Origin: Phosphitispora fastidiosa
GTDB lineage: Bacteria > Bacillota > Thermincolia > Thermincolales > UBA2595
NCBI RefSeq assembly: GCF_019008365.1
Contig: NZ_JAHHUL010000004.1
Span: forward strand, 62,001 to 126,000
DNA length: 64,000 nucleotides
Direction of reading: 5' to 3'
Below are positions 1 to 64,000 of this stretch, piece after piece (within the stretch, counting starts at the first letter, position 1; the number at the start of each line of letters is the position of its first letter). Both the position numbers and the translations under genes were made by a program. Under the pieces are notes generated by a model. The model had not been told where the DNA came from and did no database searches. It was given only the letters and a program-made list of their open reading frames with translations.

Positions 1-682
1 AAATTATTGCGGCATCAAGTTCTTCAGGAGGAGCCTCACCTGTTTCGCCTGCCCAGACAGCCCCCATGTCAAAGGCAAACTGCTGAGCCTCAAGGTCACC
101 GGAACGGGTAAAGGCATAAACTCTGCGCCCCTGGTAATGGGCCACCTGGGCTACTATATGGGCAGCTGCCCCAAAACCGTAGATGCCAATTTTCTCGGCA
201 TCACCAGCCATTGCCAGGGACCGGTAGCCTATCAACCCGGCACATAAGAGCGGGGCGGCCTGCAAATCCGGATAACCGTTCGGAACCGTGAAACAAAACC
301 GGTAATCTGCTGCCGTATATTCTGCAAAACCTCCATTAAGCTGGTAACCGGTGAACCTGGCATCATCACAGAGGTTTTCACGCCCTGAACGGCAGTAGCG
401 ACACTGATTGCAGCTTGAGCCAAGCCACGGTATTCCCACGCGCTGGCCTTTCTTAAGAGTTCCTGCATTTTTGCCGGTCTCCACAACAGTTCCTATAATT
501 TGGTGGCCGGGGATAAGAGGCAGCACAGGCTGTTTCAGCTCACCGTCAACTATATGCAGATCAGTTCTGCATATCCCGCAGGCATGAACCCTGATAAGCG
601 CCTGATCCGGGCCCGGCACAGGAACTTCAACCTCCGCAGCCCGTAAAGGCCTGCCCGGAGCATCAAGAATCATCGCAAACAC
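1..682 (-). CDS. Zinc-dependent alcohol dehydrogenase, C-terminus beyond window edge
   Basis: Medium-chain zinc alcohol dehydrogenase family, expected to oxidise or reduce an alcohol/aldehyde with NAD(P). About 227 codons are visible, then the frame runs off the left edge. Seen: the catalytic-zinc motif CGICRTDLH (residues 35-43), PGHQIIG (58-64), the structural-zinc cysteine cluster CNQCRYCRSGRENLC (about 90-104) and a Rossmann loop YGFGAAAH (about 173). The usual GHE is GHQ here, a mild variation. The start is GTG at 682 because GGAGG lies at 690-694, about 7 bases upstream. It is divergent from the cyclophilin gene. Substrate is not predictable. Confidence 0.85.
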   Translation of the reverse strand, partial: MFAMILDAPGRPLRAAEVEVPVPGPDQALIRVHACGICRTDLHIVDGELKQPVLPLIPGHQIIGTVVETGKNAGTLKKGQRVGIPWLGSSCNQCRYCRSGRENLCDDARFTGYQLNGGFAEYTAADYRFCFTVPNGYPDLQAAPLLCAGLIGYRSLAMAGDAEKIGIYGFGAAAHIVAQVAHYQGRRVYAFTRSGDLEAQQFAFDMGAVWAGETGEAPPEELDAAII

Positions 683-754
683 TTGTCATCCTCCAAACAT
701 TATTTTGCATCCATACTCTAGCTTTCTACATCAATATATTAATTCCTGTTTGTC

Positions 755-784
755 TTGCATATGAATGCCGAATTTTGGTAAAAT
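755..784 (+). promoter_or_regulatory. Sigma-A promoter of the cyclophilin gene
   Basis: A -35 TTGCAT (755-760) and -10 TAAAAT (779-784) are 18 bases apart. The expected transcription start near 791 is downstream of the ATG at 765, which excludes that ATG as the translation start of the following gene. Confidence 0.6.
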
Positions 785-818
785 AGTGATATCTGATAGT
801 TTAGAGGAGGTGTTAATG

Positions 819-1340
819 ATGGCAGCAAACCCAGTAGTGTCCCTTGAAACAGCAAATGATAAAACAATAAAAATAGAGCTGTTTCCGGAAATAGCCCCTA
901 ACACGGTAAAAAACTTTGTTTCACTGGTGAAAAAAGGATTTTATGACGGGCTTTCGTTCCATCGGGTTATTCCCGGTTTCATGGTTCAAGGCGGCTGTCC
1001 CCAGGGAACCGGAGGGGGCGGTCCCGGTTATTCTATCAAAGGGGAATTTAACTCCAATAAACATGTTAATAATTTAATTCATGAAAGAGGGGTAATTTCC
1101 ATGGCCAGGACCATGGACCCAAACTCTGCAGGTTCACAATTTTTTATCATGGTCCAGGACTCTCCACACCTGGACGGAGAATATGCCGCTTTTGGCAAAG
1201 TCACTGAAGGAATGGATGAAGTTGACAGGGTTGTCAACGCTGATAGGGATTTCCGGGATAAGCCCGTTGCCGACCAACTGATTAAAAAAGCAACTGTGGA
1301 TACCTTTGGCGTGGATTACGGAGAACCGGAAAAGGCATAA
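819..1340 (+). CDS. ppiB: Peptidyl-prolyl cis-trans isomerase, cyclophilin type
   Basis: Cytoplasmic cyclophilin catalysing proline cis-trans isomerisation during protein folding, 173 residues, a normal single-domain length with no signal peptide. Seen: FHRVIPGFMVQGG with the catalytic Arg, and NSAGSQFFIM followed by SPHLDGEYAAFGKV. The tryptophan of eukaryotic cyclophilins is replaced by His, as in many bacterial members. The frame is open further upstream, but AGGAGG at 805-810 selects ATG 816 or 819; 819 gives the better spacing (8). It is a single gene ending in a terminator hairpin and converges on aguB. Confidence 0.92.
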   Translation: MAANPVVSLETANDKTIKIELFPEIAPNTVKNFVSLVKKGFYDGLSFHRVIPGFMVQGGCPQGTGGGGPGYSIKGEFNSNKHVNNLIHERGVISMARTMDPNSAGSQFFIMVQDSPHLDGEYAAFGKVTEGMDEVDRVVNADRDFRDKPVADQLIKKATVDTFGVDYGEPEKA

Positions 1341-1345
1341 CAAAA

Positions 1346-1367
1346 GTGGCAGGAACATACCTGCCAC
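1346..1367. terminator. Terminator hairpin, copy A
   Basis: Eight-base-pair stem GTGGCAGG/CCTGCCAC (1346-1353 with 1360-1367), loop AACATA. On the minus strand it is followed by TTTTG, so this copy suits termination of aguB transcription. The identical 22-bp sequence recurs at 1572-1593. Confidence 0.55.
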
Positions 1368-1377
1368 TCAGGTTATT

Positions 1378-1571
1378 GACAAACCCTATATTTTTTGATT
1401 ATTAAAATGTAACATGGACAGGGGTAGATGAATTCCTCGGGCGGGCTACATCTCCGCCGGCATCCGCTCCCGCTTTGCGGTCGCGGGCCGGACGGACGAC
1501 AGACTCCGCCCTCCGGAACACATCTACCCCTGTCTACAACATTTTTATAGTTCAAAATTTTTGACTTTGTC
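1378..1571. repeat. Foldback (long imperfect inverted repeat) element
   Basis: Non-coding and GC-rich in its centre. It begins with GACAAA (1378-1383) and ends with the complement TTTGTC (1566-1571). Inside, AAAATGT (1404-1410) pairs with 1539-1545, and the 14-mer at 1417-1430 pairs perfectly with 1521-1534. Further imperfect complementarity continues inward to a core around 1470-1480. It sits between two identical copies of one terminator hairpin. No protein-like frame of quality was found. It may be a MITE-like insertion. Confidence 0.6.
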
Positions 1572-1601
1572 GTGGCAGGAACATACCTGCCACCTTTTTT
1601 T
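1572..1601 (+). terminator. Terminator hairpin, copy B with T-run
   Basis: The same 22-bp hairpin as 1346-1367, followed on the plus strand by CTTTTTTT. It suits termination of ppiB transcription. The T-run overlaps the aguB stop codon. Confidence 0.6.
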
Positions 1602-2475
1602 AACAGGAAGGATCGCCGTCAAAAGTAGTAAGCCGCTTATACAGCTCCGGCCTGCGGTCCCGGAAGACACCCCATTCTGTTCTTTCCGCCTCTAGCCGGT
1701 CAAGGTCAAATTCCACTGTTAATACCGTCTCCTCTTCCCGTCCTGCCTCTGCCAGCTTCTGTCCCTGGGGCCCGGCTATAAATGAAGACCCGTAAAAGGT
1801 TATTTCAGAATCCTCCATAATCTCTATCCCCACCCGGTTTGCCGCAGCTACCGGAATCAGGTTGGCTGCCGCGTGACCCAACATACAGGCCTGCCAATGG
1901 TCCTTTGAATCTATGGACCGGTCCATAGGTTCCGAACCAATGGCCGTGGGGTACAACAGGATCTCCGCACCCATAAGAGCCATAACCCGAGCCGCTTCCG
2001 GAAACCACTGGTCCCAGCATATGCCCACACCTATTCGGCCATAGCGGGTCTGCCATACCCGGAAACCGGTATCTCCCGGGCTAAAGTAAAATTTCTCCTG
2101 ATAGCCTGGTCCGTCAGGAATATGGCTTTTCCGGTAAATGCACAGGACTGTGCCGTCAGCATCAATTACCGCAACTGAGTTGAACAGGGCAGTATGCTTC
2201 TTTTCATAGAAACTGACCGGTATCACTGCGCCCAGTTCCCGGGCAACCTCCCGAAACCTTTGCACCGCCTGGTTTTTTTCAGGTTCTGCAGCAAATTTAT
2301 AGTACTCCGGCTTTTGTTTTTGGCAAAAATAAGGTGTTTCCAACAGCTCGGGCAGCAGGATAATCTGAGCTCCCCGGGCTGCCCCCTCCCTGGCTAGCTG
2401 CTCTGCCCTGGCGATATTTTCCCCGGGATTTTCATTACATCTCATCTGTACAGCGGCTACTTTAACATGGCGCAT
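1600..2475 (-). CDS. aguB: N-carbamoylputrescine amidase
   Basis: Nitrilase-superfamily enzyme hydrolysing N-carbamoylputrescine to putrescine, CO2 and ammonia in the cytoplasm. 291 residues, normal for AguB. The Glu-Lys-Cys triad is visible: E43 in LPELLETPYF, K116 in YRKSHIPD and C153 in GICWDQWFPE. The start is ATG 2475, preceded by GGAGGGG; an in-frame TTG at 2490 overlaps that site and is rejected. It is 28 bases downstream of aguA, so the pair is one operon completing the agmatine route to putrescine. Confidence 0.9.
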   Translation of the reverse strand: MRHVKVAAVQMRCNENPGENIARAEQLAREGAARGAQIILLPELLETPYFCQKQKPEYYKFAAEPEKNQAVQRFREVARELGAVIPVSFYEKKHTALFNSVAVIDADGTVLCIYRKSHIPDGPGYQEKFYFSPGDTGFRVWQTRYGRIGVGICWDQWFPEAARVMALMGAEILLYPTAIGSEPMDRSIDSKDHWQACMLGHAAANLIPVAAANRVGIEIMEDSEITFYGSSFIAGPQGQKLAEAGREEETVLTVEFDLDRLEAERTEWGVFRDRRPELYKRLTTFDGDPSC

Positions 2476-2503
2476 TTCTATCCCCTCCAATCAGGATATC
2501 CCT

Positions 2504-3571
2504 TCAGGATGTCGCAGTCGGCTGCCCAGCCGGGCTTCTGGCCAGACTTCCCGCCAGGGGCATCTGCTGGGTAATACAATGGATATTTCCGCCCTCTTTC
2601 ACCAACGGCATACCATCTATAGTGACAAGCTTCCGGCCCGGGAATAAGTCTTTAAAGGTCTGTCGGGCAATTTCATCAGTCTCCCGGGATTGCCCGCCAA
2701 ACAGTGGTAAAATAATCCCACCATTGACAAAATAAAAATTAATATAACTCAAGGTCAGCCGTTTTCCCATATAATATTCCGGAAACGGTTGGGGTATCTG
2801 AACTATTTCAAGCTTTCGCCCCCGGGCATCAACAGCCTTTTGCATAATCCCGAGGTTTTCCCTTGTTATCTCATAATTGGGGTCATTAGGGTCATTACAC
2901 ACCTGTAAGAGCACCACCCCGGGCCGCACAAAGCAGGCGGCATTATCTATATGGCCGTCAGTCTCATCACCGTCAAGACCCCTATTCAGCCATATAACGG
3001 TTTCAATACCCATGTACTGTTTAAGTACATCAGTAATCTCCTCCCTGGTCATTCCCGGGTTCCTGTTAGGGTTTAAGAGACACTCCTGCGTAGTCAGCAG
3101 GGAACCTTCCCCATCAACATGAACCGAACCCCCTTCAAGGACAATAGGTGCATTAAAAGTCTGGATTTGCTCCCTCTCCAGAAGTCTGGGCGGCACAGCG
3201 TCATCCATGTCACAGGGCAGATACCTGCCCCCCCAGGCATTGAATCTCCAATTAATACCGGCAATCTGCCCACTGTTGCTGATTACAAAAGTCGGACCGT
3301 TATCCCTTGCCCAGGAATCATTGTGAGGGATTTCAGCCAGTTCTACCTCTGGCCCGCAAAGCCGTGCAGCCTGGTTCAGATCTTCCGGGTTTACCAGCAT
3401 GGTAACCGGCTCAAACCGGGCAACAGCCCTGGCAGCGTGGGCATATCCCCGACATAATTCATCATAATTATCGGGCCAACACATTGAGGCCCTAACAGGC
3501 CATTCTATAAAAGTTCGACTATGCGCAGCCCACTCCGGAGGCATCCTGAATTGCATTTTTGCCGGGTACAT
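2504..3571 (-). CDS. aguA: Agmatine deiminase
   Basis: Converts agmatine to N-carbamoylputrescine, the first step of the route finished by the adjacent aguB. 355 residues, usual family length. Seen: WARDNGPTF, EGGSVHVDGEG, ETDGHIDN with catalytic Asp/His, and the nucleophilic Cys in GGNIHCITQQMP near residue 330. The start is ATG 3571 with GAGGTG just upstream; an in-frame ATG at 3583 has no ribosome binding site. No arginine decarboxylase gene is visible in the window, so the source of agmatine is unknown. Confidence 0.92.
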   Translation of the reverse strand: MYPAKMQFRMPPEWAAHSRTFIEWPVRASMCWPDNYDELCRGYAHAARAVARFEPVTMLVNPEDLNQAARLCGPEVELAEIPHNDSWARDNGPTFVISNSGQIAGINWRFNAWGGRYLPCDMDDAVPPRLLEREQIQTFNAPIVLEGGSVHVDGEGSLLTTQECLLNPNRNPGMTREEITDVLKQYMGIETVIWLNRGLDGDETDGHIDNAACFVRPGVVLLQVCNDPNDPNYEITRENLGIMQKAVDARGRKLEIVQIPQPFPEYYMGKRLTLSYINFYFVNGGIILPLFGGQSRETDEIARQTFKDLFPGRKLVTIDGMPLVKEGGNIHCITQQMPLAGSLARSPAGQPTATS

Positions 3572-3753
3572 TTTACACCTCATTTAATTATTTTGACATT
3601 GTTATGTTACCCCCTTGTACAGCCTGTGTCAAGTATGGCAAAAGAGGCAAAAGAGCCCGGGATAGAACGTCCCATTTTTACACACCCCAACAAATACCGT
3701 CATATAGTATTATTGAAAAATATTGCAGCACGTTCTGTGTAAAGGTGGTTCAT

Positions 3754-5112
3754 ATGGATACAAAATATAAACTGTTCCGAACAGTGGGAACTGAAAAAGT
3801 CCTCTACCTGCCCTCAAAATTAATAGCTCTTTACAGGCTCATTGAAGGTGATACTATAACACTGCGATGCGGTTCCGCATCTGTAACGGCTAAAGCCAGT
3901 GTCCTGGACTCCCCGAAGTCATCAGAAGTCTCGGAAATCGGACTGTCAGATGCGGTTCTGAGAGCGCTGAATATCCCACACGGCATTTTCATAACTGTTC
4001 AGTCTGACGGATCCCACGAACTGCGGCTAGGTCCCCTTATTGGGGTTCTTACCTTTACCCAACATATACCCTCGCGCCTGGACTATTACTTTAAATATGT
4101 CTTTGCTAAAAAGAATAAAGGGCTGATTTACGTGTTTTCCGGTCAGGATATTGATGTGAGCCGCAGCGCCATCAGAGGTTGTTATTACGACTTCTCTGCA
4201 AAAGCATGGCAACAACGGCTATTCCCATTTCCTGATGCAGTAATGGACCGCTGTTACCCAAGTTCGAAAAAAACCCATGACCTCCTGGCTGCAGTTATGG
4301 GCCCCGGCAAAATATTTAATAATACAACCCGAATCAGTAAAATTAATTTTTTCAAAACCGTCAATAATGACATTTTCCTTAAAAAATATCTGCCGGCAAC
4401 TCAATTATTAAGATATCCCTCAGACCTGAATATTTTCCTTTTAAAATATGGCAGTATTTTCCTGAAACCGGTTGACTCTATGAAGGGTAAAGGAATTGTG
4501 GTGGCAACGCAGCACAAGAATGGCATTGAGTGCAGGTTTAACTCAGCCGGAACAGATACCATCCGAACCGTAGCCTCTTTTGCGGATATCCCGGAAATAC
4601 TTCTGACTGCCGCCGGACGCAAAAGAAAGTATATCATGCAGCAGGCTGTAAAATGTATGGAATACGGTGGCGGCCCGTTTTCCTTCCGCACCTGTCCCAT
4701 GAAGGATGAAAGTAACAGATGGCTTCTGCCGGGAATGGTTGTCATAGGAACAATGGGGAACGGCCATGTAACCAATTATGCCTCAGGTGGGCGGCGCATC
4801 CCTCTTAAGGATCTTTTCAAAATCATCCTGCCCCAGCTTCCCAACTCTAAAGATGAGTTTCTTCAACTGTTGGAAGACATAACCCTGAAAACCGCATCAC
4901 TGCTTGACGATAAATTCGGCCCTTTCGGTGAATTGGGGGTGGATATAATCCTTGACAAACAAGGGCAGCCATGGCTTCTGGAAGCAAACGCCAATCCTGC
5001 CCGAACCCCAGCATTTATCCAGACGGAATACCCTTTATGGCGGAAGCAGGTATATGAATATATCGTGGGTTATGCCAATCACCTGGCCGGTTTTGGCTCC
5101 CGTGACATGTAA
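3754..5112 (+). CDS. YheC/YheD-family ATP-grasp protein
   Basis: 452 residues, similar to the YheC/YheD endospore coat-associated proteins. The N-terminal part (1-110) is a YheC/D-type beta domain. The C-terminal half is ATP-grasp: KPVDSMKGKGIVV is the phosphate-binding strand, and GELGVDIIL followed by LLEANANPAR forms the metal-binding end. The family is presumed to ligate a carboxylate to an amine or phosphate, but the substrate is unknown. The start is ATG 3754 with AAAGGTGG at 3741-3748, although the frame is open upstream. It supports a spore-forming host. Confidence 0.75.
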   Translation: MDTKYKLFRTVGTEKVLYLPSKLIALYRLIEGDTITLRCGSASVTAKASVLDSPKSSEVSEIGLSDAVLRALNIPHGIFITVQSDGSHELRLGPLIGVLTFTQHIPSRLDYYFKYVFAKKNKGLIYVFSGQDIDVSRSAIRGCYYDFSAKAWQQRLFPFPDAVMDRCYPSSKKTHDLLAAVMGPGKIFNNTTRISKINFFKTVNNDIFLKKYLPATQLLRYPSDLNIFLLKYGSIFLKPVDSMKGKGIVVATQHKNGIECRFNSAGTDTIRTVASFADIPEILLTAAGRKRKYIMQQAVKCMEYGGGPFSFRTCPMKDESNRWLLPGMVVIGTMGNGHVTNYASGGRRIPLKDLFKIILPQLPNSKDEFLQLLEDITLKTASLLDDKFGPFGELGVDIILDKQGQPWLLEANANPARTPAFIQTEYPLWRKQVYEYIVGYANHLAGFGSRDM

Positions 5113-5131
5113 ACCGGAATACAAACAAAAT

Positions 5132-5165
5132 CAGGGGCATTTGCACACTAATGCAAATGCCCCTG
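5132..5165. terminator. Bidirectional terminator
   Basis: Perfect 14-bp stem (5132-5145 with 5152-5165) with loop CACTAA. The plus strand is followed by CTGATTTTT and the minus strand by ATTTTGTTT. It serves the convergent YheC/YheD and cold-shock genes. Confidence 0.8.
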
Positions 5166-5178
5166 CTGATTTTTGGCA

Positions 5179-5379
5179 TTATCTTACGAGGACAACATTG
5201 GCTGCCTGGGGACCGCGGTTGCCTTCGACAATATCAAATTCAACATCCTGCCCCTCTTCCAGTGTTTTAAAACCTTCGGTCTGGATAGCAGAGAAGTGAA
5301 CGAAAACGTCTCCTCCTTCGTTGCTCTCAATAAAACCAAACCCTTTCTCCGGATTGAACCACTTTACTTTTCCTTGCAT
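5179..5379 (-). CDS. Cold-shock protein, CspA family
   Basis: 66-residue single cold-shock domain that binds single-stranded RNA/DNA and acts as an RNA chaperone. RNP1 (KGFGFIE) and RNP2 (VFVHFS) are both intact. GGGAGG lies about 9 bases before ATG 5379. The upstream spacer (5380-5595) is AT-rich and could encode the long leader typical of csp genes, but no defined motif was recognised. Confidence 0.93.
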
Positions 5380-5486
5380 TAATACAGGCCTCCCTTTACC
5401 TTTCAGTTTTTCCTATGCTTATAACTGCTTATAACATCATATAGTATTAACCTAAATGCGCTGAATAATTCTATTTTTTTCTGAAG

Positions 5487-5516
5487 AAATAAAACTTCTT
5501 CAATGAAGTTTTATTT
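5487..5516. repeat. AT-rich inverted repeat in csp upstream spacer
   Basis: A 12-bp perfect stem (5487-5498 with 5505-5516) with loop TTCAAT, between the divergent csp gene and the membrane-protein gene at 5596. It could be a weak terminator, an operator or a leader hairpin. The rest of 5380-5595 shows nothing further that can be named. Confidence 0.4.
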
Positions 5517-5595
5517 ATTAATATTACGGCATCCAGGGAATTAATATTATAAAAGGGTGCGCAATACAAATTAATGGTTTAACGGAGGTTGTCAT

Positions 5596-6177
5596 ATGAT
5601 TAAGGACAAAGTAATCCGAGGGATTCTGGTGGGTCTATTGGCAGATACGGTCAAGCTGGCAGTCAATTATAGTTTATACCTTTTTGGTTTTACCTCAGTT
5701 ATCTTTTGGCAAATTACCGCTGCACGTTTCCTGGTGAAAGAAGATCTGTTTACCCCGTGGGCATATTTGATCGGCGGTGCTGCTGACATCACTGTTTCAG
5801 CCGGACTGGGCATAGTGTTTATTTATATCATCCATTTACTGGGAAACAAGTTCCTGTTCATAAAAGGTATCGGCTTTGGCCTGGCAGTTTGGGTGAGCCT
5901 TTTTGGAACACTGCTGGGACAGTCGGTACAGGGCAAAATTCCGCACAATGCCTCAGCTATCATGGTAACAATGGTTGCCCACTTCTTCTTTGGTCTGGCT
6001 CTGGCGGTTTTCACTCGCCTGTTGGGTTACTCCAAAGAGATAGCCACAGAAAACAGAGAGATGAAAAACAGGGATAACCCAGAACTAAGACGCGGCCTAA
6101 ATTTCCGGCTGGCTTCACTACCGGCAAAGAAACTCCAAAAGAACAGCAGAAAGCTGCGTAAACCGGACAAACCGTAG
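5596..6177 (+). CDS. Membrane protein of unknown function
   Basis: 193 residues, not recognised. It has about four hydrophobic segments (roughly residues 7-30, 55-78, 92-115 and 120-142) and a highly basic C-terminal tail from about residue 150, presumably cytoplasmic. GGAGG lies about 8 bases before ATG 5596. Single gene ending at a bidirectional terminator shared with hcp. No catalytic motif is visible. Confidence 0.6.
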   Translation: MIKDKVIRGILVGLLADTVKLAVNYSLYLFGFTSVIFWQITAARFLVKEDLFTPWAYLIGGAADITVSAGLGIVFIYIIHLLGNKFLFIKGIGFGLAVWVSLFGTLLGQSVQGKIPHNASAIMVTMVAHFFFGLALAVFTRLLGYSKEIATENREMKNRDNPELRRGLNFRLASLPAKKLQKNSRKLRKPDKP

Positions 6178-6188
6178 CAAAATAAAAA

Positions 6189-6228
6189 AACGGCGGTATT
6201 ATCTGACATTTCAGCAGATACCGCCGTT
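6189..6228. terminator. Bidirectional terminator between convergent genes
   Basis: Stem AACGGCGGTAT/ATACCGCCGTT (6189-6199 with 6218-6228), with further pairing inside. A-rich on the left and T-containing on the right, so it can act for the membrane-protein gene and for hcp. Confidence 0.7.
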
Positions 6229-6255
6229 CTTTGCAGAATAGTTTAAACTCTGCTT

Positions 6256-7626
6256 TTATTTGTCACCCAGCATCCGGGCCAGATCAGCTTTGGCATCACC
6301 ACTGATCAACTGCAGCCCAAAAGTTTTCTGAAGAACTTCAACTACTCCCGGTGATAAAAACTCAGGGGCTTTAGGCCCGATAGTAATGTTTTGGACATTC
6401 AAACTCAGAAGGCCAAGCAGAATAGCTACAGCCTTTTGTTCAAACCATGAAAGTACAATACTTAAGGGCAAGTCATTTACCGTACAGTCAAAGGCTTCTG
6501 CCAGAGCCAAAGCAATCTTGGTGGCTGACCCGGAATTATTACACTGGCCCAGGTCTATATAACGGGGGATTTCTGTCCCTTCAATGTTACCATAGTCAAT
6601 ATCATTAAACCTGAACTTGCCGCAGGAGGTGGTTATAATTATACAATCTTTGGGAATTGATAAAGCCAGTTCCCGGAAGTAATCCCTGCCTTTGGTAGGC
6701 GCATCACATCCGGCAACCACAAAAAATCTTCTGATTTTACCGGCCTTAACCGCATCAATAATAAGCGGGGCCATGGGCAGGACACTTTGGTGATGGAATC
6801 CCGTAATCAGAGTCTCCTTAGAATCAATACTTGCCTCAGGAAGTGACAATGCCTTTTCAATCAGCGGGGAAAAATCACGGTCTTTGATCTTCTGAACACC
6901 CTCAACCCCGGCAACCAGGTAAGTAAACATGCGCTCCCCATAGGTCTTATTCTTGACCGGCATCACACAATTAGTGGTTACCAGAATCGCTCCCGGAAAA
7001 TTCTCAAAAACTTCTCTCTGGTCATACCAGGCCTTGCCCACATTACCCTTTAAATGTTTATATCTGTTAAGTTCCGGGTAGCCATGAGCCGGAAGCATTT
7101 CTGAGTGGGTATAAATATTTATCCCTTTGCCTTCAGTCTGCTGCAGCAGTTCTTTTAGTGCCAGCAGGTCATGTCCCGTAACCAGGATACAGTGTCCTTC
7201 AACCTTATTATTGGTCACCTTAACCGGGTTAGGTATACCCAGTTCAGTGGTGTGGGCTTTATCTAAAAGGTCCAGAACTTTAACCGCAGCCGTACCCACC
7301 TTAAGACTCATCTCTATATGCTCCTGGAGGTTAAAGTTAGCATTTGTCAGTGTTAAAAACAGCGCTTCATGAGTTATCGCATTGACATCAGGGTCGTCAT
7401 ACCCCAGTTCCCTGGCATGGACAGCATATGCCGCCACTCCCTTGAGACCAAAGATTATGGTGTCCTGCAAACTCGCCAGGTCAGGGTCTTTCCCACATAC
7501 CCCTAACTGGGTACACCCACCTACAGGAGTATATTCGCACTGGTGACAATGCATTTTCTTTGCTGGGGCTTCCGGTTTGCGCTGGGCTTTTTCGTCACCG
7601 AAAATTTTTTCAAAAAATCCTGCCAC
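6256..7626 (-). CDS. hcp: Hybrid-cluster protein (hydroxylamine reductase type), short form
   Basis: Iron-sulfur protein of nitrosative-stress defence (NO/hydroxylamine reduction in known members). 456 residues, about 100 fewer than typical class I proteins, with a 24-residue charged N-terminal extension. Seen: the N-terminal cluster CHQCEYTPVGGCTQLGVC, then hybrid-cluster ligands in GHDLLALK, HSEMLPAHGYP, TTNCVMP, VAGCDAP, TTSCGKF, LGQCNNSG and WFEQKAV, so all expected ligand positions appear present. The shortness fits the class III form lacking part of the helical domain. The start is GTG 7626 with a weak upstream GGGATGG. It probably has its own promoter. Confidence 0.88.
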   Translation of the reverse strand: MAGFFEKIFGDEKAQRKPEAPAKKMHCHQCEYTPVGGCTQLGVCGKDPDLASLQDTIIFGLKGVAAYAVHARELGYDDPDVNAITHEALFLTLTNANFNLQEHIEMSLKVGTAAVKVLDLLDKAHTTELGIPNPVKVTNNKVEGHCILVTGHDLLALKELLQQTEGKGINIYTHSEMLPAHGYPELNRYKHLKGNVGKAWYDQREVFENFPGAILVTTNCVMPVKNKTYGERMFTYLVAGVEGVQKIKDRDFSPLIEKALSLPEASIDSKETLITGFHHQSVLPMAPLIIDAVKAGKIRRFFVVAGCDAPTKGRDYFRELALSIPKDCIIITTSCGKFRFNDIDYGNIEGTEIPRYIDLGQCNNSGSATKIALALAEAFDCTVNDLPLSIVLSWFEQKAVAILLGLLSLNVQNITIGPKAPEFLSPGVVEVLQKTFGLQLISGDAKADLARMLGDK

Positions 7627-7673
7627 GATAATTACACCATCCCTTGCTTTTTTGTTTTATTATTTTCAAATAA

Positions 7674-7709
7674 CCCAGCAGTTATTATTACAGCCCAGCA
7701 GTTATTATT
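7674..7709. repeat. 16-bp direct repeat, two copies
   Basis: CCCAGCAGTTATTATT occurs at 7674-7689 and 7694-7709. The second copy covers the stop codon of the solute-binding protein gene. Probably a local slippage duplication. Confidence 0.7.
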
Positions 7710-8856
7710 GGATTTTTTTCCGTCCCATATCTTCAAGAACCTCGTTTAAAAACTGTACTTGAACGAAATCATCTAATGACTTGCCTTTAACAACATCTTT
7801 TTTCTCCATGAACCCAAATACCCCAGTGATGAAATCCATATTAGGGTCATATGTAATTTCGGCTTCCTGCCACTTCTTCTCATAGAATTCCGGGGTATGT
7901 ATCTTCAGAATGTCTGTCATGTCCGCATTTAGGCGCTCAAAATATTTCAGGAAAACCTCACGGTTTACCGCAGGGATTTTGGCAAGCCCTTCTTGGGCTT
8001 TATCTGTAGCCATAATATGAGTTTTTAATACTTCCTTTACCAGTTCCGGCTCATTTTTCATAATATCCTTTTTGGCCACCAGCCAGCTGCGCGGCTGCTT
8101 CTCGCCAAACATCCCGTCAGGGTTCAGAGACATCATGATTTTACTGCCCGGAACTTTACTTAAAGCGTTCTCAAAGTTCATTGGATCATAAATGATTATG
8201 GCATCATATACTCCGGCGCCAAAGTTCTCCAATTCTTTCATAACAATGTCATCATAAACGACCTCCACACTGCCCCCTGCAGTTTTGGTAGCCAAACCGG
8301 CAGTGGAAAGTATTTCATTAAACTGGTATTCATCAGAGTATCTCTGGTTGGCCAGACCAACCTTTTTGCCATCCAGATCCTCAAGTGATTTTATCTCCGG
8401 CCTGGTAATTAATACTGTTGTATTGGTATTAATACTCCCGGCAATGATAGTATACTTGTTGCTCCCGCCAAACCTGGAGGTTTCCGTAATATACGTTGCA
8501 AAATTAGCGCTGGGAATATACACAAAATCGGGATCGTCCTTATCTCCATCCATCATTGGCCAGATCTTGTCCAAACTCCTTGTGGAAACAAACTCCACCT
8601 CTTTGCCCAGTTTTTCAAGCTGATTTTCAAATATTTTTTCTTCACGGTTAATTAAAGCCTGGGGCGCAGCCTGAGGCATCACTATGTAAGCAAATTTTAT
8701 CGTAGCTTTTTCAACATAAGTCTGATCGGTTCCGGGTTCTCCATTTCCTGAGTCAGCCGGATTACTTGCACCAACATCCTTTCCGCCTCCACATCCTGAA
8801 TTCAGAAACAGTATAATTGCGAGTACAACCATAGATGCCAAGGATCTTTTCAACAT
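7705..8856 (-). CDS. Phosphonate/sulfonate-type ABC transporter substrate-binding lipoprotein
   Basis: 383-residue extracytoplasmic solute-binding protein of the PhnD/SsuA-like fold. The signal peptide MLKRSLASMVVLAIILF ends in the lipobox LNSGC, so it is a lipoprotein. The body holds the expected hinge pattern (KSLEDLDGKKVGL, then DAIIIYDPMN). No permease or ATPase gene is adjacent; upstream lies an IS630 copy, so a partner cassette may have been lost. ATG 8856 is chosen because the signal peptide starts there and GGGGAG precedes it. The ligand is not predictable. Confidence 0.78.
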   Translation of the reverse strand: MLKRSLASMVVLAIILFLNSGCGGGKDVGASNPADSGNGEPGTDQTYVEKATIKFAYIVMPQAAPQALINREEKIFENQLEKLGKEVEFVSTRSLDKIWPMMDGDKDDPDFVYIPSANFATYITETSRFGGSNKYTIIAGSINTNTTVLITRPEIKSLEDLDGKKVGLANQRYSDEYQFNEILSTAGLATKTAGGSVEVVYDDIVMKELENFGAGVYDAIIIYDPMNFENALSKVPGSKIMMSLNPDGMFGEKQPRSWLVAKKDIMKNEPELVKEVLKTHIMATDKAQEGLAKIPAVNREVFLKYFERLNADMTDILKIHTPEFYEKKWQEAEITYDPNMDFITGVFGFMEKKDVVKGKSLDDFVQVQFLNEVLEDMGRKKIQ

Positions 8857-8998
8857 CTGATTTTCAACTCCCCAAAACAAAATTAGTGCCATCAGAGTAG
8901 GGTGCTTATTAGACTCTAACGACACTCATTAGTATTTCTATTTAATTCCTCAAATTCCTGCTTTCCTAATATAATGACATGTGAAGGTTCCATAACTA

Positions 8999-10238
8999 GT
9001 ACATCGTTTTTTAAATGAATGTGCAAATTTCAAATCACTATATCGTCCATCTTGTATTTCCAGCGATATACTACTGGCTGAGCATTGACTTCATCCATAT
9101 ACTGATAAATTCGTTGAACTAATTCATCCTTTGATTTGACCCGAATTCCCTTTAAACAGGCGCGTGCAAACTTGCCAAAAAAGCTTTCAATTATATTGAG
9201 CCATGATCCATGCTTAGGCGTGAAAACGAATTCAAAGCGACCGGGATGCTGTTCCAAATATTTGCGTGTTTCCTTCGAGGTATGTGCACTATGGTTATCC
9301 AGAACAATCTTGATTTTCTTAGCCTTATCGTATTTCTCATCAAGGATCTTTAGAAAATCAACGAAGTCGGCGCTCTTGTGCGTATCCCTAACAAGCGGAA
9401 TAATCTCCCCAGTCATCAGGTCCATTCCTGCCAATAGGGAGACAGTGCCAAATCGCTTGTATTCGCTGTCACGACCAACAAATCCATGCTTCATTGTTGG
9501 AGGAAGATCATCTGCAACATTTCCGATGGCTTGGATTCCCGGCTTCTCATCATAGGATATCGTGATAGTATTGGTTTCTTCATTGGTTTCAAATTGCATT
9601 TCGATTTGCTTGTAGACAATTAACACGTCGTCCATTTTCTTCTCAAACTCAGGATCTCTTTTTTCGAGATAGTACCTAATCTTATGCGGTTTGATGTCTG
9701 CATCATTCAAAATCTTGTTGACCGTAGACGGCACAATCGACAAGAGAGACGGATAACCGGCTTCAATACATGTCCTCCTGATGTGATTTTGCAGACTGCG
9801 AACAGTCCAGAGTTCCTGGGCATATCCCAATTCGGACGGTTTTTGGCAGGCCAAGTTGCGTACATAAGTCTTGTCTTCATCGCTTAGGACAGCTTTTCGT
9901 CCCCTGCCAGCATCGTCACGCAATGCGGACTCCATACCGGATGAAGTGTACTTTCTAAGGCAAAGTTCAACTGAATTGCGATGTATGTCAAGTTTTTTCG
10001 CTATCTTGACGTTGCTCATACCAGCTGAACTAAGAAGTAAAATTTTGGCCCGCTGCACTCTCTGAGCCTCTTCGGTTCGTGTATTGGTTATGTTTGTTAG
10101 ATATTTGACCTCTTGATCAGTTAATTCAAACCTGCCATATTTCTTTGGTCGCGCCATAAGAATCTACCTCCATGTTGATGATAGATTCATTATATTACAT
10201 CTTGATAGATTTGCATAGTTATTTTAAATACATTGTAC
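8999..10238 (-). mobile_element. Complete IS630-family insertion sequence
   Basis: About 1240 bp bounded by TA (8997-8998 and 10239-10240), the TA target duplication typical of IS630. The ends form imperfect terminal inverted repeats, about 24 of 32 positions matching, both starting GTACA. It carries one intact transposase gene. A partial second copy abuts it on the right. Confidence 0.88.
9030..10157 (-). CDS. IS630-family transposase
   Basis: 375 residues with an N-terminal helix-turn-helix pair (about 15-130) and a DDE domain: Asp in ISYDEKPG, Asp in VLDNHSAH and Glu in LNIIESFFGKFAR, all intact. GGAGG lies 9 bases before ATG 10157. The frame is undamaged, so the enzyme may be active. Confidence 0.93.
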   Translation of the reverse strand: MARPKKYGRFELTDQEVKYLTNITNTRTEEAQRVQRAKILLLSSAGMSNVKIAKKLDIHRNSVELCLRKYTSSGMESALRDDAGRGRKAVLSDEDKTYVRNLACQKPSELGYAQELWTVRSLQNHIRRTCIEAGYPSLLSIVPSTVNKILNDADIKPHKIRYYLEKRDPEFEKKMDDVLIVYKQIEMQFETNEETNTITISYDEKPGIQAIGNVADDLPPTMKHGFVGRDSEYKRFGTVSLLAGMDLMTGEIIPLVRDTHKSADFVDFLKILDEKYDKAKKIKIVLDNHSAHTSKETRKYLEQHPGRFEFVFTPKHGSWLNIIESFFGKFARACLKGIRVKSKDELVQRIYQYMDEVNAQPVVYRWKYKMDDIVI

Positions 10239-10240
10239 TA

Positions 10241-10407
10241 GTACATCGTTTTTTAAATGAATGTGCAAATCTCAAATCACTATATCGTCCATCTTGTATT
10301 TCCAGCGATATACTACTGGCTGAGCATTGACTTCATCCATATACTGATAAATTCGTTGAACTAATTCATCCTTTGATTTGACCCGAATTCCCTTTAAACA
10401 GGCGCGT
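10241..10407 (-). mobile_element. Truncated second copy of the IS630 end
   Basis: 167 bp nearly identical to 8999-9165 (one T/C difference seen), in the same orientation, sharing the TA at 10239-10240 with the complete copy. It contains the IS end and the last codons of the transposase, then breaks off at 10407 into a metallophosphoesterase fragment. Confidence 0.9.
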
Positions 10408-10880
10408 TGGAGGCCCCCACGTACCATAGCCGGAGGAAACTACCAAATGATAAGCGCCTTTTTTAAGCAAACCCCAATCCAATTCATATATTTTTCCTGT
10501 TATCAACTGACTGGGAAAAACCTGCCCCCTGTGGGTATGACCGGATAATTGAAGGTCAATATTACTTTTCTGGGCTGCCTCCAAATCAATGGGCTGGTGG
10601 TCTAATAAGATTATTGGATACGAGGAATCAATCCCGCTCATCAGCTCACTTATCTCTTTACGTTCACGGCTCCCGTGTCCCGGGTCATCTCGGCCAATCA
10701 CATAAAAAGCGTTCGCAAGCTTAATATAATTATCTCTGAGTACAGTTATCCCTGCCTCTTCAAAATAACGCAGCACCTCGCCGCTATTTCGCAAGGCACG
10801 GTCATGGTTTCCGGGGACAGCTGCCATTCCGTATCTGACACCCATCTGTTTAAGTACACCCATAAGGCTGTACAGTTGTC
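10408..10880 (-). pseudogene. Metallophosphoesterase fragment (YkuE-like)
   Basis: Middle part of a calcineurin-like phosphoesterase. GNHD and the later GHTHRGQVFP metal-binding motif are present, but the N-terminal DxH and GD motifs are missing. The 3' end after SSGYGTWGPP is replaced by IS630 sequence that supplies the stop codon. The 5' side is joined out of frame to the HD-domain gene near 10870-10880. It could only start at ATG 10863 and would lack essential metal ligands, so it is a remnant. Confidence 0.82.
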
Positions 10881-11494
10881 ATCTGTATTCGGTTTCTCAA
10901 AATCGAACTAATTGAACCGGAAACAGAGTCAAGCCAAAAAAACTCTTTACCTGCCAGGCTTTTGAAGGCTTCAATTATTTCGGGGTTAAACATTCTTTGG
11001 GATTGAGCTTCAATCTGTTTTCTAATATTATTAACCTTACTTAATACCTGGCGCTCCTTGTCAATCAAAACTGATATCCTGTCTGCAAGATGCAGAATGT
11101 GGCTTTCAATCGGTACTGCCTGCCCCCTGAATTGTCTTCCCTCTCCCCAATTCCACCAAACGTGATGAAATCGCACGAATTCCGCTATTTTGGAGAAAGG
11201 AGGAAATCCTTTTAGCAGTTGATAAGCGGTTTCTGCATGCTGATGAGCGTGCTCTACTTCAAAATCCAAAGCCTCCAGCCGTTCTGTAATGGATAAACCG
11301 CCTATGTCATGTAAAGCGCCCGCTAACACTGTCTGACTGATATTTTCAATGGTTAATCCGAGTTCCGTACCCAGGCACAAGGAGAAATATGCCACCATCT
11401 TATGATGATTCACTAATGCCGGACTCACCAGGTCCACAGCGTCCGATAAACCGGTTACGAGCTCAAACAAAGAAGTTGCAGGTTCATTTTTCAA
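10850..11494 (-). CDS. HD-domain protein, C-terminal half probably lost
   Basis: 214 residues with an HD-type phosphohydrolase domain: HHKMVAYF, GALHDIGGLS and VRFHHVWWNW, then ESHILHLADRISVLI. From memory of the family, such proteins usually continue after a motif like SSILRNRIQM into a second HD-GYP domain. Here the frame meets foreign sequence and stops 13 residues later. It is therefore probably a 3'-truncated cyclic-nucleotide phosphodiesterase-type gene. TTG 11494 has AAGGTGG 7 bases upstream. The remaining domain could still fold. Confidence 0.68.
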   Translation of the reverse strand: MKNEPATSLFELVTGLSDAVDLVSPALVNHHKMVAYFSLCLGTELGLTIENISQTVLAGALHDIGGLSITERLEALDFEVEHAHQHAETAYQLLKGFPPFSKIAEFVRFHHVWWNWGEGRQFRGQAVPIESHILHLADRISVLIDKERQVLSKVNNIRKQIEAQSQRMFNPEIIEAFKSLAGKEFFWLDSVSGSISSILRNRIQMTTVQPYGCT

Positions 11495-11577
11495 AGCAGT
11501 TCCACCTTTTCAGCATTTATCGGCTATTAATAATTCTTCTCTTCTACAATGCAGTAATTTTTTCCTGCTTATCGAAA

Positions 11578-11602
11578 AGCTCAGGCTGTTTCAGCCTGAG
11601 CT
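11578..11602 (-). terminator. Terminator of the hybrid histidine kinase gene
   Basis: Eleven-bp stem (11578-11588 with 11592-11602), loop TTT, overlapping the stop codon at 11581 and followed on the minus strand by TTTTCG. The CTCAGGC stem resembles those at 13943 and 21596. Confidence 0.75.
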
Positions 11603-13830
11603 AATCTAATCCTGGTTATCTGCTTTTGTAATTCATAGAGAGTAAAAGGCTTATATAGTACTGCGTCCGCAATCTGCAAATTTTTCAAACTTACAGTGTC
11701 CTCGAACCAACCTGTCATTAAAACCACCGGAAGTTCGGGATTTCGTTGTTTAATCTTTTTTGTAAGATCTACACCGTTTATCCCAGGCATCCCTATATCA
11801 GTAATTATAATATCAGCAGAAATACCTTGATTAATTTGGTTTAACAAATCGGTTCCTTTCGAATACACAACTATCTTGTGCCCTAAAGATTCCAGCTGGC
11901 TACCTAAAGTATTAAGCACTTGCTCATCGTCATCAACAACCCAAATATTGCATGAACCGACATAGGGCAGCGTTTCGCTGTGCCTGTCAATATATGTGTC
12001 ATAAACTTGAGGAAGTTCGATACTAAACATAGATCCCTTACCTTTTTCAGATGTTACCCTGATTTTACCATCATAGGACTTTATTATACTATCGCTTATC
12101 GATAACCCGAGTCCTGTCCCGCGCTCAAATTTTGTGCTGAAAAACGGTTCAAATATCATGTCCATTTCTGTTTTAGTCATTCCTGCCCCTGTATCAGTAA
12201 CAGTAATAATCACCTTATCTTGAATATCTTCGGAAGTAATACTAATTATACCTCCATTAGGCATGGCATCAATAGAATTCAAAATAAGATTTATCAGAAC
12301 TTCTCTTAATTCGGTTTCATTACAACACACCCATTTTTGAGATGCAAGTCTCGTTCGTACCTTTATTATTCCCAGCCCATTAATAATTGCTTCATTATCC
12401 CACTTGGTCCGGGTAAATTCTAAAGCAGATGTGATCACAGCATTAACTTGCAGGTTTTGCCGGTTATGTTCAGCCTGCGGGCGAGAAAAATTTTGTATCC
12501 TGCGAACTATTTGAGCAGCATCTCCAGCTGCGGTTACGACCTCAGTAATAAACTTTGTAGAATCGGTATCCCGCAGCTTTAACTCTAAAAGCTGGCAGTT
12601 GCCTAAAATTACCGCTAAAATGTTGTTAAACTCGTGAGCTATACCACCGGCTAAAACCCCCAACGCTTTTAACTTATCTGCATCTTTCTTCTTTTCGAAT
12701 GTTTTTTCCTGAAGACTATAAAGATCCAAGGTTAAATTAATCATATCCAATAAATAACTCAGCAGTTCCAGGTTACATCCATAAGCTTCGTGCTTAAAAC
12801 GCCACCCCAGAAAAGTCAGTCCGACAATAGAACGCCCGTTTGTTATTGGTATAATACCAATATACCGAACATTATGCTGATTCCATAGGTCATGTAATAC
12901 ACATTCCCATTCAGATATATCAATTATCTTAGGAAGCATTTGTAATGCCTGCTCATAGAGACTGATTTCTGCCAGACCCTCTACCATACTGCTGGCTTTT
13001 TCACAATCCAGCTGATAACAGCAAACAGATCTTGTCTTCTTAGTATCTCTATCAAAAATTACCAGTAAAGCCGCTTCAACCTCATACTCGCGGGCAAGAT
13101 ACTTAATCGCGTATTCCGCTGCATTCTGCAGCCCTTTGTGACATAGCATGTGTGAAGTCAAATTGTTGATAAAGGACAGATTATTTAAAGTCTGATTCAA
13201 TCTGACCCTGTCTCTGATGGACTCATGGAGAAATCTCACCATACCATCAGAGCAGAGTATTTCCGGAGTTTTTAACAGGTTTACTTCCCTTCCATTGTCC
13301 CAAAATACATACCGGTGTGAATGTAATATCCATTTAATCATTTCGTCAGTGCATTTATCTACTTGATAATAACAAATGCCCGTTAAATCAGTCCCCGAAA
13401 GATTCTTATTGAAATTTTCCTCATATTCCATAAAATCTTTGAATGTTTTTTCATCATGAATCCACCCGGTCTCTCCGATTAGCCTTACCCCGGTATATCC
13501 CTCATTTTTGGCATCTTCCAGGAGCTTTAGCCATTTATTGATTACCGCTTTTTGAAAAAATATCCCATTCTCCAGATAGAATTCTGCCGCGGGAGAAATA
13601 ACAAGTTTTCCGCTTTTAGTACACCCGCTCACATCAATACAGTATCTTTCCAGGTTATCGATAATTTCATCTAGTGAAGTATCTTCAAACCAATATACAC
13701 ATTTTTCGTTTCTCTCTATGCCAACAGCGATAAAAGCGGCAAAATAATCCAATTTTTTAGGTGTACCATAATTTATATACGTTAAGTGCTCCCCGCTTTT
13801 TATATCACGCATCAACTTTAATGAATTCAC
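11581..13830 (-). CDS. MEDS-domain hybrid sensor histidine kinase with receiver domain
   Basis: 749 residues, no membrane segment, so a cytoplasmic sensor. Residues about 10-160 form a MEDS domain (GEHLTYINYGTPKKLDYF), named for methanogen/methylotroph DcmR-type sensors. About 200-370 is GAF-like. HisKA follows with the phospho-acceptor in GGIAHEFNNILAVIL, then HATPase with NLILNSIDAMPNGG and GTGLGLSIS. The C-terminal receiver (about 625-745) has the acceptor Asp in IIITDIGMPGING and Lys in LYKPF. GTG 13830 lies 8 bases after AGGAGG; the upstream GTG overlaps that site. No separate response regulator is adjacent, so the output partner is unknown. Confidence 0.88.
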   Translation of the reverse strand: MNSLKLMRDIKSGEHLTYINYGTPKKLDYFAAFIAVGIERNEKCVYWFEDTSLDEIIDNLERYCIDVSGCTKSGKLVISPAAEFYLENGIFFQKAVINKWLKLLEDAKNEGYTGVRLIGETGWIHDEKTFKDFMEYEENFNKNLSGTDLTGICYYQVDKCTDEMIKWILHSHRYVFWDNGREVNLLKTPEILCSDGMVRFLHESIRDRVRLNQTLNNLSFINNLTSHMLCHKGLQNAAEYAIKYLAREYEVEAALLVIFDRDTKKTRSVCCYQLDCEKASSMVEGLAEISLYEQALQMLPKIIDISEWECVLHDLWNQHNVRYIGIIPITNGRSIVGLTFLGWRFKHEAYGCNLELLSYLLDMINLTLDLYSLQEKTFEKKKDADKLKALGVLAGGIAHEFNNILAVILGNCQLLELKLRDTDSTKFITEVVTAAGDAAQIVRRIQNFSRPQAEHNRQNLQVNAVITSALEFTRTKWDNEAIINGLGIIKVRTRLASQKWVCCNETELREVLINLILNSIDAMPNGGIISITSEDIQDKVIITVTDTGAGMTKTEMDMIFEPFFSTKFERGTGLGLSISDSIIKSYDGKIRVTSEKGKGSMFSIELPQVYDTYIDRHSETLPYVGSCNIWVVDDDEQVLNTLGSQLESLGHKIVVYSKGTDLLNQINQGISADIIITDIGMPGINGVDLTKKIKQRNPELPVVLMTGWFEDTVSLKNLQIADAVLYKPFTLYELQKQITRIRLAQAETA

Positions 13831-13942
13831 TAAGACCACCTCCTGTCTTTTTATATCAGAAAACGGTAATTCTTTTATCTTACCTCATTCTCCTTCCGAT
13901 ATTTTAGGAAATAATGTACTATTCTGTCGTTTGCAAAGCAAA

Positions 13943-13965
13943 ACTCAGGCCACAACAGCCTGAGT
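13943..13965 (-). terminator. Terminator after the helicase remnant
   Basis: Stem ACTCAGGC/GCCTGAGT (13943-13950 with 13958-13965), followed on the minus strand by TTTTGC. It lies between the helicase tail and the kinase promoter region. Confidence 0.65.
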
Positions 13966-13969
13966 CAAT

Positions 13970-14499
13970 TCACACATTGTTTCTTTCAAAATGCAATTCA
14001 GGGAGAACAATTCTTATCTCCTGTTCCTCTGCTTCCTTTCGCCAAAAAACAATGAAATTAACTTTGGCAAATTTAGGCTCATAACCATTATCCTGAACTC
14101 GCTCCAATAGCTCTGAACATTTTTTAGAAGTCCTGAAAACACTCTGCCCTCTGTCTGTAAGCCAATCTCCATCCTTATATCGCAGGATATCGCCACTTTG
14201 TAAAGACTCAACCAAATATTGCCGTCCGATGAAATAATCCAGCCATACATCCCGATGACTTAGCTGCATAGCAAGCTTCCCCGGCAATTGGTACTGACCC
14301 CTGTCTTCCAATCTTGTCATATCTTCCGTCTTGATATGATTCAGGTAACGCCTGTTTAAATGTATTACTAAATTATTTTTTGCCCGAGTCATTGCCACAT
14401 ACAACTGGCGCTTCTGTTCCGCTGTAGCTATCTCAAAGTTTTCAAGCAAAAGGAAAACATTATCAAATTCCTTGCCTTTTGCTTTATGAAGCAAGATAT
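13970..14499 (-). pseudogene. UvrD-type C-terminal tail of a RecQ-family helicase
   Basis: Encodes a superfamily-1 helicase end: LHKAKGKEFDNVFLLLENF and RQLYVAMTRAKNNLVIHLN (motifs V and VI), then about 140 residues. It has no start of its own. Reading upstream, the homologous frame is lost near 14499, where it meets the exonuclease-RecQ frame at a different phase. Large RecQ-family proteins with an exonuclease, RecQ core and UvrD-like tail are known; here the middle is missing and the tail is out of frame. Confidence 0.75.
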
Positions 14500-16880
14500 T
14501 TTTCAATACTGCTAAAGGACTCAAAAATCTGCAAAGAACGATTTGTTTTTTCACCTCTTTTAATATAAGCCGTGAGGTCTTTGGCATCTGCCAGAATCCC
14601 TTCTTCACGCAGCAGATTGAGTACACCGATGACTTTTTCTTTTTCAATCCCCAGATGGTCAGAGATATAGTCCACCCGTGACTCTGCAACCTGATCCTGA
14701 GCCTGGCTTCGGCTCCTGCTGGAAATAAGTTTTTTTATGATTCGTGTGGCGTTTTCCTTTTCTTTATCATCTAAAAGCTCTGATGCATTGATTCTTTCAA
14801 TGGCTTCCTGGGCATTTTTGCATAGTATACTGTCTGCAAACACCCTTGGCATGTTCTGGCCCCGCTGGATATACCCCGACTCCTCCAAGGCGGCAACAGC
14901 AGTTTTTACCCGCATTTCTATTTCACTAAACCTTTCATCCCAACCTGCCTTTCTGGCAATTTCCAGGGCGGATTGGGAAACGGTCATCCGAAAACGGGTA
15001 ATATCTTTGATGGCCTTCCAGATTTGCTGGATTTCCTTAATATTGATTTTAGTCTGATTCAATAATGCAAAGTGTTTATTTAAATCGTCCTCGCAATATA
15101 AGATATAGCAGTCCGCCGTAATTTGCTCATCCCGCCCGGCTCTGCCTGCCTCCTGGATGTAATTCTCCAGGGAATCGGATATTTCGAAGTGGATGACCAT
15201 ACCTACATCCTTCTTATCCACGCCCATGCCAAAAGCAGAGGTGGCCACCATGATGGGCACTTCCCCCGCAATAAAGGCATCCTGGTTTTCTGATTTCTCT
15301 TTCTTGTCCATTTTGCCATGATATGGCTTGGCCAGATATCCATCCTTGGTCAGCCTCTCGGCCAGCTCATAGGCTCTCCTTGTTCTGGAAACATAAATAA
15401 TGGTGGGACATTCCTTTTGTTGTATTAGGTTCCTCAGAGTACGGTACTTTTCTTCCTGACTTGCTTTTTCAATAACCTTGTATTTCAAGTTAGTCCGGGT
15501 GGCGCCGGAGCTGAAAATCTCCAAATCTATCGCCAGCTTATGCTTAAAGTACGCCTGAATATCTTCAATCACCTTTTGCTTGGCTGTGGCAGTAAAGCAG
15601 GATACCGGAATACCTTCGGCAAGGTTCTTCTTCTCCTGTATTGTTTTAATAAAATCACCAATATACAGATAATCCACGCGGAAATCCTGGCCCCATGCTG
15701 AAAAACAGTGGGCCTCATCAATGACAAAACGAACAATCTTTCTGCCCAGCAATAAATGTTCAATGGTTCTGGAACGTAAAGACTCCGGAGATATATACAA
15801 AATAGAAGCTGAGCCGTCCTCGACTCTTTCAAAAGACTTTGCCCGTTCAATGGGATCTAATAAACCATTGATTGTTACCGCATCCATAATCCCTGCTTTT
15901 TCCAGGTTGTCAACCTGATCTTTCATTAAAGACTGTAGTGGGGATATGACAACCGTGAGTCCTTTGACATTTTCCCCGCTCATTAAAGCAGGTACCTGGA
16001 AAGTAATCGACTTCCCGCCTCCGGTAGGAAAGACAGCCAAAAGAGATTTATTGTCAATGGCTGCTTTCACAGCGTCTTCCTGAAGCGGTTCTCCTCCAAA
16101 GGTTCTATAAGAATCAAATCCAAAAAACCATTTCAACCCCCGGCGTGCATCCAGGGTGCGCTCACAATAAGAACAGCCGCCAAGGCAGGGCCTGTTTCGC
16201 AAAAGATCCATTATCCGTTCCACTTCCGGATAATTCTTTAAAATCCAGGGTGGCGTAACGGAAAAACGATCCCTGACATTGATTACTGCGAGGGAATAAG
16301 CCAAGGCCACAGGATCTTCTTTAATAAATTCCCCAAGATCTGCATTTTCACAGATTTCTGAAGCAAAATGTTTTTTGATGAGCAGTACCGGTTCTTCTGC
16401 TGCTGTCCCGTAGTTTATATATTGGAAAAACGCCCGGAACTCTTTTTGATCCTGCAAAAGCGAAAAAAAGATCTGCTTTAATGGAACTTCTAAATTACGG
16501 AACGCAAACACTTCGTCTAAAAAGAGATCTTTGACTTTAATAGCATCATTTACAGGATTATTCAGTTCATCTGTCTGAAGCTTTTCATCTTTTACAAGGG
16601 CATGGTAAGGCTTCCGGGGAAACAGCAAGGCTGACAGATACAGTGTATCGATCACGTTTTCAGAAGCTATCCCAGGGTTCTCTAAAGCCTGCCGGATGTA
16701 TTTCAAGTCATGCTTAATAATGTTATGGCCACATAAATAGTCGGTATCTTTAATGAAAGTGACAAAGTCAGCTATGGATTTGGAATGAAACACATGTCCG
16801 GCATTTTTGATTCCGCCAATATCCAATATGGTTCCTTTACGTGGTTGAACTTCCAGATCAATAAAGGCGATGGATTTCAT
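14484..16880 (-). CDS. Exonuclease-RecQ helicase, truncated by internal deletion
   Basis: 798 residues. The N-terminus has a DEDD exonuclease pattern (FIDLEV, then HNIIKHDLKYI). From about residue 240 comes a RecQ-type ATPase: Walker A FPTGGGKSITF, DEAH box VIDEAHCFSAWGQDF and motif VI QEAGRAGRDEQ, then RecQ zinc/winged-helix-like regions with CYILYCEDD. It ends SSIEKYLAS where the frame runs into the remnant at 13970. ATG 16880 has AGGAG about 9 bases upstream; the in-frame GTG at 16901 is rejected. The RecQ part looks intact and might work, but as a gene it is probably broken. Confidence 0.78.
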   Translation of the reverse strand: MKSIAFIDLEVQPRKGTILDIGGIKNAGHVFHSKSIADFVTFIKDTDYLCGHNIIKHDLKYIRQALENPGIASENVIDTLYLSALLFPRKPYHALVKDEKLQTDELNNPVNDAIKVKDLFLDEVFAFRNLEVPLKQIFFSLLQDQKEFRAFFQYINYGTAAEEPVLLIKKHFASEICENADLGEFIKEDPVALAYSLAVINVRDRFSVTPPWILKNYPEVERIMDLLRNRPCLGGCSYCERTLDARRGLKWFFGFDSYRTFGGEPLQEDAVKAAIDNKSLLAVFPTGGGKSITFQVPALMSGENVKGLTVVISPLQSLMKDQVDNLEKAGIMDAVTINGLLDPIERAKSFERVEDGSASILYISPESLRSRTIEHLLLGRKIVRFVIDEAHCFSAWGQDFRVDYLYIGDFIKTIQEKKNLAEGIPVSCFTATAKQKVIEDIQAYFKHKLAIDLEIFSSGATRTNLKYKVIEKASQEEKYRTLRNLIQQKECPTIIYVSRTRRAYELAERLTKDGYLAKPYHGKMDKKEKSENQDAFIAGEVPIMVATSAFGMGVDKKDVGMVIHFEISDSLENYIQEAGRAGRDEQITADCYILYCEDDLNKHFALLNQTKINIKEIQQIWKAIKDITRFRMTVSQSALEIARKAGWDERFSEIEMRVKTAVAALEESGYIQRGQNMPRVFADSILCKNAQEAIERINASELLDDKEKENATRIIKKLISSRSRSQAQDQVAESRVDYISDHLGIEKEKVIGVLNLLREEGILADAKDLTAYIKRGEKTNRSLQIFESFSSIEKYLAS

Positions 16881-17136
16881 TCCCTGATAGCTCCTTTGCA
16901 CTAATATAATAAGATTCTTGAGAATTTATGTTCTGCATAACTGGATGTAAATCCTCTCTTCACAGAAATTCAAAAGACTACCTGCAAATATTCGCTGTCA
17001 ATTATTATTTCGGTAATTGTACTATCATCTTCGTATGTCATTTTAATAAACAGCCAAATTCAGCATGGCAATAATAAAACAGATACTTTTTGTACCGTTT
17101 TCCGTTTTTCATGTATACTTTTTAAAGATAATGGGT

Positions 17137-17142
17137 TATAAT
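17137..17142 (+). promoter_or_regulatory. Likely -10 element for the AAA/Toprim pair
   Basis: A perfect TATAAT 19 bases before the ATG at 17162; the -35 (TATACT 17 bases upstream) is weak. The rest of the 16881-17161 spacer is AT-rich and shows nothing else recognisable. Confidence 0.45.
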
Positions 17143-17161
17143 AGCTACTGGAGGGATGGAA

Positions 17162-18580
17162 ATGGGAAAAATGGTTATAAGAATACTGAGAGCCGAAATC
17201 AATAATTTTCAAAATGTAGAACATGGAGCTCTGAGATTTGCTTGCAATCTTAAAGATGACATTTTTGAATCATCCTCTGATATTTTAGGAATTTATGGGC
17301 AGAATGGTTCTGGCAAAACAACCTTTATTCATGCACTCAGCGTACTGGATGCACTTCTTTCCGGAAGAAAACTGCCAAAAGAAACCGTAAATTTTATTAC
17401 CAAAGATAAAGATACTTCTCATTTTTCGTTTGAATTTGGTCTGAATGATGTAAAAAACTTCTATAGAGTGATTTATGATTTCAGTATAACTAAAAGAGAG
17501 AGAGATACATGGGAAGAAGATGATGAAGCTAACACCATTAATCCTGTTATAGTTTCATATGAAAAAATTCGATATTCTTACTTAGAAAATGGCATTTGGA
17601 GTAAACTTCGTACCCTTATTGATTGCAACCTAATTGAGGAAAAGGTTTTTAGACCGGATGCAAGATTGCAAGACTTAACGGGTGGAAGTTCAAAGATAGT
17701 TGACGAATTGCGAGTTGCTAAAAAGCTTGCTATCAAACAATCAACATCCTTTGTTTTTTCAAAAGAAACTCAAAAACAGATTGTACAAAATTGTACCGTT
17801 CAGTCGTATAAACAGATTCTTCGTGCTCTTTACCTTTTCGGACGTTTCGACTTGTATATCATCGGAAATAGAGATTCTGGTTTAATTTCCTTGAACATGG
17901 CAATACCTTTTAGTTTTAGGATGGAAAGAGACAACTCTCTTTCCATGGGCAGTATTTTTATTCGCCTTGATAAACCATCAGTTATACCTGAAGAAATTTA
18001 TATTCTTGTTGGTAAAGTAATTGAGGTAATGAATACTGTTTTATGTGAAATAATACCTGGCTTACAGGTCGGACTGCTCAACATGGGCAAACAAATCATG
18101 CAGGATGGAACAGAAGGCATAAGTGTTGAAATGGTTTCCATAAGAAATGAACGTAAAATTCCGTTACGATATGAGTCCGAAGGCATAAAGAAAATAATTT
18201 CTATTCTGCATATGTTAATTGCGATGCATAATAATCCATCAATGACTTTAGCAATTGATGAGCTTGATTCAGGAATATTTGAATATTTGTTAGGTGAACT
18301 CTTAAAAGTAGTGAGAGATTCTGGAAAAGGGCAACTTATTTTTACTTCCCACAATTTAAGACCTTTAGAAATGCTTCATAAAAGCTCTATTCTTTTCACT
18401 ACTACTAATCCAAACAATCGCTACATTCGATTAACTAATGTAAAAACTAATAACAATTTGAGAGATTTATATTACCATGATCTCATTCTTGGGGGCCAAA
18501 AAGAGAGCATTTATGAGGCAACCAATAGTTTCGCCATTGCCCGTGCCTTAAGAATGGCAGGTGCAAACATTGAAAAATAA
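17162..18580 (+). CDS. AAA/ABC-type ATPase of a two-gene cassette
   Basis: 472 residues, resembling AAA_15/AAA_21 (OLD-like) ATPases: Walker A YGQNGSGKTTF (about 47-57), an ABC-like signature ESEGIKKI, Walker B TLAIDELDSG and a switch His in IFTSHNLRP. About 300 residues between Walker A and the signature form the expected insert. ATG 17162 is chosen since GGAGG (17150-17154) is 7 bases away and too close to ATG 17156. It overlaps the downstream Toprim-like gene by 11 bases, so the products are probably translationally coupled partners. The gene is more AT-rich than its neighbours, suggesting transfer. Similar ATPase/Toprim pairs include anti-phage systems, but the exact type is not established. 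Confidence 0.75.
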   Translation: MGKMVIRILRAEINNFQNVEHGALRFACNLKDDIFESSSDILGIYGQNGSGKTTFIHALSVLDALLSGRKLPKETVNFITKDKDTSHFSFEFGLNDVKNFYRVIYDFSITKRERDTWEEDDEANTINPVIVSYEKIRYSYLENGIWSKLRTLIDCNLIEEKVFRPDARLQDLTGGSSKIVDELRVAKKLAIKQSTSFVFSKETQKQIVQNCTVQSYKQILRALYLFGRFDLYIIGNRDSGLISLNMAIPFSFRMERDNSLSMGSIFIRLDKPSVIPEEIYILVGKVIEVMNTVLCEIIPGLQVGLLNMGKQIMQDGTEGISVEMVSIRNERKIPLRYESEGIKKIISILHMLIAMHNNPSMTLAIDELDSGIFEYLLGELLKVVRDSGKGQLIFTSHNLRPLEMLHKSSILFTTTNPNNRYIRLTNVKTNNNLRDLYYHDLILGGQKESIYEATNSFAIARALRMAGANIEK

Positions 18581-19019
18581 GAAAATCCTTCTTTTCATAG
18601 TGGAAGGTATTACAGATCAAACCTGTCTCGGTTTTGTATTAAGCAAAATTTTGAATAGTAATAAAGTAGAATTTGCACTTATCTATGGCGACATTACCAG
18701 TAAAACCGGCATTGATTCAAACAATATTGCTACAGAGATAGGGGAAATTGTAAAACAATTTAGCGGGAAGATATTTAAGGCTAGCGACTTTATTGAAATT
18801 GTACATTTAGTTGACATGGATGGAGCCTATATTAAATTTCAAATTTTTGTTGATAATGTTGAAGCAATACTACATAGAAACAAGCAAAAATCAGATAAAT
18901 TCGTTTGTGCAGAACATTTTGAAAATAGCTATGGCTGCTCACCCAAACGATTTTTAGATTTTTTAAACACCCCGGAAATTGCAGTTCAAAAACGAGCGAT
19001 TAGGGCGATAAACCCCTAA
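18570..19019 (+). CDS. Toprim-like partner protein
   Basis: 149 residues. ILLFIVEGITDQ gives the conserved Glu and IVHLVDMDGAYI the DxD of a Toprim-type metal site, so a nuclease or nucleotidyl function is inferred. TTG 18570 is preceded by AGGTG inside the end of the ATPase gene. The stop codon lies inside a hairpin that may be its terminator. The protein is short for this class, and a tmRNA-derived repeat begins 77 bases downstream, so 3' truncation by an integration event is possible. Confidence 0.6.
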   Translation: MKNKKILLFIVEGITDQTCLGFVLSKILNSNKVEFALIYGDITSKTGIDSNNIATEIGEIVKQFSGKIFKASDFIEIVHLVDMDGAYIKFQIFVDNVEAILHRNKQKSDKFVCAEHFENSYGCSPKRFLDFLNTPEIAVQKRAIRAINP

Positions 19020-19021
19020 TC
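18998..19021 (+). terminator. Hairpin at the end of the Toprim-like gene
   Basis: Stem GATTAGGG/CCCTAATC (18998-19005 with 19014-19021) including the stop codon, followed by an AT-rich run without a clean T-tract. Confidence 0.4.
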
Positions 19022-19095
19022 ATTCGTATTTATTTTACAGCAACATCGTAACAACAAAGCCGCCGTTAAGATAATAGGTGCTCTTGTAATACTCT

Positions 19096-19117
19096 TTTGG
19101 TGGAGGTGAGGGGAATC
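19096..19117. repeat. Copy of the tmRNA 3' end (candidate attachment site)
   Basis: 22 bp identical, in the same orientation, to 21631-21652, which is the last 20 bases of the tmRNA including CCA plus two bases beyond. It sits at the start of the pseudouridine synthase gene. Direct repeats of an ssrA 3' end are the usual trace of tyrosine-recombinase integration. No integrase is present in the window. Confidence 0.8.
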
Positions 19118-19129
19118 AGTGAGGAAAAA

Positions 19130-20032
19130 TTGAACAATACACAGCTAACATACACAGCAGGTGCTCTGGATCAGGATACTTTTCTGCGGGACATACTATC
19201 CGTTAAACTTTTATTGTCCCATTCTCTGGTAGTACGGCTTAAGCAACAGAGCAAAATAAAGGTGAACGGGTATCCGTCCTATACCAACTACCGCATCAAC
19301 GCGGGGGATATTATCACCATTGATATAAATTTCACCGAGGAGAGCAAAATTATACCGGAGTCGATTCCTCTGGACATAGTTTACGAAGACATGGACTTCC
19401 TGGTGGTGAATAAGCCCGCGGGTATGTCCACTCACCCATCCCGCCCAGGAGGTACCGGTACCCTGGCTAACGCGGTAACTTATTACTGGCAGAGGTCGGG
19501 AAGAAGCACTCTTTTTCGCCCGATAAACCGCCTGGATAAAGATACTTCAGGGTTGATCCTGATAGGGAATAGCCAGTTTGCACACCAGGGCATATTCAAC
19601 CAGGTAAAGGGCCGCATCATTGAGCGGAGGTATATTGCTTTGGTAGAGGGAACAATGGCAAAAGACAGCGGTCGTATCGACCAACCAATCGCCCGGGAAG
19701 ATGATAAAGGTCGCCGGAGAATAGTCCGTTCAGATGGTTATCCGGCAGTCACCCATTATAAGGTACTTGATATATATCCGGGGTACACCCTGCTATCATT
19801 AAGACTGGAGACCGGTCGCACCCACCAGATAAGGGTGCATCTGAGCTCTCTTGGCCATCCGGTATGCGGTGACCTCCTGTACGGGTATGATTCACCATTA
19901 ATAAATCGACAAGCTCTACATGCCAACAAGCTACGCTTCACCCACCCCCGCAGCGGAAAAGAAGTAATTCTGGATGTTCCATTGGCGGCGGACATCCAGG
20001 CCGCTGTTGACAAGTTAAGCCAGCTCTGTTAA
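19130..20032 (+). CDS. RluA/RluD-family pseudouridine synthase
   Basis: About 300 residues, converting specific uridines of rRNA or tRNA to pseudouridine. An S4-like N-terminal RNA-binding region (FLRDILSVKLLLS, then KVNGYPSYTNYRI) precedes the catalytic domain with the Asp in RLDKDTSGLIL and the conserved ETGRTHQIRVHL. The start is uncertain: TTG 19130 has GAGG 5 bases upstream, but GTG codons at 19100 and 19106 are also in frame inside the tmRNA-derived repeat. The last four codons and stop lie inside a second tmRNA-derived block. Both ends of the gene are thus made of tmRNA sequence. Confidence 0.85.
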   Translation: MNNTQLTYTAGALDQDTFLRDILSVKLLLSHSLVVRLKQQSKIKVNGYPSYTNYRINAGDIITIDINFTEESKIIPESIPLDIVYEDMDFLVVNKPAGMSTHPSRPGGTGTLANAVTYYWQRSGRSTLFRPINRLDKDTSGLILIGNSQFAHQGIFNQVKGRIIERRYIALVEGTMAKDSGRIDQPIAREDDKGRRRIVRSDGYPAVTHYKVLDIYPGYTLLSLRLETGRTHQIRVHLSSLGHPVCGDLLYGYDSPLINRQALHANKLRFTHPRSGKEVILDVPLAADIQAAVDKLSQLC

Positions 20033-20040
20033 ATGACCTC
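20019..20040. repeat. Copy of an internal tmRNA segment
   Basis: 22 bp identical to 21797-21818 inside the tmRNA gene, same orientation, with three further matches after one mismatch. It contains the stop codon of the pseudouridine synthase gene. Confidence 0.8.
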
Positions 20041-20063
20041 TTCTAAAATCATACAGTACTATT

Positions 20064-20399
20064 TCAGTTATTTTTTGGGGCTCTGATAATTTCAATTAAT
20101 TTTACAATTCCCCAAGCTAAGATTGCATACACAATCATGCCAATAACTGTAGCAAGTTCTAAAACTGCCTGAGTCATATTCCCTCTCGTTACACCTGGCC
20201 TGAAAATATTGATAAATGGGGCTAAAAACACCTGTGATACTGAATATATAAATGCTACAAATCCACTCCAGGGATTGGCTCCTAAAAGTTTGAATATAAG
20301 ACGAAAGGCAAACAAGACTTCCAGAACGCCTAAAATATAATAAACTATTTTTTTAGCTTTGATATTTCCTTTCACTGTTTTAACGACATCTTGTTCCAT
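20064..20399 (-). CDS. YggT-family membrane protein
   Basis: 111 residues with three hydrophobic segments (about 18-40, 47-66 and 78-102) and the YggT-like pattern LFAFRLIFKLLGANPWSGFVAFIYSVSQ followed by LAPF, at this length typical of stand-alone family members. Function is unknown. GAGGG lies 7 bases before ATG 20399. It faces the neighbouring genes and sits inside the interval bounded by tmRNA-derived repeats. Confidence 0.75.
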   Translation of the reverse strand: MEQDVVKTVKGNIKAKKIVYYILGVLEVLFAFRLIFKLLGANPWSGFVAFIYSVSQVFLAPFINIFRPGVTRGNMTQAVLELATVIGMIVYAILAWGIVKLIEIIRAPKNN

Positions 20400-20530
20400 T
20401 TACCATCCCTCACTTAACTTTATTCCGTATTATCTTTCCTTTATTAACGTCACATAATACACCTGTAAGTCCTCAGTAAAGGCTAAATAAAAAATTAATT
20501 ACACCAACAATATTTGAAAATCGGAACTAG

Positions 20531-21607
20531 GTGGGAGACCGGTTTATCAATGGTGAAGCCCTTATCCCTATATTGGATAGGCCAATAAATGACAGCTACA
20601 GTTATCTTGCGGAGAAATATGGTATCTTCTTACAACCTTTAAGCAACATTAAAAGTATTACTTTTTACTCGGAAAACAAAGTGGCTACCTTGAGTGGTTA
20701 TTTAGGTTTTCTTAACTCAAGGGGAAGACATTCTCAATCTTTTGAAAACCAACTTTCAAAACAAGTCAAATCAGATATCATCTTTAACTCAAATGTTACA
20801 TATGAACAATTATTAAAAGATTTTACCCATGTAATATTGGCCACAGGTGACGCTGCTTATGCCTCCAAAATCCAGGACTTTAAAGTAGACTTAACAGTGA
20901 CACTCAAAGGCGCTACTGTGGAAGGTAAATTCGACCGTTTTAGCGCGGCAATTTGGTTGGACAATAACCTTGCCCCGAAAGGATACGGGTATTTAATGCC
21001 CTTTTCAGAACGGGAAGCTTCAATCACTATTGGTTATCCAGATTATCCCGAGAACCGGTCAAAAGACATTAACGCTATTTGGGGTAACTTTTATGATAGA
21101 GTATGTACTAACTTAAATCAAAACCTTAAGGTCACCGACAACTTTGAAATTACCAGGTACATAATTGGTCAATGTCAATCCCCGCGTTTAGGAAACACCT
21201 TTTTCGTGGGCAATTGTTTCGGTGCCATTATGCCAGCCTTTGGGTTTGGGCAGTTGCCTGCAATGTTGACAGGGGTCTATGCGGCTTTTGACTTGGTTTG
21301 TAAAGGGAATTACGCTGAGCTGGTCAAACATTTACAAGAAAGCTATAATAATTCGCTGGTTATTCGTCGCTCCATGGAACAATTAGATAACCGCAAGTTA
21401 GATATATTGGTCTCCCTCTTTAATACAAAATTAGCTAACTATATATTTAATAATCAAAAGATAAACCCGTTTAAAACGGCAAGTTATCTCTTAAAACCAC
21501 AAGTTAAAATCAGAGCCGCACTGAATAAAAACTCCAGAATGGTACGTAAGAGGATTAATTCACCCCCGTCGAACCCCTCCTCAAAGAAAAACAAAAACTC
21601 AGGCTAA
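20531..21607 (+). pseudogene. FAD-dependent oxidoreductase, N-terminus missing
   Basis: 358 codons similar to geranylgeranyl-reductase-like flavoproteins: THVILATGDAAYASK, GYGYLMPFSEREASITIGYP and FFVGNCFGAIMPAFGFGQLPA are recognisable. The N-terminal GxGxxG dinucleotide-binding segment (about 40 residues) is absent, and an in-frame TAG directly precedes the GTG at 20531. The last residues (SSKKNKNSG) are encoded by the opposite strand of the tmRNA terminator. Both ends therefore look cut. Confidence 0.75.
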
Positions 21608-21620
21608 GTTAACCTGAGTT
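21596..21620 (-). terminator. tmRNA terminator
   Basis: Stem AACTCAGG/CCTGAGTT (21596-21603 with 21613-21620), followed on the minus strand by TTTTTGTTTTTC, a strong T-run. It starts 12 bases after the tmRNA 3' end and overlaps the end of the oxidoreductase remnant. Confidence 0.85.
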
Positions 21621-21632
21621 AATTTATATATT

Positions 21633-21983
21633 TGGTGGAGGTGAGGGGAATCGAACCCCTGTCCAGAAGAGAACCCACATAAGCTTCTCCGAGCGCAGTC
21701 AGGTAATTTAAATTTCGCTCACTGACCGCCTACCGACAAGCTGTCAGGTCACTATCTCGATAAATCTCGCCTCACCCCTCCGAGAATTGAGGATTGGCCA
21801 GCTCTGTTAAATGACCTCATCTACCTCACACAGAGCACAGAAGTAGAGAGGTTGGGCAGCAATTAAGCTGCTAAAGCGTAATCGTTATTAGCGTTTAAAT
21901 GTTTTCCACCGTGTTAACGGGCTTGTGGGACCCCGGCTCGCTGCCTATGCTTATTCTTCCCCCGTCGAAACCAGTACACCCCC
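21633..21983 (-). ncRNA. ssrA: tmRNA (transfer-messenger RNA)
   Basis: 351 nt. The 5' GGGGGTG pairs with 3' CACCTCC (one G-U pair), followed by ACCA, forming the tRNA-like acceptor. GGTTTCGACGGGG is the conserved 5' region and GGGGTTCGATTCCCC the T-arm. The tag frame GCTAATAACGATTACGC onward encodes ANNDYALAA then TAA, ending in the protease-recognised LAA. It works with SmpB, encoded just upstream, to rescue stalled ribosomes. A segment at 21797-21818 and the 3' end are repeated at 20019 and 19096. Confidence 0.97.
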
Positions 21984-21988
21984 ATGAC

Positions 21989-22035
21989 GGATGTTTTCAA
22001 ACATCCTTTATAAAAAACTCATTACTACCTTACAA
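21989..22035 (-). promoter_or_regulatory. tmRNA promoter and 5' precursor hairpin
   Basis: On the minus strand, -35 TTGTAA (22030-22035) and -10 TATAAA (22007-22012) are 17 bases apart. The transcript would begin with a perfect 8-bp hairpin (21989-22006) immediately before the mature 5' end at 21983, presumably removed on processing. Confidence 0.65.
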
Positions 22036-22101
22036 GGATTTCATTACTACCCCAAATTATCGCTAAACGGGAATGAGTTAACTCCAATTCCCCTAGCAGC
22101 C

Positions 22102-22566
22102 CTAGTACTTCTGCCGCTCCCGGAACGCCTTTTCCATTTCCCGCTTAGCATCACGGGCGGCCATATCGTCACGCTTATCATACAGCTTCTTGCCTTTAGC
22201 CAGGGCCAGCTGCACCTTGGCCTTCCCATTTTTGAAATACATCTTTAACGGAACCAGCGTCAGTCCTTTCTCCTGGACGCTGCCAATCAGCTTGCGAATC
22301 TCATGCTTATGCATTAGCAGCTTCCGCGTCCGCAGCGGTTCATGGTTAAACCTGTTACCCTGCTCATATGGGCTGATATGGGCATTATACAAAAATATCT
22401 CCCCATTATCAACCCGGGCAAAGCTGTCTTTGAGGTTGGCCCGCCCTGCCCTGAGGGACTTGACTTCAGTACCGGCTAATACAATTCCGGCCTCATAGGT
22501 CTCCTCTATGTGAAAATCATGGCGGGCTTTGCGGTTATCAGTTATTATTTTGACATTTTCGGCCAT
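22102..22566 (-). CDS. smpB: SsrA-binding protein SmpB
   Basis: 154 residues, normal length. It binds the tRNA-like part of tmRNA and carries it to stalled ribosomes. Seen: [30 protein letters not shown], and the basic C-terminal tail with [12 protein letters not shown] 22566 is preceded by GAGGTGG; the frame is open further upstream, but that extension is not SmpB-like. It lies between rnr and ssrA, the common arrangement. Confidence 0.96.
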
Positions 22567-22601
22567 CACTGCCACCTCAATATAAGTCAATCGTGATAAA
22601 G

Positions 22602-22652
22602 CAACCCTCTTGGACAGAGCAGCTATTGCCACAGCAAGAGGGTAAAGGTTGC
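22602..22652 (-). other. Hairpin in the rnr-smpB spacer
   Basis: AACCCTCTTG pairs with CAAGAGGG plus GTTGC across a small bulge, followed on the minus strand by TTTATC just before the smpB ribosome binding site. It could be a partial terminator or an attenuator of smpB. The rest of the spacer to 22749 is AT-rich with two short CGTATAACGC-like direct repeats. Confidence 0.35.
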
Positions 22653-22749
22653 CTTAACTGTTTGCTTTTACGTGTAACGCGTTCTTGCGTATAACGCATA
22701 TATCATTATAACATATTAAACTTCACTGTCAAGGGATATCCGCCCACTG

Positions 22750-24975
22750 TCACTGGGTCAGCTTCTCTGCCAGTTCAAAGTCTAGCTGTCTCTCATCCAC
22801 ATTAACTTTTTCCAGCCTCACCCGCACGGGATCTCCTATACGAAACTGCTTGCCTGTATGAACACCCGTAAGAGCCAGCCTGGTCTCATCATATTCATAA
22901 AAATCATTGACAAGGTTAGTCACATGGACCAGACCCTCCACCAGATTATCCAGCTCAACGAAGAAGCCAAAAGAAGTGACACTGGAAATTGCAGCATCAA
23001 ACTCCTCTCCCACCTTATCTTTCATAAACTCAACCTTTTTCAGATCAACGCTTTCCCGCTCAGCTTCGGTGGCAATCCGCTCCCTCTCTGAGGATTGGAT
23101 AGCCGCATCGGCCACGAAAGAAGCCAGCTTGGTTTTTCTCTTTTCAGTAAGCCTGCCCTTTGCCAGGTTTTCCTTAATAATCCGGTGAATCACCAGGTCC
23201 GGATAACGTCTGATTGGTGACGTAAAGTGGGAGTAATACTCGGCCGCCAGCCCAAAATGCCCAACATTCTCATCACTGTACTTGGCAAGCTTCATAGTCC
23301 TTAGCATTACTGTACCGATAACCCGTTCCTCAGGCCTGCCCTGCACCTTGTTAAGTACTTCCTGAAAGGCGCCGGAATGAATTTTGTTAAACCCCTTTAT
23401 GCTAAGGCCAAAGGTAAATAAAAACCGGTTCAGATTGGACAGCTTCTCTCCGTCAGGTGTTTCATGAATGCGGTATACAAAAGGCACCTTGGCATTGTAA
23501 AAATGTTCCGCCACAGTTTCATTGGTGATCAGCATGAACTCTTCAATAATCTGGTCAGCTACAGACCGGTCATATTTGTTTATTTCCACCGGACGGCCCA
23601 TATTGTCCAGCTTGACTTTAACCTCCGGGAAGTCAAAATCAATAGTACCCCTGCGAAGCCTGCGCGCCCTCAGAATAAGGCACAGTTTTTCCATTTCTGT
23701 AAACATCTCAACGAGATAATCATATTTCCTGATTAATTCTGCATCTCTGTCAACCACAATCTTTTTGACGTCCCCATAGGTCATCCGCTCATTAATATTA
23801 ATTACTGATTCGGTAATTTCATGATTAAGTACCCTGCCCTGGCTGTCTATTTCCATAAATACGGTCATGGCAAGCCTGTCAACCCTTGGATTAAGACTGC
23901 ATATGCCGTTGGATAGTTCCGTCGGCAGCATAGGTATGACCCTGTCAACCAGATAGACACTGGTTCCCCTTTTATATGCTTCCCTATCCAGGGCGCTCCC
24001 CGGAATGACATAAGCCCCCACATCAGCAATGTGTACGCCTAGCCAAAAATTGCTATTTGGCAGTACCTCAAGAGAAACAGCATCATCCAGGTCTTTGGCA
24101 TCAGCCCCATCGATAGTTACCATCTGCAAATCTCTTAAATTACGTCTGCCGCGTGTCTGCTCCTCTGTTACCTGCATAGAAAGCTTCCCGACTTCATTCA
24201 GGACAGGCTTGGGAAACTGTTGGGGAAGACCATACTTCCAGACAATTGACTCAATATCTGTACCAGGGTCGCCTTTATGCCCGATAATCCCAATAATTTT
24301 CCCCTCTGGATTCCTGCGCTTTTCCGGCCACTTTGTCACTTCCACAACAACCTTATCACCGGTGACCGCGCCTTGCTCGTGCCCATTGGCAATAAATACA
24401 TCCATACTTAACCTTTTTTCATCAGTTGTTACAAAACCATACCTTTTACCCTTTTCAAAGGTCCCCACAACCTGTGTGTTGGCTCTCTCAAGAATCCTGA
24501 TTATTTCGCCTTCCTGCCTGGGCCCTTCCCAATTATGTCCCAGCAGCCGGGCCACAACCCGGTCATTATGCATGGCGCTGTTCATATTTTCAGCGCTGAT
24601 GTATACGTCCGGTACTCCAGGTGTATCCTGTAGCACGAAGCCGAACCCATTCTGATGCCCCTGGAGTTTCCCTACCGCGAGGTTCATCTTTTCCGGAACA
24701 CCGTATTTCATTTTGCGGGTACAAATTACCTTGCCTTGCTTCTCCATCTCCATAAGGGACTTCATAAATTCATCCATATCACGGAATTCCATGGCCCTGT
24801 ACAGTTCATCTGCGGCCAGCGGACGGTAAGCCGCCTCTCTCATAAAATTAAGAATCCGCTGTTTCATTTCCTCTGAAACGTCTTTCAAACTATCTGACTC
24901 CTCATCAAATTCCGCCAATTCCGGTTTTCCCTCTATTGTCGCAATTCGTTCTTTTGTCGCTATTCGTTCTTTCAT
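22750..24975 (-). CDS. rnr: Ribonuclease R
   Basis: 3'-5' exoribonuclease of the RNB family that degrades structured RNA, including mRNAs released by trans-translation. 741 residues: N-terminal helix-turn-helix region (about 35-95), two cold-shock domains (about 100-250), the RNB core with DGADAKDLDDAVSL holding the catalytic Asp residues, and a C-terminal S1 domain (GEEFDAAISSVTSFGFFVEL). ATG 24975 has AGGTGA 6 bases upstream; an ATG at 25026 has none. The extreme N-terminus repeats KERIAT twice, a small in-frame duplication. Confidence 0.95.
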   Translation of the reverse strand: MKERIATKERIATIEGKPELAEFDEESDSLKDVSEEMKQRILNFMREAAYRPLAADELYRAMEFRDMDEFMKSLMEMEKQGKVICTRKMKYGVPEKMNLAVGKLQGHQNGFGFVLQDTPGVPDVYISAENMNSAMHNDRVVARLLGHNWEGPRQEGEIIRILERANTQVVGTFEKGKRYGFVTTDEKRLSMDVFIANGHEQGAVTGDKVVVEVTKWPEKRRNPEGKIIGIIGHKGDPGTDIESIVWKYGLPQQFPKPVLNEVGKLSMQVTEEQTRGRRNLRDLQMVTIDGADAKDLDDAVSLEVLPNSNFWLGVHIADVGAYVIPGSALDREAYKRGTSVYLVDRVIPMLPTELSNGICSLNPRVDRLAMTVFMEIDSQGRVLNHEITESVININERMTYGDVKKIVVDRDAELIRKYDYLVEMFTEMEKLCLILRARRLRRGTIDFDFPEVKVKLDNMGRPVEINKYDRSVADQIIEEFMLITNETVAEHFYNAKVPFVYRIHETPDGEKLSNLNRFLFTFGLSIKGFNKIHSGAFQEVLNKVQGRPEERVIGTVMLRTMKLAKYSDENVGHFGLAAEYYSHFTSPIRRYPDLVIHRIIKENLAKGRLTEKRKTKLASFVADAAIQSSERERIATEAERESVDLKKVEFMKDKVGEEFDAAISSVTSFGFFVELDNLVEGLVHVTNLVNDFYEYDETRLALTGVHTGKQFRIGDPVRVRLEKVNVDERQLDFELAEKLTQ

Positions 24976-25157
24976 TTTAGTCACCTGCCTTTTCTTTATT
25001 CGCAATCCTTCCCTCACTACTTTCATTTAACCATATTTTATCCAATTGTACATGTTTACAAACAGCAAGCCGAAGTTCAGTAAACTCCGGCTGTCTGCCA
25101 AGGTAAACTCCACCCAACTATGCTGCCAATTGGGAGCTTTATGTACTTTGGTAAGCT

Positions 25158-25709
25158 TTAGAGCCCCAATTCCCCGCTGCTATCCTGCATGGCCTGAAGC
25201 GAAATACTCAGGAACTCCTCCAATTCCATCCCCAACTCCGCACAGCATGCTATTTGCTCCCGATTTGCCCCCCTGGCAAAAGACTTTTCGTTGAACCGAT
25301 TTACCAAAAAGGGGACATCAACTGCTGCCAGCTTCTTCTGAGGCCTGATTAAAGCCCCGGCAACTATCAGTCCGGTAACCGGGTCAGTTGCATACAGAGC
25401 CTTATCCATCAAACTCTCCCTGGGCAGGCCGTGGGCGCTGTTATGCACTTTAACCGCATATACAATATCTTCCGGCAGCCCCAGCTTTAGCAGCATTTCG
25501 GCACCGACCTTGCTGTGGCGCAGCGGGTCGTCTTTGGTCTCATCATAATCAATATCGTGAAGCAGCCCCGCCAACCCCCACTTATCAGCATCTTCGCCAA
25601 AGTGACCGGCCAGCATCCGCATCACTGCTTCACATGCATACATATGCTTCAACAGGTTCTTATTCTTAACATGCTTTTTTAATTCAACCAAGGCCTCTTC
25701 TCTTTCCAA
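25158..25709 (-). CDS. HDIG-domain hydrolase
   Basis: 183 residues, a compact HD phosphohydrolase. Metal ligands: LKHMYACEAVM, then LLHDIDYDET and DPLRHSKVG, then VKVHNSAHG. It is related to small HDIG proteins of unknown substrate (nucleotides are likely). The start is TTG 25709 with GGAGG 8 bases upstream. It lies 38 bases downstream of the acyl-CoA ligase gene and is probably co-transcribed. Confidence 0.8.
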   Translation of the reverse strand: MEREEALVELKKHVKNKNLLKHMYACEAVMRMLAGHFGEDADKWGLAGLLHDIDYDETKDDPLRHSKVGAEMLLKLGLPEDIVYAVKVHNSAHGLPRESLMDKALYATDPVTGLIVAGALIRPQKKLAAVDVPFLVNRFNEKSFARGANREQIACCAELGMELEEFLSISLQAMQDSSGELGL

Positions 25710-25747
25710 AACATTGTCCTCCTTTTACACTGACTCTTAGGGTTACC

Positions 25748-27262
25748 CTAACTCTTTAGAGCCCTTTTCAGGATTTTACCTGTACTTGTTTTCGGCAGGC
25801 CTGCCACAAATTCCACATCCTTGGGCAGCTTATAGTTTGCCAGCCTATCCTGGCAGAATTTTTTTATTTCCCGTTCAGAAGCAGTTTCACCTTCCCGGAG
25901 AGTGATAAATGCCTTTACCATCTCTCCCCGGAGTTCATCATTAACCCCGATTACCGCAGCCTCTGCAATCTTAGGGTGGCTGTAAAGAACCTCTTCAACT
26001 TCACGGGGGTATACATTTAATCCGCCGACAATAATCAGGTCCTTTTTCCTGTCAACAATAAAAATATATCCTTCATCATCCATGTAACCGATGTCTCCGG
26101 TATACATCCAGCCATCCCGCAAGGCCTCTGCTGTAGCTTCCGGAAGGTTGTAATAACCTCTCATAACATTTCTGCCCTTAAAAAGCAGCTCGCCCGGCGT
26201 ATTACGGGGAACGTCCCTACCGGTCTCATCAATAATTCTGCATTCCACTCCCGGCAGAACAATGCCGATAGAGCCAGGTTTGCGGACACCCCGCCATGGA
26301 TTAACCGTACAAACAGGACTGCATTCAGACAGGCCATAACCCTCCAAAACCCTTATACTGTACTTGGTCTCTATTTTTTTCAAAACTTCAACCGGGAGCG
26401 CCGCTCCCCCTGAGTATGCCACGCGAATCTTTTTATAATCCTCCGGATTGACTTCCGGCACCTGCAGCAAGACACTGTACATAGTCGGCACTGCAGCGAT
26501 AATGGTAATGTTCTCTTCTACAATTGTCCTCAGAAATGCCTGAGGAACAAAGCCCTCATGGATTATTATTTTCCCGCCGCACATAAGAGGAAGGGTCACA
26601 CAGGTAGTCCAGGCAAAAGAGTGAAACATTGGCAATACACAGAGGGTAATATCATCTTCCGTGGAATCTGTGGCAATTCTGGTCTGGTCAGCATTAGCCA
26701 CCAGACAGTCATGAGTCAGCATGGCGCCCTTGGGATTTCCTGTGGTTCCTGAGGTATAGAGAAACACAGCTATATCATCAACTGTTACTGTATAATCAAG
26801 GCTTAGGCTATCTTCTTCCTCTTCCAGAATCGCTTTCAGGGAAACAGTGCCTGCATAACTATTCTCCTGGTCAATGTCCTGAACAATCACATTATTAACT
26901 GTTTCCATTCTATCTCGGATTTGTGACACCAATGGCATAAACATGGGAGCGGTAATCAATGCTGCTGCATTAGAATCATTCATCTGGTAAACAACCTCTC
27001 CCCCCTTGAACATGACATTGAGAGGTACCACTGTAGCGCCCAGCTTTACTATCCCAAAATAGCATATCATAAAATAAGGACTGTTCAGCATCAGGAGCCC
27101 AACCTTGTCTCCCCTGCCAATGCCAAGTTTTTTAAGGCCATTGGCAGCCCTGTTAGTCTGAATCTCAAAGTCCTTATAAGTCCATTCCCTGTCCTTAAAT
27201 TTGAAAGCAACGTTTTCCGGATAGTCCCGGCACCCCTTAACAAGAATATCTCCCAGTGTCAT
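25748..27262 (-). CDS. Long-chain-fatty-acid--CoA ligase (AMP-forming)
   Basis: 504 residues of the acyl-adenylate-forming family, activating a fatty acid to acyl-CoA with ATP. Seen: the P-loop TSGTTGNPKGAMLTH, the A5-type GYGLSECSPV, the YTGDIGYMDDEGY segment and the catalytic Lys near the C-terminus in PKTSTGKILKR. ATG 27262 has GGAGG 7 bases upstream, excluding an in-frame ATG at 27295. Chain-length preference cannot be read. Confidence 0.9.
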   Translation of the reverse strand: MTLGDILVKGCRDYPENVAFKFKDREWTYKDFEIQTNRAANGLKKLGIGRGDKVGLLMLNSPYFMICYFGIVKLGATVVPLNVMFKGGEVVYQMNDSNAAALITAPMFMPLVSQIRDRMETVNNVIVQDIDQENSYAGTVSLKAILEEEEDSLSLDYTVTVDDIAVFLYTSGTTGNPKGAMLTHDCLVANADQTRIATDSTEDDITLCVLPMFHSFAWTTCVTLPLMCGGKIIIHEGFVPQAFLRTIVEENITIIAAVPTMYSVLLQVPEVNPEDYKKIRVAYSGGAALPVEVLKKIETKYSIRVLEGYGLSECSPVCTVNPWRGVRKPGSIGIVLPGVECRIIDETGRDVPRNTPGELLFKGRNVMRGYYNLPEATAEALRDGWMYTGDIGYMDDEGYIFIVDRKKDLIIVGGLNVYPREVEEVLYSHPKIAEAAVIGVNDELRGEMVKAFITLREGETASEREIKKFCQDRLANYKLPKDVEFVAGLPKTSTGKILKRALKS

Positions 27263-27382
27263 GCAACATCCTCCTTTTACTTTACAATTAATCAACTCAA
27301 GGGTATTATATCACAGACATTTAATTCCTGTCCCCATTTTCACTGGGCAAAGCCGATAGAATTCTATTCTGTAAAAGAATAA

Positions 27383-27408
27383 AGAGCCGGCATCTAAGAC
27401 CCGCTCTG
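27383..27408 (-). terminator. Likely terminator after secG
   Basis: AGAGC-GG pairs with CC-GCTCT around one mismatch, then TTTATTCTTTT on the minus strand. Confidence 0.5.
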
Positions 27409-27450
27409 TATATCCCCATATGTGCGTGAATTTTTTGTTGGAGTTTCCTG

Positions 27451-27681
27451 CTAATCCACCAGACTTGTACTTAACAATAGTGATGTAAGCAAAAACCCTA
27501 CAGCAAAACCGGTAGACAGTTTACTCAGGAAAGCATCCATACCCTTTTTCTTGCCAAAAAACGTTTCGGCACCACCGGCAATGGCTCCTGATAGACCAGC
27601 GCTCTTACCGGACTGCAGCAGTATGGTAGCTATAACTCCAATAGCAAGTGCAATATGGACTATGGAAATAAAAATTTTCAC
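27451..27681 (-). CDS. secG: Protein translocase subunit SecG
   Basis: 76-residue membrane subunit of the SecYEG channel. Two transmembrane segments (about 3-22 and 54-72) flank the conserved LLQSGKSAGLSGAIAGG stretch. GTG 27681 is 8 bases after AGGAGG; a GTG at 27690 overlaps that site. Monocistronic, between a likely terminator and the hppA terminator. Confidence 0.93.
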   Translation of the reverse strand: MKIFISIVHIALAIGVIATILLQSGKSAGLSGAIAGGAETFFGKKKGMDAFLSKLSTGFAVGFLLTSLLLSTSLVD

Positions 27682-27761
27682 TATCGACACCTCCTGAAAA
27701 CTAACATATAAATTTTAGCATATTTTGTCCCCCAAAGCAACAAAAAATACGCAAACAAAAA

Positions 27762-27784
27762 GGGTGCCGGACGCTCCGACACCC
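27762..27784 (-). terminator. hppA terminator
   Basis: Ten-bp stem with one mismatch (27762-27771 with 27775-27784), loop CGC, followed on the minus strand by TTTTTGTTTGC. Confidence 0.85.
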
Positions 27785-27804
27785 AACTCATCAATTATAG
27801 ATTC

Positions 27805-29919
27805 TTAGAACAGGCCTCCGAAAACGTTGTATTGAGCTACAACAGGAGCCAGGATAAGGGAAATAGTACCCATAACCTTGATCAGCGGGTTCATAGCAGG
27901 ACCTGCAGTGTCCTTGAAGGGGTCACCCACAGTATCACCAACAACGGCAGCCTTGTGAGCATCACTGCCTTTTCCACCGAGTTTTCCTGTTTCGATATAC
28001 TTCTTGGCATTATCCCATGCGCCTCCGGCATTGGCCATAAACAGAGCCATCAGAACACCTGACGCCGTGCCGCCTGCCAGTACTGCACCGAGAGCAAGCG
28101 GGCCAAGAAGGAAGCCAACTACTACCGGAGTGCCAATAGCTACAAAACCGGGAGCAACCATCTGCTTGATAGCGGCACGTGTACTGATATCCACACAAGC
28201 TGCATAATCAGGCTTGCCTGTACCTTCCATAATCCCGGGGATTTCACGGAACTGGCGGCGCACTTCTTCAATCATTTCAAAAGCGGCTTTACCGACAGCT
28301 TCCATAGCGAAGGAAGCAACCAGGAAGGGCACGGTCGCCCCAAGGAATAAGCCTATGATAACAATCGGGTTAAGAATATCAATACCCGTTTCAGCCAGAC
28401 CCGCAGACTCCGCATAAGCGGTAAACAAGGCCAGCGCTGTCAGGGCAGCGGAACCGATTGCAAAGCCTTTGGCAACAGCAGCAGTGGTGTTACCTACGGC
28501 ATCAAGCTTATCAGTATTTCTCCGTACTTCAGGACCAAGCTCTGCCATTTCTGCAATACCACCGGCGTTGTCAGCAACAGGGCCGAACGAGTCAATAGCA
28601 ACAACCATACCGGCTGTTGACAACATACCCATGGCAGCCATGGCAATACCGTAGATACCAAGACCTTCCAGGCCGGCTTCAGCGAAGAAGTATGAGACCC
28701 AAATGGCAACACAAATTACAAGAATAGGATAAACAGTTGACTTCAGGCCAACAGCCAAACCCTTAATCAGGTTTGTAGCAGCGCCGGTCTCAGATGCTTC
28801 CGCAATCTCCTGTGCCGGGCGCTTATGATAAGAGGTATAAAGCTCGGTAATATAACCGATAGCAACGTTTGTTAAAAGACCGGCAATAATACCAACAAAG
28901 ATTCCTATCGCAAGATCTTCAAACATAACCTGGGCAAGGAAGAAACCTGCTACGGCAGTAATAATATTAGTACCCCAAAGGCCCATGTTAAGGGCTGTCT
29001 GCGGGTTGGAATCCTCACTGCTCATTCTAACAAATGTAGTGGCGATAATAGAAGCAATAATACCGATGGCACCAATCATCAGCGGGAATAAAATCCCCTG
29101 CATCGCCAGTCCGGCATCTTTAAGCACACTGCCTCCGATAACCATTGCTGCAATACTTGTGGCAGCATATGATTCGAAAAGGTCAGCGCCCATTCCTGCG
29201 GTATCACCAACGTTGTCACCAACGTTGTCAGCGATAACGGCAGGGTTCCGCGGGTCATCTTCCGGAATCCCGGCTTCAACTTTACCAACCAGGTCAGCTC
29301 CTACGTCGGCAGCCTTGGTGTAAATACCGCCGCCGATCCGGGCAAAGAGCGCAACAGCACTGGCGCCAAAGGCGAAGCTGTTAATAACTGCAGGAACTTT
29401 GAAAGCCAGGTACAGTCCGGAAACACCGGCCAGACCTAGACCGGCAACAGACAGACCCATAACGGCTCCGGCGCGGAAGGCAATGGTCAGCGCCTTACGG
29501 ATACCGGTTCTGGCAGCATTTGTGGTTCTGGCATTTGATTTGGTTGTACTTACCATACCGGCATACCCGGCAAAAGCGGAAGCCACCGCACCAACCAGGA
29601 AGGATACCGGCAGGGCCAGTTTACCGGACAGTCCCTGCACCTGTGCAGCAGCTGCGGGATCACCATGAGTAAACAGTTCAACAGGAACAAAGAATAGTAC
29701 AATAAAGATAATAACAACAATCGGCGCCAGAGTTTTGTACTGGCGGTTCAGGAATGCCATGGCGCCTTCAAAAATAGCGTCAGACAGTTCCTTCATCCTT
29801 GGGGTTCCCATGTCCTCCTTCAGCACGTTTCCCAGGAACAGAAACGCAACTATCAGGGAAATGATACCTGCTCCAAAAGACAGCCATGCCAAAGTAATAT
29901 CAGGATTACTAAAACTCAT
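27805..29919 (-). CDS. hppA: Membrane-bound pyrophosphatase, K+-stimulated type
   Basis: 704 residues, about 16 transmembrane segments. It hydrolyses pyrophosphate to pump H+ or Na+ across the cytoplasmic membrane. Substrate-binding loops are intact: DVGADLVGKVEAGIPEDDPR, ADNVGDNVGD, GGAWDNAKK and VGDTVGDPFKDTAGP. GNTTAAVAKG carries Ala where K+-independent enzymes carry Lys, so K+ stimulation is predicted. H+ versus Na+ cannot be decided here. It has its own promoter and a leader of about 145 nt. Confidence 0.93.
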   Translation of the reverse strand: MSFSNPDITLAWLSFGAGIISLIVAFLFLGNVLKEDMGTPRMKELSDAIFEGAMAFLNRQYKTLAPIVVIIFIVLFFVPVELFTHGDPAAAAQVQGLSGKLALPVSFLVGAVASAFAGYAGMVSTTKSNARTTNAARTGIRKALTIAFRAGAVMGLSVAGLGLAGVSGLYLAFKVPAVINSFAFGASAVALFARIGGGIYTKAADVGADLVGKVEAGIPEDDPRNPAVIADNVGDNVGDTAGMGADLFESYAATSIAAMVIGGSVLKDAGLAMQGILFPLMIGAIGIIASIIATTFVRMSSEDSNPQTALNMGLWGTNIITAVAGFFLAQVMFEDLAIGIFVGIIAGLLTNVAIGYITELYTSYHKRPAQEIAEASETGAATNLIKGLAVGLKSTVYPILVICVAIWVSYFFAEAGLEGLGIYGIAMAAMGMLSTAGMVVAIDSFGPVADNAGGIAEMAELGPEVRRNTDKLDAVGNTTAAVAKGFAIGSAALTALALFTAYAESAGLAETGIDILNPIVIIGLFLGATVPFLVASFAMEAVGKAAFEMIEEVRRQFREIPGIMEGTGKPDYAACVDISTRAAIKQMVAPGFVAIGTPVVVGFLLGPLALGAVLAGGTASGVLMALFMANAGGAWDNAKKYIETGKLGGKGSDAHKAAVVGDTVGDPFKDTAGPAMNPLIKVMGTISLILAPVVAQYNVFGGLF

Positions 29920-30070
29920 TGGACACTCTCACTCTCCTCTTCCCAAATTTTTTGGTTTTCTTGGCGGGATCTCTCTCTCTATCACCCAACACCACAAAGG
30001 TTCCTGGTCAGCAACCGGAACCAGAATATGTAGTTCCATCACCCCCCAACCAGGTAACCCATGATGGTCA

Positions 30071-30099
30071 ATTATACCATATGATGGACAAAAATACAA
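30071..30099 (-). promoter_or_regulatory. hppA promoter
   Basis: On the minus strand, -35 TTGTAT (30094-30099), 17-base spacer and extended -10 TGGTATAAT (TATAAT at 30071-30076). The leader contains a hairpin in which GGTTCC and GGAACC pair (plus-strand 30001-30024), but no known riboswitch was recognised. The remainder of the 29920-30235 gap shows no gene. Confidence 0.65.
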
Positions 30100-30137
30100 T
30101 AATAATCAGGGGTAATATAGTGAAGATTCAAAACCTT

Positions 30138-30166
30138 TTGACATGTACAAGTCCGCTTTTTATTAT
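30138..30166 (+). promoter_or_regulatory. Promoter-like sequence, plus strand
   Basis: TTGACA (30138-30143), exactly 17 bases, then TATTAT (30161-30166). Transcription would start near 30173 and run antisense into the end of eno. No gene is in this direction, so the function is uncertain. Confidence 0.4.
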
Positions 30167-30235
30167 TGTATGGAGACATACCGGCAATATGACAAATTCG
30201 CTCAAAAAGCCGGTTAATCCGAGCAAAAATTCATC

Positions 30236-31574
<1,339 letters not shown>

Positions 31575-31581
<7 letters not shown>

Positions 31582-33122
31582 ATTAACGGTTTTCCCGTCA
31601 TTTCCGCGGGTTTCTCTATGCTAAGCAGCCGTAAAAGTGTCGGGGCCACATCCTCAAGCCTGCCCGCCTCCATCACAGCATTTGGACTGCCATTGTCAAC
31701 ATAAATTAGAGGAACCCTGTTTATGGTATGGGCCGTATGCGGCTGGTCTGAGTCCGCAGCACTCATTTGTTCTACGTTCCCGTGGTCTGCTGTAATAAGG
31801 ACAATTCCGTTTTTCTTTTTTACTCTTTCAACTATTCTGGACATGCAGTCATCTATTACCTCAACTGCCTTTACTGCAGCATCCATAACACCTGTATGGC
31901 CAACCATATCGGGGTTGGCAAAATTAAGTATGATAACATCATGTTTGTCAGCGTCAATTTCTTTGAGGACCGCCTCAGTAACCTCATAAGCGCTCATTTC
32001 CGGCTTGAGGTCATAAGTCGGCACCTTGGGCGAAGGAATTAAAATCCTCTCTTCCCCCGGGTTTGGCGGCTCAACTCCACCGTTAAAAAAGAATGTAACA
32101 TGAGCATACTTTTCGGTCTCCGCGATTCTGAGCTGCCTGATTCCTTTTTTGCCCAGGTATTCACCCAGTGTATTTTCCAGGACCTGAGGCTTAAAAGCAA
32201 CCGGAGCATTTATTGTCTTGTCATACTGAGTCAAACACACATAATGCACCTTCGGGTAATCCTGTTTCCTTGCGAAGCCTGAAAAATCGTCGTCAACAAA
32301 TGCCCGTGTAATCTCCCTGGCCCTATCGGGCCGAAAATTATAGAAGACAACCGAATCACCGTCTCTTATAGTGGCAACCGGTTCCCCAGTCTGCTTGATA
32401 ATCACCACCGGAACTACGAATTCATCTGTTTCGCCTTTTTCATAAGACTGGGCAACTGCCCCCGATGGCAGGGTTGCCATTATACCCTCTCCATAAACCA
32501 TCGCATAATATGCCTTCTCAACCCTTTCCCACCTCTTGTCCCTGTCCATGGCATAATAACGTCCCATTACAGTGGCAATGGCGCCCAGGCCGAGTTCGGC
32601 AAACTTATTTTGCAGGGCATCGATATACTCCCTGGCGTTTGCCGGGGGAACATCCCGTCCATCAAGAACGGCATGGACATAAACCCTCTGCAGCCCGTGC
32701 TGTTTTGCCAGTTCCAGAAGGGCATAAAGGTGTTTAATATGACTGTGAACCCCTCCGTCAGAAAGTAAGCCCACCAGATGCAGGGCATTGTCATTGTCCC
32801 TGACTCTATTGACAGCCTCCTGGAGCACCTCATTGGTAAAAAAGTCTCCTTCACGAATGGCCTTCGAAATGCGAGTAAAATCCTGGTATACTACCCGCCC
32901 GGCCCCTATATTCAGGTGTCCCACTTCGGAGTTGCCCATCTGTCCGTCAGGCAGCCCCACATCTTCACCGCTTGCTCCCAACAGAGTATGGGGATATGTA
33001 TTGAGCAGCCCATCATAATAAGGAGTATTGGCATGTGTGACAGCATTTCCCTTTTCTTTCTCACTTATTCCCCATCCGTCCAAAATCATTAACATCAGTG
33101 GTTTCCCAACAGCCGGCACCAT
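31575..33122 (-). CDS. gpmI: Cofactor-independent phosphoglycerate mutase
   Basis: Mn-dependent enzyme interconverting 3- and 2-phosphoglycerate. 515 residues. Seen: MILDGWG (metal Asp), GNSEVGHLNIGAGR with the phospho-Ser, DGRDVPP, and the second metal site GHTGVMDAA plus ITADHGNVEQM. The ribosome binding site GGAGG is 4 bases from ATG 33122 and 7 from the next codon (GTG), so the start could be either. Fifth gene of the operon. Confidence 0.96.
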
Positions 33123-33184
33123 ACCACCTCCTTCTTAGTCACAGCCTTCTTAGTCACTGTTTCCAATACCTGCAGCAGTCGTCT

Positions 33185-33940
33185 TTACTTCTGAAAGTTT
33201 ACTATCGACGCAAAAACTTTTGCATCAAGGCTGGCTCCGCCAACCAATGCGCCGTCAATATCAGGCTGCTGCATCAGGCCGGATATGTTTTCCGGCTTAA
33301 CACTGCCTCCATACAGGATGCGTACCCTATCGGCGGCATCTTTCCCATACATTCCGGTGAGTACCTGCCTGATAAATTGGATTACCTTTTGGGCATCCTC
33401 ATCTGAAGCAGTTTTTCCGGTACCGATAGCCCAGACAGGCTCATAAGCAACAACCAGGCCTGCCGCCTGTTCCTTATCAAGTCCAGACAGACCGGTTTCA
33501 ACCTGTTTGCGAATAACCTCTTCTGTTGTTCCTTTTTCCCGGTCCTCCAGTTTTTCCCCTACACAAACTATGGGTATAAGGTCAAACCTAAGTGCAGCCC
33601 GGAGCTTTTTGCTGACCGACTCATCTGTTTCTCCGAAATACTCCCGGCGTTCCGAATGACCGATGATAACATAACTGCAGCCCATATCCTGCAGCATTGC
33701 CGGAGACACCTCACCGGTAAAGGCTCCCTCTTCTTCCCAGTACATGTTCTGGGCGCCGAAAGAAATTTTAGACCCTGCACCGGCTTCTATCACCGCATCC
33801 AGCGCTATAAAGGGCGGACATACTACCACCTCTGTGTCTGTCACCTCGTCAGCCAGCATTCCCAATTCACTGACCAGTAAAATCGCCTCTTCAACGGTTT
33901 TATTCATTTTCCAGTTACCGGCCATGATAGGTTTACGCAA
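33185..33940 (-). CDS. tpiA: Triosephosphate isomerase
   Basis: Interconverts dihydroxyacetone phosphate and glyceraldehyde 3-phosphate. 251 residues. Catalytic residues visible: Asn/Lys in MAGNWKMNK, His in IIGHSERREYF and Glu in YEPVWAIGTGKTA; phosphate loop ILYGGSVKPEN. TTG 33940, 8 bases after AGGAGG, gives the usual MRKPI start; GTG 33949 overlaps the binding site. Confidence 0.97.
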   Translation of the reverse strand: MRKPIMAGNWKMNKTVEEAILLVSELGMLADEVTDTEVVVCPPFIALDAVIEAGAGSKISFGAQNMYWEEEGAFTGEVSPAMLQDMGCSYVIIGHSERREYFGETDESVSKKLRAALRFDLIPIVCVGEKLEDREKGTTEEVIRKQVETGLSGLDKEQAAGLVVAYEPVWAIGTGKTASDEDAQKVIQFIRQVLTGMYGKDAADRVRILYGGSVKPENISGLMQQPDIDGALVGGASLDAKVFASIVNFQK

Positions 33941-33964
33941 ACCTGCCACCTCCTTAATCTCTGT

Positions 33965-35158
33965 TTACATAACTGCCACTTTTTCCAGGGCCTTGATCCC
34001 CGGCAGTTCCTTGCCTTCCAAAAACTCCAGTGATGCCCCGCCGCCTGTTGATATATGGCTGATTTTTTCAGCTACCCCCATCTTCCTGACTGCGGCAACC
34101 GAGTCCCCGCCGCCGACTATTGACGTGCCGGCAGATTCGCCGACTGCCTTGGCCACAGCTTCTGTGCCTCTGGCAAAGGACGCCATCTCAAAGACTCCCA
34201 TAGGCCCGTTCCAGACAATGGTACCGGCCTCTCTTGCGGCACCAGCAAATATCCTGGCCGTCTCAGGTCCAATATCCACTGCAGCCCAATCACCCGGAAC
34301 CCCGTCTTTGCTTACAACCTTGTGGGGTGAATCCGGTGAAACGCTTTCCGCCGCTACCAGGTCAACCGGAAGCAGCAGCTTAATATTTTTTGCTCCAGCC
34401 TTTTCTATGGTCTCCCTGGCCAGGGCAACCTTGTCTTCCTCTACCAGGGAATTCCCCATGTCATAGCCTTGGGCTTTCAAAAAGGTATTAGCCATACCCC
34501 CTCCGATTATCAGGGTGTCCACCTTATCAAGGAGATTCTCAATAACACCAATCTTGTCCGATACCTTTGCCCCTCCAATGATGGCAGTAAATGGCCTGAC
34601 CGGATTCCGCACAGCCTGGCCCAGGTACTCCACTTCCTTTTCCATCAGGAAGCCCGCACCCGCAGGAAGCAGCCCTGCAATGCCTGCAGTTGAAGCATGA
34701 GCCCTGTGAGCTGTCCCAAAAGCGTCATTTACGAATATATCAGCCAACGCTGCCAGCTCCCTGACAAACTCAGGGTCATTTTTCTCCTCACCGGCATGAA
34801 ACCTAAGATTCTCCAGAAGCACGACATCCCCGTTATTCATTTTGGCGACAGCCTTTTGCGGTTCTTCACCGATACAGTCCCGGGTAAAAACTACCTTTTG
34901 GCCCAGGATTTCTTCAAGTCTCTTGGCTGCAGGGGCCAGAGAATACTTCTCTGTTACCTGGCCCTTTGGCCGTCCCAGGTGAGAAGCCAGGATAACCTTG
35001 GCTCCATGCTCTGTAAGATATTTTATAGTAGGGACAGCAGCTCTTATCCTGGTATCGTCTGTGATAGCCCTGGCTTCATCGAGAGGTACGTTAAAGTCTA
35101 CTCTGACAAATACTCTCTTCCCTTTTACATTCATTTCCCTGATGGTATTAACCTGCAT
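33965..35158 (-). CDS. pgk: Phosphoglycerate kinase
   Basis: Transfers phosphate from 1,3-bisphosphoglycerate to ADP. 397 residues. Seen: [23 protein letters not shown], the hinge region with [11 protein letters not shown], and the nucleotide motif [10 protein letters not shown] followed by [12 protein letters not shown] 35158 is chosen since the upstream extension of the frame is unlike Pgk; GGGAGG is about 11 bases away. 24 bases separate it from tpiA. Confidence 0.97.
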
Positions 35159-35220
35159 AAAACATCCCGCCTCCCTGCTCCCGACTAAATTTTCCCAGCA
35201 TAGCAACCCTTTTAAATCCT

Positions 35221-36267
<1,047 letters not shown>

Positions 36268-37326
36268 TTACTTTCCTTTATTTTTAAAGCTATTGCCCTT
36301 GCCATTTAATTGTTCCAGCATAGCCCTTCCGGCGCCTTCATCAGTTACCAGAACGGTTTCACTGCCGCTGGAAAAAACCGCCAGGATTGCCGCCGCCTTT
36401 TTACTGCCTCCGGCAACGCCAATCACATGGTCAATCCTTTTAAGGTCATGAATACGTATACCCAGGCTGTGTATTGTCCAAATTATGGTCCCGTTTCTGG
36501 CAAAGTAATGTCCAAAAGCCTCGCCAACCGCTCCTGATTCCAGCAGCCATTTAGTCTCTTCGGCAGAATCGTCCCGGCTGACCGAGATTTCCCTGGCATT
36601 ACCGATGCCATGTACAAGGATGTTTGCAGATTTAATAGTTTTGATAATTTCCTTTATATGAGGATCTTTAATTAGTGAATTCATGGCATCTTCAGTAATA
36701 TTGTCCGGAACATGCAACAGTCGGTACGAAGCCTTTAACCTTTTGGCAATTTTAGCTGCGATAGAATTAGCCTGTATCTCCACTTCCTCCCCTAAGCCTC
36801 CCCGGGCAGGAACGACCAACAGGTCTCTGGGACTGTATGATACCTGTACTGCATTGGCCACTTCTCCCACTGTGGTTCCACCTGTTACTGCAATGATACT
36901 GCCTTCTTCCATTACACTAAGCAAATGCCGCGCCGCTGCCCTCCCCAGTTCCTTTTTTACGAGTTCATCCTCATCGGAATCCCCAGGAACAACAACTACC
37001 TGCTTAAGGCCCAAGCTCTCCCTCAAGCTGGTTTCAATATTCACAAGCCCCCTCAGGTCTTTGATAAAGTCCGAAAGGTCGTGAATCAGCAGTTCACCGT
37101 TATCAGTAAGTTTTACACCTGACAGATCACCTTCCAGGAGGCCCTGGCGCTTAAGAAAATCGAGTTCGGAACGGACCATTCGCTCACCCAGCCTAAGGTC
37201 ATTGGCCAAAACGCGCCTGCCCACGGGCTGAGAATGAGATACATGTCGCAGTATAGTATATCTTCTTTCGATAAGTTCTATTAATTCGGGAGCTATCTTT
37301 TGCTGCAGGGTTATAATATCTGTCAT
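36268..37326 (-). CDS. cggR: Central glycolytic genes regulator CggR
   Basis: 352 residues, SorC/DeoR-type repressor. The N-terminal winged helix (about 20-85, RRVLANDLRLGERMVRSEL) is followed by the sugar-phosphate binding domain, with VTGGTTVGEVA and GVAGGSKKAAAI as phosphate-contacting loops. In Bacillus it represses gapA and the triose genes and is released by fructose 1,6-bisphosphate; the same is inferred here because it heads the operon and an operator lies upstream. Confidence 0.93.
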   Translation of the reverse strand: MTDIITLQQKIAPELIELIERRYTILRHVSHSQPVGRRVLANDLRLGERMVRSELDFLKRQGLLEGDLSGVKLTDNGELLIHDLSDFIKDLRGLVNIETSLRESLGLKQVVVVPGDSDEDELVKKELGRAAARHLLSVMEEGSIIAVTGGTTVGEVANAVQVSYSPRDLLVVPARGGLGEEVEIQANSIAAKIAKRLKASYRLLHVPDNITEDAMNSLIKDPHIKEIIKTIKSANILVHGIGNAREISVSRDDSAEETKWLLESGAVGEAFGHYFARNGTIIWTIHSLGIRIHDLKRIDHVIGVAGGSKKAAAILAVFSSGSETVLVTDEGAGRAMLEQLNGKGNSFKNKGK

Positions 37327-37360
37327 AGGTTCTCCAGCCTCCAGAAGTGGGCCATTTAAT

Positions 37361-37386
37361 GTCCCGCTACATAATTATATGTCCCG
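37361..37386 (-). promoter_or_regulatory. CggR operator overlapping a -10 element
   Basis: Two CGGGAC half-sites on the minus strand (37361-37366 and 37381-37386), exactly 20 bases apart, the spacing of the known Bacillus CggR operator. A TATAAT -10 (37374-37379) lies between them, so bound CggR should block initiation. The -35 is weak. Confidence 0.75.
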
Positions 37387-37542
37387 GCAAACAAAAAAAG
37401 AAGATTATTTTTTGCCCAACCGGGAATATTATTCTACATTTTAATGCAAAATCCCTTTTGCCAGCCAAAAATTCTTCCATATTTTTCTTTGCCGCTGAAT
37501 TCGGGTGTCAATATTATTATTTCAATATATTCCGGACCTATT

Positions 37543-38979
37543 CTATTTACGATACCTTCTCCTTTTGGATGTGGGCAGAATCCCAATTTCATCCCGGTAT
37601 TTAGCCACGGTACGTCTGGAAATATTGACTCCCTTGGCCTGAAGATCTTCTGCAAGCTTCTGATCACTAAGAGGCTTATGCGAATCTTCTGCTTCCACCA
37701 GTTCCCTGATTATTTTTTTTACAGCCTCTGCAGAGGTTGATGTGCCGTGAACGTTGGAAACACCGCTGGAAAAGAAAAACTTCATTTCAAACAATCCCCG
37801 AGGTGTTTGCATGTACTTGCCGGCAGCAGCCCTGCTTACGGTTGATTCATGTACCCCCAGGGTTTCAGCTACATTTCTCAGGTTCATACTTTTCAGGTGC
37901 TTTATTCCCCTGTCAAAAAAGTCCTTCTGAAAATCAACTATGCAGCGGGAAACCTTATAAAGAGTCTCCCGGCGCTGTTCAATACTCTTCATCAGCCACA
38001 CGGCAGAGTTAAGCTTATCCTCTATATACTTGCGGCTTTCCTGGTCCGCATTGCTTCCCTTGACAAATTTTTTATAGGCATTACTAACTGTAAGCCGCGG
38101 TGTGGACACGTCATTAACAAGGATAATATATTCATGCTCCACCTTTTCCACAACAACATCAGGAATGATGTACCGGGTACTGTCCGTAGGTGAAAATGTC
38201 CTCCCCGGCTTTGGCTCAAGCAATTTCAGAAGATCCATCGCCTCCTGCATCTCATACAGCTGAACACCCAGCCTTTTGGCGACCTTCATGATTTTTCCGG
38301 CGGCAACTTCCTGCAGGTAATCACAGATAATCTGTTTCAATAAATCGTTTTTAAGTTCAAGCTGTGTATACTGTATCAGCAGGCACTCCTTAAGGTCCCT
38401 GGCTCCTACCCCGGGAGGTTCCATACCTTGAATAATCTGCAGAACATTTTCTGCAGTATCTGAAGGAACATTGCACTTGACCGCAGTCTCATCTGTGGAA
38501 CAGTGCAGATAACCGTTATCATCAATGTTTCCGATAAAGAATTCTCCCACTGATTTTTCTTCCGCATCCAAAGGAGCGAGAGCCAGTTGAAACATCAAAT
38601 ACTCCTGAAGGGTGGGAACTTCTGCGATAAAATTTTCATAACGCGGAGTTTCTTCCTGACGGTTAAGAGTACACTCATTCCGGTAGCTGGTACCATCATC
38701 AAAATACTGGTCCCAGTCAATATCCACTTTTTCCATTTCATCTTTAGAATCCTGTTCGCCGGGGGTCTCGGGTTCGATATCACCCGGGGAATCAGTGGAA
38801 TCAGTCGTATCCGCAGCAGTTTCGGCAATTTCCAGCAGTGGGTTCTCCACTAGTTCATTTTCGATATATTCTGTAAGTTCAACGGTTGAAAACTGGAGAA
38901 TTTTTATTGCCAGTCTTAGTTCAGGGGTCATCATAAGTTTTTGTGTTTGCTCCTGGTGGAGCCCGAACCCCATACGCAT
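37543..38979 (-). CDS. rpoN: RNA polymerase sigma-54 factor
   Basis: 478 residues. N-terminal activator-response region rich in Gln/Leu (HQEQTQKLMMTPELRLAIKI), an acidic region II (about 55-100), core-binding domain, helix-turn-helix (VAETLGVHESTVSRAAAGKY) and the C-terminal RpoN box SRRTVAKYRDE. ATG 38979 has GGGAG 8 bases upstream. It would direct -24/-12 promoters; no sigma-54 activator gene is in this window. Confidence 0.95.
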   Translation of the reverse strand: MRMGFGLHQEQTQKLMMTPELRLAIKILQFSTVELTEYIENELVENPLLEIAETAADTTDSTDSPGDIEPETPGEQDSKDEMEKVDIDWDQYFDDGTSYRNECTLNRQEETPRYENFIAEVPTLQEYLMFQLALAPLDAEEKSVGEFFIGNIDDNGYLHCSTDETAVKCNVPSDTAENVLQIIQGMEPPGVGARDLKECLLIQYTQLELKNDLLKQIICDYLQEVAAGKIMKVAKRLGVQLYEMQEAMDLLKLLEPKPGRTFSPTDSTRYIIPDVVVEKVEHEYIILVNDVSTPRLTVSNAYKKFVKGSNADQESRKYIEDKLNSAVWLMKSIEQRRETLYKVSRCIVDFQKDFFDRGIKHLKSMNLRNVAETLGVHESTVSRAAAGKYMQTPRGLFEMKFFFSSGVSNVHGTSTSAEAVKKIIRELVEAEDSHKPLSDQKLAEDLQAKGVNISRRTVAKYRDEIGILPTSKRRRYRK

Positions 38980-39079
38980 AAAAGCCACTCCCTAATTTAG
39001 TATAAGTATTGTTTCTGTGAATCCCCGTTGTTTTCCTGCTTTTACGATTAATATAATACTATGCAGGCAACATATGTCC

Positions 39080-40030
39080 TTATTCGGCTTTCATGCTTTC
39101 CCTAATCTTTTCCGCAATTCTTTGTACTCTTCTCATCCGGTGGTTCACCCCGGATTTGCCTATTTTGGGTTTCACCGTCTCCCCCAATTCCTTGAGACTG
39201 ATATCGGGATAAGTGAGGCGGTTTTCAGCTATTATCCTGAGATTGTCAGGAAGCTTGGTCAGGCCTATGACTCTGTCAATCAGCCTGATATCCTCAACCT
39301 GCCTGACAGCGGCATTGACAGTTTTGTTCAGATTTGCCGTTTCACAATTCACCAGCCGGTTAACCTGATTTCTGACATCTTTATAAATCCTGACATTTTC
39401 GAAATTTAACAAGGCCCCGTGAGCGCCCATGAGGTTAAGCAGCTTGATGATATCTTCACTGCCCTTAAGATAAACCACATCCCAGTTCTTCCTTCTATTA
39501 ATTCCTGCCGCCAGGTGATACCGTTTCAGAAGTTTACATAATTCCCGACTGAAGTCTTCATCATTGACCAGAATCTCAAGATGGTAATCCCCCTCAGGAT
39601 CACTCACTGAACCACCGCCGAGGAAAATTCCGCGGAGATAAGACCTCCGGCAGCATTCCTTTTTTAACAGGTCAGGTTTAATGTCATCCAAAAGCCGGCC
39701 TAAGTCATTAATCATTCCAAGGGAGCGAAGCACTGTAGACACGTCATCCTGTGTCACCAGCCTGACCAAATAGACATTGTTTTTTTTCAGTTTGTTTTTC
39801 TTTTTAATAAGAATATCAGTATGGGCCCCATAGAGACTTTTTAAATAGGTAATCAATTTGCGGGCTACCGCAGCGCTTTCAGTTATCAAATGCAGAGAAA
39901 TCCGGTGCCGGCCGCTAATTTGGATTAGGCCGTCCATCTTAACCAGAGCAGCTAGTTCAGCCGTCTGACAGCATGGTTTTTGAGCCATCACCCGGGCCAG
40001 TTCATTTTTGGTATCAGTGGAAAAAGACAT
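39080..40030 (-). CDS. whiA: WhiA-family DNA-binding protein
   Basis: 316 residues: LAGLIDADG-like N-terminal domain (with [20 protein letters not shown]) and a C-terminal helix-turn-helix ([20 protein letters not shown]). WhiA affects cell division and chromosome segregation in Firmicutes and sporulation in actinomycetes. ATG 40030 has GGAGG 8 bases upstream. In many Firmicutes it directly follows rapZ-yvcK; here a chemotaxis cluster intervenes. Confidence 0.93.
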
Positions 40031-40146
40031 TTTCCGCCCCTCCGATTTATTCATAACCTATAAATAATTATAGCACACTGTTACAACATGGGACAGGCAG
40101 GGCCCAACTGCAGAGTTTTCCACAGTCAGGCCCTAAATTATCCTCA

Positions 40147-40644
40147 CTAATCAGTTTGGGGCGTCAAACGCTGAATTATTTCCCCGATTTCATCCAGGTA
40201 CTCGGTTACGGGCCTGCCATTCCTAATGTTGTCTGCCAGTTCCCTTATCCTTGCAGTAGTGTCAGGATCAGATGAAACATAAGCTCTGACAATTCGCGAA
40301 TCCGCCTCTGCCTTTTCAGCAACCCTGTTCTTAATTTTGCTGATCCCCTGTTCCTGTTGGTCCTTATCAATATCAAGCCCAATCAGAACCGCATTCCCAA
40401 TCACCACGGAATAAGACCTCGCCACCCCGGGGACAGACTCGGCAATCCTATTAATATCTGCAGCTATATCCCTATCCTCGGCAGGACTTCTATCCGGAGC
40501 GGGTTTAACCTCCATTTCGGGAACCCTGTCAGGTGCATCCGGTTCAGGCGGAAGCGGTTTTCTCTGGACCGCGCAGCCGCCGAATACGATTAACACCAAC
40601 ATCAAAGTCAAGGCCAAAAACAATTTGCCTCTTATTTTTGCCAA
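40147..40644 (-). CDS. YhcN/YlaJ-type sporulation lipoprotein
   Basis: 165 residues. The signal peptide ends in the lipobox VFGGC (Cys24), then comes a Pro-rich linker and a domain with the VPGVARSYSVVIGNAVLIGL pattern of the YhcN/YlaJ family, seen in forespore-associated lipoproteins. TTG 40644 lies 9 bases after GGAGG. Role unknown; it supports sporulation. Confidence 0.8.
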   Translation of the reverse strand: MAKIRGKLFLALTLMLVLIVFGGCAVQRKPLPPEPDAPDRVPEMEVKPAPDRSPAEDRDIAADINRIAESVPGVARSYSVVIGNAVLIGLDIDKDQQEQGISKIKNRVAEKAEADSRIVRAYVSSDPDTTARIRELADNIRNGRPVTEYLDEIGEIIQRLTPQTD

Positions 40645-40728
40645 CTAGTCTCACCTCCTCCGTGTCAGTACTAGTCTGCCTCCGGAGGGGGTTTTTATGC
40701 TTTTAGCCGGCAATGAAGGGCGCCGGCT

Positions 40729-41070
40729 TTATTCGAAAAACCACACCGTTATGGAACAGTCCGTTTCCGGGTTGACGTCATAATAAAATTCTTTTATTAT
40801 CCTTCCTATGAGGGCTGACATTTTTTCCATCAGCGCTTCTATGTTAGTATGAACCCACCTGGCCCGGTTAAATTTGACATCAAAATATCCCTGTCCGGCT
40901 CGACTTAGTTCTTTCTCATAAGGAAGCAGGTATCCTGATACTTTAACCAGCAGGTAATGGTTATGTAAAAAAACCTCGGTATTTGCGGGCCCTTTCCCGG
41001 TACGGGTTTTTATCTCCCCGGCAATCATTGAAGCTATTGAATTCTCCAGTGTTTGTTCCCCGTTTTTCAT
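40729..41070 (-). CDS. DUF2294-domain protein 1
   Basis: 113 residues resembling DUF2294 (COG5609): an N-terminal helix SIASMIAGEIKTRTGKGP, the strand pattern VFLHNHYLLVKVSGYLLPYE, and a C-terminal ITVWFFE strand. No catalytic residues are apparent and function is unknown. A paralog is at 46928; the two bracket the chemotaxis genes. A hairpin with GCCGGC arms follows at 40708-40727. Confidence 0.65.
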   Translation of the reverse strand: MKNGEQTLENSIASMIAGEIKTRTGKGPANTEVFLHNHYLLVKVSGYLLPYEKELSRAGQGYFDVKFNRARWVHTNIEALMEKMSALIGRIIKEFYYDVNPETDCSITVWFFE

Positions 41071-41170
41071 ACCATTCTGCCCCTTTAAAAACTTATTAAT
41101 AACTTATAATTTTGTGACACTATTTTCGACATTCCATGGTTTATCCCCTTTATGCTCAAATTTGCCGGTT

Positions 41171-41225
41171 TTGATTTCCAGAAAAAAGGCCCTATGATTT
41201 CACGGGGACTTCACCCGCAGAACCA
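41171..41225 (-). terminator. Terminator downstream of cheW1
   Basis: Long hairpin whose outer arms AAGGCC-TA and TA-GGGCCTT pair with an inner GCGGG/CCCGT stem, followed on the minus strand by TTTTTTC. It separates the cheW1 unit from the DUF2294 gene. The remaining spacer 41071-41170 shows only AT-rich sequence. Confidence 0.65.
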
Positions 41226-41307
41226 TTAGGCCTTCATATATACCTTAATATTCCTTACAGCAGAAGGGCCGCTTTTTCCTATACAGGTCGCTTTGCCCCG
41301 GTATCTG

Positions 41308-41793
41308 TTAAACAGATACCGCACCGGGGTTGATTACCTTCTCCAGGTCCAGGATGATTACCAGCCTGTCTTCCAGTTTGGCAATCCCGGTAATGTAGTC
41401 GTCATCTACATCTGATGTTACCATTGAAGAAGGTTCCTCAATACTGTCTCCTGATATCAGGAGTACCTCGGCAACTGCATCAACCACTATTCCTACTGTA
41501 CTGTCATGCACCTCAACAACAACGATGCGTGTATTACGGTCATTTTCAGCCTCATAAAAACCAAATTTCTTTCTCAGGCAGAAAACAGGGATTACTGTTC
41601 CCCTAAGATTAATCACACCTTCGGTCAGATGCCCCGTCCCGGGCAATTGGGTTGTTTCCCGATAGGTGATTATCTCCTTAATTTTATTTATGTCCACTCC
41701 GAATACCTCTGCCCCCAGTTGAAACACTACATATTGCTGCTCATCATTAATTTTCCCGCCAGTACCTGTCCTTTGAATCGCCGTATCTGTCAT
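41308..41793 (-). CDS. cheW: CheW-type chemotaxis coupling protein 1
   Basis: 161 residues, couples chemoreceptors to CheA. The CheW fold is recognisable: QYVVFQLGAEVFGVDINKIK, GVINLRGTVIPVF, DSTVGIVVDAV and GIAKLEDRLVIILDLEKV. ATG 41793 lies 8 bases after AGGAGG. Downstream partner of MCP 1 (51 bases apart). A GGTATCTGTT hairpin overlaps its stop codon. Confidence 0.93.
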   Translation of the reverse strand: MTDTAIQRTGTGGKINDEQQYVVFQLGAEVFGVDINKIKEIITYRETTQLPGTGHLTEGVINLRGTVIPVFCLRKKFGFYEAENDRNTRIVVVEVHDSTVGIVVDAVAEVLLISGDSIEEPSSMVTSDVDDDYITGIAKLEDRLVIILDLEKVINPGAVSV

Positions 41794-41843
41794 CAATTCA
41801 ACCTCCTGTTTATGCAGTTGGGGTGTTACTGCACCAACTGCGT

Positions 41844-43697
41844 CTATAACGTGAAATGGGCAACCATCTGCTGAAGTTCCTGAGCCATTTTGGCCAGTTG
41901 TTCAGAAGATGCCGAAATCTCTTCCACAGATGCGTTAAGCTCTTCTGTCGAAGCTGAGACTTCCTCTGCCGCTGCCGCACTTTCTTCTGAAACGGAGGCA
42001 ATGTTTTGGATGGATGAATTCACCTGTTGCGCAGATGCAGCCATCTCCTCGGTCGCTGCCGTATTCTCTTCTGTTATTGCCGCAACATTATTAACTGTCT
42101 TGGCTACCTCCTGACTTCCTTTAAGAATATCATTGATGATGCCCATTATCTGGTTAACATGTTCACTGGAGGTTTTTACCCCTGCCATAATTTCCTCAAG
42201 AGCTTTTCCAGCCTCCTGAGCCAGGATTACTCCTTCTTCAACTTCCCTGGCCCCTATTTCCATAGATTCAACGGCTGCCGTAGTCCCTTTCTGTATCCCT
42301 GTAATAAGTTCTGCTATTTCCTTGGTGGCTTTACCTGACCTTTCTGCCAGCTTGCGCACCTCGTCTGCCACCACCGCAAAACCCTTCCCGTGTTCCCCCG
42401 CACGGGCTGCCTCTATGGCAGCATTTAAAGCCAGTAAGTTGGTCTGTTCCGCAATATCATCAATCACTTCTATTATCTCACCAATTTTTTGAGACTGTTC
42501 TCCCAGTTCCCTTATCTTCAGAGCGGTATCAGAAGATGCGTCTTTAACCTTGTGCATTCCCGCAACAGTTTTCTCAACTGATTCGCCGCCACTCTCGGCA
42601 ACCGTCTTGCTTTGTTCCGCAACTTTCCTAACCGTTTCCATGCCCCCGGCCATTGTATCGATTTTTTGCACCATTCCATTTACCAGTTCGGTTGAGCTTA
42701 ACACATTCTTGCTCTGTTCCTGGGCGCCTGAGGCAATCTGCTCAATAGCCTGTGATACCTGTTCAACCACCTTGACTGTTTCAGTAACACTCTTTGACTG
42801 CTCACCCGCTCCGGCAGCAATCTGTTCTATGGCCTTAACCACCTGCTCGGTTGCCCTGGTGGCCTCCTCCCCGTTGGAAGACAGTTCCTCACTGGTTGCC
42901 GCCACGGACTGGGAGGAAGAACTAATTTGATTAATCATATCTCTCAGGCTTTCCAGCATAGTGTTGAAGGCCATTGTCATCTGTCCGACCTCATCACTGG
43001 TAGTTGCCCGGACTTTCTCCACACTAAGGTCCCCGTCGGCAACCCTGGCAAGGGCAGCAGACAATGCCACAACAGGCCTGGATATGCTACGGCTGAGGTA
43101 CAATCCGGTGCCGATACTTAGCAGTGCTGCCAAGACCGAGACTACTATGCTTATTATTTGGGTCCTTTCAGCCCGTTGGGCCTCAGCGAGAATTCCGTCC
43201 TGACTGGCTTGTTCATTGAGCTTAACAAATTCGTCTCCCAATGTCTCCAGTTCGGCAAATATCTTGCCCGCTTCATCTGTATACGGGGTTACTTCATTTT
43301 CACGACCGGAATCAATAAGGATTTTAACCTGTGCACAAATATCTTCATATCGTTTCTGCAAATCAACCATCTTGGCCAGTGTTTCGGCACCCTGCTTTGT
43401 AGTCATCTCTTTTTTGATATTTTCTTCTGCTAACCCTACCTTTTCCCCATATTCAATGAATTTATCATACCAAGTGCTGTTCTTGGTTATCATATATCCC
43501 CTGAAACTGTAACCCTGGCTCGTAATATAGTATCTCATCCTTTCGATATTGGAAGTAAGCTCCAATCGCTTATTAATAAGTGCGGTAAAGCTCTGCTGCC
43601 CGCTTTGCATGCCGCTGATACCCAGATATGCAACTACTGTCAGAAGAATTAGCGCCACCAGGTAACCGGCAAGAATCTTGTAGCTAATCTTTTTCAT
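41844..43697 (-). CDS. Methyl-accepting chemotaxis protein 1
   Basis: 617 residues: TM1 (about 8-28), an extracytoplasmic helical sensor of about 155 residues, TM2 (about 185-207), HAMP (about 205-260) and a signalling domain with the conserved tip [20 protein letters not shown]. No CheR-binding pentapeptide is seen at the C-terminus. GGAGG precedes ATG 43697. The signal sensed is unknown. Paired with cheW1. Confidence 0.93.
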
Positions 43698-44028
43698 AAG
43701 ATCGCCTCCTGTTTGTACAACTTAGTGTTAATGGTGAAAAATATTCCGGTAAAGTTGCCAAAATACGATTACACAGCACAATTCTGTCAACATCATGTGA
43801 GTTGAATAAGCCCTCCCCCCTTATATCTGATTTAAAAACAAAAACCCAACACTGAATGAAACCACCGTTCCTCTTTTGGAGGCCCACGGACGGCTAAACA
43901 GCATCAGGTCTTTTAATCCGGCTTATTTCCGGATTACTTTCACCCTCTATTTGATTTGGTATGACTTTAGACAGACAAGCAAAATATTATAATCACAAAT
44001 CAAATATGTATATTATTTTATACATATT
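43698..44028 (-). promoter_or_regulatory. Long leader and upstream region of MCP 1
   Basis: About 330 non-coding bases. A TATAAT -10 lies at 43986-43991 (minus strand, weak -35), next to an AT-rich palindrome (44003-44012 with 44019-44028) that could be an operator. The roughly 280-nt leader has a perfect hairpin AATCCGG/CCGGATT (43915-43921 with 43929-43935), a second hairpin (CCGT...CCTC with GAGG.ACGG, about 43866-43893) and a T-rich stretch. It looks structured, but no known riboswitch class was recognised. Confidence 0.45.
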
Positions 44029-44141
44029 ACGACATAGTTCGATATTTTCCTCCTTTTCAGGCATTATTTGTTAATAAATATTTAAAAAAGTAGCAATTTA
44101 CCTTCATTTTCCTGCCGCAGGGACTCTTCCCGATAACCTAA

Positions 44142-44173
44142 AACAGATAACCACCCTAAGGCGGTTATCTGTT
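44142..44173 (-). terminator. Terminator after cheW2
   Basis: Eleven-bp stem (44142-44152 with 44163-44173), followed on the minus strand by TTTTAGG. Confidence 0.7.
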
Positions 44174-44237
44174 CAAAATATCGGAGATAGCGGCTTGATA
44201 TATTTATGTATACTTAAACCGCGTCCGGTGCTAGACT

Positions 44238-44687
44238 CTAGTCAATATCAATACTAACGACTTTCTCCAGGTCAAGAACAATAACAAGTCTTTTGTCAAT
44301 CTTAGCTATTCCGGTAATGAAATTTGCATCGAGTCCTGATGACAGCATGGCCGATGGCTCTTCTATCAAACTTCCGGGTATTGCCAACACCTCTGACACG
44401 CTATCCACTACTAACCCTACTGTATTATTATTTGCTTCCACCACTACAATTCGGGTATTTCCAGTCCTATCCTTTTGCGGAAAACCAAACTTTTTTCTTA
44501 GGTTAAAGATCGGGATAACATGACCTCTGAGGTTTATCACCCCTTCCACCAATTCACCGGCACCAGGTATATTAGTATATTCCTGGTAAATAATTATCTC
44601 CTTTACCCTGTTTATCTCCAAGCCAAAGACTTCCATACTCAGTCTGAACACAACATACTGTTTTCCTTCTGATGTATTGTACTCCAT
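44238..44687 (-). CDS. cheW: CheW-type chemotaxis coupling protein 2
   Basis: 149 residues, paralog of the protein at 41308 with the same landmarks: QYVVFRLSMEVFGLEINRVK, GVINLRGHVIPIF, NTVGLVVDSV and GIAKIDKRLVIVLDLEKV. GGAGGTGAGG precedes ATG 44687. 24 bases downstream of MCP 2, so they form one unit. Confidence 0.93.
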   Translation of the reverse strand: MEYNTSEGKQYVVFRLSMEVFGLEINRVKEIIIYQEYTNIPGAGELVEGVINLRGHVIPIFNLRKKFGFPQKDRTGNTRIVVVEANNNTVGLVVDSVSEVLAIPGSLIEEPSAMLSSGLDANFITGIAKIDKRLVIVLDLEKVVSIDID

Positions 44688-44711
44688 TACCTCACCTCCA
44701 AATCCTGCATA

Positions 44712-46610
44712 TTACACTTTAAACTGGGCCACCATATCCTGAAGTTCCTGGGCCATTTTAGCCAGTTGTTCAGATGATGACGAAATCTCTTCCACAGAGG
44801 CATTAAGTTCCTCGGTAGAAGCGGATACTTCTTCGGAAGCGGCAGCACTTTCCTCGGAGACAGAAGCAATACTCTGCATTGCAGAATTTACCTGCTCTGC
44901 GGATGCAGCCATCTGTTCAGTTGCTGCTGTATTTTCTTCTGTTATTGCAGCGACATTGTTAACAACCTCTGAAACCTCCCGGCTGGAGGAGAGAATCTCC
45001 TTGATAAGGCTCATAATACGGTTTACCTGCTCATCTGCGGTTTCTACCCCGTCAACTATTTCTTTCAGGGAACTGCCGGCCTCTTCAGCAAGTGTAACCC
45101 CTTCCTCTACTTCCCGGGTACCTACCTGCATGGACTCTACCGCTACCTCAGTACCCTGCTGAATGCTGGTTATCAATTGAGCAATTTCCTTTGTAGCTTT
45201 ACCTGACCTTTCAGCCAGTTTCCGCACTTCGTCGGCAACTACCGCAAACCCTTTTCCGTGTTCACCGGCCCTGGCAGCTTCAATAGCAGCATTCAAGGCC
45301 AGCAGGTTGGTCTGCTCGGCAATATCATCAATTACCTCGATAATTTCCCCTATCTTCTGGGACTGTTCACCTAACTCATTTATTCTTTGGGCAGTCTCAA
45401 AAACTGCTCCTTTTACCCCCAGCATACCTTTAACAGTTTTCTCCACAGCATGTCCCCCTGCAGAAGCCACTTCCCCGTTCTGCTTTGAGGAACTTTTTAC
45501 CTTATCCATTCCCCGTGCCATCTGTTCAATTTTGTCGGTCATCTCATTAACCATAGACGTAGTATTAACCACACTTCTGCTCTGTTCCTGGGCGCCTGAT
45601 GCTATCTGTTCGATAGCCTGAGATACCTGTTCCACAACCTTAACGGTATCAGTAACGCTTCTGGACTGTTCCCCTGCGCCCATAGCTATCTGCTCAATGG
45701 CCTTGGCAACCTGTTGAGTTGCCTTAGTAGCCTCCTCACCGTTGGAAGAAAGTTCCTCACTGGTAGCAGCAACAGATTCACTGGTGGTATTAATCCCCTG
45801 TATAAGTTCCCTGAGATTCCTGACCATTTTATTAAATGATTCTGCCAGGTCCCTGATTTCATCTCTGGATTTGACACGCAGTTCCTCTACAGTGAGATCC
45901 CCGTCAGCAAGTTTTAGGGCAACCCTGGCCATCTGGGTAACAGGTTTTGATATACTTCTGGCCATGAATACAGCCAGTAACAATCCCACCGCCAGGGCAA
46001 TAAAAATGGTAATAATGCTGGTATTTCTTCCTATGTCATAAGCGCTTTTATTACTGGATACAAGTGCATCGGTTTCCTGCCTGTTTAATACGGCGAAGTC
46101 ATCCAATACCTTGTTGCCGGCATCATACCTCGCCCTTGACTCACCCTCCAGAAGGGCCAGTGCCTCAGCGTTCCTACCGACAGTAACAAGTTCCATGAGG
46201 CGGGCATCAGTCTCCAGCATCTCCTTCCAGGTTGAATTGATATCAGCAAACACCTTTTTTCCATCTTCTGTTGTCACGAGACCTTCGATCTCAGAAATTT
46301 TTGCTTCAAAATCCTGAACACTTTTATCAATTTGCGTTTTATACCCCGCAGTGCTATTAACATCCCCGCGGTAAGCCGAGAAGGCGTATTGGACTATATA
46401 AATTCGGTAATCCGCGTTATAGCCGTTTAGCTCACCAACAATCCTGGTCTTGCGCATCCAGTTGTCACTTATTTCGGTGGCATTTCCGTTAATCTGGTCT
46501 GCCTGCATTATCCCCACTACCCCGATAAAAGCCGTTAAAAGCAATACAACCAGAAAACTGCCAACAAGTTTGGTACTGATTTTAAGTTTCACTAAGCCTT
46601 TTTTCTTCAT
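44712..46610 (-). CDS. Methyl-accepting chemotaxis protein 2
   Basis: 632 residues: TM1 (about 12-32), a four-helix-bundle-like extracytoplasmic sensor, TM2 (about 190-210), HAMP, and a signalling domain with the tip [20 protein letters not shown] identical to MCP 1. ATG 46610 has GGGAGG 8 bases upstream; the frame is open for 75 more codons, but that stretch covers the leader terminator and is non-coding. Likely controlled by the riboswitch-like leader. Confidence 0.93.
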
Positions 46611-46722
46611 TCTTCCAACCTCCCTGTAAATTAGTACAGCCTTTTCTGCAGAGTAATCCGTTACTCTGGAACGTCTGCTCACCTCCCGCCAAACTGATTT
46701 ATACCTATCAAAAATAGCAAAA

Positions 46723-46778
46723 GACATCCATAGATACCATGCAGTCCGTTTTTCGGACCGATTGGAACCATAGATGTC
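46723..46778 (-). terminator. Terminator in the MCP 2 leader (candidate expression platform)
   Basis: GACATC/GATGTC outer arms (46723-46728 with 46773-46778), an inner perfect CGGTCCG/CGGACTG-type stem and an A5 loop, followed on the minus strand by TTTTGCTATTTTTG. It stands between the aptamer-like region and the MCP 2 start, where a riboswitch would control read-through. Confidence 0.75.
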
Positions 46779-46824
46779 AACTGAGAATTTCAGCCATTCA
46801 GGCTGCGCTTCCCAAAATATAAGC

Positions 46825-46910
46825 CTTTCCGCCAAGCAGTTATCCTCCAGGAGATGACTGCCTTAGACCCTTGGCTTTGTGCCCCTGCCTTTAGCAGGTT
46901 TACCTTTTTC
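46825..46910 (-). promoter_or_regulatory. Probable cyclic-di-GMP-I (GEMM) riboswitch aptamer
   Basis: On the minus strand, GGTAAACC leads into a small hairpin CCTGC/GCAGG, then GGCACAAAGCC and GGGTCTAAGG, the conserved core order of GEMM aptamers. A GCAGT/ACTGC stem-loop and a closing GCCAAG/CTTGGC helix follow. The core reads CACAAAGCC rather than the common CGCAAAGCC, so it may be a variant. A terminator lies downstream, before a chemoreceptor gene, a known regulon for this class. Confidence 0.62.
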
Positions 46911-46927
46911 AAGCATTTTATTTACTT

Positions 46928-47287
46928 TTAAAATGGTTCGTCCAGTATTAACACATTTATCGCGAAATTTGCCGGCACATCTATTTCATATAAATGCCTT
47001 ATTATTTTACAGCCCAGTACATTCTCCACTCTTTGTTCCACTTCTTCTTTCATACATTCAAATACTGCCTGCCGGTATGCTTTAACAAGACCGGCCTTTT
47101 GTGGCTGCTGTCCTATCAGTTGGATTTCGGAAGCTCGCAGGAAACAAAAAAGTTCAATAACTACAACATCACCCGCAATACGCAACCTGACTTTCTCAGG
47201 ACCCTTTCCAAACAGTTCCTTACAGATCTTTTTGGTTTCACTCAACAGTATATGTCGGGCATAAGTGCAGTCAGGTCGGTTTGACAC
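46928..47287 (-). CDS. DUF2294-domain protein 2
   Basis: 119 residues, paralog-like to the protein at 40729: KGPEKVRLRIAGDVVVIELF, then VKAYRQAVFECMKEEVEQRV, and a C-terminal INVLILDEPF strand. Function unknown. GTG 47287 has GGAGG 7 bases upstream. A structured leader with a terminator precedes it, and the candidate riboswitch of MCP 2 begins 18 bases after its stop. Confidence 0.65.
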   Translation of the reverse strand: MSNRPDCTYARHILLSETKKICKELFGKGPEKVRLRIAGDVVVIELFCFLRASEIQLIGQQPQKAGLVKAYRQAVFECMKEEVEQRVENVLGCKIIRHLYEIDVPANFAINVLILDEPF

Positions 47288-47350
47288 CAGATCTCCTCCA
47301 CGTCTTCCGGGGTGGCCGGCGCAGGCAACACCTTCTTAAAAAAAACAAAA

Positions 47351-47440
47351 GACATCCCTGTACCATACAGTATCGGTACCGGATGGTACTAACAGATGCC
47401 GGAACAAGAGATCCTACTCTCAATAGTAGGCGCTCCTACT
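47351..47440 (-). promoter_or_regulatory. Structured leader with terminator before DUF2294 gene 2
   Basis: A strong terminator (arms 47351-47367 and 47384-47400, then TTTTGTTTTTTTT on the minus strand) lies upstream of the gene. Ahead of it, AGTAGG (47425-47430) can pair with CCTACT on either side (47413-47418 or 47435-47440), giving two mutually exclusive hairpins. This may be a regulated leader, or simply the yvcK operon terminator. Confidence 0.5.
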
Positions 47441-47531
47441 TAATTATGACTCAAAGCTCGTGTTTGTTTTTTCGACAAAACGCGTCTAATTCCCTTCTTT
47501 TTTCAAAAAAAATGTCGTGTTTTAGTAATGT

Positions 47532-48830
47532 CTACATTCCTTTTACCTTCTGCTTTACCAGGAAAAAGCCCTGCAGCAGGGATTTCTCCTGACCCAGTCC
47601 TAACTTACCGACAAGGCCCATCACCGATTCTGCCAGTTTTACCGGGTCATGCCGCACCAAGTCACTCTCAAAAACCAGGTCCTCTTTAACAGGCTTTACT
47701 TTCATTTCTTCTATCTGCCGCAGGTCAGCCTTAACCGGCACCGCGCCGTCCCTTTGATATTTTCGCAGCAGCTTCCGGGGAATTTCCTGGACATTGACAA
47801 TAGCATAATCAATCAATCCTGACCCGGCATGGCGGTGAATCGCCCTAATATGGTCCGCTGCCGTGTAACCTTCAGTTTCACCCGGCTGTGTCATAATATT
47901 GCAGGCATAAACCGTCACTGCCGGTGAAGCGGCTATTGCATCAGCCATGCCCCGTATCAAAAGGTTCGGGATAACACTGGTATACAGGCTTCCCGGACCC
48001 AGTATGATCAGGTCTGCATCTGCTATGGCCCGGAATGCTTCCGGGACAGGCTCACAGTCGCCAGGCTTAAGAAATACCCGTTTGATCTTTTTGCCTGTAC
48101 GCGGAATCTTTGATTCACCCTCAATAATACTGCCATCCTCAAGTTCAGCACAGAGGCAGCAGTTCTTCAGGGTAGCAGGTAAAACCTGACCCCTGACAGC
48201 CAAGACCTTGCTCATCTCCCTCACTGCTGTCCCAAAATCACCCACAACCTGAGTCATCGCTGTCAGCAGCAGGTTCCCCATGCTGTGACCTGCCAGACCG
48301 TAACCATTGGAAAACCGGTGCTGAAACAGGTCTTCCATCAGGGTCTCCTTATCTGCCAGAGCAACCAAGCAATTCCTGATATCTCCCGGAGGAAGTATCC
48401 CAAATTCACCCCGGAGTTTCCCGGAGCTGCCTCCGTCATCAGCAACAGTAACAATAGCTGTAATATTGCTGGTATATTTTTTCAGGCCCCGCAGCAGCAC
48501 CGACAGGCCGGTCCCTCCCCCGACTACAACGACCTTGGGACCCCGCTTAAGGTGATGCTTGCGGTAGATAAGACCGGCAACATCCTCTTCTCTCCCCGGG
48601 GCGAGCGCCTTTATTAATGAATTAAGGGTATTCCGTGTCCCTAAACACACCATAAAAGCTCCCACCGCAAGAAGGAGGAGCCCTGTTGCCAGGGGGGAGC
48701 CCTGGAGGACATGGTGCAATTTATTTGTCACCAGTATTATCCCGGCCCCAAAACAGACTGCCCCGGCAAAAGCCAGGAACATCCAACGCTTAATGCGCAT
48801 ACCGGGGTAAAGCCACTTCAATCTATCCAT
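47532..48830 (-). CDS. yvcK: YvcK/CofD-like gluconeogenesis regulator
   Basis: 432 residues. Two N-terminal hydrophobic segments (about 15-36 and 45-64) anchor it, then a YvcK domain from about residue 95: VVVGGGTGLSVLLRGLKK, VTVADDGGSSGKLRGE, GHSMGNLLL and LGPGSLYTSVIPNLL. In Bacillus, YvcK binds UDP-sugars and is needed for growth on gluconeogenic carbon and for cell shape. ATG 48830 is 3 bases from the rapZ stop, so they are co-translated. Confidence 0.92.
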   Translation of the reverse strand: MDRLKWLYPGMRIKRWMFLAFAGAVCFGAGIILVTNKLHHVLQGSPLATGLLLLAVGAFMVCLGTRNTLNSLIKALAPGREEDVAGLIYRKHHLKRGPKVVVVGGGTGLSVLLRGLKKYTSNITAIVTVADDGGSSGKLRGEFGILPPGDIRNCLVALADKETLMEDLFQHRFSNGYGLAGHSMGNLLLTAMTQVVGDFGTAVREMSKVLAVRGQVLPATLKNCCLCAELEDGSIIEGESKIPRTGKKIKRVFLKPGDCEPVPEAFRAIADADLIILGPGSLYTSVIPNLLIRGMADAIAASPAVTVYACNIMTQPGETEGYTAADHIRAIHRHAGSGLIDYAIVNVQEIPRKLLRKYQRDGAVPVKADLRQIEEMKVKPVKEDLVFESDLVRHDPVKLAESVMGLVGKLGLGQEKSLLQGFFLVKQKVKGM

Positions 48831-48833
48831 ACA

Positions 48834-49712
48834 TTACACCCCTGACGTGTTTTTCTCCAGGTCACGGTGTCTCTTGTTAACCAGGTAATTGTTGGTTTTC
48901 AGGGATTCAAACAGTTTATTGACAAGTGTAACCGAGCGGTGCTGCCCGCCGGTACAGCCAATTGCTATAACCAGGCTGGTTTTCCCTTCTTTGATGTAAT
49001 GGGGAATCAGGAATTTAATCAGACCGGAAAATTTCTTCATAAAAGTCCTGCTGACAGGAGAATCGAGCACATAATCCTGAACTTCGCTGTCATTACCGCT
49101 CAGCGGTCTCAGTTCCTCAATGTAATGCGGGTTGGGCAGAAACCTGACATCAAAGACCAGGTCGGCATCCATCGGTATGCCATACTTATATCCGAAGGAC
49201 ATCACATTTATGTTCAGATTATGTTCCTCATTATCCCCTCCGTAAAGCAGGGTTATCTGTTCTTTAAGCTGTTTGTTGCTGAGATTGGAGGTATCTATCA
49301 CTTTGCTGGCCTTGCCCTTCAATTCCTCAAGCTTCAGCCGCTCTTCCCTGATGCCTTCCAGGACCCTGCCGTGGATACCCAGGGGATGGCGTCTTCGTGA
49401 TTCCTTAAACCTCCTTACCAGAGTCTCGTCAGATGCATCCAGGAATAGAATCTCGCACTTGATTCCCAGTGATTTAAGATTTTCCAGGGAATCATAAACA
49501 GCGTCAAAAAATCCCCCGCCTCTGATATCAACTACCAATGCTATCTTATTTATTTTGCCTTCTGATTGTGCACAAAGTTCGGCAAATTTGGGAATCAGGG
49601 TCGGGGGCAAGTTGTCCACACAGAAAAACCCAAGATCCTCCAGACACCATATAGCCTGGGTTTTCCCCGCTCCGGAGAGCCCAGTTACAATTACAAATTT
49701 GATATCATTCAT
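48834..49712 (-). CDS. rapZ: RNase adapter / nucleotide-binding protein RapZ
   Basis: 292 residues. Walker A GLSGAGKT near the N-terminus, then [18 protein letters not shown] and the C-terminal [10 protein letters not shown]. In E. coli RapZ guides RNase E to the glmZ sRNA; in Firmicutes the homolog is a P-loop protein of less clear role. ATG 49712 is preceded by GGTGGAG. Directly upstream of yvcK. Confidence 0.92.
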
Positions 49713-49768
49713 TTCTCCACCCCATATTATCGGTTACTGACTATTTCGCCGTAAAAATCCTTTTTCCT

Positions 49769-50500
49769 TCATACAGCATTTAACACTCTTTCCCCTGAAA
49801 CCGCGAACCTCTCCAAGACAGCGGCTCCCTCCTGCAATTCTCCAACTGACGCGGGAAAATGAGCATCACTGCAGACCACAAAATCAACCCCTGTTTTCAC
49901 CGCCGCTCTCACTAGAACTTCCTTATCATAGTGGTGACCTGTATTAATTTCGATGGCAGTATCACAGGCGGCACAGGCTGCAGATAATTCGCTGATATCA
50001 ACCGGCATTTTCAGGTTCGGATGACTGATAAAGTCAACGTCAAATCTGTACACCGCTTCCTTAAGGGCTTTAGTATTGCTTACCCGCGCCCTTTCCCGCC
50101 CCCCCCTGCTGATACCTGCCAATTGGTTAATTCCCACCACCGACCAGACTCCTTCCAGGGAAGCAGGCATTACATAGGGGTGCAGGCCCACTATCAGGAT
50201 ATCCAGCCGGTCCCGTACCTCTGAGGGAATATCTATGGATCCGTCACTGCCTGTAATATCCGCTTCTGCACCAACCTTTATGGTGAGTCCGGGATACCTT
50301 TCACTGATTGTCCTGACCTCATCAATGATTTCAAAATATGTTTCGCAGCATTTCACTCCAGTACCGATGTTGGCAGGCCCATGATCAGTTATGGCAAGCT
50401 CGCTGAGCCCTTTGGCCAGAGCTGCCTCAGCATTTTCCGGAATCGTACCTTTCCCGTCACTGTACTTGGAATGAGTATGCCAGTCTGCAAAAAATTCCAT
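49769..50500 (-). CDS. PHP-domain phosphoesterase 1
   Basis: 243 residues. Polymerase-and-histidinol-phosphatase metal motifs: DWHTHSKYSDG, AITDHGP, a GAEADI Glu, FISHPN and CSDAHF, all intact. It hydrolyses an unknown phosphoester. ATG 50500 has GAGGTG 7 bases upstream. A second PHP gene is at 51561 in the same cluster. Confidence 0.85.
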   Translation of the reverse strand: MEFFADWHTHSKYSDGKGTIPENAEAALAKGLSELAITDHGPANIGTGVKCCETYFEIIDEVRTISERYPGLTIKVGAEADITGSDGSIDIPSEVRDRLDILIVGLHPYVMPASLEGVWSVVGINQLAGISRGGRERARVSNTKALKEAVYRFDVDFISHPNLKMPVDISELSAACAACDTAIEINTGHHYDKEVLVRAAVKTGVDFVVCSDAHFPASVGELQEGAAVLERFAVSGERVLNAV

Positions 50501-50602
50501 AAAAAACACCTCACTTAATCGGCCGGCATAAAAATTAATTTGCTGGCCCAAGTAAATATACGTGAGGTATTTTGTCCACTTTTCACTTATTAAATTATCA
50601 TA

Positions 50603-51568
50603 CTAAATTATACATTTTTTAGTATTATCCTGGAGTACCAGTTTTGCGGCCCCTACAAATCCGGCGTCATTACCCAGTTGAGCGGGAACTATTCGGACTA
50701 TACTGCCTGCACAATCCAAGCAGTTTGCGCGGGCATTCCGGCAGAGGGGTTCAAACAACAGCTCCCCGGCTCTGGAAACACCACCCCCGATGACAATGGT
50801 GTCCGGGTTCAGTATGTTGATAATGTTACCCAGCCCGATTCCCAGGTAATATGCCGCCTTTTCGACTATATCCAGGGCCAGCCTGTCTCCGGCCTGGGCA
50901 GCCATAATGATATCTCTGGCCTCCAAGTTTTCTTCCTTGGAAAGTTCGGTTTTTACGCCCCTGTCCAGCGCTTCCCGGGCCATCCTGACCATGGCAGTTG
51001 CCGAAGTCAGGGTTTCCAGACAGCCCCTGCGGCCACAGCTGCACTGAGGCCCGGCGGGCTCAATAACGGCATGCCCCAGTTCCCCGGCAGCGCCGTTTGA
51101 CCCTGTATAGAGACGCCCATCAAGGACAATGCCGCCACCTATGCCGGTCCCTATTGTCACCATGACCATATTTGCCGACCCCTGGCCGGCGCCGCGCCAC
51201 TGTTCCCCCAGGGCAGCTACATTAGCGTCATTTTCCAGAAATACTGGCAGCCCGGTATACCTGCGAAGGTATTTTACCAGGGGAACATTTCTCCAGTAGA
51301 GGTTGGGGGCAAAAATGACCTCACCTGTGCTGCGTTCTGGCTGTCCGGGCACCCCGATACCCACACCGGCTACACTTTTACCGGTATCTCTCACCGCGGC
51401 CTCAAGTTCTGTTATCATCCCGGCAATTCTTCCGGCGACAGCTTCCGGCCCCGCATTGGCCAGAGTAGGAATCTCCCTTTTTTCGATAATCCCTCCATCC
51501 AGGTCAAGCAGGGCGCCTTTTATATTTGTACCCCCAAGGTCAATTCCAATCACAAATTTATCATTCAA
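50603..51568 (-). CDS. ROK-family glucokinase
   Basis: 321 residues. ATP-dependent sugar kinase, most likely glucose to glucose 6-phosphate. Seen: the phosphate-binding GIDLGGTNIKG, the sugar-binding ENDANVAALGE, TIGTGIGGGIV and the ROK zinc signature GELGH followed by CSCGRRGCLET. TTG 51568 with AAAGGTG upstream is chosen; it overlaps the PHP stop by 8 bases. GTG 51577 lacks a binding site. It fits with the glucan-degrading enzymes upstream. Confidence 0.9.
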   Translation of the reverse strand: MNDKFVIGIDLGGTNIKGALLDLDGGIIEKREIPTLANAGPEAVAGRIAGMITELEAAVRDTGKSVAGVGIGVPGQPERSTGEVIFAPNLYWRNVPLVKYLRRYTGLPVFLENDANVAALGEQWRGAGQGSANMVMVTIGTGIGGGIVLDGRLYTGSNGAAGELGHAVIEPAGPQCSCGRRGCLETLTSATAMVRMAREALDRGVKTELSKEENLEARDIIMAAQAGDRLALDIVEKAAYYLGIGLGNIINILNPDTIVIGGGVSRAGELLFEPLCRNARANCLDCAGSIVRIVPAQLGNDAGFVGAAKLVLQDNTKKCII

Positions 51569-52301
51569 TGGGATCACCTTTATCAGTTTTCTTCCTGCCC
51601 AGGTAATGCAGCACTTTCTCCACAGAGGTATTCAACACCTGTTCCTCCCTGATACCTGCCGCCAGCACTGCCTCTACAGCATAGTCAAAACGGCCCACAT
51701 CACCGGCAAAGTGAGCATCGCTCCCAATAACCATGGGCCCGCCATAGGCTGCAATCATGCGGGCTATATCGGAGCAGTTGCCGGAACTTCCCCTGCGGCT
51801 GCCACAGAAAGAACTGTTGTTGATTTCCAGGGGGATGCCTTTTTCGGCCGCTCTTCTGACTACTGCCTCATAATCCAAGGGGAATTCCGGATTTCCGGGA
51901 TGGACAATGATATCTATCAGAGGGTTTTCCAGAGCATTGAACAGGGCCCTGGTGCAGTCCTCCATGACTGAAGAACCGAAACACCTGGCATGAAACCCTG
52001 CCAGGACGACGTCCAGCCGCTCAAGATAATACCTGTCCAGGTCAAGTTCTCCTTTTTCATTAATGATATTGGCCTCAACACCTTTAAGGATTTTGACCCC
52101 ACATAATTCAGCAGGCAGTACCCGCAGGTTTCCAAAATGGTAATAATGAGGGCCTCCCGGCATGGCCGGTCCATGATCGGTAATTGCTGCCATCTCCAGG
52201 CCCTTGTCCCGCGCTGCAGCAGCTATTTCCCCAATAGTGCTGTAAGCGTGGCCGCTGGCGACAGAATGAATATGTAAGTCCGCTTTAAGTTCAAGTTTAA
52301 T
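51561..52301 (-). CDS. PHP-domain phosphoesterase 2 with apparent ATT start
   Basis: 246 residues, YcdX-type PHP phosphatase. The essential first motif DLHIHS (residues 8-13) lies upstream of the first ATG in frame (52193), so translation must begin earlier. Between the in-frame TGA at 52308-52310 and that motif there is no ATG, GTG or TTG. ATT at 52301, 9 bases after GGGAGG, is the only plausible start. Other motifs: AITDHGP, KGVEANI, IVHPGN and GSDAHF. It overlaps the ROK gene. A sequencing error is the main alternative. Confidence 0.78.
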   Translation of the reverse strand: MKLELKADLHIHSVASGHAYSTIGEIAAAARDKGLEMAAITDHGPAMPGGPHYYHFGNLRVLPAELCGVKILKGVEANIINEKGELDLDRYYLERLDVVLAGFHARCFGSSVMEDCTRALFNALENPLIDIIVHPGNPEFPLDYEAVVRRAAEKGIPLEINNSSFCGSRRGSSGNCSDIARMIAAYGGPMVIGSDAHFAGDVGRFDYAVEAVLAAGIREEQVLNTSVEKVLHYLGRKKTDKGDPIE

Positions 52302-52325
52302 GGCAGTTCACCTCCCACATCAAGA

Positions 52326-53399
52326 CTAACTTTCAGCCAGTTTTTGTTTCAGGTAGTCAATGTTCCTGACAGGTGTGGGGTCAATCCCGTACAGGGCTGC
52401 CAGATAAACACTGACATAATCGCCAATATAGGTCAGGGAAAACAGTCTGGACAATCGCCCTTCACCCTGAGACCGCACTTCAGTAATGCCGCTAACTACA
52501 CCCTTGATTATTTCTTTGCTGATATCCATGCGTTTCTGAACCCGGGGATGGTCATCAGAGTCCCTGAGGAACACAATTTCCAGCTGTCCCAGCAGGGCGG
52601 TAGGTTCTTCGAAACCCACGATCTCATTATGGTTAAGTTCGGGGAAAATATTCCAGTAGGCCGGCGCCTTCCCATTTTCATTAACCTGGCCCTTCCACCT
52701 CATGGCAACTACCTCTGTACTGCCCCCAGCCCCCCAAATCACTGGTATTTTCCCGTAAAACCTGGCTGCAATCTGTTTGGCAGTGTTCTGCTCAACCGGG
52801 GCTTCAGGCTGCACCTGCTCTCTGAGAGACCTCAGCGTCCGCGTCAATTCTTCCACTTCAACTGCCAGGCCGCTGATCAGGCCCAGCTTTTCCAGCACTG
52901 CCAGGGTGGGAATCAAAAGGTAGCCGGTCGCCGCCCGGGGCGATATCCCAGCAGGCACAACTATCACCGGGTAACCGTCACTCTCAGCCAGCTGCCGCAG
53001 TTTCCCTCCATTAGTAAGGGCTACTATCCTGGCGCCTTTCTCCTTGGCCTGGGCATATGCGCTGAGGGTTTCCTCGGTATTCCCGGAATAACTTACGGCA
53101 AACAGCAAGGTTTTGCTGTTAACAAATGCGGGCAGGGTATAGTCGCGGTTAACAATTACCGGTATGCCGGCCTGATCAGTCACATAAAGGCGCAGGAAAT
53201 CACCACCGATAGCCGAGCCTCCCAGCCCGGTGACAACTATGTTGGAAACAGAGCCATATTCTGAAGGCATCTCCGTCTTCCTCCCTATTTCCAGGGCTTC
53301 CTCACACTGTTCCGGCATCTTCCACAGGGCATCCAGCATTCCACCGGGGTCATTGGCTTTAATCTGTTCCAGCCTGTTCAGGTCATTCAGGTTGTTCAT
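52326..53399 (-). CDS. Bifunctional phosphoglucose/phosphomannose isomerase
   Basis: 357 residues with two SIS domains. It interconverts glucose 6-phosphate, mannose 6-phosphate and fructose 6-phosphate. Seen: VTGLGGSAIGGDFLR, the phosphosugar loop VSYSGNTEETL, PAGISPRAATG and a later ELNHNEIVGF catalytic region. ATG 53399 overlaps the stop of the upstream gene (ATGA), so they are translationally coupled. It may be the main glucose-phosphate isomerase route in the cluster. Confidence 0.9.
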   Translation of the reverse strand: MNNLNDLNRLEQIKANDPGGMLDALWKMPEQCEEALEIGRKTEMPSEYGSVSNIVVTGLGGSAIGGDFLRLYVTDQAGIPVIVNRDYTLPAFVNSKTLLFAVSYSGNTEETLSAYAQAKEKGARIVALTNGGKLRQLAESDGYPVIVVPAGISPRAATGYLLIPTLAVLEKLGLISGLAVEVEELTRTLRSLREQVQPEAPVEQNTAKQIAARFYGKIPVIWGAGGSTEVVAMRWKGQVNENGKAPAYWNIFPELNHNEIVGFEEPTALLGQLEIVFLRDSDDHPRVQKRMDISKEIIKGVVSGITEVRSQGEGRLSRLFSLTYIGDYVSVYLAALYGIDPTPVRNIDYLKQKLAES

Positions 53400-55387
53400 A
53401 AAATTCGTCCCCCTTCATTCGGTAACTTCATCAATATATCCTCAACATAAGCACGCAGCACCTCAGCAACACTCCATGCCTGGGAAAAACAGCCCCTGGG
53501 GTGATGCGGCGGGTCGCCGTCAAACACTTCTGATATCGTGCCAACCCCATGTTCCCTAAGGTGTGCCTTAAAGGGCACAATAAACCGTTCTGCAATCACC
53601 TTGCTCTCGGGTGAATAATCATGAACCTTTCGGAAGGCAGTTATAAATGGGCCGGCCAGCCAGCCCCATCCCGTTCCCCGGTGATACGCCGAATCCCTCT
53701 GGACGACATCACCCTGGTATTTTCCATGGTACTCGCCATCAGCAGCTGACAGACTCCTCAAGCCATAGGAGAAATACAGCTCGCGCCATACAGTGTTCAC
53801 CACATGAACCTGTTTCCCGTGGTCCAGCGGCGAAAAAGGCAGGGAAACCGCAAAAATCTGATTGGGCCGGATTGACTCATCTTTATTGCTGCCGGTAATC
53901 ACATCATAAAGACACTTTTTCTCCGGATTCCAGAACCGGTTTACAAAACTGTTCCTCACCCTGGCAGCCAATGAGTCAAAATCGACATCGTTATCACGAT
54001 ATTCACCGGCCAGACGAAGTAGTACTTCAAGGGCGTTATACCAAAGGGCATTAATCTCAACCGGTTTCCCGTGTCTTGGGGTCACTACCCAGTCACCAAC
54101 CTTGGCATCCATCCAGGTTAGCTGAATACCATGCTCCCCGGCATAAATCAGGCCGTCATCATCCATACCAATATTAAAGGCCATACCCTGGCGGTAATTT
54201 ATGATTATTTCCTTGAGTACCGGGTAAATCTCTTTTTTTATAAACTCATGATCACCTGTATATTGGAGGTACTTGTAAACAGAGTTAAAAAACCAAAGTG
54301 AAGCATCAACCGTATTGTATAGCGGCTCTCCCCCCTGATCAGGAAACATATTGGGAATCAGGCCATCTGCGCAGTATTTGGCAAAGGTCTGCAGGATCTC
54401 CCTGGCCTCGGCAAACCTGCGGGTCACCAGGGTCAGTCCCGGTAGAGCTATCATTGTATCCCGGCCCCAGTCGGTGAACCACGGGTATCCGGCGATAACT
54501 GTCCCGGCCCCGGTTGACTCCCTCCGGACAATAAATGTATCTGCAGCCAGGACCAGCCGGTTAACGAACTCCTCCTGAAATCCCAGCTCTTCAACAATTC
54601 CGGCCAGGCGGCGTTCGGCGCTCACCTGTTCCAGCAGTGGATTGGTAATACCTCTTTCTCCTGCCACGGAGGCGATGATGCTGAAGGATTCCCCGTCAGA
54701 TACCGCCGTTTCAAAACTACCCGGCATAAAATGGTCTTCCCAGGGATCAAGGCCTCTGTCCTCCTCCTGGGCATAAAACATCCCTTCAAACCAATACCCG
54801 GAACCTCTGTTATATACAGCCCGGTCCGAATACAGATGCAGCTTCGGCGCTTCCGGATATGCCTCAATGACCACAGACCTCTGCTCTGTTTCCTGGCTGA
54901 AGGGCCAGTCATTTTTCCTTATGGTATGGTGGTAATGCCTGCAGTTTACCAAAGGAGTCACCCTTACCCTTACCGGGTTAGCGCTGCCGGAATAGACAGT
55001 ATACCTGACAATGGTAATATTGGCCTCGCGAATCATAAAGACGGTTTTTTCCAGGATGACATTTTTGAATGCATAAGTATATGTCGGAAAAGGCCGCAGT
55101 TCAAAACTTTGCAGGTAAGTATACCCTTTGGGGTAAATACCTGTTCCCGTATGGTTACAGCCCAACAGATAAGTCTCGCCCTCAATCTCCACTTCTTCCT
55201 CAAGCTTAGCCAACAGCAGGGTCCGCTCCACAGGAGGCTTCAGTGATGCAAAAAGCAGCCCATGATATTTGCTGGTATTCGCACCAATCACAGTTGATGA
55301 GGCAAACCCCCCCAAACCGTTGGCAGCCAGCCACTGCCTGCCGGCATTATGTTCATACTCCCCCAGTTCATTACGGCCAAAAATCAT
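53396..55387 (-). CDS. Amylo-alpha-1,6-glucosidase family protein (GDE)
   Basis: 663 residues: an N-terminal bacterial GDE domain (about 15-220, WLAANGLGGFASSTVIGANT, then KYHGLL) and a C-terminal alpha/alpha-barrel from about 290 with WFTDWGRDTMIALPGL and GEHGIQLTWMDAKVGDW, the catalytic stretches of debranching-type glucosidases. No signal peptide, so it acts on intracellular glycogen-like glucan. GGAGG lies 7 bases before ATG 55387. Confidence 0.88.
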   Translation of the reverse strand: MIFGRNELGEYEHNAGRQWLAANGLGGFASSTVIGANTSKYHGLLFASLKPPVERTLLLAKLEEEVEIEGETYLLGCNHTGTGIYPKGYTYLQSFELRPFPTYTYAFKNVILEKTVFMIREANITIVRYTVYSGSANPVRVRVTPLVNCRHYHHTIRKNDWPFSQETEQRSVVIEAYPEAPKLHLYSDRAVYNRGSGYWFEGMFYAQEEDRGLDPWEDHFMPGSFETAVSDGESFSIIASVAGERGITNPLLEQVSAERRLAGIVEELGFQEEFVNRLVLAADTFIVRRESTGAGTVIAGYPWFTDWGRDTMIALPGLTLVTRRFAEAREILQTFAKYCADGLIPNMFPDQGGEPLYNTVDASLWFFNSVYKYLQYTGDHEFIKKEIYPVLKEIIINYRQGMAFNIGMDDDGLIYAGEHGIQLTWMDAKVGDWVVTPRHGKPVEINALWYNALEVLLRLAGEYRDNDVDFDSLAARVRNSFVNRFWNPEKKCLYDVITGSNKDESIRPNQIFAVSLPFSPLDHGKQVHVVNTVWRELYFSYGLRSLSAADGEYHGKYQGDVVQRDSAYHRGTGWGWLAGPFITAFRKVHDYSPESKVIAERFIVPFKAHLREHGVGTISEVFDGDPPHHPRGCFSQAWSVAEVLRAYVEDILMKLPNEGGRIL

Positions 55388-55429
55388 CTTTCATCCTCCA
55401 ATCAGAGTCAAAACCTGACCAGTGTTAAT

Positions 55430-57382
55430 TTACCAGGCTAAATGCGAAGTCTGCCCGGCTTCGGCAAACATGTTCACCAGAAGTAAGAACATCGCATGGG
55501 ACCATGCCAGAGGCACAACCCAGGCAGTCTGTCCCGTATTGCGGTCCACCTGTTCCGGAAGGAAACCAAGTGATGTTTGGTGTTCCAGAGCCCAACGGGC
55601 AAATCCGGCTGCTTTTTCCCAGTTCCCCCTGGATGCGTAATACATCCCCAGCCAGAGGGTCGTCAATACCCAGGGGTTCCCCCCGATATAACAATCCGCA
55701 GCATATCTTCGGATTCCGCCAATATCCGGGACAGCCAGGGCCGCCTCCAGGTGTTCCGCTGTTTTAATCATCTTGTCATCTTCCGGCAGTACTACTCCAA
55801 AAGGAACTGTCAGCCCCAAAAGACTGGCATCGGCAGTATCATCACCGAAGTACTCATAGGAAATATATCCCTTATGGCCGATGACCTCTCTCACCTGTAA
55901 ACCGTTATCTCTCTTACAGGCAAATTCCTCCCAGCCGGCAGCCATCCATCCCGACCTGATAAATCTCTCCCGCTCCGAATCCCAGAAGTATTTCGCCATA
56001 TTCTCTCCAAAGACCTTTGCCGCTTCCAGCCACCTGAGAGCGGTATCAAACTCTCCAAACGTTTTGGCCAGCAATCCTGCTGCCTTAAGTCCGCCATAGA
56101 CCGCGGCACATGAATAGGCATGCTCGCCGAAGCGTTCTTCCCAAAGATCCCACGACATCCTGGATAAATCCGATTCTTCACTCACCCACTTCTGCAAAAA
56201 ATCCCCTGACCGCATCACCGCAGGCCAGGCTTCCCCCAAAAAATCATTATCCCATGTTTCCTTACAGTACTGGTAGATACCCCAGATTACCGCCCCGGTG
56301 GAATCAATCTGGTCTCCCCAGCCCGGAGCCAAACTCCCGGAGGTATATTGTCTCTGGGGCCATTCACCTGTCGGTAACTGGTTCCTGACGGCCCAGCGGT
56401 AAAAATCCCTGGCATAACCGGGGTATCCGGCCTTCAGCATGGCATGTGCAATCATGGCGGCATCCCGCCCCCATACATACGCATAACCGCCGCACCGGGT
56501 ATAACACTCGTCAAATTCGGGTGCTGCTATAATGCCCCCGGTATCCCGGTTCATTAAAAGCCGACACACCATAACTGAGCGCTGGTACAATTTTATCACT
56601 TCAGGGCCTGCACCTGCCGGTATATATGCCTGCCCCAGATAATGTTCCCAAAACCCGGTCGTTTCTTGCAGCAAATTGTGCCACCCGGCTTCCCGGGCAT
56701 ATCTTATATTATCCTCTGCTTCCTGCCTGTTATGCCCTGCCGCGATAAAAACAGCCAGATTTCTCGTCTCTCCCGGCTCCAGCGCTCTCAGGTTCCATGC
56801 CTGGCCCCCGTCGGGAGACATGGCCACACTGTTGCCGTCAAAATTGCCGGACAAGGCATATTCGCTGCCGATGCCGCACTGATAGTCATCTGTTTCCCGG
56901 TCACCGGCAATAGCAAACCACGTGTCCTGGCGGTAATGAAATAAAATATCCCTTTCATTATCAAACCTGGTGGAGTTATACTGTGTGCTCTCATTAATGT
57001 GCATTGAAGCATAAAAAAGAAACACTACCGGCAGCGGCCTGTCGGAACAGTTTTTAATCTCGAAGCAGCGGCAGACAAGATCCCGGTCCGGGCAGGCAAA
57101 GTCAAGGGTAGTAACCTGCAGTCCGCCCCGTTTCGACCCTGCTGTTGTTTGCAAAACTCCGATATTATTCACATAATCCTGAGAGTAAACCCAGCTCCCC
57201 TCATCATCAAGCCTGACCGCCCGGTCACCAAACGCCGGGGTTAAAAGCGCCGCCCAGGTATGGTTAAGATGCTGGGCATTATCTATCTGCGGCCAGAAGA
57301 ACCGGTGCAGTCCGCCTTTGGAACTGAGCGCCGCCAGTATTCTCCCATTTCCGATAATTGCTGTGTTGATTAGTGGTTTCAC
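55430..57382 (-). CDS. Glycoside hydrolase family 15 (glucoamylase-type)
   Basis: 650 residues. N-terminal beta-sandwich (about 1-260) then an (alpha/alpha)6 barrel with YVWGRDAAMIAHAM and WDLWEERFGEHAYSC, the latter holding the catalytic Glu; ending in CYIGGNPWVLTTLWLGMYY and VPLAWSHAMF. It releases glucose or trehalose-type products from alpha-glucan. No signal peptide, so intracellular. GTG 57382 has GGGGG about 7 bases upstream. Confidence 0.88.
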   Translation of the reverse strand: MKPLINTAIIGNGRILAALSSKGGLHRFFWPQIDNAQHLNHTWAALLTPAFGDRAVRLDDEGSWVYSQDYVNNIGVLQTTAGSKRGGLQVTTLDFACPDRDLVCRCFEIKNCSDRPLPVVFLFYASMHINESTQYNSTRFDNERDILFHYRQDTWFAIAGDRETDDYQCGIGSEYALSGNFDGNSVAMSPDGGQAWNLRALEPGETRNLAVFIAAGHNRQEAEDNIRYAREAGWHNLLQETTGFWEHYLGQAYIPAGAGPEVIKLYQRSVMVCRLLMNRDTGGIIAAPEFDECYTRCGGYAYVWGRDAAMIAHAMLKAGYPGYARDFYRWAVRNQLPTGEWPQRQYTSGSLAPGWGDQIDSTGAVIWGIYQYCKETWDNDFLGEAWPAVMRSGDFLQKWVSEESDLSRMSWDLWEERFGEHAYSCAAVYGGLKAAGLLAKTFGEFDTALRWLEAAKVFGENMAKYFWDSERERFIRSGWMAAGWEEFACKRDNGLQVREVIGHKGYISYEYFGDDTADASLLGLTVPFGVVLPEDDKMIKTAEHLEAALAVPDIGGIRRYAADCYIGGNPWVLTTLWLGMYYASRGNWEKAAGFARWALEHQTSLGFLPEQVDRNTGQTAWVVPLAWSHAMFLLLVNMFAEAGQTSHLAW

Positions 57383-57395
57383 GTTCCGCCCCCTT

Positions 57396-58295
57396 TTAGA
57401 GCTTTACCTTCATTTTTTGCAAAAATACTATAACCTTATCCAAGATGTTTTCCCACCTGGTTGGCACGATTTTTGAGGGCCCCACAGGTTCTATTACCGC
57501 TAGCTGCCGCCGGGAGGCATCATATGAGCCCAGCAGCTTCTGCTGTTTACCCGGGGATGCCAGCAGGTCAATAACATTAGGGTCATAATCAGTATCCGTG
57601 CCGCCGCCAAATACCCAGCGATTGGCAGTGGCATTAACTTTCCTGAAATTGTCCGGCCCCAGGCCGTCCTGAGCACCTACGAGAACATAATACCGCCAGT
57701 TGGACGGGTCACCGGGCAGCAGGGCTTTGGGTATAGTTACCTTCACTGTGCTTCCGTCTGGCTGAAGCCGGGCCGCAACGCCGCTGTCTCTGCCCTCAGC
57801 TCCCTCATAATCGTCAGCGTAATATACAGCAGTCTTGTTAAAACTGACTACCTTGATAAAATAATGCCACGGATGGCGGGGGTCAAAAATAACATTGGCT
57901 CCCTCTCTGAAGGTCTCGATTCTGCCTCTGTCCGGGTCATCGGATATGTATACCTGGACCATGGCATGGCTAAACCCTTCCGATGCGCCCCAGGGATTGG
58001 TTACCCTGGGAAAAACCAGATCAAAATAATATGTATTTCTCAGTGCGGAAACCGAAAATTCATGCAGATCAAAATGTTCTTTTTTGGGGTCAAAAATTGA
58101 ATCCGTAGGATACTCATAGGTCCCCGGTCCAAAATCATCACCGGCAGGGTCTTCCATAGCAAAAATGACCCGCTCCCGGTTAAACCTTTCTTTGGCCTGA
58201 CCGGCGGTAAAAGCGGCTGTCCCCAAACCTGCCAGGACAAAAAAAAGCAGCAATGTCCCTGTGATGACCAGTATTCTGTGCTTTCCTCCGCTCAC
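57396..58295 (-). CDS. Glucodextranase-like membrane-anchored binding protein
   Basis: 299 residues. One N-terminal hydrophobic segment (about 8-30) acts as signal anchor or signal peptide. The rest resembles the C-terminal carbohydrate-binding module of glucodextranases: DPAGDDFGPGTYEYP, the central MVQVYISD and a late DVIDLLASP-like region (DPNVIDLLAS). No catalytic domain is present. GTG 58295 lies 8 bases after GGGGG. It heads the cluster with GH15 and may hold glucan at the cell surface; that role is inferred. Confidence 0.7.
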   Translation of the reverse strand: MSGGKHRILVITGTLLLFFVLAGLGTAAFTAGQAKERFNRERVIFAMEDPAGDDFGPGTYEYPTDSIFDPKKEHFDLHEFSVSALRNTYYFDLVFPRVTNPWGASEGFSHAMVQVYISDDPDRGRIETFREGANVIFDPRHPWHYFIKVVSFNKTAVYYADDYEGAEGRDSGVAARLQPDGSTVKVTIPKALLPGDPSNWRYYVLVGAQDGLGPDNFRKVNATANRWVFGGGTDTDYDPNVIDLLASPGKQQKLLGSYDASRRQLAVIEPVGPSKIVPTRWENILDKVIVFLQKMKVKL

Positions 58296-58333
58296 TTCGG
58301 TATCCCCCTAAATTAGTTAGTTTTTTGTTTTGG

Positions 58334-58600
58334 GTTGGCTCCGGAAATGACCGTGGAATATGGTGAGGTGTTGTACAAGATTTTCCTGGCACTGACGCCG
58401 TGAGAAATATTACCGCAGTTCCGCTTAGCGAAGTCCGGGACGCGGGCCACGGACGGCCCGCGCCGCCACTGAGGCAGGAAGCCGAATTGGCGGTGTTCCC
58501 GGGCTTCGCCAGGAACAAGGTTAGATTTCCCCGGCGTCAGTGCGGAAAATTGGTACAATGGCTCACCATGTTACATTCCCGGTCATTTCCGAGAGCCAAC
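58334..58600. repeat. Foldback element (long imperfect inverted repeat)
   Basis: Arms of about 67 bp at 58334-58400 and 58532-58600. Perfectly paired blocks: GTTGGCTC (58334 with 58593-58600), GGAAATGACCG (58343-58353 with 58580-58590), ATGGTGAG (58360-58367 with 58562-58569), ATTTTCC (58380-58386 with 58544-58550) and GCACTGACGCCG (58389-58400 with 58532-58543). The GC-rich centre is itself partly self-complementary. No credible gene. The right end touches the stop codon of the HAD gene. Confidence 0.75.
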
Positions 58601-59409
58601 TAATACTCCAAAAACCGCTCCAAAGCCTTGGCCACCCCGTCCCTGTTATTGGTATCTGTCACATAATCAGCTTTTCCCCTAACCTCGGCAGGGGCATTCC
58701 TCATAGCCACACCCATACCCGCCCACTCTATCATGTCCAGGTCGTTGTAGCTGTCACCAAAAACGATAATTTCTTCCCGGGAAATATCAAAACTTCGGGC
58801 CAGGTTTTCAAGGGCATGTTTCTTAGTTGCCAGTGGGTGCATAAATTCCAGGTAGTTTGGTTTTGACTTGGTAATATAGAGGCTGTCGCCAAATTTTGCC
58901 TCCAGGTCACCCTTCAGCGAATCCAGCAGTTCCGGTTCGGCAATATACAGAATCTTGGTTGGATCGACCCGTGCTGCCCCAAGGTATTGAACCAGGCTGC
59001 CCACCGGATGCTGCTTAACTCCGGCCAGCAGCGCATAGCCCGTACCTGCTGCGGTCAGACTGTCCACATAGAGACAGTCATCAAAATAAAGGTTCATGTG
59101 AACACTGGCCCGGTATCCTTCAGCCAGCACCTCTCCTGCCAGACTTAAAGGCAGCGGTGTTTCTGCCAGCACCTCTCCGGAACAGGCGTTTTTCACCAAA
59201 GCGCCCTGGTAGGTGATAATAGGGACCTCGATTCCCAGGTCAAGGGCCACCGGACAGGCTGAACGGTACATCCTTCCGGTGGCTATGGTAACCACACTTC
59301 CCTTTTCAGCCGCTATATTTAGTACCCTTCTGGTCCTGGATGAAATCTGCAGGTTATCATCAAGAAGAGTATCATCAAGATCTGTTGCAATGAGTCTGAA
59401 TCTCCCCAC
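58600..59409 (-). CDS. Cof-type HAD-IIB hydrolase
   Basis: 269 residues. HAD motifs: DLDDTLLDD (nucleophile Asp), TIATGRMYRS (motif II), a Lys in the cap end region ATKKHAL, and VFGDSYNDLDMIEWAG (motif IV). Such proteins dephosphorylate sugar phosphates or other small phosphoesters. The start is GTG 59409, with GGGGG about 11 bases upstream. Adjacent to the small membrane protein upstream. Confidence 0.88.
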   Translation of the reverse strand: MGRFRLIATDLDDTLLDDNLQISSRTRRVLNIAAEKGSVVTIATGRMYRSACPVALDLGIEVPIITYQGALVKNACSGEVLAETPLPLSLAGEVLAEGYRASVHMNLYFDDCLYVDSLTAAGTGYALLAGVKQHPVGSLVQYLGAARVDPTKILYIAEPELLDSLKGDLEAKFGDSLYITKSKPNYLEFMHPLATKKHALENLARSFDISREEIIVFGDSYNDLDMIEWAGMGVAMRNAPAEVRGKADYVTDTNNRDGVAKALERFLEY

Positions 59410-59425
59410 AATAGCCGGAACCCCC

Positions 59426-59484
59426 GTTACAGTTATCTTATATCTCTGTTTACCGGTTACAGTTATCTATTTCTCTTTTTACCG
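59426..59484. repeat. Imperfect 30-bp tandem duplication
   Basis: The unit at 59426-59455 is repeated with a few changes at 59456-59484, spanning the stop codon of the membrane protein at 59463 and the spacer to the HAD gene. Confidence 0.7.
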
Positions 59485-59831
59485 TTGTTGTCATCAATAA
59501 CGGCACGGCTTAAAACACCACTGATGATGGTGATGATAATTGAGCCAAAAAATGCTGCCCAGAAGCCGGAAACTGAAAAGCCGTCAACTGCAGATGCAGT
59601 TATCAGGAGCATTACCGCATTTATTACCAGCGTAAACAGCCCAAGAGTCACAATGGTCAGAGGCAGGGTGAAAAACAGGATTACCGGTCGAATGATGGCA
59701 TTCACAATACCCAGCACCAGGGCAGTAATTAAGGCCGCTCCAAAGCCATCCAACCCAATTCCCGGCATCAGCCACGCCGTCGCCAGCAGCGCCAGCGCAT
59801 TCAACACCCAGCGTATAATCAGGCCCCTCAT
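59463..59831 (-). CDS. Phage-holin-4-superfamily (YvlD-like) membrane protein
   Basis: 122 residues, four hydrophobic segments, with the family pattern LVLGIVNAIIRPVILFFTLP and TLGLFTLVINA. Stand-alone members in bacteria such as YvlD are not lytic phage holins; function unknown. GGGGG lies 7 bases before ATG 59831. Confidence 0.85.
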   Translation of the reverse strand: MRGLIIRWVLNALALLATAWLMPGIGLDGFGAALITALVLGIVNAIIRPVILFFTLPLTIVTLGLFTLVINAVMLLITASAVDGFSVSGFWAAFFGSIIITIISGVLSRAVIDDNNGKKRNR

Positions 59832-59891
59832 TTGATAACCCCCTTCCCTTTATCTATATAATACCATAGCGCGGCTTACAGCCGCAACCAA

Positions 59892-60086
59892 AGTAGTCAG
59901 GAGTCAGAATTCAGAATTCAGAATGCTCTTAGAATATGCTTCCAGCAATTTACTTACCTCTTGCAAAAGGAGCTTAGTTTCAGTAGTATCATGATGACTG
60001 ACGCTATGAAAAAGACTTCATAATTGTCTGCTAACAGGCTGTTTTTGAGACAATAAACTTAGCTCTCATTCTGACTCCTGACTACT
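59892..60086. repeat. Inverted-repeat element with AGTCAGAATTCAG units
   Basis: Perfect 19-bp terminal inverted repeats (59892-59910 with 60068-60086), each followed by extra TCAGAATTCAG-type units. The interior on the minus strand can be read as about 30 codons of a helical peptide that stops in the repeat. It may be a MITE or the remnant of a small gene. It fills most of the 59832-60110 spacer. Confidence 0.6.
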
Positions 60087-60110
60087 GAATTCTGACTCCC
60101 ACTAAAAAAG

Positions 60111-61970
60111 TCATTCCTCTTCCTGCTGAAAAAACTCATATACGGCTTCGGCCACCGGACGCGTTATCCCCGGCGCCTCTGCCAGTTGGTCAACAGTCGC
60201 ATTTTTCAGGCGGGCCATGGACCTGAAGTGTTCCACCAGGGCCTTGCGCCTTTTGGCCCCTACTCCGGGGATATCATCCAGGACAGATTTTAGGGAACGT
60301 TTGCCCCTCAGCTTACGGTGATAGGTGATGGCAAACCGGTGGGCCTCATCTCGAATGCGCTGGACCAGATAAAGGCTCTCCGAATTGCGCGGCAGTATCA
60401 CCGGTTCCGGGCTGCCCTCGCCAAACAGGTGCTCCTGCTCCTTAGCAAGGCCGTATGTGGCAATAGGGTCCACCTGCAGTTCTTTCATAATCTCCCGGGC
60501 TGCGCTCAGCTGTCCCTTACCCCCGTCAATAATGACCAGATCCGGCATTTCGGCAAATTTCGCCTTTTCTCCGTCCAGCTTCCCTAATGCAATTTCATCG
60601 AGCTCACGAAGCCCCCGGGTAAACCTCCGTTTGAGGACCTCCTGCATACTGGCGAAGTCATTGGGGCCCTCGACAGTTTTAATGCGGAAACGCCGGTAAA
60701 GGTCATTGCGCGGCTTGCCGCCCACAAAAACCACCATAGACCCAACCGACTCCGTTCCCTGGATATTAGAAATATCATAACACTCTATCCGCCTAGGAAT
60801 CCTGGTTAGTTCCAGGTAATCCTTTAACCCCAGCAGCGCCCCCTCCAGCTTAGCCCGGGCTTGTTCCTCCCGGGCCCGGTGCTGGGCCAGTTCCTCTGCG
60901 GCATTTTTCTGAGCCATTTCCACCAGTTTAGCCTTTTCTCCCCGCCGGGGGACCCTGAGATAGACCCGGGCGCCTCTCTTCTCCTCCAGCCACGTATTAA
61001 TAACCTCAGTTTCTGTCAGTTCCAGAGGAAGCAGGATATCCCTCGGGACATACTCCACCTTGAAATAATACTGCTCCACAAAAGAGGTCAGAATCTCACC
61101 GTCATCCATTTCCGAGGTCTCATCAATGATAAAGTTTTCCCGGCCCATTAACTTACCGCCCCTGACGAAAAACACTACTACACCTGAAAGCTCACCCTCC
61201 CTGGCCAAGGCAATAACATCCTGGTCTGTGGGGTCAGCAGAAACAATCTTTTGTTTTTCGACGACCTTTTCGATATCCCTGATCCGATCCCTAAGCTCTG
61301 CCGCCTGTTCAAAGTCCAGGTTTTCCGAAGCTTTATCCATCCGGGCTGCCAGGGCTTTTACCAGTTCCTCATGCCTGCCCTCAAGAAACAGGCAGACACT
61401 TCTTATCATTTCAAGATATTTCATCCCGCTTACTTCCCCCTGACAGGGGGCCAGGCAGCGCCTGATATGGTAATTGAGGCAGGGCCGCTTCTGCCTGGCC
61501 ACCGACCTCTGACGGCACTGCCTCAGGGGAAATACCTTTTTCAACAGCCTAAGGGTTTCCCTTAAGGCCCCGGCATCGGTGTACGGACCATAATAGCGAG
61601 CCCCGTCCCTAACTACATTTCTGGTCATAAAAACCCTGGGAAAGTCCTCATTCAGAGTTACCTTTACATAGGGGTAGCTCTTGTCATCAACCAATCTCAC
61701 ATTATACCTGGGGCGATGTTTCTTGATCAGGTTGCATTCCAGGATAAGTGCTTCTACCTCGGAATCGGTGAGGATATATTCAATATCCGCCACCTGGCTG
61801 ACCAGGCTGATAACCTTGGGGCTGTGGTTCTTGGATGATTGAAAATAAGACCTGACCCGGTTCTTCAGAGACACGGCCTTACCCACATAGATTATTTCCC
61901 CGGAAGAGTTTTTCATAATATAAACTCCCGGTTGCTGAGGAAAATGCTTTAATTTTTCCGCCAGATCCAA
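60111..61970 (-). CDS. uvrC: UvrABC system protein C
   Basis: Endonuclease making both incisions in nucleotide excision repair. About 619 residues: GIY-YIG domain (PGVYIMKNSSGEIIYVGKA), a Cys-rich stretch (CLNYHIRRCLAPC), UVR domain (about 200-235), the RNase H-like domain (CYDISNIQGTESVGSMVVF, VIIDGGKGQLSAA) and C-terminal double helix-hairpin-helix (DDIPGVGAKRR). The start is uncertain: TTG 61970 is 10 bases after AGGGGAG; GTG 61979 and ATG 62024 (overlapping uvrA) are also in frame. Confidence 0.94.
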   Translation of the reverse strand: MDLAEKLKHFPQQPGVYIMKNSSGEIIYVGKAVSLKNRVRSYFQSSKNHSPKVISLVSQVADIEYILTDSEVEALILECNLIKKHRPRYNVRLVDDKSYPYVKVTLNEDFPRVFMTRNVVRDGARYYGPYTDAGALRETLRLLKKVFPLRQCRQRSVARQKRPCLNYHIRRCLAPCQGEVSGMKYLEMIRSVCLFLEGRHEELVKALAARMDKASENLDFEQAAELRDRIRDIEKVVEKQKIVSADPTDQDVIALAREGELSGVVVFFVRGGKLMGRENFIIDETSEMDDGEILTSFVEQYYFKVEYVPRDILLPLELTETEVINTWLEEKRGARVYLRVPRRGEKAKLVEMAQKNAAEELAQHRAREEQARAKLEGALLGLKDYLELTRIPRRIECYDISNIQGTESVGSMVVFVGGKPRNDLYRRFRIKTVEGPNDFASMQEVLKRRFTRGLRELDEIALGKLDGEKAKFAEMPDLVIIDGGKGQLSAAREIMKELQVDPIATYGLAKEQEHLFGEGSPEPVILPRNSESLYLVQRIRDEAHRFAITYHRKLRGKRSLKSVLDDIPGVGAKRRKALVEHFRSMARLKNATVDQLAEAPGITRPVAEAVYEFFQQEEE

Positions 61971-62013
61971 ACTATCCACGCTCCCCTGCTCACACCTCGT
62001 CAACCGGCCCTGT

Positions 62014-64000
62014 TCACGCCCCATTGACTACCAAGGCCTTTTCCCGCTCCAAAAGCTGTTTCAGATACTGTCCTGTATAGGATTCGGACACTGCAGCGAC
62101 TTCTTCGGGAGTTCCCGAAGCTAACACCCTTCCTCCCCGGTCACCACCCTCAGGTCCCAGGTCAATCAGATAGTCCGCAGTTTTAATGACATCAAGATTA
62201 TGCTCAATCACCAGAACCGTGTCCCCTGCCTCCACCAGGCGGTCGAGGACACCCAGGAGCTTGTGAATATCCGCTATGTGCAGCCCTGTGGTGGGCTCAT
62301 CAAGGATATAGAGGGTTTTCCCATTGCTCCTGCGGCTCAGTTCGGTTGCCAGCTTGACCCGCTGGGCCTCCCCCCCTGACAGGGTGGTCGCCGGCTGGCC
62401 CAGCCTGATATAACCCAGCCCCACATCCTGAATGGTCTTCAGTTTGCGGTGTATCTTGGGAATGTTCTTAAAGAAATCGGCAGCCTCATCAACTATCATG
62501 TCCAGGACATCTGAAATTGTTTTACCCTTATATTTTACCTCCAGGGTCTCCCGGTTATATCGTTTGCTCTTACATACTTCACACGGGACATAGACATCAG
62601 GAAGGAAATGCATCTCTATTTTAATAATCCCGTCACCGCGACAGGCCTCACAGCGCCCGCCCCGAACATTAAAACTGAACCGCCCCGGCTTATACCCGCG
62701 CATCTTGGCTTCCGGGGTCTGGGAAAATATCTCCCGGATACCGTCAAAAAGCCCGGTATAAGTAGCCGGGTTGGACCGCGGGGTCCGTCCTATCGGTGAC
62801 TGGTCAATATTGATAACCTTGTCCAGGAGGTGCAGTCCCCTGATTTCCCCGTGTTCCCCCGGTTTGGCCTTAGCCCGGTGCAGGTCATGGGCCAGTTTCT
62901 TGTACAATATTTCATTAACCAAAGTACTCTTCCCACTCCCGGAGACACCGGTGACACAAACAAATACCCCCATGGGAATGTGTACATTAATATTTTTCAG
63001 ATTGTTCTCACTGGCATTAATAACCTCCAGCCAGTTGCCATTAGGCTTACTCCTGAAGGCAGGTACAGGTATCCTCTTGTTGCCGCTGAGGTACTGCCCG
63101 GTAATGGATTTTTTCTCAGCAATAATATCTTTCAGGGTTCCTTCAGCCACCACATGTCCCCCATGCTCACCGGCGCCGGGCCCGATATCAATGATATGGT
63201 CGGCAGCCAGCATGGTATCTTCATCATGCTCCACCACAATAAGGGTATTTCCCAGGTCACGCAAATGTTCCAGGGTCTGAATCAGTCTCCTGTTATCTCT
63301 CTGGTGCAGGCCGATACTAGGCTCGTCAAGGATGTAGAGTACCCCAACCAGGCTGGAACCAATCTGGGTTGCCAGCCTGATACGCTGTGATTCCCCGCCT
63401 GACAATGTGCCGGCGGCTCTGTCCAGGGTCAGGTAGTCCAGTCCCACATTGACCAGAAAACCGAGCCGCTCCCTGATTTCTTTCATCACCTGGCGGCTGA
63501 TGGTATTTTCACGTTCGGAAAGTACCAATCTCTCAAAAAACTTCAGGGATTTCTGTACCGTCAGTCTGGTGACCTCATAAATAGACTTGTCTCCAACTTT
63601 TACCGCAAGGGTTTCCGGTTTCAGCCTGGCCCCATTACATTTGGGGCAGGGATGTGTACTCATATATGACTCAATTTCCTCTCTCATCCACTCGGAGTTG
63701 GTCTCCTTGTGCCTACGGGAGAGGTTGTTGACAACTCCCTCAAAGGGCGCATCAAAAATATGGCTTCGGCCCTCTTTCTCGAAACGGTAATTTATCTTGG
63801 TATTTCCCGTGCCATACAGAATGGCTTTTAACTGCTTATCAGTCAACTGCCCGACAGGTGTATGGACATCAAATCCGTATGCCTTCCCCAGGCTCTCCAG
63901 GGACTGGAAGTACCAGGCAGCATTGGAACTCCAGGGTACCAGAGCCCCCTGGGCAATGGATTTACTCTTGTCAGGAATAACCAGATCAGGGTCGATTTCC
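62014..64000 (-). CDS. uvrA: UvrABC system protein A, N-terminus beyond window edge
   Basis: Damage-recognition ATPase of nucleotide excision repair. About 661 codons are visible; the frame continues past the right edge, where [20 protein letters not shown] matches the UvrA interior, so roughly the first 280 residues are missing. Seen: first ABC signature [16 protein letters not shown] with [12 protein letters not shown], second Walker [16 protein letters not shown], zinc finger CEACRGDG followed by [10 protein letters not shown], and second signature [15 protein letters not shown]. Its stop precedes uvrC, forming uvrA-uvrC. Confidence 0.97.

What the first reader, a model, noticed from the sequence alone, without database searches (positions are those of the whole stretch)
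17162..19019. AAA ATPase / Toprim-like gene pair as a candidate defence cassette
A 472-residue OLD-like ATPase overlaps a 149-residue protein with a Glu...DxD Toprim-like site. The pair is AT-rich, has its own -10 element, and sits in a scarred region next to an ssrA repeat. ATPase plus Toprim partners are the architecture of several anti-phage systems (OLD-type, Gabija, PARIS), but the small separate Toprim protein does not clearly match one of them by eye.
Basis: inference. Interest (0 to 1): 0.62.

Follow-up and report, generated by a model that had tools for sequence, protein, structure and literature searches.

The report
Worn-out ATPase–Toprim phage-defence pair
This is a two-gene cassette of a kind that probably defends bacteria against phages (an ATP-powered sensor plus a nuclease), but in this genome the nuclease gene has lost about 40% of its length, including part of its likely active site, so it is most likely a decaying copy rather than a working new system.

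Summary
In detail: an AT-rich operon (GC 0.34; window 0.46) encodes a 472-aa ABC/SMC-type ATPase (A, 17162-18580) overlapping a 149-residue ORF (B, 18570-19019) with Toprim motifs ExxxD and DxD. It is not housekeeping: of ten genomes searched in its class only this one has A, and the pair recurs, overlapping or abutting, in 16 loci on Firmicute chromosomes, plasmids, prophages and a C. difficile phage. In those 16, B has 224-270 residues. The window's B is therefore not a naturally small Toprim protein. Against its closest relative (A 82% identical) it lacks 25 residues, then 40 (predicted strand β4 and the invariant S..NL[DE]H motif), then the last 34. Seven of 16 invariant family positions are gone; the metal-A residues remain. 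A is intact. The likeliest account is a decayed split ATPase–Toprim cassette, AbiL/PARIS-like in working. It is not AbiL, because B fails the AbiLii/RloB models. It lies in an ssrA-adjacent hot spot: the sister genome carries a candidate defence cassette (PDC-M69-like) in the same interval. This subfamily was not found as a named system in PADLOC or Pfam. Whether the shortened B, or A alone, still acts is open.

The parts
17137..17142 (+). -10-like TATAAT; left edge of the cassette's DNA similarity to L002
   Evidence: blastn similarity to L002 begins at 17137; ATAATAGCT and GGAGGG shared with L002; generic promoter scan not above chance
17162..18580 (+). Gene A: 472-aa ABC/SMC-type ATPase (AbiLi/AriA-like), intact, GQNGSGKT Walker A and AIDELD Walker B
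   Evidence: Pfam AAA_21 3.5e-13; PADLOC AbiLi 2.8e-28; family alignment; AF2 model pLDDT 79 resembling Rad50 and retron PtuA
18570..19019 (+). Gene B: 149-aa remnant of a ~240-aa Toprim-like protein; keeps E12, D16, D82, D84
   Evidence: tblastn with full-length relative L002 B, 1e-51, with 65 gap positions; alignments
18833..18834 (+). Junction of missing segment 1 (25 codons of L002 B, in frame), after DGAYI
   Evidence: codon alignment; alignment
18893..18894 (+). Junction of missing segment 2 (40 codons of L002 B, in frame): strand beta-4 and the conserved YFFSCNLDH motif
   Evidence: codon alignment; family motif; predicted strand E149-155
18990..19019 (+). Unrelated 3' tail KRAIRAINP replacing the last 34 residues of the family (TWDFI...NSLKRYTNF)
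   Evidence: similarity to L002 ends at 18989; no match for 18985-19096 elsewhere in ten class genomes
19096..19117 (+). 22-bp exact copy of the ssrA 3' end
20018..20044 (+). 27-bp copy (96%) of an internal ssrA segment
21633..21983 (-). ssrA (tmRNA), whose 3' end faces the variable interval
   Evidence: ARAGORN; Rfam RF00023

Best explanation
The locus is a decaying copy of a mobile two-gene phage-defence (abortive-infection or toxin-antitoxin type) cassette. In intact relatives, A is an ABC ATPase that would assemble, hold or silence its partner and sense infection; B is a two-metal Toprim nuclease that would be released or switched on to cut nucleic acid and stop growth. Shown here: A/B pairing, mobility, motifs, predicted folds, and the loss of segments from B in this genome. 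Inferred: the defence role, the sensor/effector split, nuclease activity of full-length B, and its loss here. In the window, A is complete but B has lost beta-4, the S..NL[DE]H motif that I infer to be the metal-B site, and the C-terminal helix, so the effector should be inactive. The cassette sits between ssrA and a large helicase gene, an interval whose content changes between sister genomes.
For: A hits AbiLi at 2.8e-28 and AriA at 9.3e-14, and its model matches Rad50 and retron PtuA structures at about 1e-9. Sixteen loci carry A with full-length B (224-270 aa), overlapping or abutting. In 398 phylum genomes, all five with a strong A relative also have B sequence; the sixth B genome is cut 101 bases from a contig end. 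Carriers include plasmids, a C. difficile phage and proviral contigs beside phage structural genes. Window B aligns to L002 B with 25- and 40-residue gaps and no C-terminus; of 16 family-invariant positions it lacks Y112, Y154, S157, L160, H162, W212 and N227. Three other relatives also have broken or rearranged A or B: L133, L127 and G081. The same interval holds XRE-ImmA-PIN (PDC-M69-like) in sister genome G006. In Bp OLD, removing the metal-B ligands together abolishes nuclease activity on linear DNA while some nicking remains; deleting the helical domain impairs both (PMC6755086). AbiLii of F. nucleatum is toxic in E. coli (PMC3985639), and AAA ATPases paired with TOPRIM_OLD toxins behaved as toxin-antitoxin pairs (PMC10440598).
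Against: Both internal losses are in frame and the ORF stays open, which chance gives about once in nine for two deletions. Codons kept in B show constraint against L002 (dN/dS 0.295 against 0.098 in A). An intact control pair shows a similar ratio (B 0.136, A 0.053), so there is no clear sign of relaxed selection. No assay of any member exists in what I read. The Toprim assignment rests on motifs and topology: no structure hit for B passed E 0.001, although PARIS (8ux9) and Bp OLD (6nk8) appear among the weak hits. RloB/OLD profile comparisons align only around motif 1.
Confidence: 0.74

Rival explanations
1. The shortened B is a working, minimised Toprim or regulatory subunit and the cassette is active here.
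For: Both internal losses are in frame, the ORF is open, catalytic E12, D16, D82 and D84 are kept, and kept codons are constrained.
Against: The lost pieces include a core beta-strand, the most conserved motif and the C-terminal helix; none of 16 intact relatives is this short; another relative (L133) has an even larger B deletion, which suggests decay.
Confidence: 0.1
2. A alone is the useful part: a stand-alone ATPase retained after its partner was lost.
For: Relatives L004, L011 and L134 have a full A and no detectable B. In E. [quoted passage not shown]
Against: Most A genes keep B; in phage contig L127 it is A that was lost and B kept, so retention of A is not a rule.
Confidence: 0.1
3. 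A fully functional new defence system with an unusually small Toprim protein.
For: ATPase plus Toprim motifs in one operon in a variable region.
Against: The small size is explained by losses relative to 16 full-length relatives.
Confidence: 0.02
4. The gaps in B are a sequencing or assembly error and the cassette is intact in the organism.
For: Draft genome of 239 contigs; only one copy is available to read.
Against: Two exact in-frame gaps plus an unrelated 3' tail followed by scar sequence (ssrA fragments) are not typical assembly errors; the neighbouring helicase gene has also lost about 1.9 kb relative to the sister genome.
Confidence: 0.03
5. A housekeeping repair or chromosome-maintenance gene pair.
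For: The A fold resembles Rad50 and RecF.
Against: Absent from the two other genomes of its genus and from all other genomes of the ten searched in its class; patchy, carried by plasmids and phages.
Confidence: 0.01

Closest known systems
AbiL (AbiLi ATPase + AbiLii/RloB Toprim), Lactococcus
   Same: Two-gene operon, ATPase first then Toprim-like effector; A matches the AbiLi model at 2.8e-28; both effectors carry an E motif, DxD and a later S/N...[DE] motif
   Different: A scores 97 bits where AbiLi genes beside RloB score 245-345; B and its relatives match neither AbiLii PDLC02337 nor Pfam RloB, while real RloB neighbours do
PARIS (AriA + AriB)
   Same: Separate ABC ATPase and Toprim proteins; the AriA model hits A at 9.3e-14; PARIS 8ux9 is among the weak fold hits of B
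   Different: No AriB/DUF4435 match for B; the AriA hit is weaker than AbiLi
OLD nucleases, class 1 and class 2 (Gabija GajA)
   Same: ATPase plus Toprim chemistry; motif 1 similar to OLD Toprim (VEGITD)
   Different: Two proteins instead of one; no GajB partner
NetFlax AAA(D29):TOPRIM_OLD pairs (C. algidicarnis D44, S. agalactiae D60)
   Same: ATPase antitoxin and Toprim toxin in one operon (PMC10440598)
   Different: D44 is RloB; whether D60 is this B family could not be tested
PADLOC HEC-01 (HEC-01A + HEC-01B)
   Same: Weak HEC-01A hit for A (5.3e-6) and HEC-01B hits for single B relatives, best 6e-4
   Different: Most B members have no hit

Membership tests
AbiL | AbiLi-type ATPase | tested here: inconclusive
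   PDLC02335 at 2.8e-28, about 97 bits; AbiLi genes next to RloB in the same phylum reach 245-345 bits: a sister clade rather than AbiLi proper
AbiL | AbiLii/RloB partner | tested here: not met
   No AbiLii or RloB hit for B or full-length relatives; five real RloB neighbours hit PDLC02337 at 2.4e-11 to 7.4e-34
PARIS | AriB (DUF4435 Toprim) partner | tested here: not met
   No AriB or DUF4435 hit among Pfam and PADLOC results for the 12 B members
OLD class 1 / Gabija GajA | ATPase and Toprim in one polypeptide (plus GajB helicase for Gabija) | tested here: not met
   Separate overlapping genes in all pairs; no GajB next to A/B
Split ABC-ATPase/Toprim systems (general kind) | ABC-type ATPase with Walker motifs, gene overlapping or abutting a separate Toprim gene | tested here: met
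   A motifs and fold; pairing in 16 intact loci
Split ABC-ATPase/Toprim systems (general kind) | Toprim fold with Glu, DxD and metal-B residues in the effector | tested here: inconclusive
   Family: ExxxD, DxD and S..NL[DE] conserved, model topology b-a-b-a-b-a-b with pLDDT 85, but no significant fold hit. Window B lacks beta-4 and the third motif
Split ABC-ATPase/Toprim systems (general kind) | Anti-phage activity or effector toxicity neutralised by the ATPase | not testable with these tools
   Needs expression, plaque and toxicity assays

The most novel reading that the evidence does not exclude
The shortened B is a selected form: a Toprim stripped of its metal-B half that still binds A and turns the pair into a non-nucleolytic, ATPase-driven defence or regulatory unit.
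Probability: 0.1. Interest if true: 0.55.

Novelty: new member of a known kind. Interest (0 to 1): 0.3.

Why it matters
The intact relatives form a distinct ATPase–Toprim subfamily, spread over Firmicute plasmids and prophages, that PADLOC would at best call AbiLi with no partner; the full-length pairs are good assay candidates. The window copy warns that a 'small Toprim partner' can be an effector that has lost segments. It also shows that the ssrA-adjacent interval in this genus is worth mining, since it changes content between sister genomes and holds defence-like cassettes in at least two.

Tried and rejected
Profile libraries on window B alone gave nothing useful, only DUF4276 at 0.04 and a meaningless THAP hit, because B is truncated. 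PDB sequence searches with B or its family gave only chance hits. Fold searches of full-length B against PDB and BFVD gave no hit below 0.001; RloB, PARIS, Topo II and Bp OLD appear only as weak hits. RloB or OLD homology by profile-profile comparison was not established. A rule that the ATPase always outlives the Toprim was considered and dropped, because L127 keeps B and has lost most of A. dN/dS did not show relaxed selection on B beyond an intact control. The origin of the 3' tail 18990-19095 was not found in ten class genomes. A single-sequence scan of viral contigs with A found nothing; the alignment scans worked.

Full report
Observation. The two ORFs, their overlap, the AT-richness and the ssrA repeat are all present. 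A (17162-18580) is a 472-aa ABC-type ATPase with Walker A GQNGSGKT and Walker B AIDELD. It matches Pfam AAA_21 (3.5e-13) and, among defence models, AbiLi best (2.8e-28) and AriA next (9.3e-14). B (18570-19019) carries IVEGITD near its start and VDMDG later.

Relatives. The closest relative found is in a Pelotomaculum MAG (L002; A 82% identical over aligned residues), then L003 (61%), then a spread at 33-46%. The pair recurs as adjacent genes, overlapping by up to 26 bp, in 16 loci with full-length B: chromosomes (L002, L003, L005, L006, L085-L087), plasmids of Lysinibacillus, Ruminococcus and Paenibacillus (L009, L010, L012), the C. difficile phage record pCD1602_4 (L008) and viral-collection contigs (L129-L132, L135), several of them beside phage structural genes. 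In a sample of 398 genomes of the phylum, five have a strong A relative and all five have B sequence. The sixth genome with B (G097) is cut by a contig end 101 bases away. Of ten genomes searched in the class, including two sister genomes of the genus, only this one has A. So this is an accessory, mobile cassette and not housekeeping.

B is truncated. In the 16 intact loci B has 224-270 residues. Window B aligns to L002 B with 25 residues missing after DGAYI, 40 missing after RNKQKS, and the last 34 replaced by an unrelated tail of nine residues. The family alignment has 16 invariant columns. The window keeps V11, E12, G13, D41, D73, D82, D84, K132 and K175 and lacks Y112, Y154, S157, L160, H162, W212 and N227. 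The AlphaFold2 model of full-length L002 B (pLDDT 85) shows b1-a1-b2-a2-b3-a3-b4 followed by helices, with E12 after b1 and D82/D84 after b3, as expected of a Toprim core. The missing 40-residue segment contains b4 (149-155) and the S157-C-N-L-D161-H motif. In B. pseudomallei OLD, E400/D455/D457 bind metal A, and E404/T506/E508 bind metal B, with E508 in the first helix of the helical domain; removing the metal-B set abolishes activity on linear DNA although some nicking remains, and deleting the helical domain impairs both (PMC6755086). By position, E12=E400, D16=E404, D82/D84=D455/D457 and S157/D161=T506/E508; that mapping is my inference. Window B would keep metal A and lose metal B and the helical part.

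Decay or adaptation. Both internal losses are in frame, and the kept codons of B are constrained relative to L002 (dN/dS 0.295; A 0.098). An intact control pair (L086/L087) shows a similar B-to-A ratio (0.136; 0.053), so the losses look recent or B may still be under some constraint. Broken states recur in the family: L133 joins B residues 1-23 to about 184-236, L127 keeps B but only the last 58 residues of A, G081 has rearranged pieces of A and a partial B, and L004, L011 and L134 have A without detectable B. This favours turnover and decay, without excluding a function for A alone.

Setting. The cassette lies between ssrA and a large RecQ-like helicase gene. In sister genome G006 the same interval (L084 4661-6758) holds XRE, ImmA-type peptidase and PIN-like genes matching PADLOC candidate PDC-M69A/B/C. 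In the window an exact 22-bp copy of the ssrA 3' end lies at 19096-19117 and another ssrA piece at 20018-20044. Related genomes G003, G005 and G009 carry further ssrA fragments downstream of ssrA. This fits repeated integration at the ssrA 3' end; the integrase involved was not identified.

How it likely works. Intact pairs should behave as other split ATPase–Toprim systems do: AbiL, where AbiLii is called a TOPRIM_OLD toxic effector (PMC10440598) and a homologous AbiLii is toxic in E. coli (PMC3985639, although its AbiLi did not neutralise it there), and PARIS, where AriA is sensor and AriB a two-metal Toprim tRNase (PMC12409363). For the present family the sensor/effector roles and the nucleic-acid target are inferred, not shown. 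In the window the effector is probably dead.

Membership. Not AbiL (B fails AbiLii/RloB, with positive controls passing), not PARIS, not OLD class 1 or Gabija. It belongs to the general kind of split ABC-ATPase/Toprim systems, as a subfamily I did not find named in PADLOC or Pfam. The Toprim assignment of B is supported by motifs and topology but not by a significant fold or profile hit.

Noticed in passing
window 19096-19117, 20018-20044; G003:C60 6624-20756, G005:C36 278335 and 280392, G009:C37 22565 (L154-L156): Fragments of the ssrA 3' part are scattered downstream of ssrA in several genomes of the family (six extra pieces over 16 kb in G003), like a row of old integration scars with different genes between them.
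   Followed up: partly
L084 4918-6618 (G006): XRE / ImmA-type peptidase / PIN-like cassette (PADLOC PDC-M69-like) occupies the ssrA-helicase interval in the sister genome.
   Followed up: partly
window 13970-16901; L084 6774-11579: A 1601-aa RecQ plus UvrD helicase of the sister genome G006 is broken in the window by loss of about 1.9 kb, leaving an 805-aa N part and a C-terminal remnant.
   Followed up: partly
window 20531-21607; L155 3615-4772 (G005): FAD/NAD-binding oxidoreductase ORF next to ssrA starts about 35 residues inside its 385-aa relative in G005, so it lacks the nucleotide-binding N-terminus and is probably a pseudogene.
   Followed up: partly
window 19118-20017; L082 7946-8031 and 10974-11864 (G006): The rluA-like gene's DNA similarity to G006 starts exactly after the ssrA repeat and it lies elsewhere in G006, where its 3' end is also duplicated about 3 kb upstream: it appears to have been moved into the ssrA scar region.
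   Followed up: partly
L084 4601-4658; window 21631-21690; L155 1618-1675: The T-stem of ssrA in G006 (GCGGG/CCCGC) differs from the window and G005 (AGGGG/CCCCT) on both sides of the stem, as if the ssrA 3' end had been swapped by an integrated element.
   Followed up: partly
L129 6406-8663: In a viral-collection contig the A/B pair is followed directly by a true AbiLi-type gene (PADLOC 9e-90): two ATPase defence genes side by side.
   Followed up: no
L003 86-2857: Immediately upstream of the A/B pair in L003 lies a 923-aa PrimPol-helicase-PLD-like protein (PrimPol 4.8e-99), resembling conflict-system genes.
   Followed up: no

Follow-up and report, generated by a model that had tools for sequence, protein, structure and literature searches.

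Why does a gene for a pseudouridine synthase stand between two short sequences that match ssrA, the nearby gene for tmRNA, and how did this arrangement come about? The window, i.e. the whole stretch of 64,000 nucleotides analysed here from the genome of Phosphitispora fastidiosa (G000), contains the following features at this locus:

17156..19019, + strand: AAA ATPase gene (AbiL/AriA-like) and a 152-aa ORF, past piece B
19096..19117, - strand: piece B, tmRNA positions 332-351 plus 2 nt past the CCA, 22/22 identical, in the rluA leader
19118..19129, + strand: native rluA leader with a Shine-Dalgarno-like AGTGAGG, retained from homologues
19130..20032, + strand: rluA, RluA-family pseudouridine synthase gene by profile, 300 aa
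20019..20045, - strand: piece A, tmRNA positions 161-187, 26/27 identical
20064..20399, - strand: 111-aa ORF codirectional with ssrA, its stop 18 nt ahead of piece A
20531..21607, + strand: ORF adjoining ssrA, flavin-oxidoreductase-like
21596..21620, - strand: terminator-like hairpin of ssrA, where homology to the G001 array starts again
21633..21983, - strand: complete ssrA, tag ANNDYALAA (ARAGORN; Rfam RF00023, 195.1 bits)
22102..22632, - strand: smpB, upstream anchor of the ssrA locus

Piece B (19096-19117) equals ssrA positions 21631-21652 and piece A (20019-20045) corresponds to 21797-21823. Both have the strand and the order of the live gene, one on each side of rluA, and they are separated by 901 bp (19118-20018) versus 144 bp in ssrA (21653-21796). 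An earlier, sequence-only reading of the window had described this bracketing, and our alignments confirm it; the second repeat, given there as 22 exact nucleotides, is exact over that length but belongs to a longer match of 27 nt. Their genome-wide E-values are 3e-5 and 6.9e-4, and besides these two pieces the genome has no secondary ssrA match at E<=0.001. The longest exact same-strand word that the window has in common with tmRNA is 22 nt, whereas in 100 windows simulated by a first-order Markov model it never exceeded 14 nt (mean 11.8), so chance similarity is excluded. An assembly artefact or chance match is thus extremely improbable: the genome is a draft of 239 contigs, but the junctions are internal to a 262-kb contig and the same kind of structure recurs in other assemblies, one of them a single contig.

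The 111-aa ORF, which we take by reading alone to be YggT-like, has no match in Pfam, NCBIfam or PADLOC. The ORF adjoining ssrA has no Pfam match and only a weak NCBIfam match (TIGR02032), far under the cut-off; compared to its G001 counterpart it lacks the N-terminus, the homology ending at 20497. The AAA ATPase gene and the 152-aa ORF are unmatched in the stretch read of G002, in which an HTH gene, an IrrE-like gene and a third ORF are followed by the same helicase gene.

The product of rluA matches the profiles TIGR00005 (250.1 bits, cut-off 192.7) and PF00849 (115.9 bits, cut-off 26.8), and is therefore assigned to the RluA family, with a predicted role in RNA pseudouridylation. Both ends of the gene had been proposed to consist of tmRNA sequence. 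This is true of the 3' end, where the codons for SQLC and the stop codon are tmRNA sequence (piece A on the other strand), except for the first base of the S codon. The proposal fails at the 5' end: the start codon of the homologues, ATG in G031, aligns with TTG at 19130, and the window is homologous to them from 19118 (G002 and G005) or 19115 (G031) on, which places piece B within the 5' leader, leaves the start codon outside the tmRNA sequence and makes the gene native from its Shine-Dalgarno stretch onward. About 50 bp upstream of rluA that are common to G002 and G005 are missing in the window.

The gene is constrained, with a dN/dS of 0.13-0.20 (about 0.2) over six pairs of homologues, well below 1. 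DNA identity between G000 and G002 is 87.7% for rluA versus 95% for rnr and smpB, and between G000 and G005 it is 83.7% versus 69-73% for the same two genes; rluA was probably acquired horizontally. It is present in three other genomes, where ssrA pieces do not surround it; it stands there in other surroundings, and no relative was seen that has the same rluA flanks without ssrA homology, a case that would have counted against the sequence-only reading. No genome was seen to have the window locus without rluA either. G003 was considered as such a site and rejected, its homologue of the 111-aa ORF being located 12 kb from ssrA with no remnant after it. Two further candidates were discarded: a phage origin, as rluA has no relative among viral contigs, and a mobile rluA unit with conserved ends, as the homologues have the gene in common and no common ends were seen. 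In G002, 111 bp of the rluA 3' end are repeated upstream along with a copy of a flank, and no link of this repeat to ssrA was found.

Displaced 3' pieces of ssrA occur downstream of ssrA in four of the seven ssrA-positive genomes of the class to which the window belongs. At a threshold of E<=0.001 there are 14 such places in G000, G001, G003 and G005, all downstream and on the ssrA strand, none on the opposite strand, and none including tmRNA positions 1-81. No displaced pieces were found in the stretches read of G004, G009 and G002, the last a close relative of the window genome. Two weak matches below the threshold, both in the G001 locus (L035), do not fit this pattern: a same-strand match to tmRNA positions 12-33, past the second G001 copy (E 0.045-0.07), and a 19-nt match on the opposite strand (E 0.045).

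The least decayed case is G001, in which the complete ssrA (1-351) is followed by a multicopper oxidase gene, a piece comprising positions 104-351 with its terminator, a flavin-oxidoreductase-like unit and a piece of positions 98-129. The flavin-like unit comes after the ssrA terminator in G000 and G001 (95% identity over 1124 bp). The T-stem of the second G001 copy is GCGGG/CCCGC, as in the live gene of G002, and that of the live genes of G001 and G000 is AGGGG/CCCCT; different tmRNA lineages thus meet at this locus. The displaced piece of G003 has a Thermincola-type tag and not the tag of G003 itself. In G005, nine pieces are spread across 18 kb with small gene units in between; successive pieces, 0.4-5.7 kb apart, differ in extent, and one unit with a 148-aa ORF is present in three copies, two of them partial. 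The suggested displacement of an earlier tmRNA 3' part finds good support in these longer pieces on the same side and strand in G001, G005 (nine) and G003 (one). Its variant, an element that brings its own 3' half, fits G001, where a gene separates the complete ssrA from a diverged second 3' part.

Outside the class, the single-contig genome G030 has ssrA, a 120-aa ORF, a piece of positions 282-364, a 182-aa ORF and a piece of positions 288-363. G111 provides a contrast, a classical 14-kb ssrA island with an integrase gene 2.1 kb from the distal piece, and in G050 a 3' piece lies upstream of ssrA on the same strand, contrary to the usual layout. In a survey of 80 named smpB loci, many on short contigs, downstream repeats were found in 3 of the 59 loci with a located ssrA (for 8 of these, only a part of ssrA was located).

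Taken with the window, these loci make it probable that both matches are what remains, after decay, of displaced ssrA 3' parts, left by small units that were repeatedly inserted into the ssrA of a Thermincola-type bacterium, with rluA as cargo. A unit carrying its own tmRNA 3' part would enter ssrA; the hybrid gene would stay functional, presumably with the 3' end that each unit supplies, and the previous 3' part, terminator included, would come to lie downstream, behind the cargo. Repeated insertion could build an array, pieces like 161-187 and 332-351 could remain after internal deletions, and genes next to such pieces may become fused to them, as the tail and leader of rluA would be here. 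Since no recombinase gene was found in the arrays, we infer integration from anatomy, and likewise infer the order of events; recombination inside ssrA would probably often take place at the tag hairpin GCTGC-TTAATT-GCAGC, which has the shape of a tyrosine recombinase core, through an enzyme that our searches did not find.

The pieces of the window are short and compatible with one remnant or with two. A single displaced piece, 161-351, in which rluA took the place of positions 188-331, is plausible though short of even probability. Both pieces keep the order of the live gene and are almost identical to it, as for one recent piece, and internal losses are known in other remnants (84-119 joined to 296-351 in G003; 111-199 joined to 273-351 in f2 of G005); against it, neither a target duplication nor an inserting element is seen at the rluA edges, and two separate remnants, for which G005 provides successive pieces of different extent, need no special insertion. 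The other version, in which piece A closes the unit of the 111-aa ORF and piece B that of rluA, both heavily deleted, seems to us evenly balanced between true and false. Its layout is that of G005, G001 and G030, and the nearest upstream ORF is codirectional with ssrA at 8 of the 14 places, all eight, the 111-aa ORF included, ending 0-22 nt before the piece (P 1.7e-8, a post hoc value with hand-entered distances and a background of only 23 gaps in one contig). This adjacency is absent in G030 (65 and 276 nt), and may be lineage-specific or the product of a deletion bias. What speaks against this version is that rluA is opposite to ssrA with its start codon just 12 nt from piece B, versus 93 and 98 nt for two reversed cargo ORFs elsewhere and about 310 nt for a third, truncated one.

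The ssrA-specific tyrosine integrase that the sequence-only reading had proposed to look for was not found: among six genomes searched with PF00589, none lies within the arrays or near ssrA in G000, G001, G003 and G005, the nearest on the window's contig being about 46 kb from ssrA. Serine recombinases (PF00239, four genomes) are likewise absent from the arrays, and no resolvase-type recombinase was found on the ssrA contigs of G001, G003 and G005; the ssrA contig of G000 has one, 114 kb away. The search yielded neither a tyrosine nor a serine recombinase on the G005 contig, and in G030 it was confined to PF00589. The loci have the island signature of an intact ssrA with a same-strand displaced 3' fragment downstream, and no integrase gene inside. 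A phage attP containing the tag hairpin was discarded as a candidate: only two viral contigs have the exact pattern, in a permuted phage tmRNA among about 20 tRNAs.

Arrays without a recombinase would also be expected if they grew by RecA-mediated homologous recombination of circles or transforming DNA with a foreign tmRNA 3' stretch, with no site-specific enzyme. Variable left ends, mosaic live ssrA genes and the repeated 148-aa-ORF unit of G005 agree with this explanation, which we regard as possible and rather doubtful. Against it, the left ends cluster near the tag hairpin, 8 of 14 at positions 82-106, and 7 of 11 in 84-113 (P about 8e-6 under uniformity, post hoc, with related pieces collapsed by hand and f3 counted by eye). 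Furthermore, f2, f9 and f10 of G005 have a common left arm up to the tag hairpin, from which f9 and f10 depart in, or just behind, the hairpin. The ends fall at no single nucleotide (82, 94-106, 161, 230-236 and 318-332) and are not uniform, which calls for at least two sites or for extensive deletion.

The left ends at 318-332 lie near the insertion point of a T-loop intron, and faulty repair of breaks made by the homing endonuclease of such a group I intron could produce pieces. The T-loops of ssrA, and of one displaced piece each, are interrupted in G003 and G005 by related sequences, like the tmRNA T-loop group I introns described in PMC11915505; the G003 interruption is Intron_gpI-like, under the gathering score, and a LAGLIDADG gene immediately follows ssrA in G005. 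This origin is nevertheless very unlikely: the G005 stretch has no Rfam intron hit at E<=0.01, ssrA is free of an intron in the window, G001 and G002, no relative of the G005 endonuclease was found in G000, G001, G002 and G003, the T-loop is distant from most left ends, and the uninterrupted ssrA of G030, which has an array, points against it. We regard the introns as a separate phenomenon.

How do the arrays relate to known systems? The tmRNA gene is a favoured target of genomic islands, and tmRNA integration sites were reportedly treated by Williams in 2002 and 2003; integration at the tag hairpin may already be in print. In Dehalococcoides, according to PMC3146451, islands form tandem arrays downstream of ssrA between direct 20-bp repeats of its 3' end; sixteen have an integration module including the serine recombinase DsiB, and islands without integration genes of their own have also been proposed. 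Our arrays resemble these in tandem downstream layout, ssrA 3' repeats and units without integration genes, and differ in remnants of up to about 250 nt (tag hairpin to CCA), gene-sized units and the absence of any recombinase found. In Islander-type tRNA and tmRNA islands, as presented in PMC4383910, the island restores its target and leaves a displaced 3' fragment on the same strand. We see such fragments on the ssrA strand, and infer the restoration. The pipeline of PMC4383910 accepts only islands that have an integrase and a length of at least 2 kb, and it discards most internal fragments. Most of the present units would therefore fail its filters. Tandem islands at ssrA, then, are known; against the open-access literature, the long remnants from tag hairpin to CCA and the integrase-less gene-sized units look like a new form of them.

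Integron cassettes form arrays of genes with a structured element close behind each, and in layout, the only aspect compared, the present arrays are alike; they differ in having no tyrosine recombinase, hence no IntI integrase, and in being anchored at a live tmRNA gene. That ssrA is the anchor of an integron-like cassette system, with rluA as one cassette, appears improbable. Such a unit would contain a single gene or a small number of genes, with a tmRNA 3' half (tag hairpin to CCA) and its terminator beginning just a few nucleotides past the stop codon; this half would be both the recombination site and a spare 3' end keeping the tmRNA functional, and the recombinase would be supplied in trans.

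The locus thus seems to act as an entry point for foreign DNA. The arrays, of a kind that has been little described, suggest that the tmRNA gene also gathers units the size of a gene that lack their own integrase, and the tag hairpin may serve as an attachment site; island finders would miss such arrays if they demand an integrase and a length of 2 kb or more. If the cassette system existed, gene arrays would have a second origin besides integrons, founded on an important RNA gene whose integrity is preserved through every insertion.

The window carries the displaced-fragment signature of ssrA (tmRNA gene) integration, that is, ssrA and same-strand 3' pieces of this gene downstream:

21633-21983, minus strand: ssrA, beside smpB
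20019-20045, minus strand (the ssrA strand), downstream of ssrA: remnant A, equal to tmRNA 161-187 with one mismatch
19096-19117, minus strand (the ssrA strand), downstream of ssrA: remnant B, equal to tmRNA 332-351 plus two bases
between remnants A and B, plus strand: rluA, an RluA-family pseudouridine synthase gene

The proposal of the sequence-only reading that two ssrA-matching stretches flank rluA in the orientation of ssrA was borne out: both remnants lie on the ssrA strand, and they are the only secondary ssrA matches in the whole genome at E<=0.001. The 22-base word shared by remnant B and the tmRNA is far above chance expectation (at most 14 bases in 100 simulated windows). The region 19096-20045 is most likely a decaying integration array, in which rluA would be cargo placed between two ssrA remnants or within one; its mechanism, enzyme and order of events are inferred.

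Homologues of rluA with at least 75% protein identity were found in 4 of the 61 genomes searched, including the window's own; the others are G002 and G005 from the same class and the comparison genome G031 (85, 81 and 75% identity, respectively). The DNA homology starts at 19118 (versus G002 and G005) or 19115 (versus G031), no more than 3 bases away from the gene-facing end of remnant B, and ends at 20005-20011, just short of remnant A. A GTGAGG-like ribosome site ahead of the homologues' start is kept in the window, and the upstream sequence common to G002 and G005 is absent from it. The tmRNA origin previously proposed for both ends of the gene holds for its last codons, as the four terminal residues SQLC and the stop are tmRNA-piece sequence except for the first base of the S codon; it fails for the start region, where the homologues' start codon (TTG in G002 and G005, ATG in G031) aligns with the TTG at 19130. 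No ssrA piece was detected in the 17-18 kb fetched around rluA in each of the other three genomes. The dN/dS values of 0.13-0.20 (six pairs among four genes) point to a gene under past constraint. Divergence from G002 is 12% in rluA versus 5% in rnr and smpB, whereas identity to G005 is higher in rluA (83.7%) than in rnr (68.9%) and smpB (73.4%); this disagreement of distances indicates that rluA is not a simple vertical ortholog.

In G002 (contig stretch L114, 5860-6057 and 8810-9892), the rluA 3' end and an upstream flank are present a second time, ~3-4 kb ahead of those belonging to the full gene, with IS200/IS605-like ORFs, recognized by reading, in between. In the window, an AAA ATPase (AbiL/AriA defence ATPase-like by PADLOC) overlaps a 152-aa ORF without family match (17156-19019); nothing matching these genes occurs at the corresponding position, ahead of a RecQ/DpdF-like helicase, in the part of G002 that was read.

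The genome that contains the window clusters with MAGs that carry the name Thermincola ferriacetica (99 and 96% in the smpB protein). Among 10 genomes of the class searched, four of the seven with ssrA matches possess the feature. With six live tmRNAs as queries against the seven ssrA loci (E<=0.001), displaced pieces were identified at 14 places, including nine in G005, two in G001, two in the window and one in G003, and none in G002, G004 and G009. All 14 share the strand of ssrA, with no piece on the opposite one, and tmRNA positions 1-81 are missing from every one of them. Two matches below the threshold were left out: 22 nt of tmRNA 12-33 on the same strand behind the second G001 copy, and 19 nt on the opposite strand of the G001 stretch (L035). 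In draft assemblies without reads, local misassembly is possible, though the pattern recurs in several assemblies. In G009, another contig carries a second full-length tmRNA gene (L131 1501-1829; RF00023, 144.9 bits; 70% like the window's).

In G001, the complete ssrA and its terminator are followed by a multicopper oxidase gene, a second tmRNA part (104-351) starting one base past the oxidase stop codon, with a 12-nt internal loss and its own terminator, a flavin-oxidoreductase-like unit, and piece 98-129. The flavin-like unit also lies directly behind the window's ssrA terminator (95% over 1124 bp); there, the ORF at 20531-21607 is missing the initial residues that G001 has, a GxGxxG-like motif among them, and therefore may be a pseudogene. 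A 14-base stretch at its 3' end resembles the tmRNA 5' part (21563-21576 versus 21959-21972, 13/14). In G005, a LAGLIDADG gene lies behind ssrA, and the pieces alternate with an AMP-binding enzyme, a 194-aa ORF without assigned family, GAF-GGDEF, histidine kinase, GGDEF-EAL and S-layer-homology proteins. The ssrA genes of G005 (L138 4152-4743) and G003 (L140 1918-2525) have related T-loop interruptions of ~240-260 bp; that of G003 resembles a group I intron, with a score short of the Rfam gathering score, and a search of the G005 stretch against Rfam returned no intron. In G003, a 185-aa ORF is followed by 84-119 fused to 296-351 carrying the T-loop interruption, and this piece has a Thermincola-type tag, unlike the live gene. 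The longest pieces (the second G001 copy and f6 of G005) span the tag hairpin to CCA, followed by a terminator; by eye, several shorter ones look like such pieces after internal deletion, and in G005 f9 the hairpin loop is joined directly to a terminator resembling the one behind f8.

Left ends fall at 82-106 in 8 of the 14 pieces, and at 84-113 in 7 of 11 after related pieces were collapsed by hand and f3 counted by eye (post hoc P ~8e-6 under uniform ends). The G005 pieces f2, f9 and f10 have a common arm as far as the tag hairpin; f9 and f10 diverge in or just behind it, and f2 continues in tmRNA. This hairpin, GCTGC-TTAATT-GCAGC, has what we take to be the form of a tyrosine-recombinase core. 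The remaining left ends (161, 230-236, 318-332) require additional sites or deletion. The nearest upstream ORF runs in the direction of ssrA at 8 of the 14 places, and in each of these eight cases its end is 0-22 nt ahead of the piece (post hoc, ~11% of the intergenic bases of one background stretch are no more than 25 nt from a stop); at the other six, the neighbouring ORF is reversed or there is none.

The contigs that carry ssrA in G001, G003 and G005 showed neither a tyrosine integrase nor a resolvase-type recombinase. The ssrA-specific integrase that the sequence-only reading proposed to look for did not turn up: on the window's contig, the nearest tyrosine integrase is ~46 kb from ssrA, and a resolvase-type match 114 kb. 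In contrast, G111, from outside the class, has an ordinary 14 kb ssrA island with an integrase 2.1 kb from the distal piece.

Matches were obtained in 77 of a sample of 119 phylum genomes (up to six candidates scored per genome), and four further loci (G030, G050, G073, G111) were read. In G030, a single contig with a different tmRNA tag, ssrA is followed by a 120-aa ORF, piece 282-364, a 182-aa ORF and piece 288-363, each piece being followed, by eye, by a terminator-like hairpin; the pieces do not show the 0-22 nt spacing, and tyrosine integrases are >1.6 Mb away. Small-unit arrays therefore seem to occur outside the window's relatives as well. In G050, an exact ssrA 3' piece of 37 bases shares the strand of ssrA and lies 8.4 kb upstream of the gene (L160 4034-4070); the G073 stretch read contains no displaced piece. 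An ssrA could be placed in 59 of 80 named smpB loci (in 8 of the 59 in part only), and three of the 59 (L035, L041, L098) have a downstream repeat, many contigs ending soon past ssrA. The L041 contig, a named MAG, terminates in a second copy of tmRNA 1-164 (5371-5534; 98.8%), 4.4 kb after the first. Two IMG/VR contigs (L157 679-1091, L158 4554-4966) encode a permuted tmRNA with the tag ANDQVYALAA amid ~20 tRNA genes.

Displaced 3' parts are an accepted mark of integration into tRNA and tmRNA genes (PMC4383910), and tandem ssrA islands are known in Dehalococcoides (PMC3146451). The window is similar to these islands in anatomy; however, the arrays differ in their gene-sized units, the lack of a recombinase and the long remnants in the window's relatives. 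Given the short spacing of codirectional ORFs from the pieces, a cassette-like system operating at ssrA is a possible but less likely reading.
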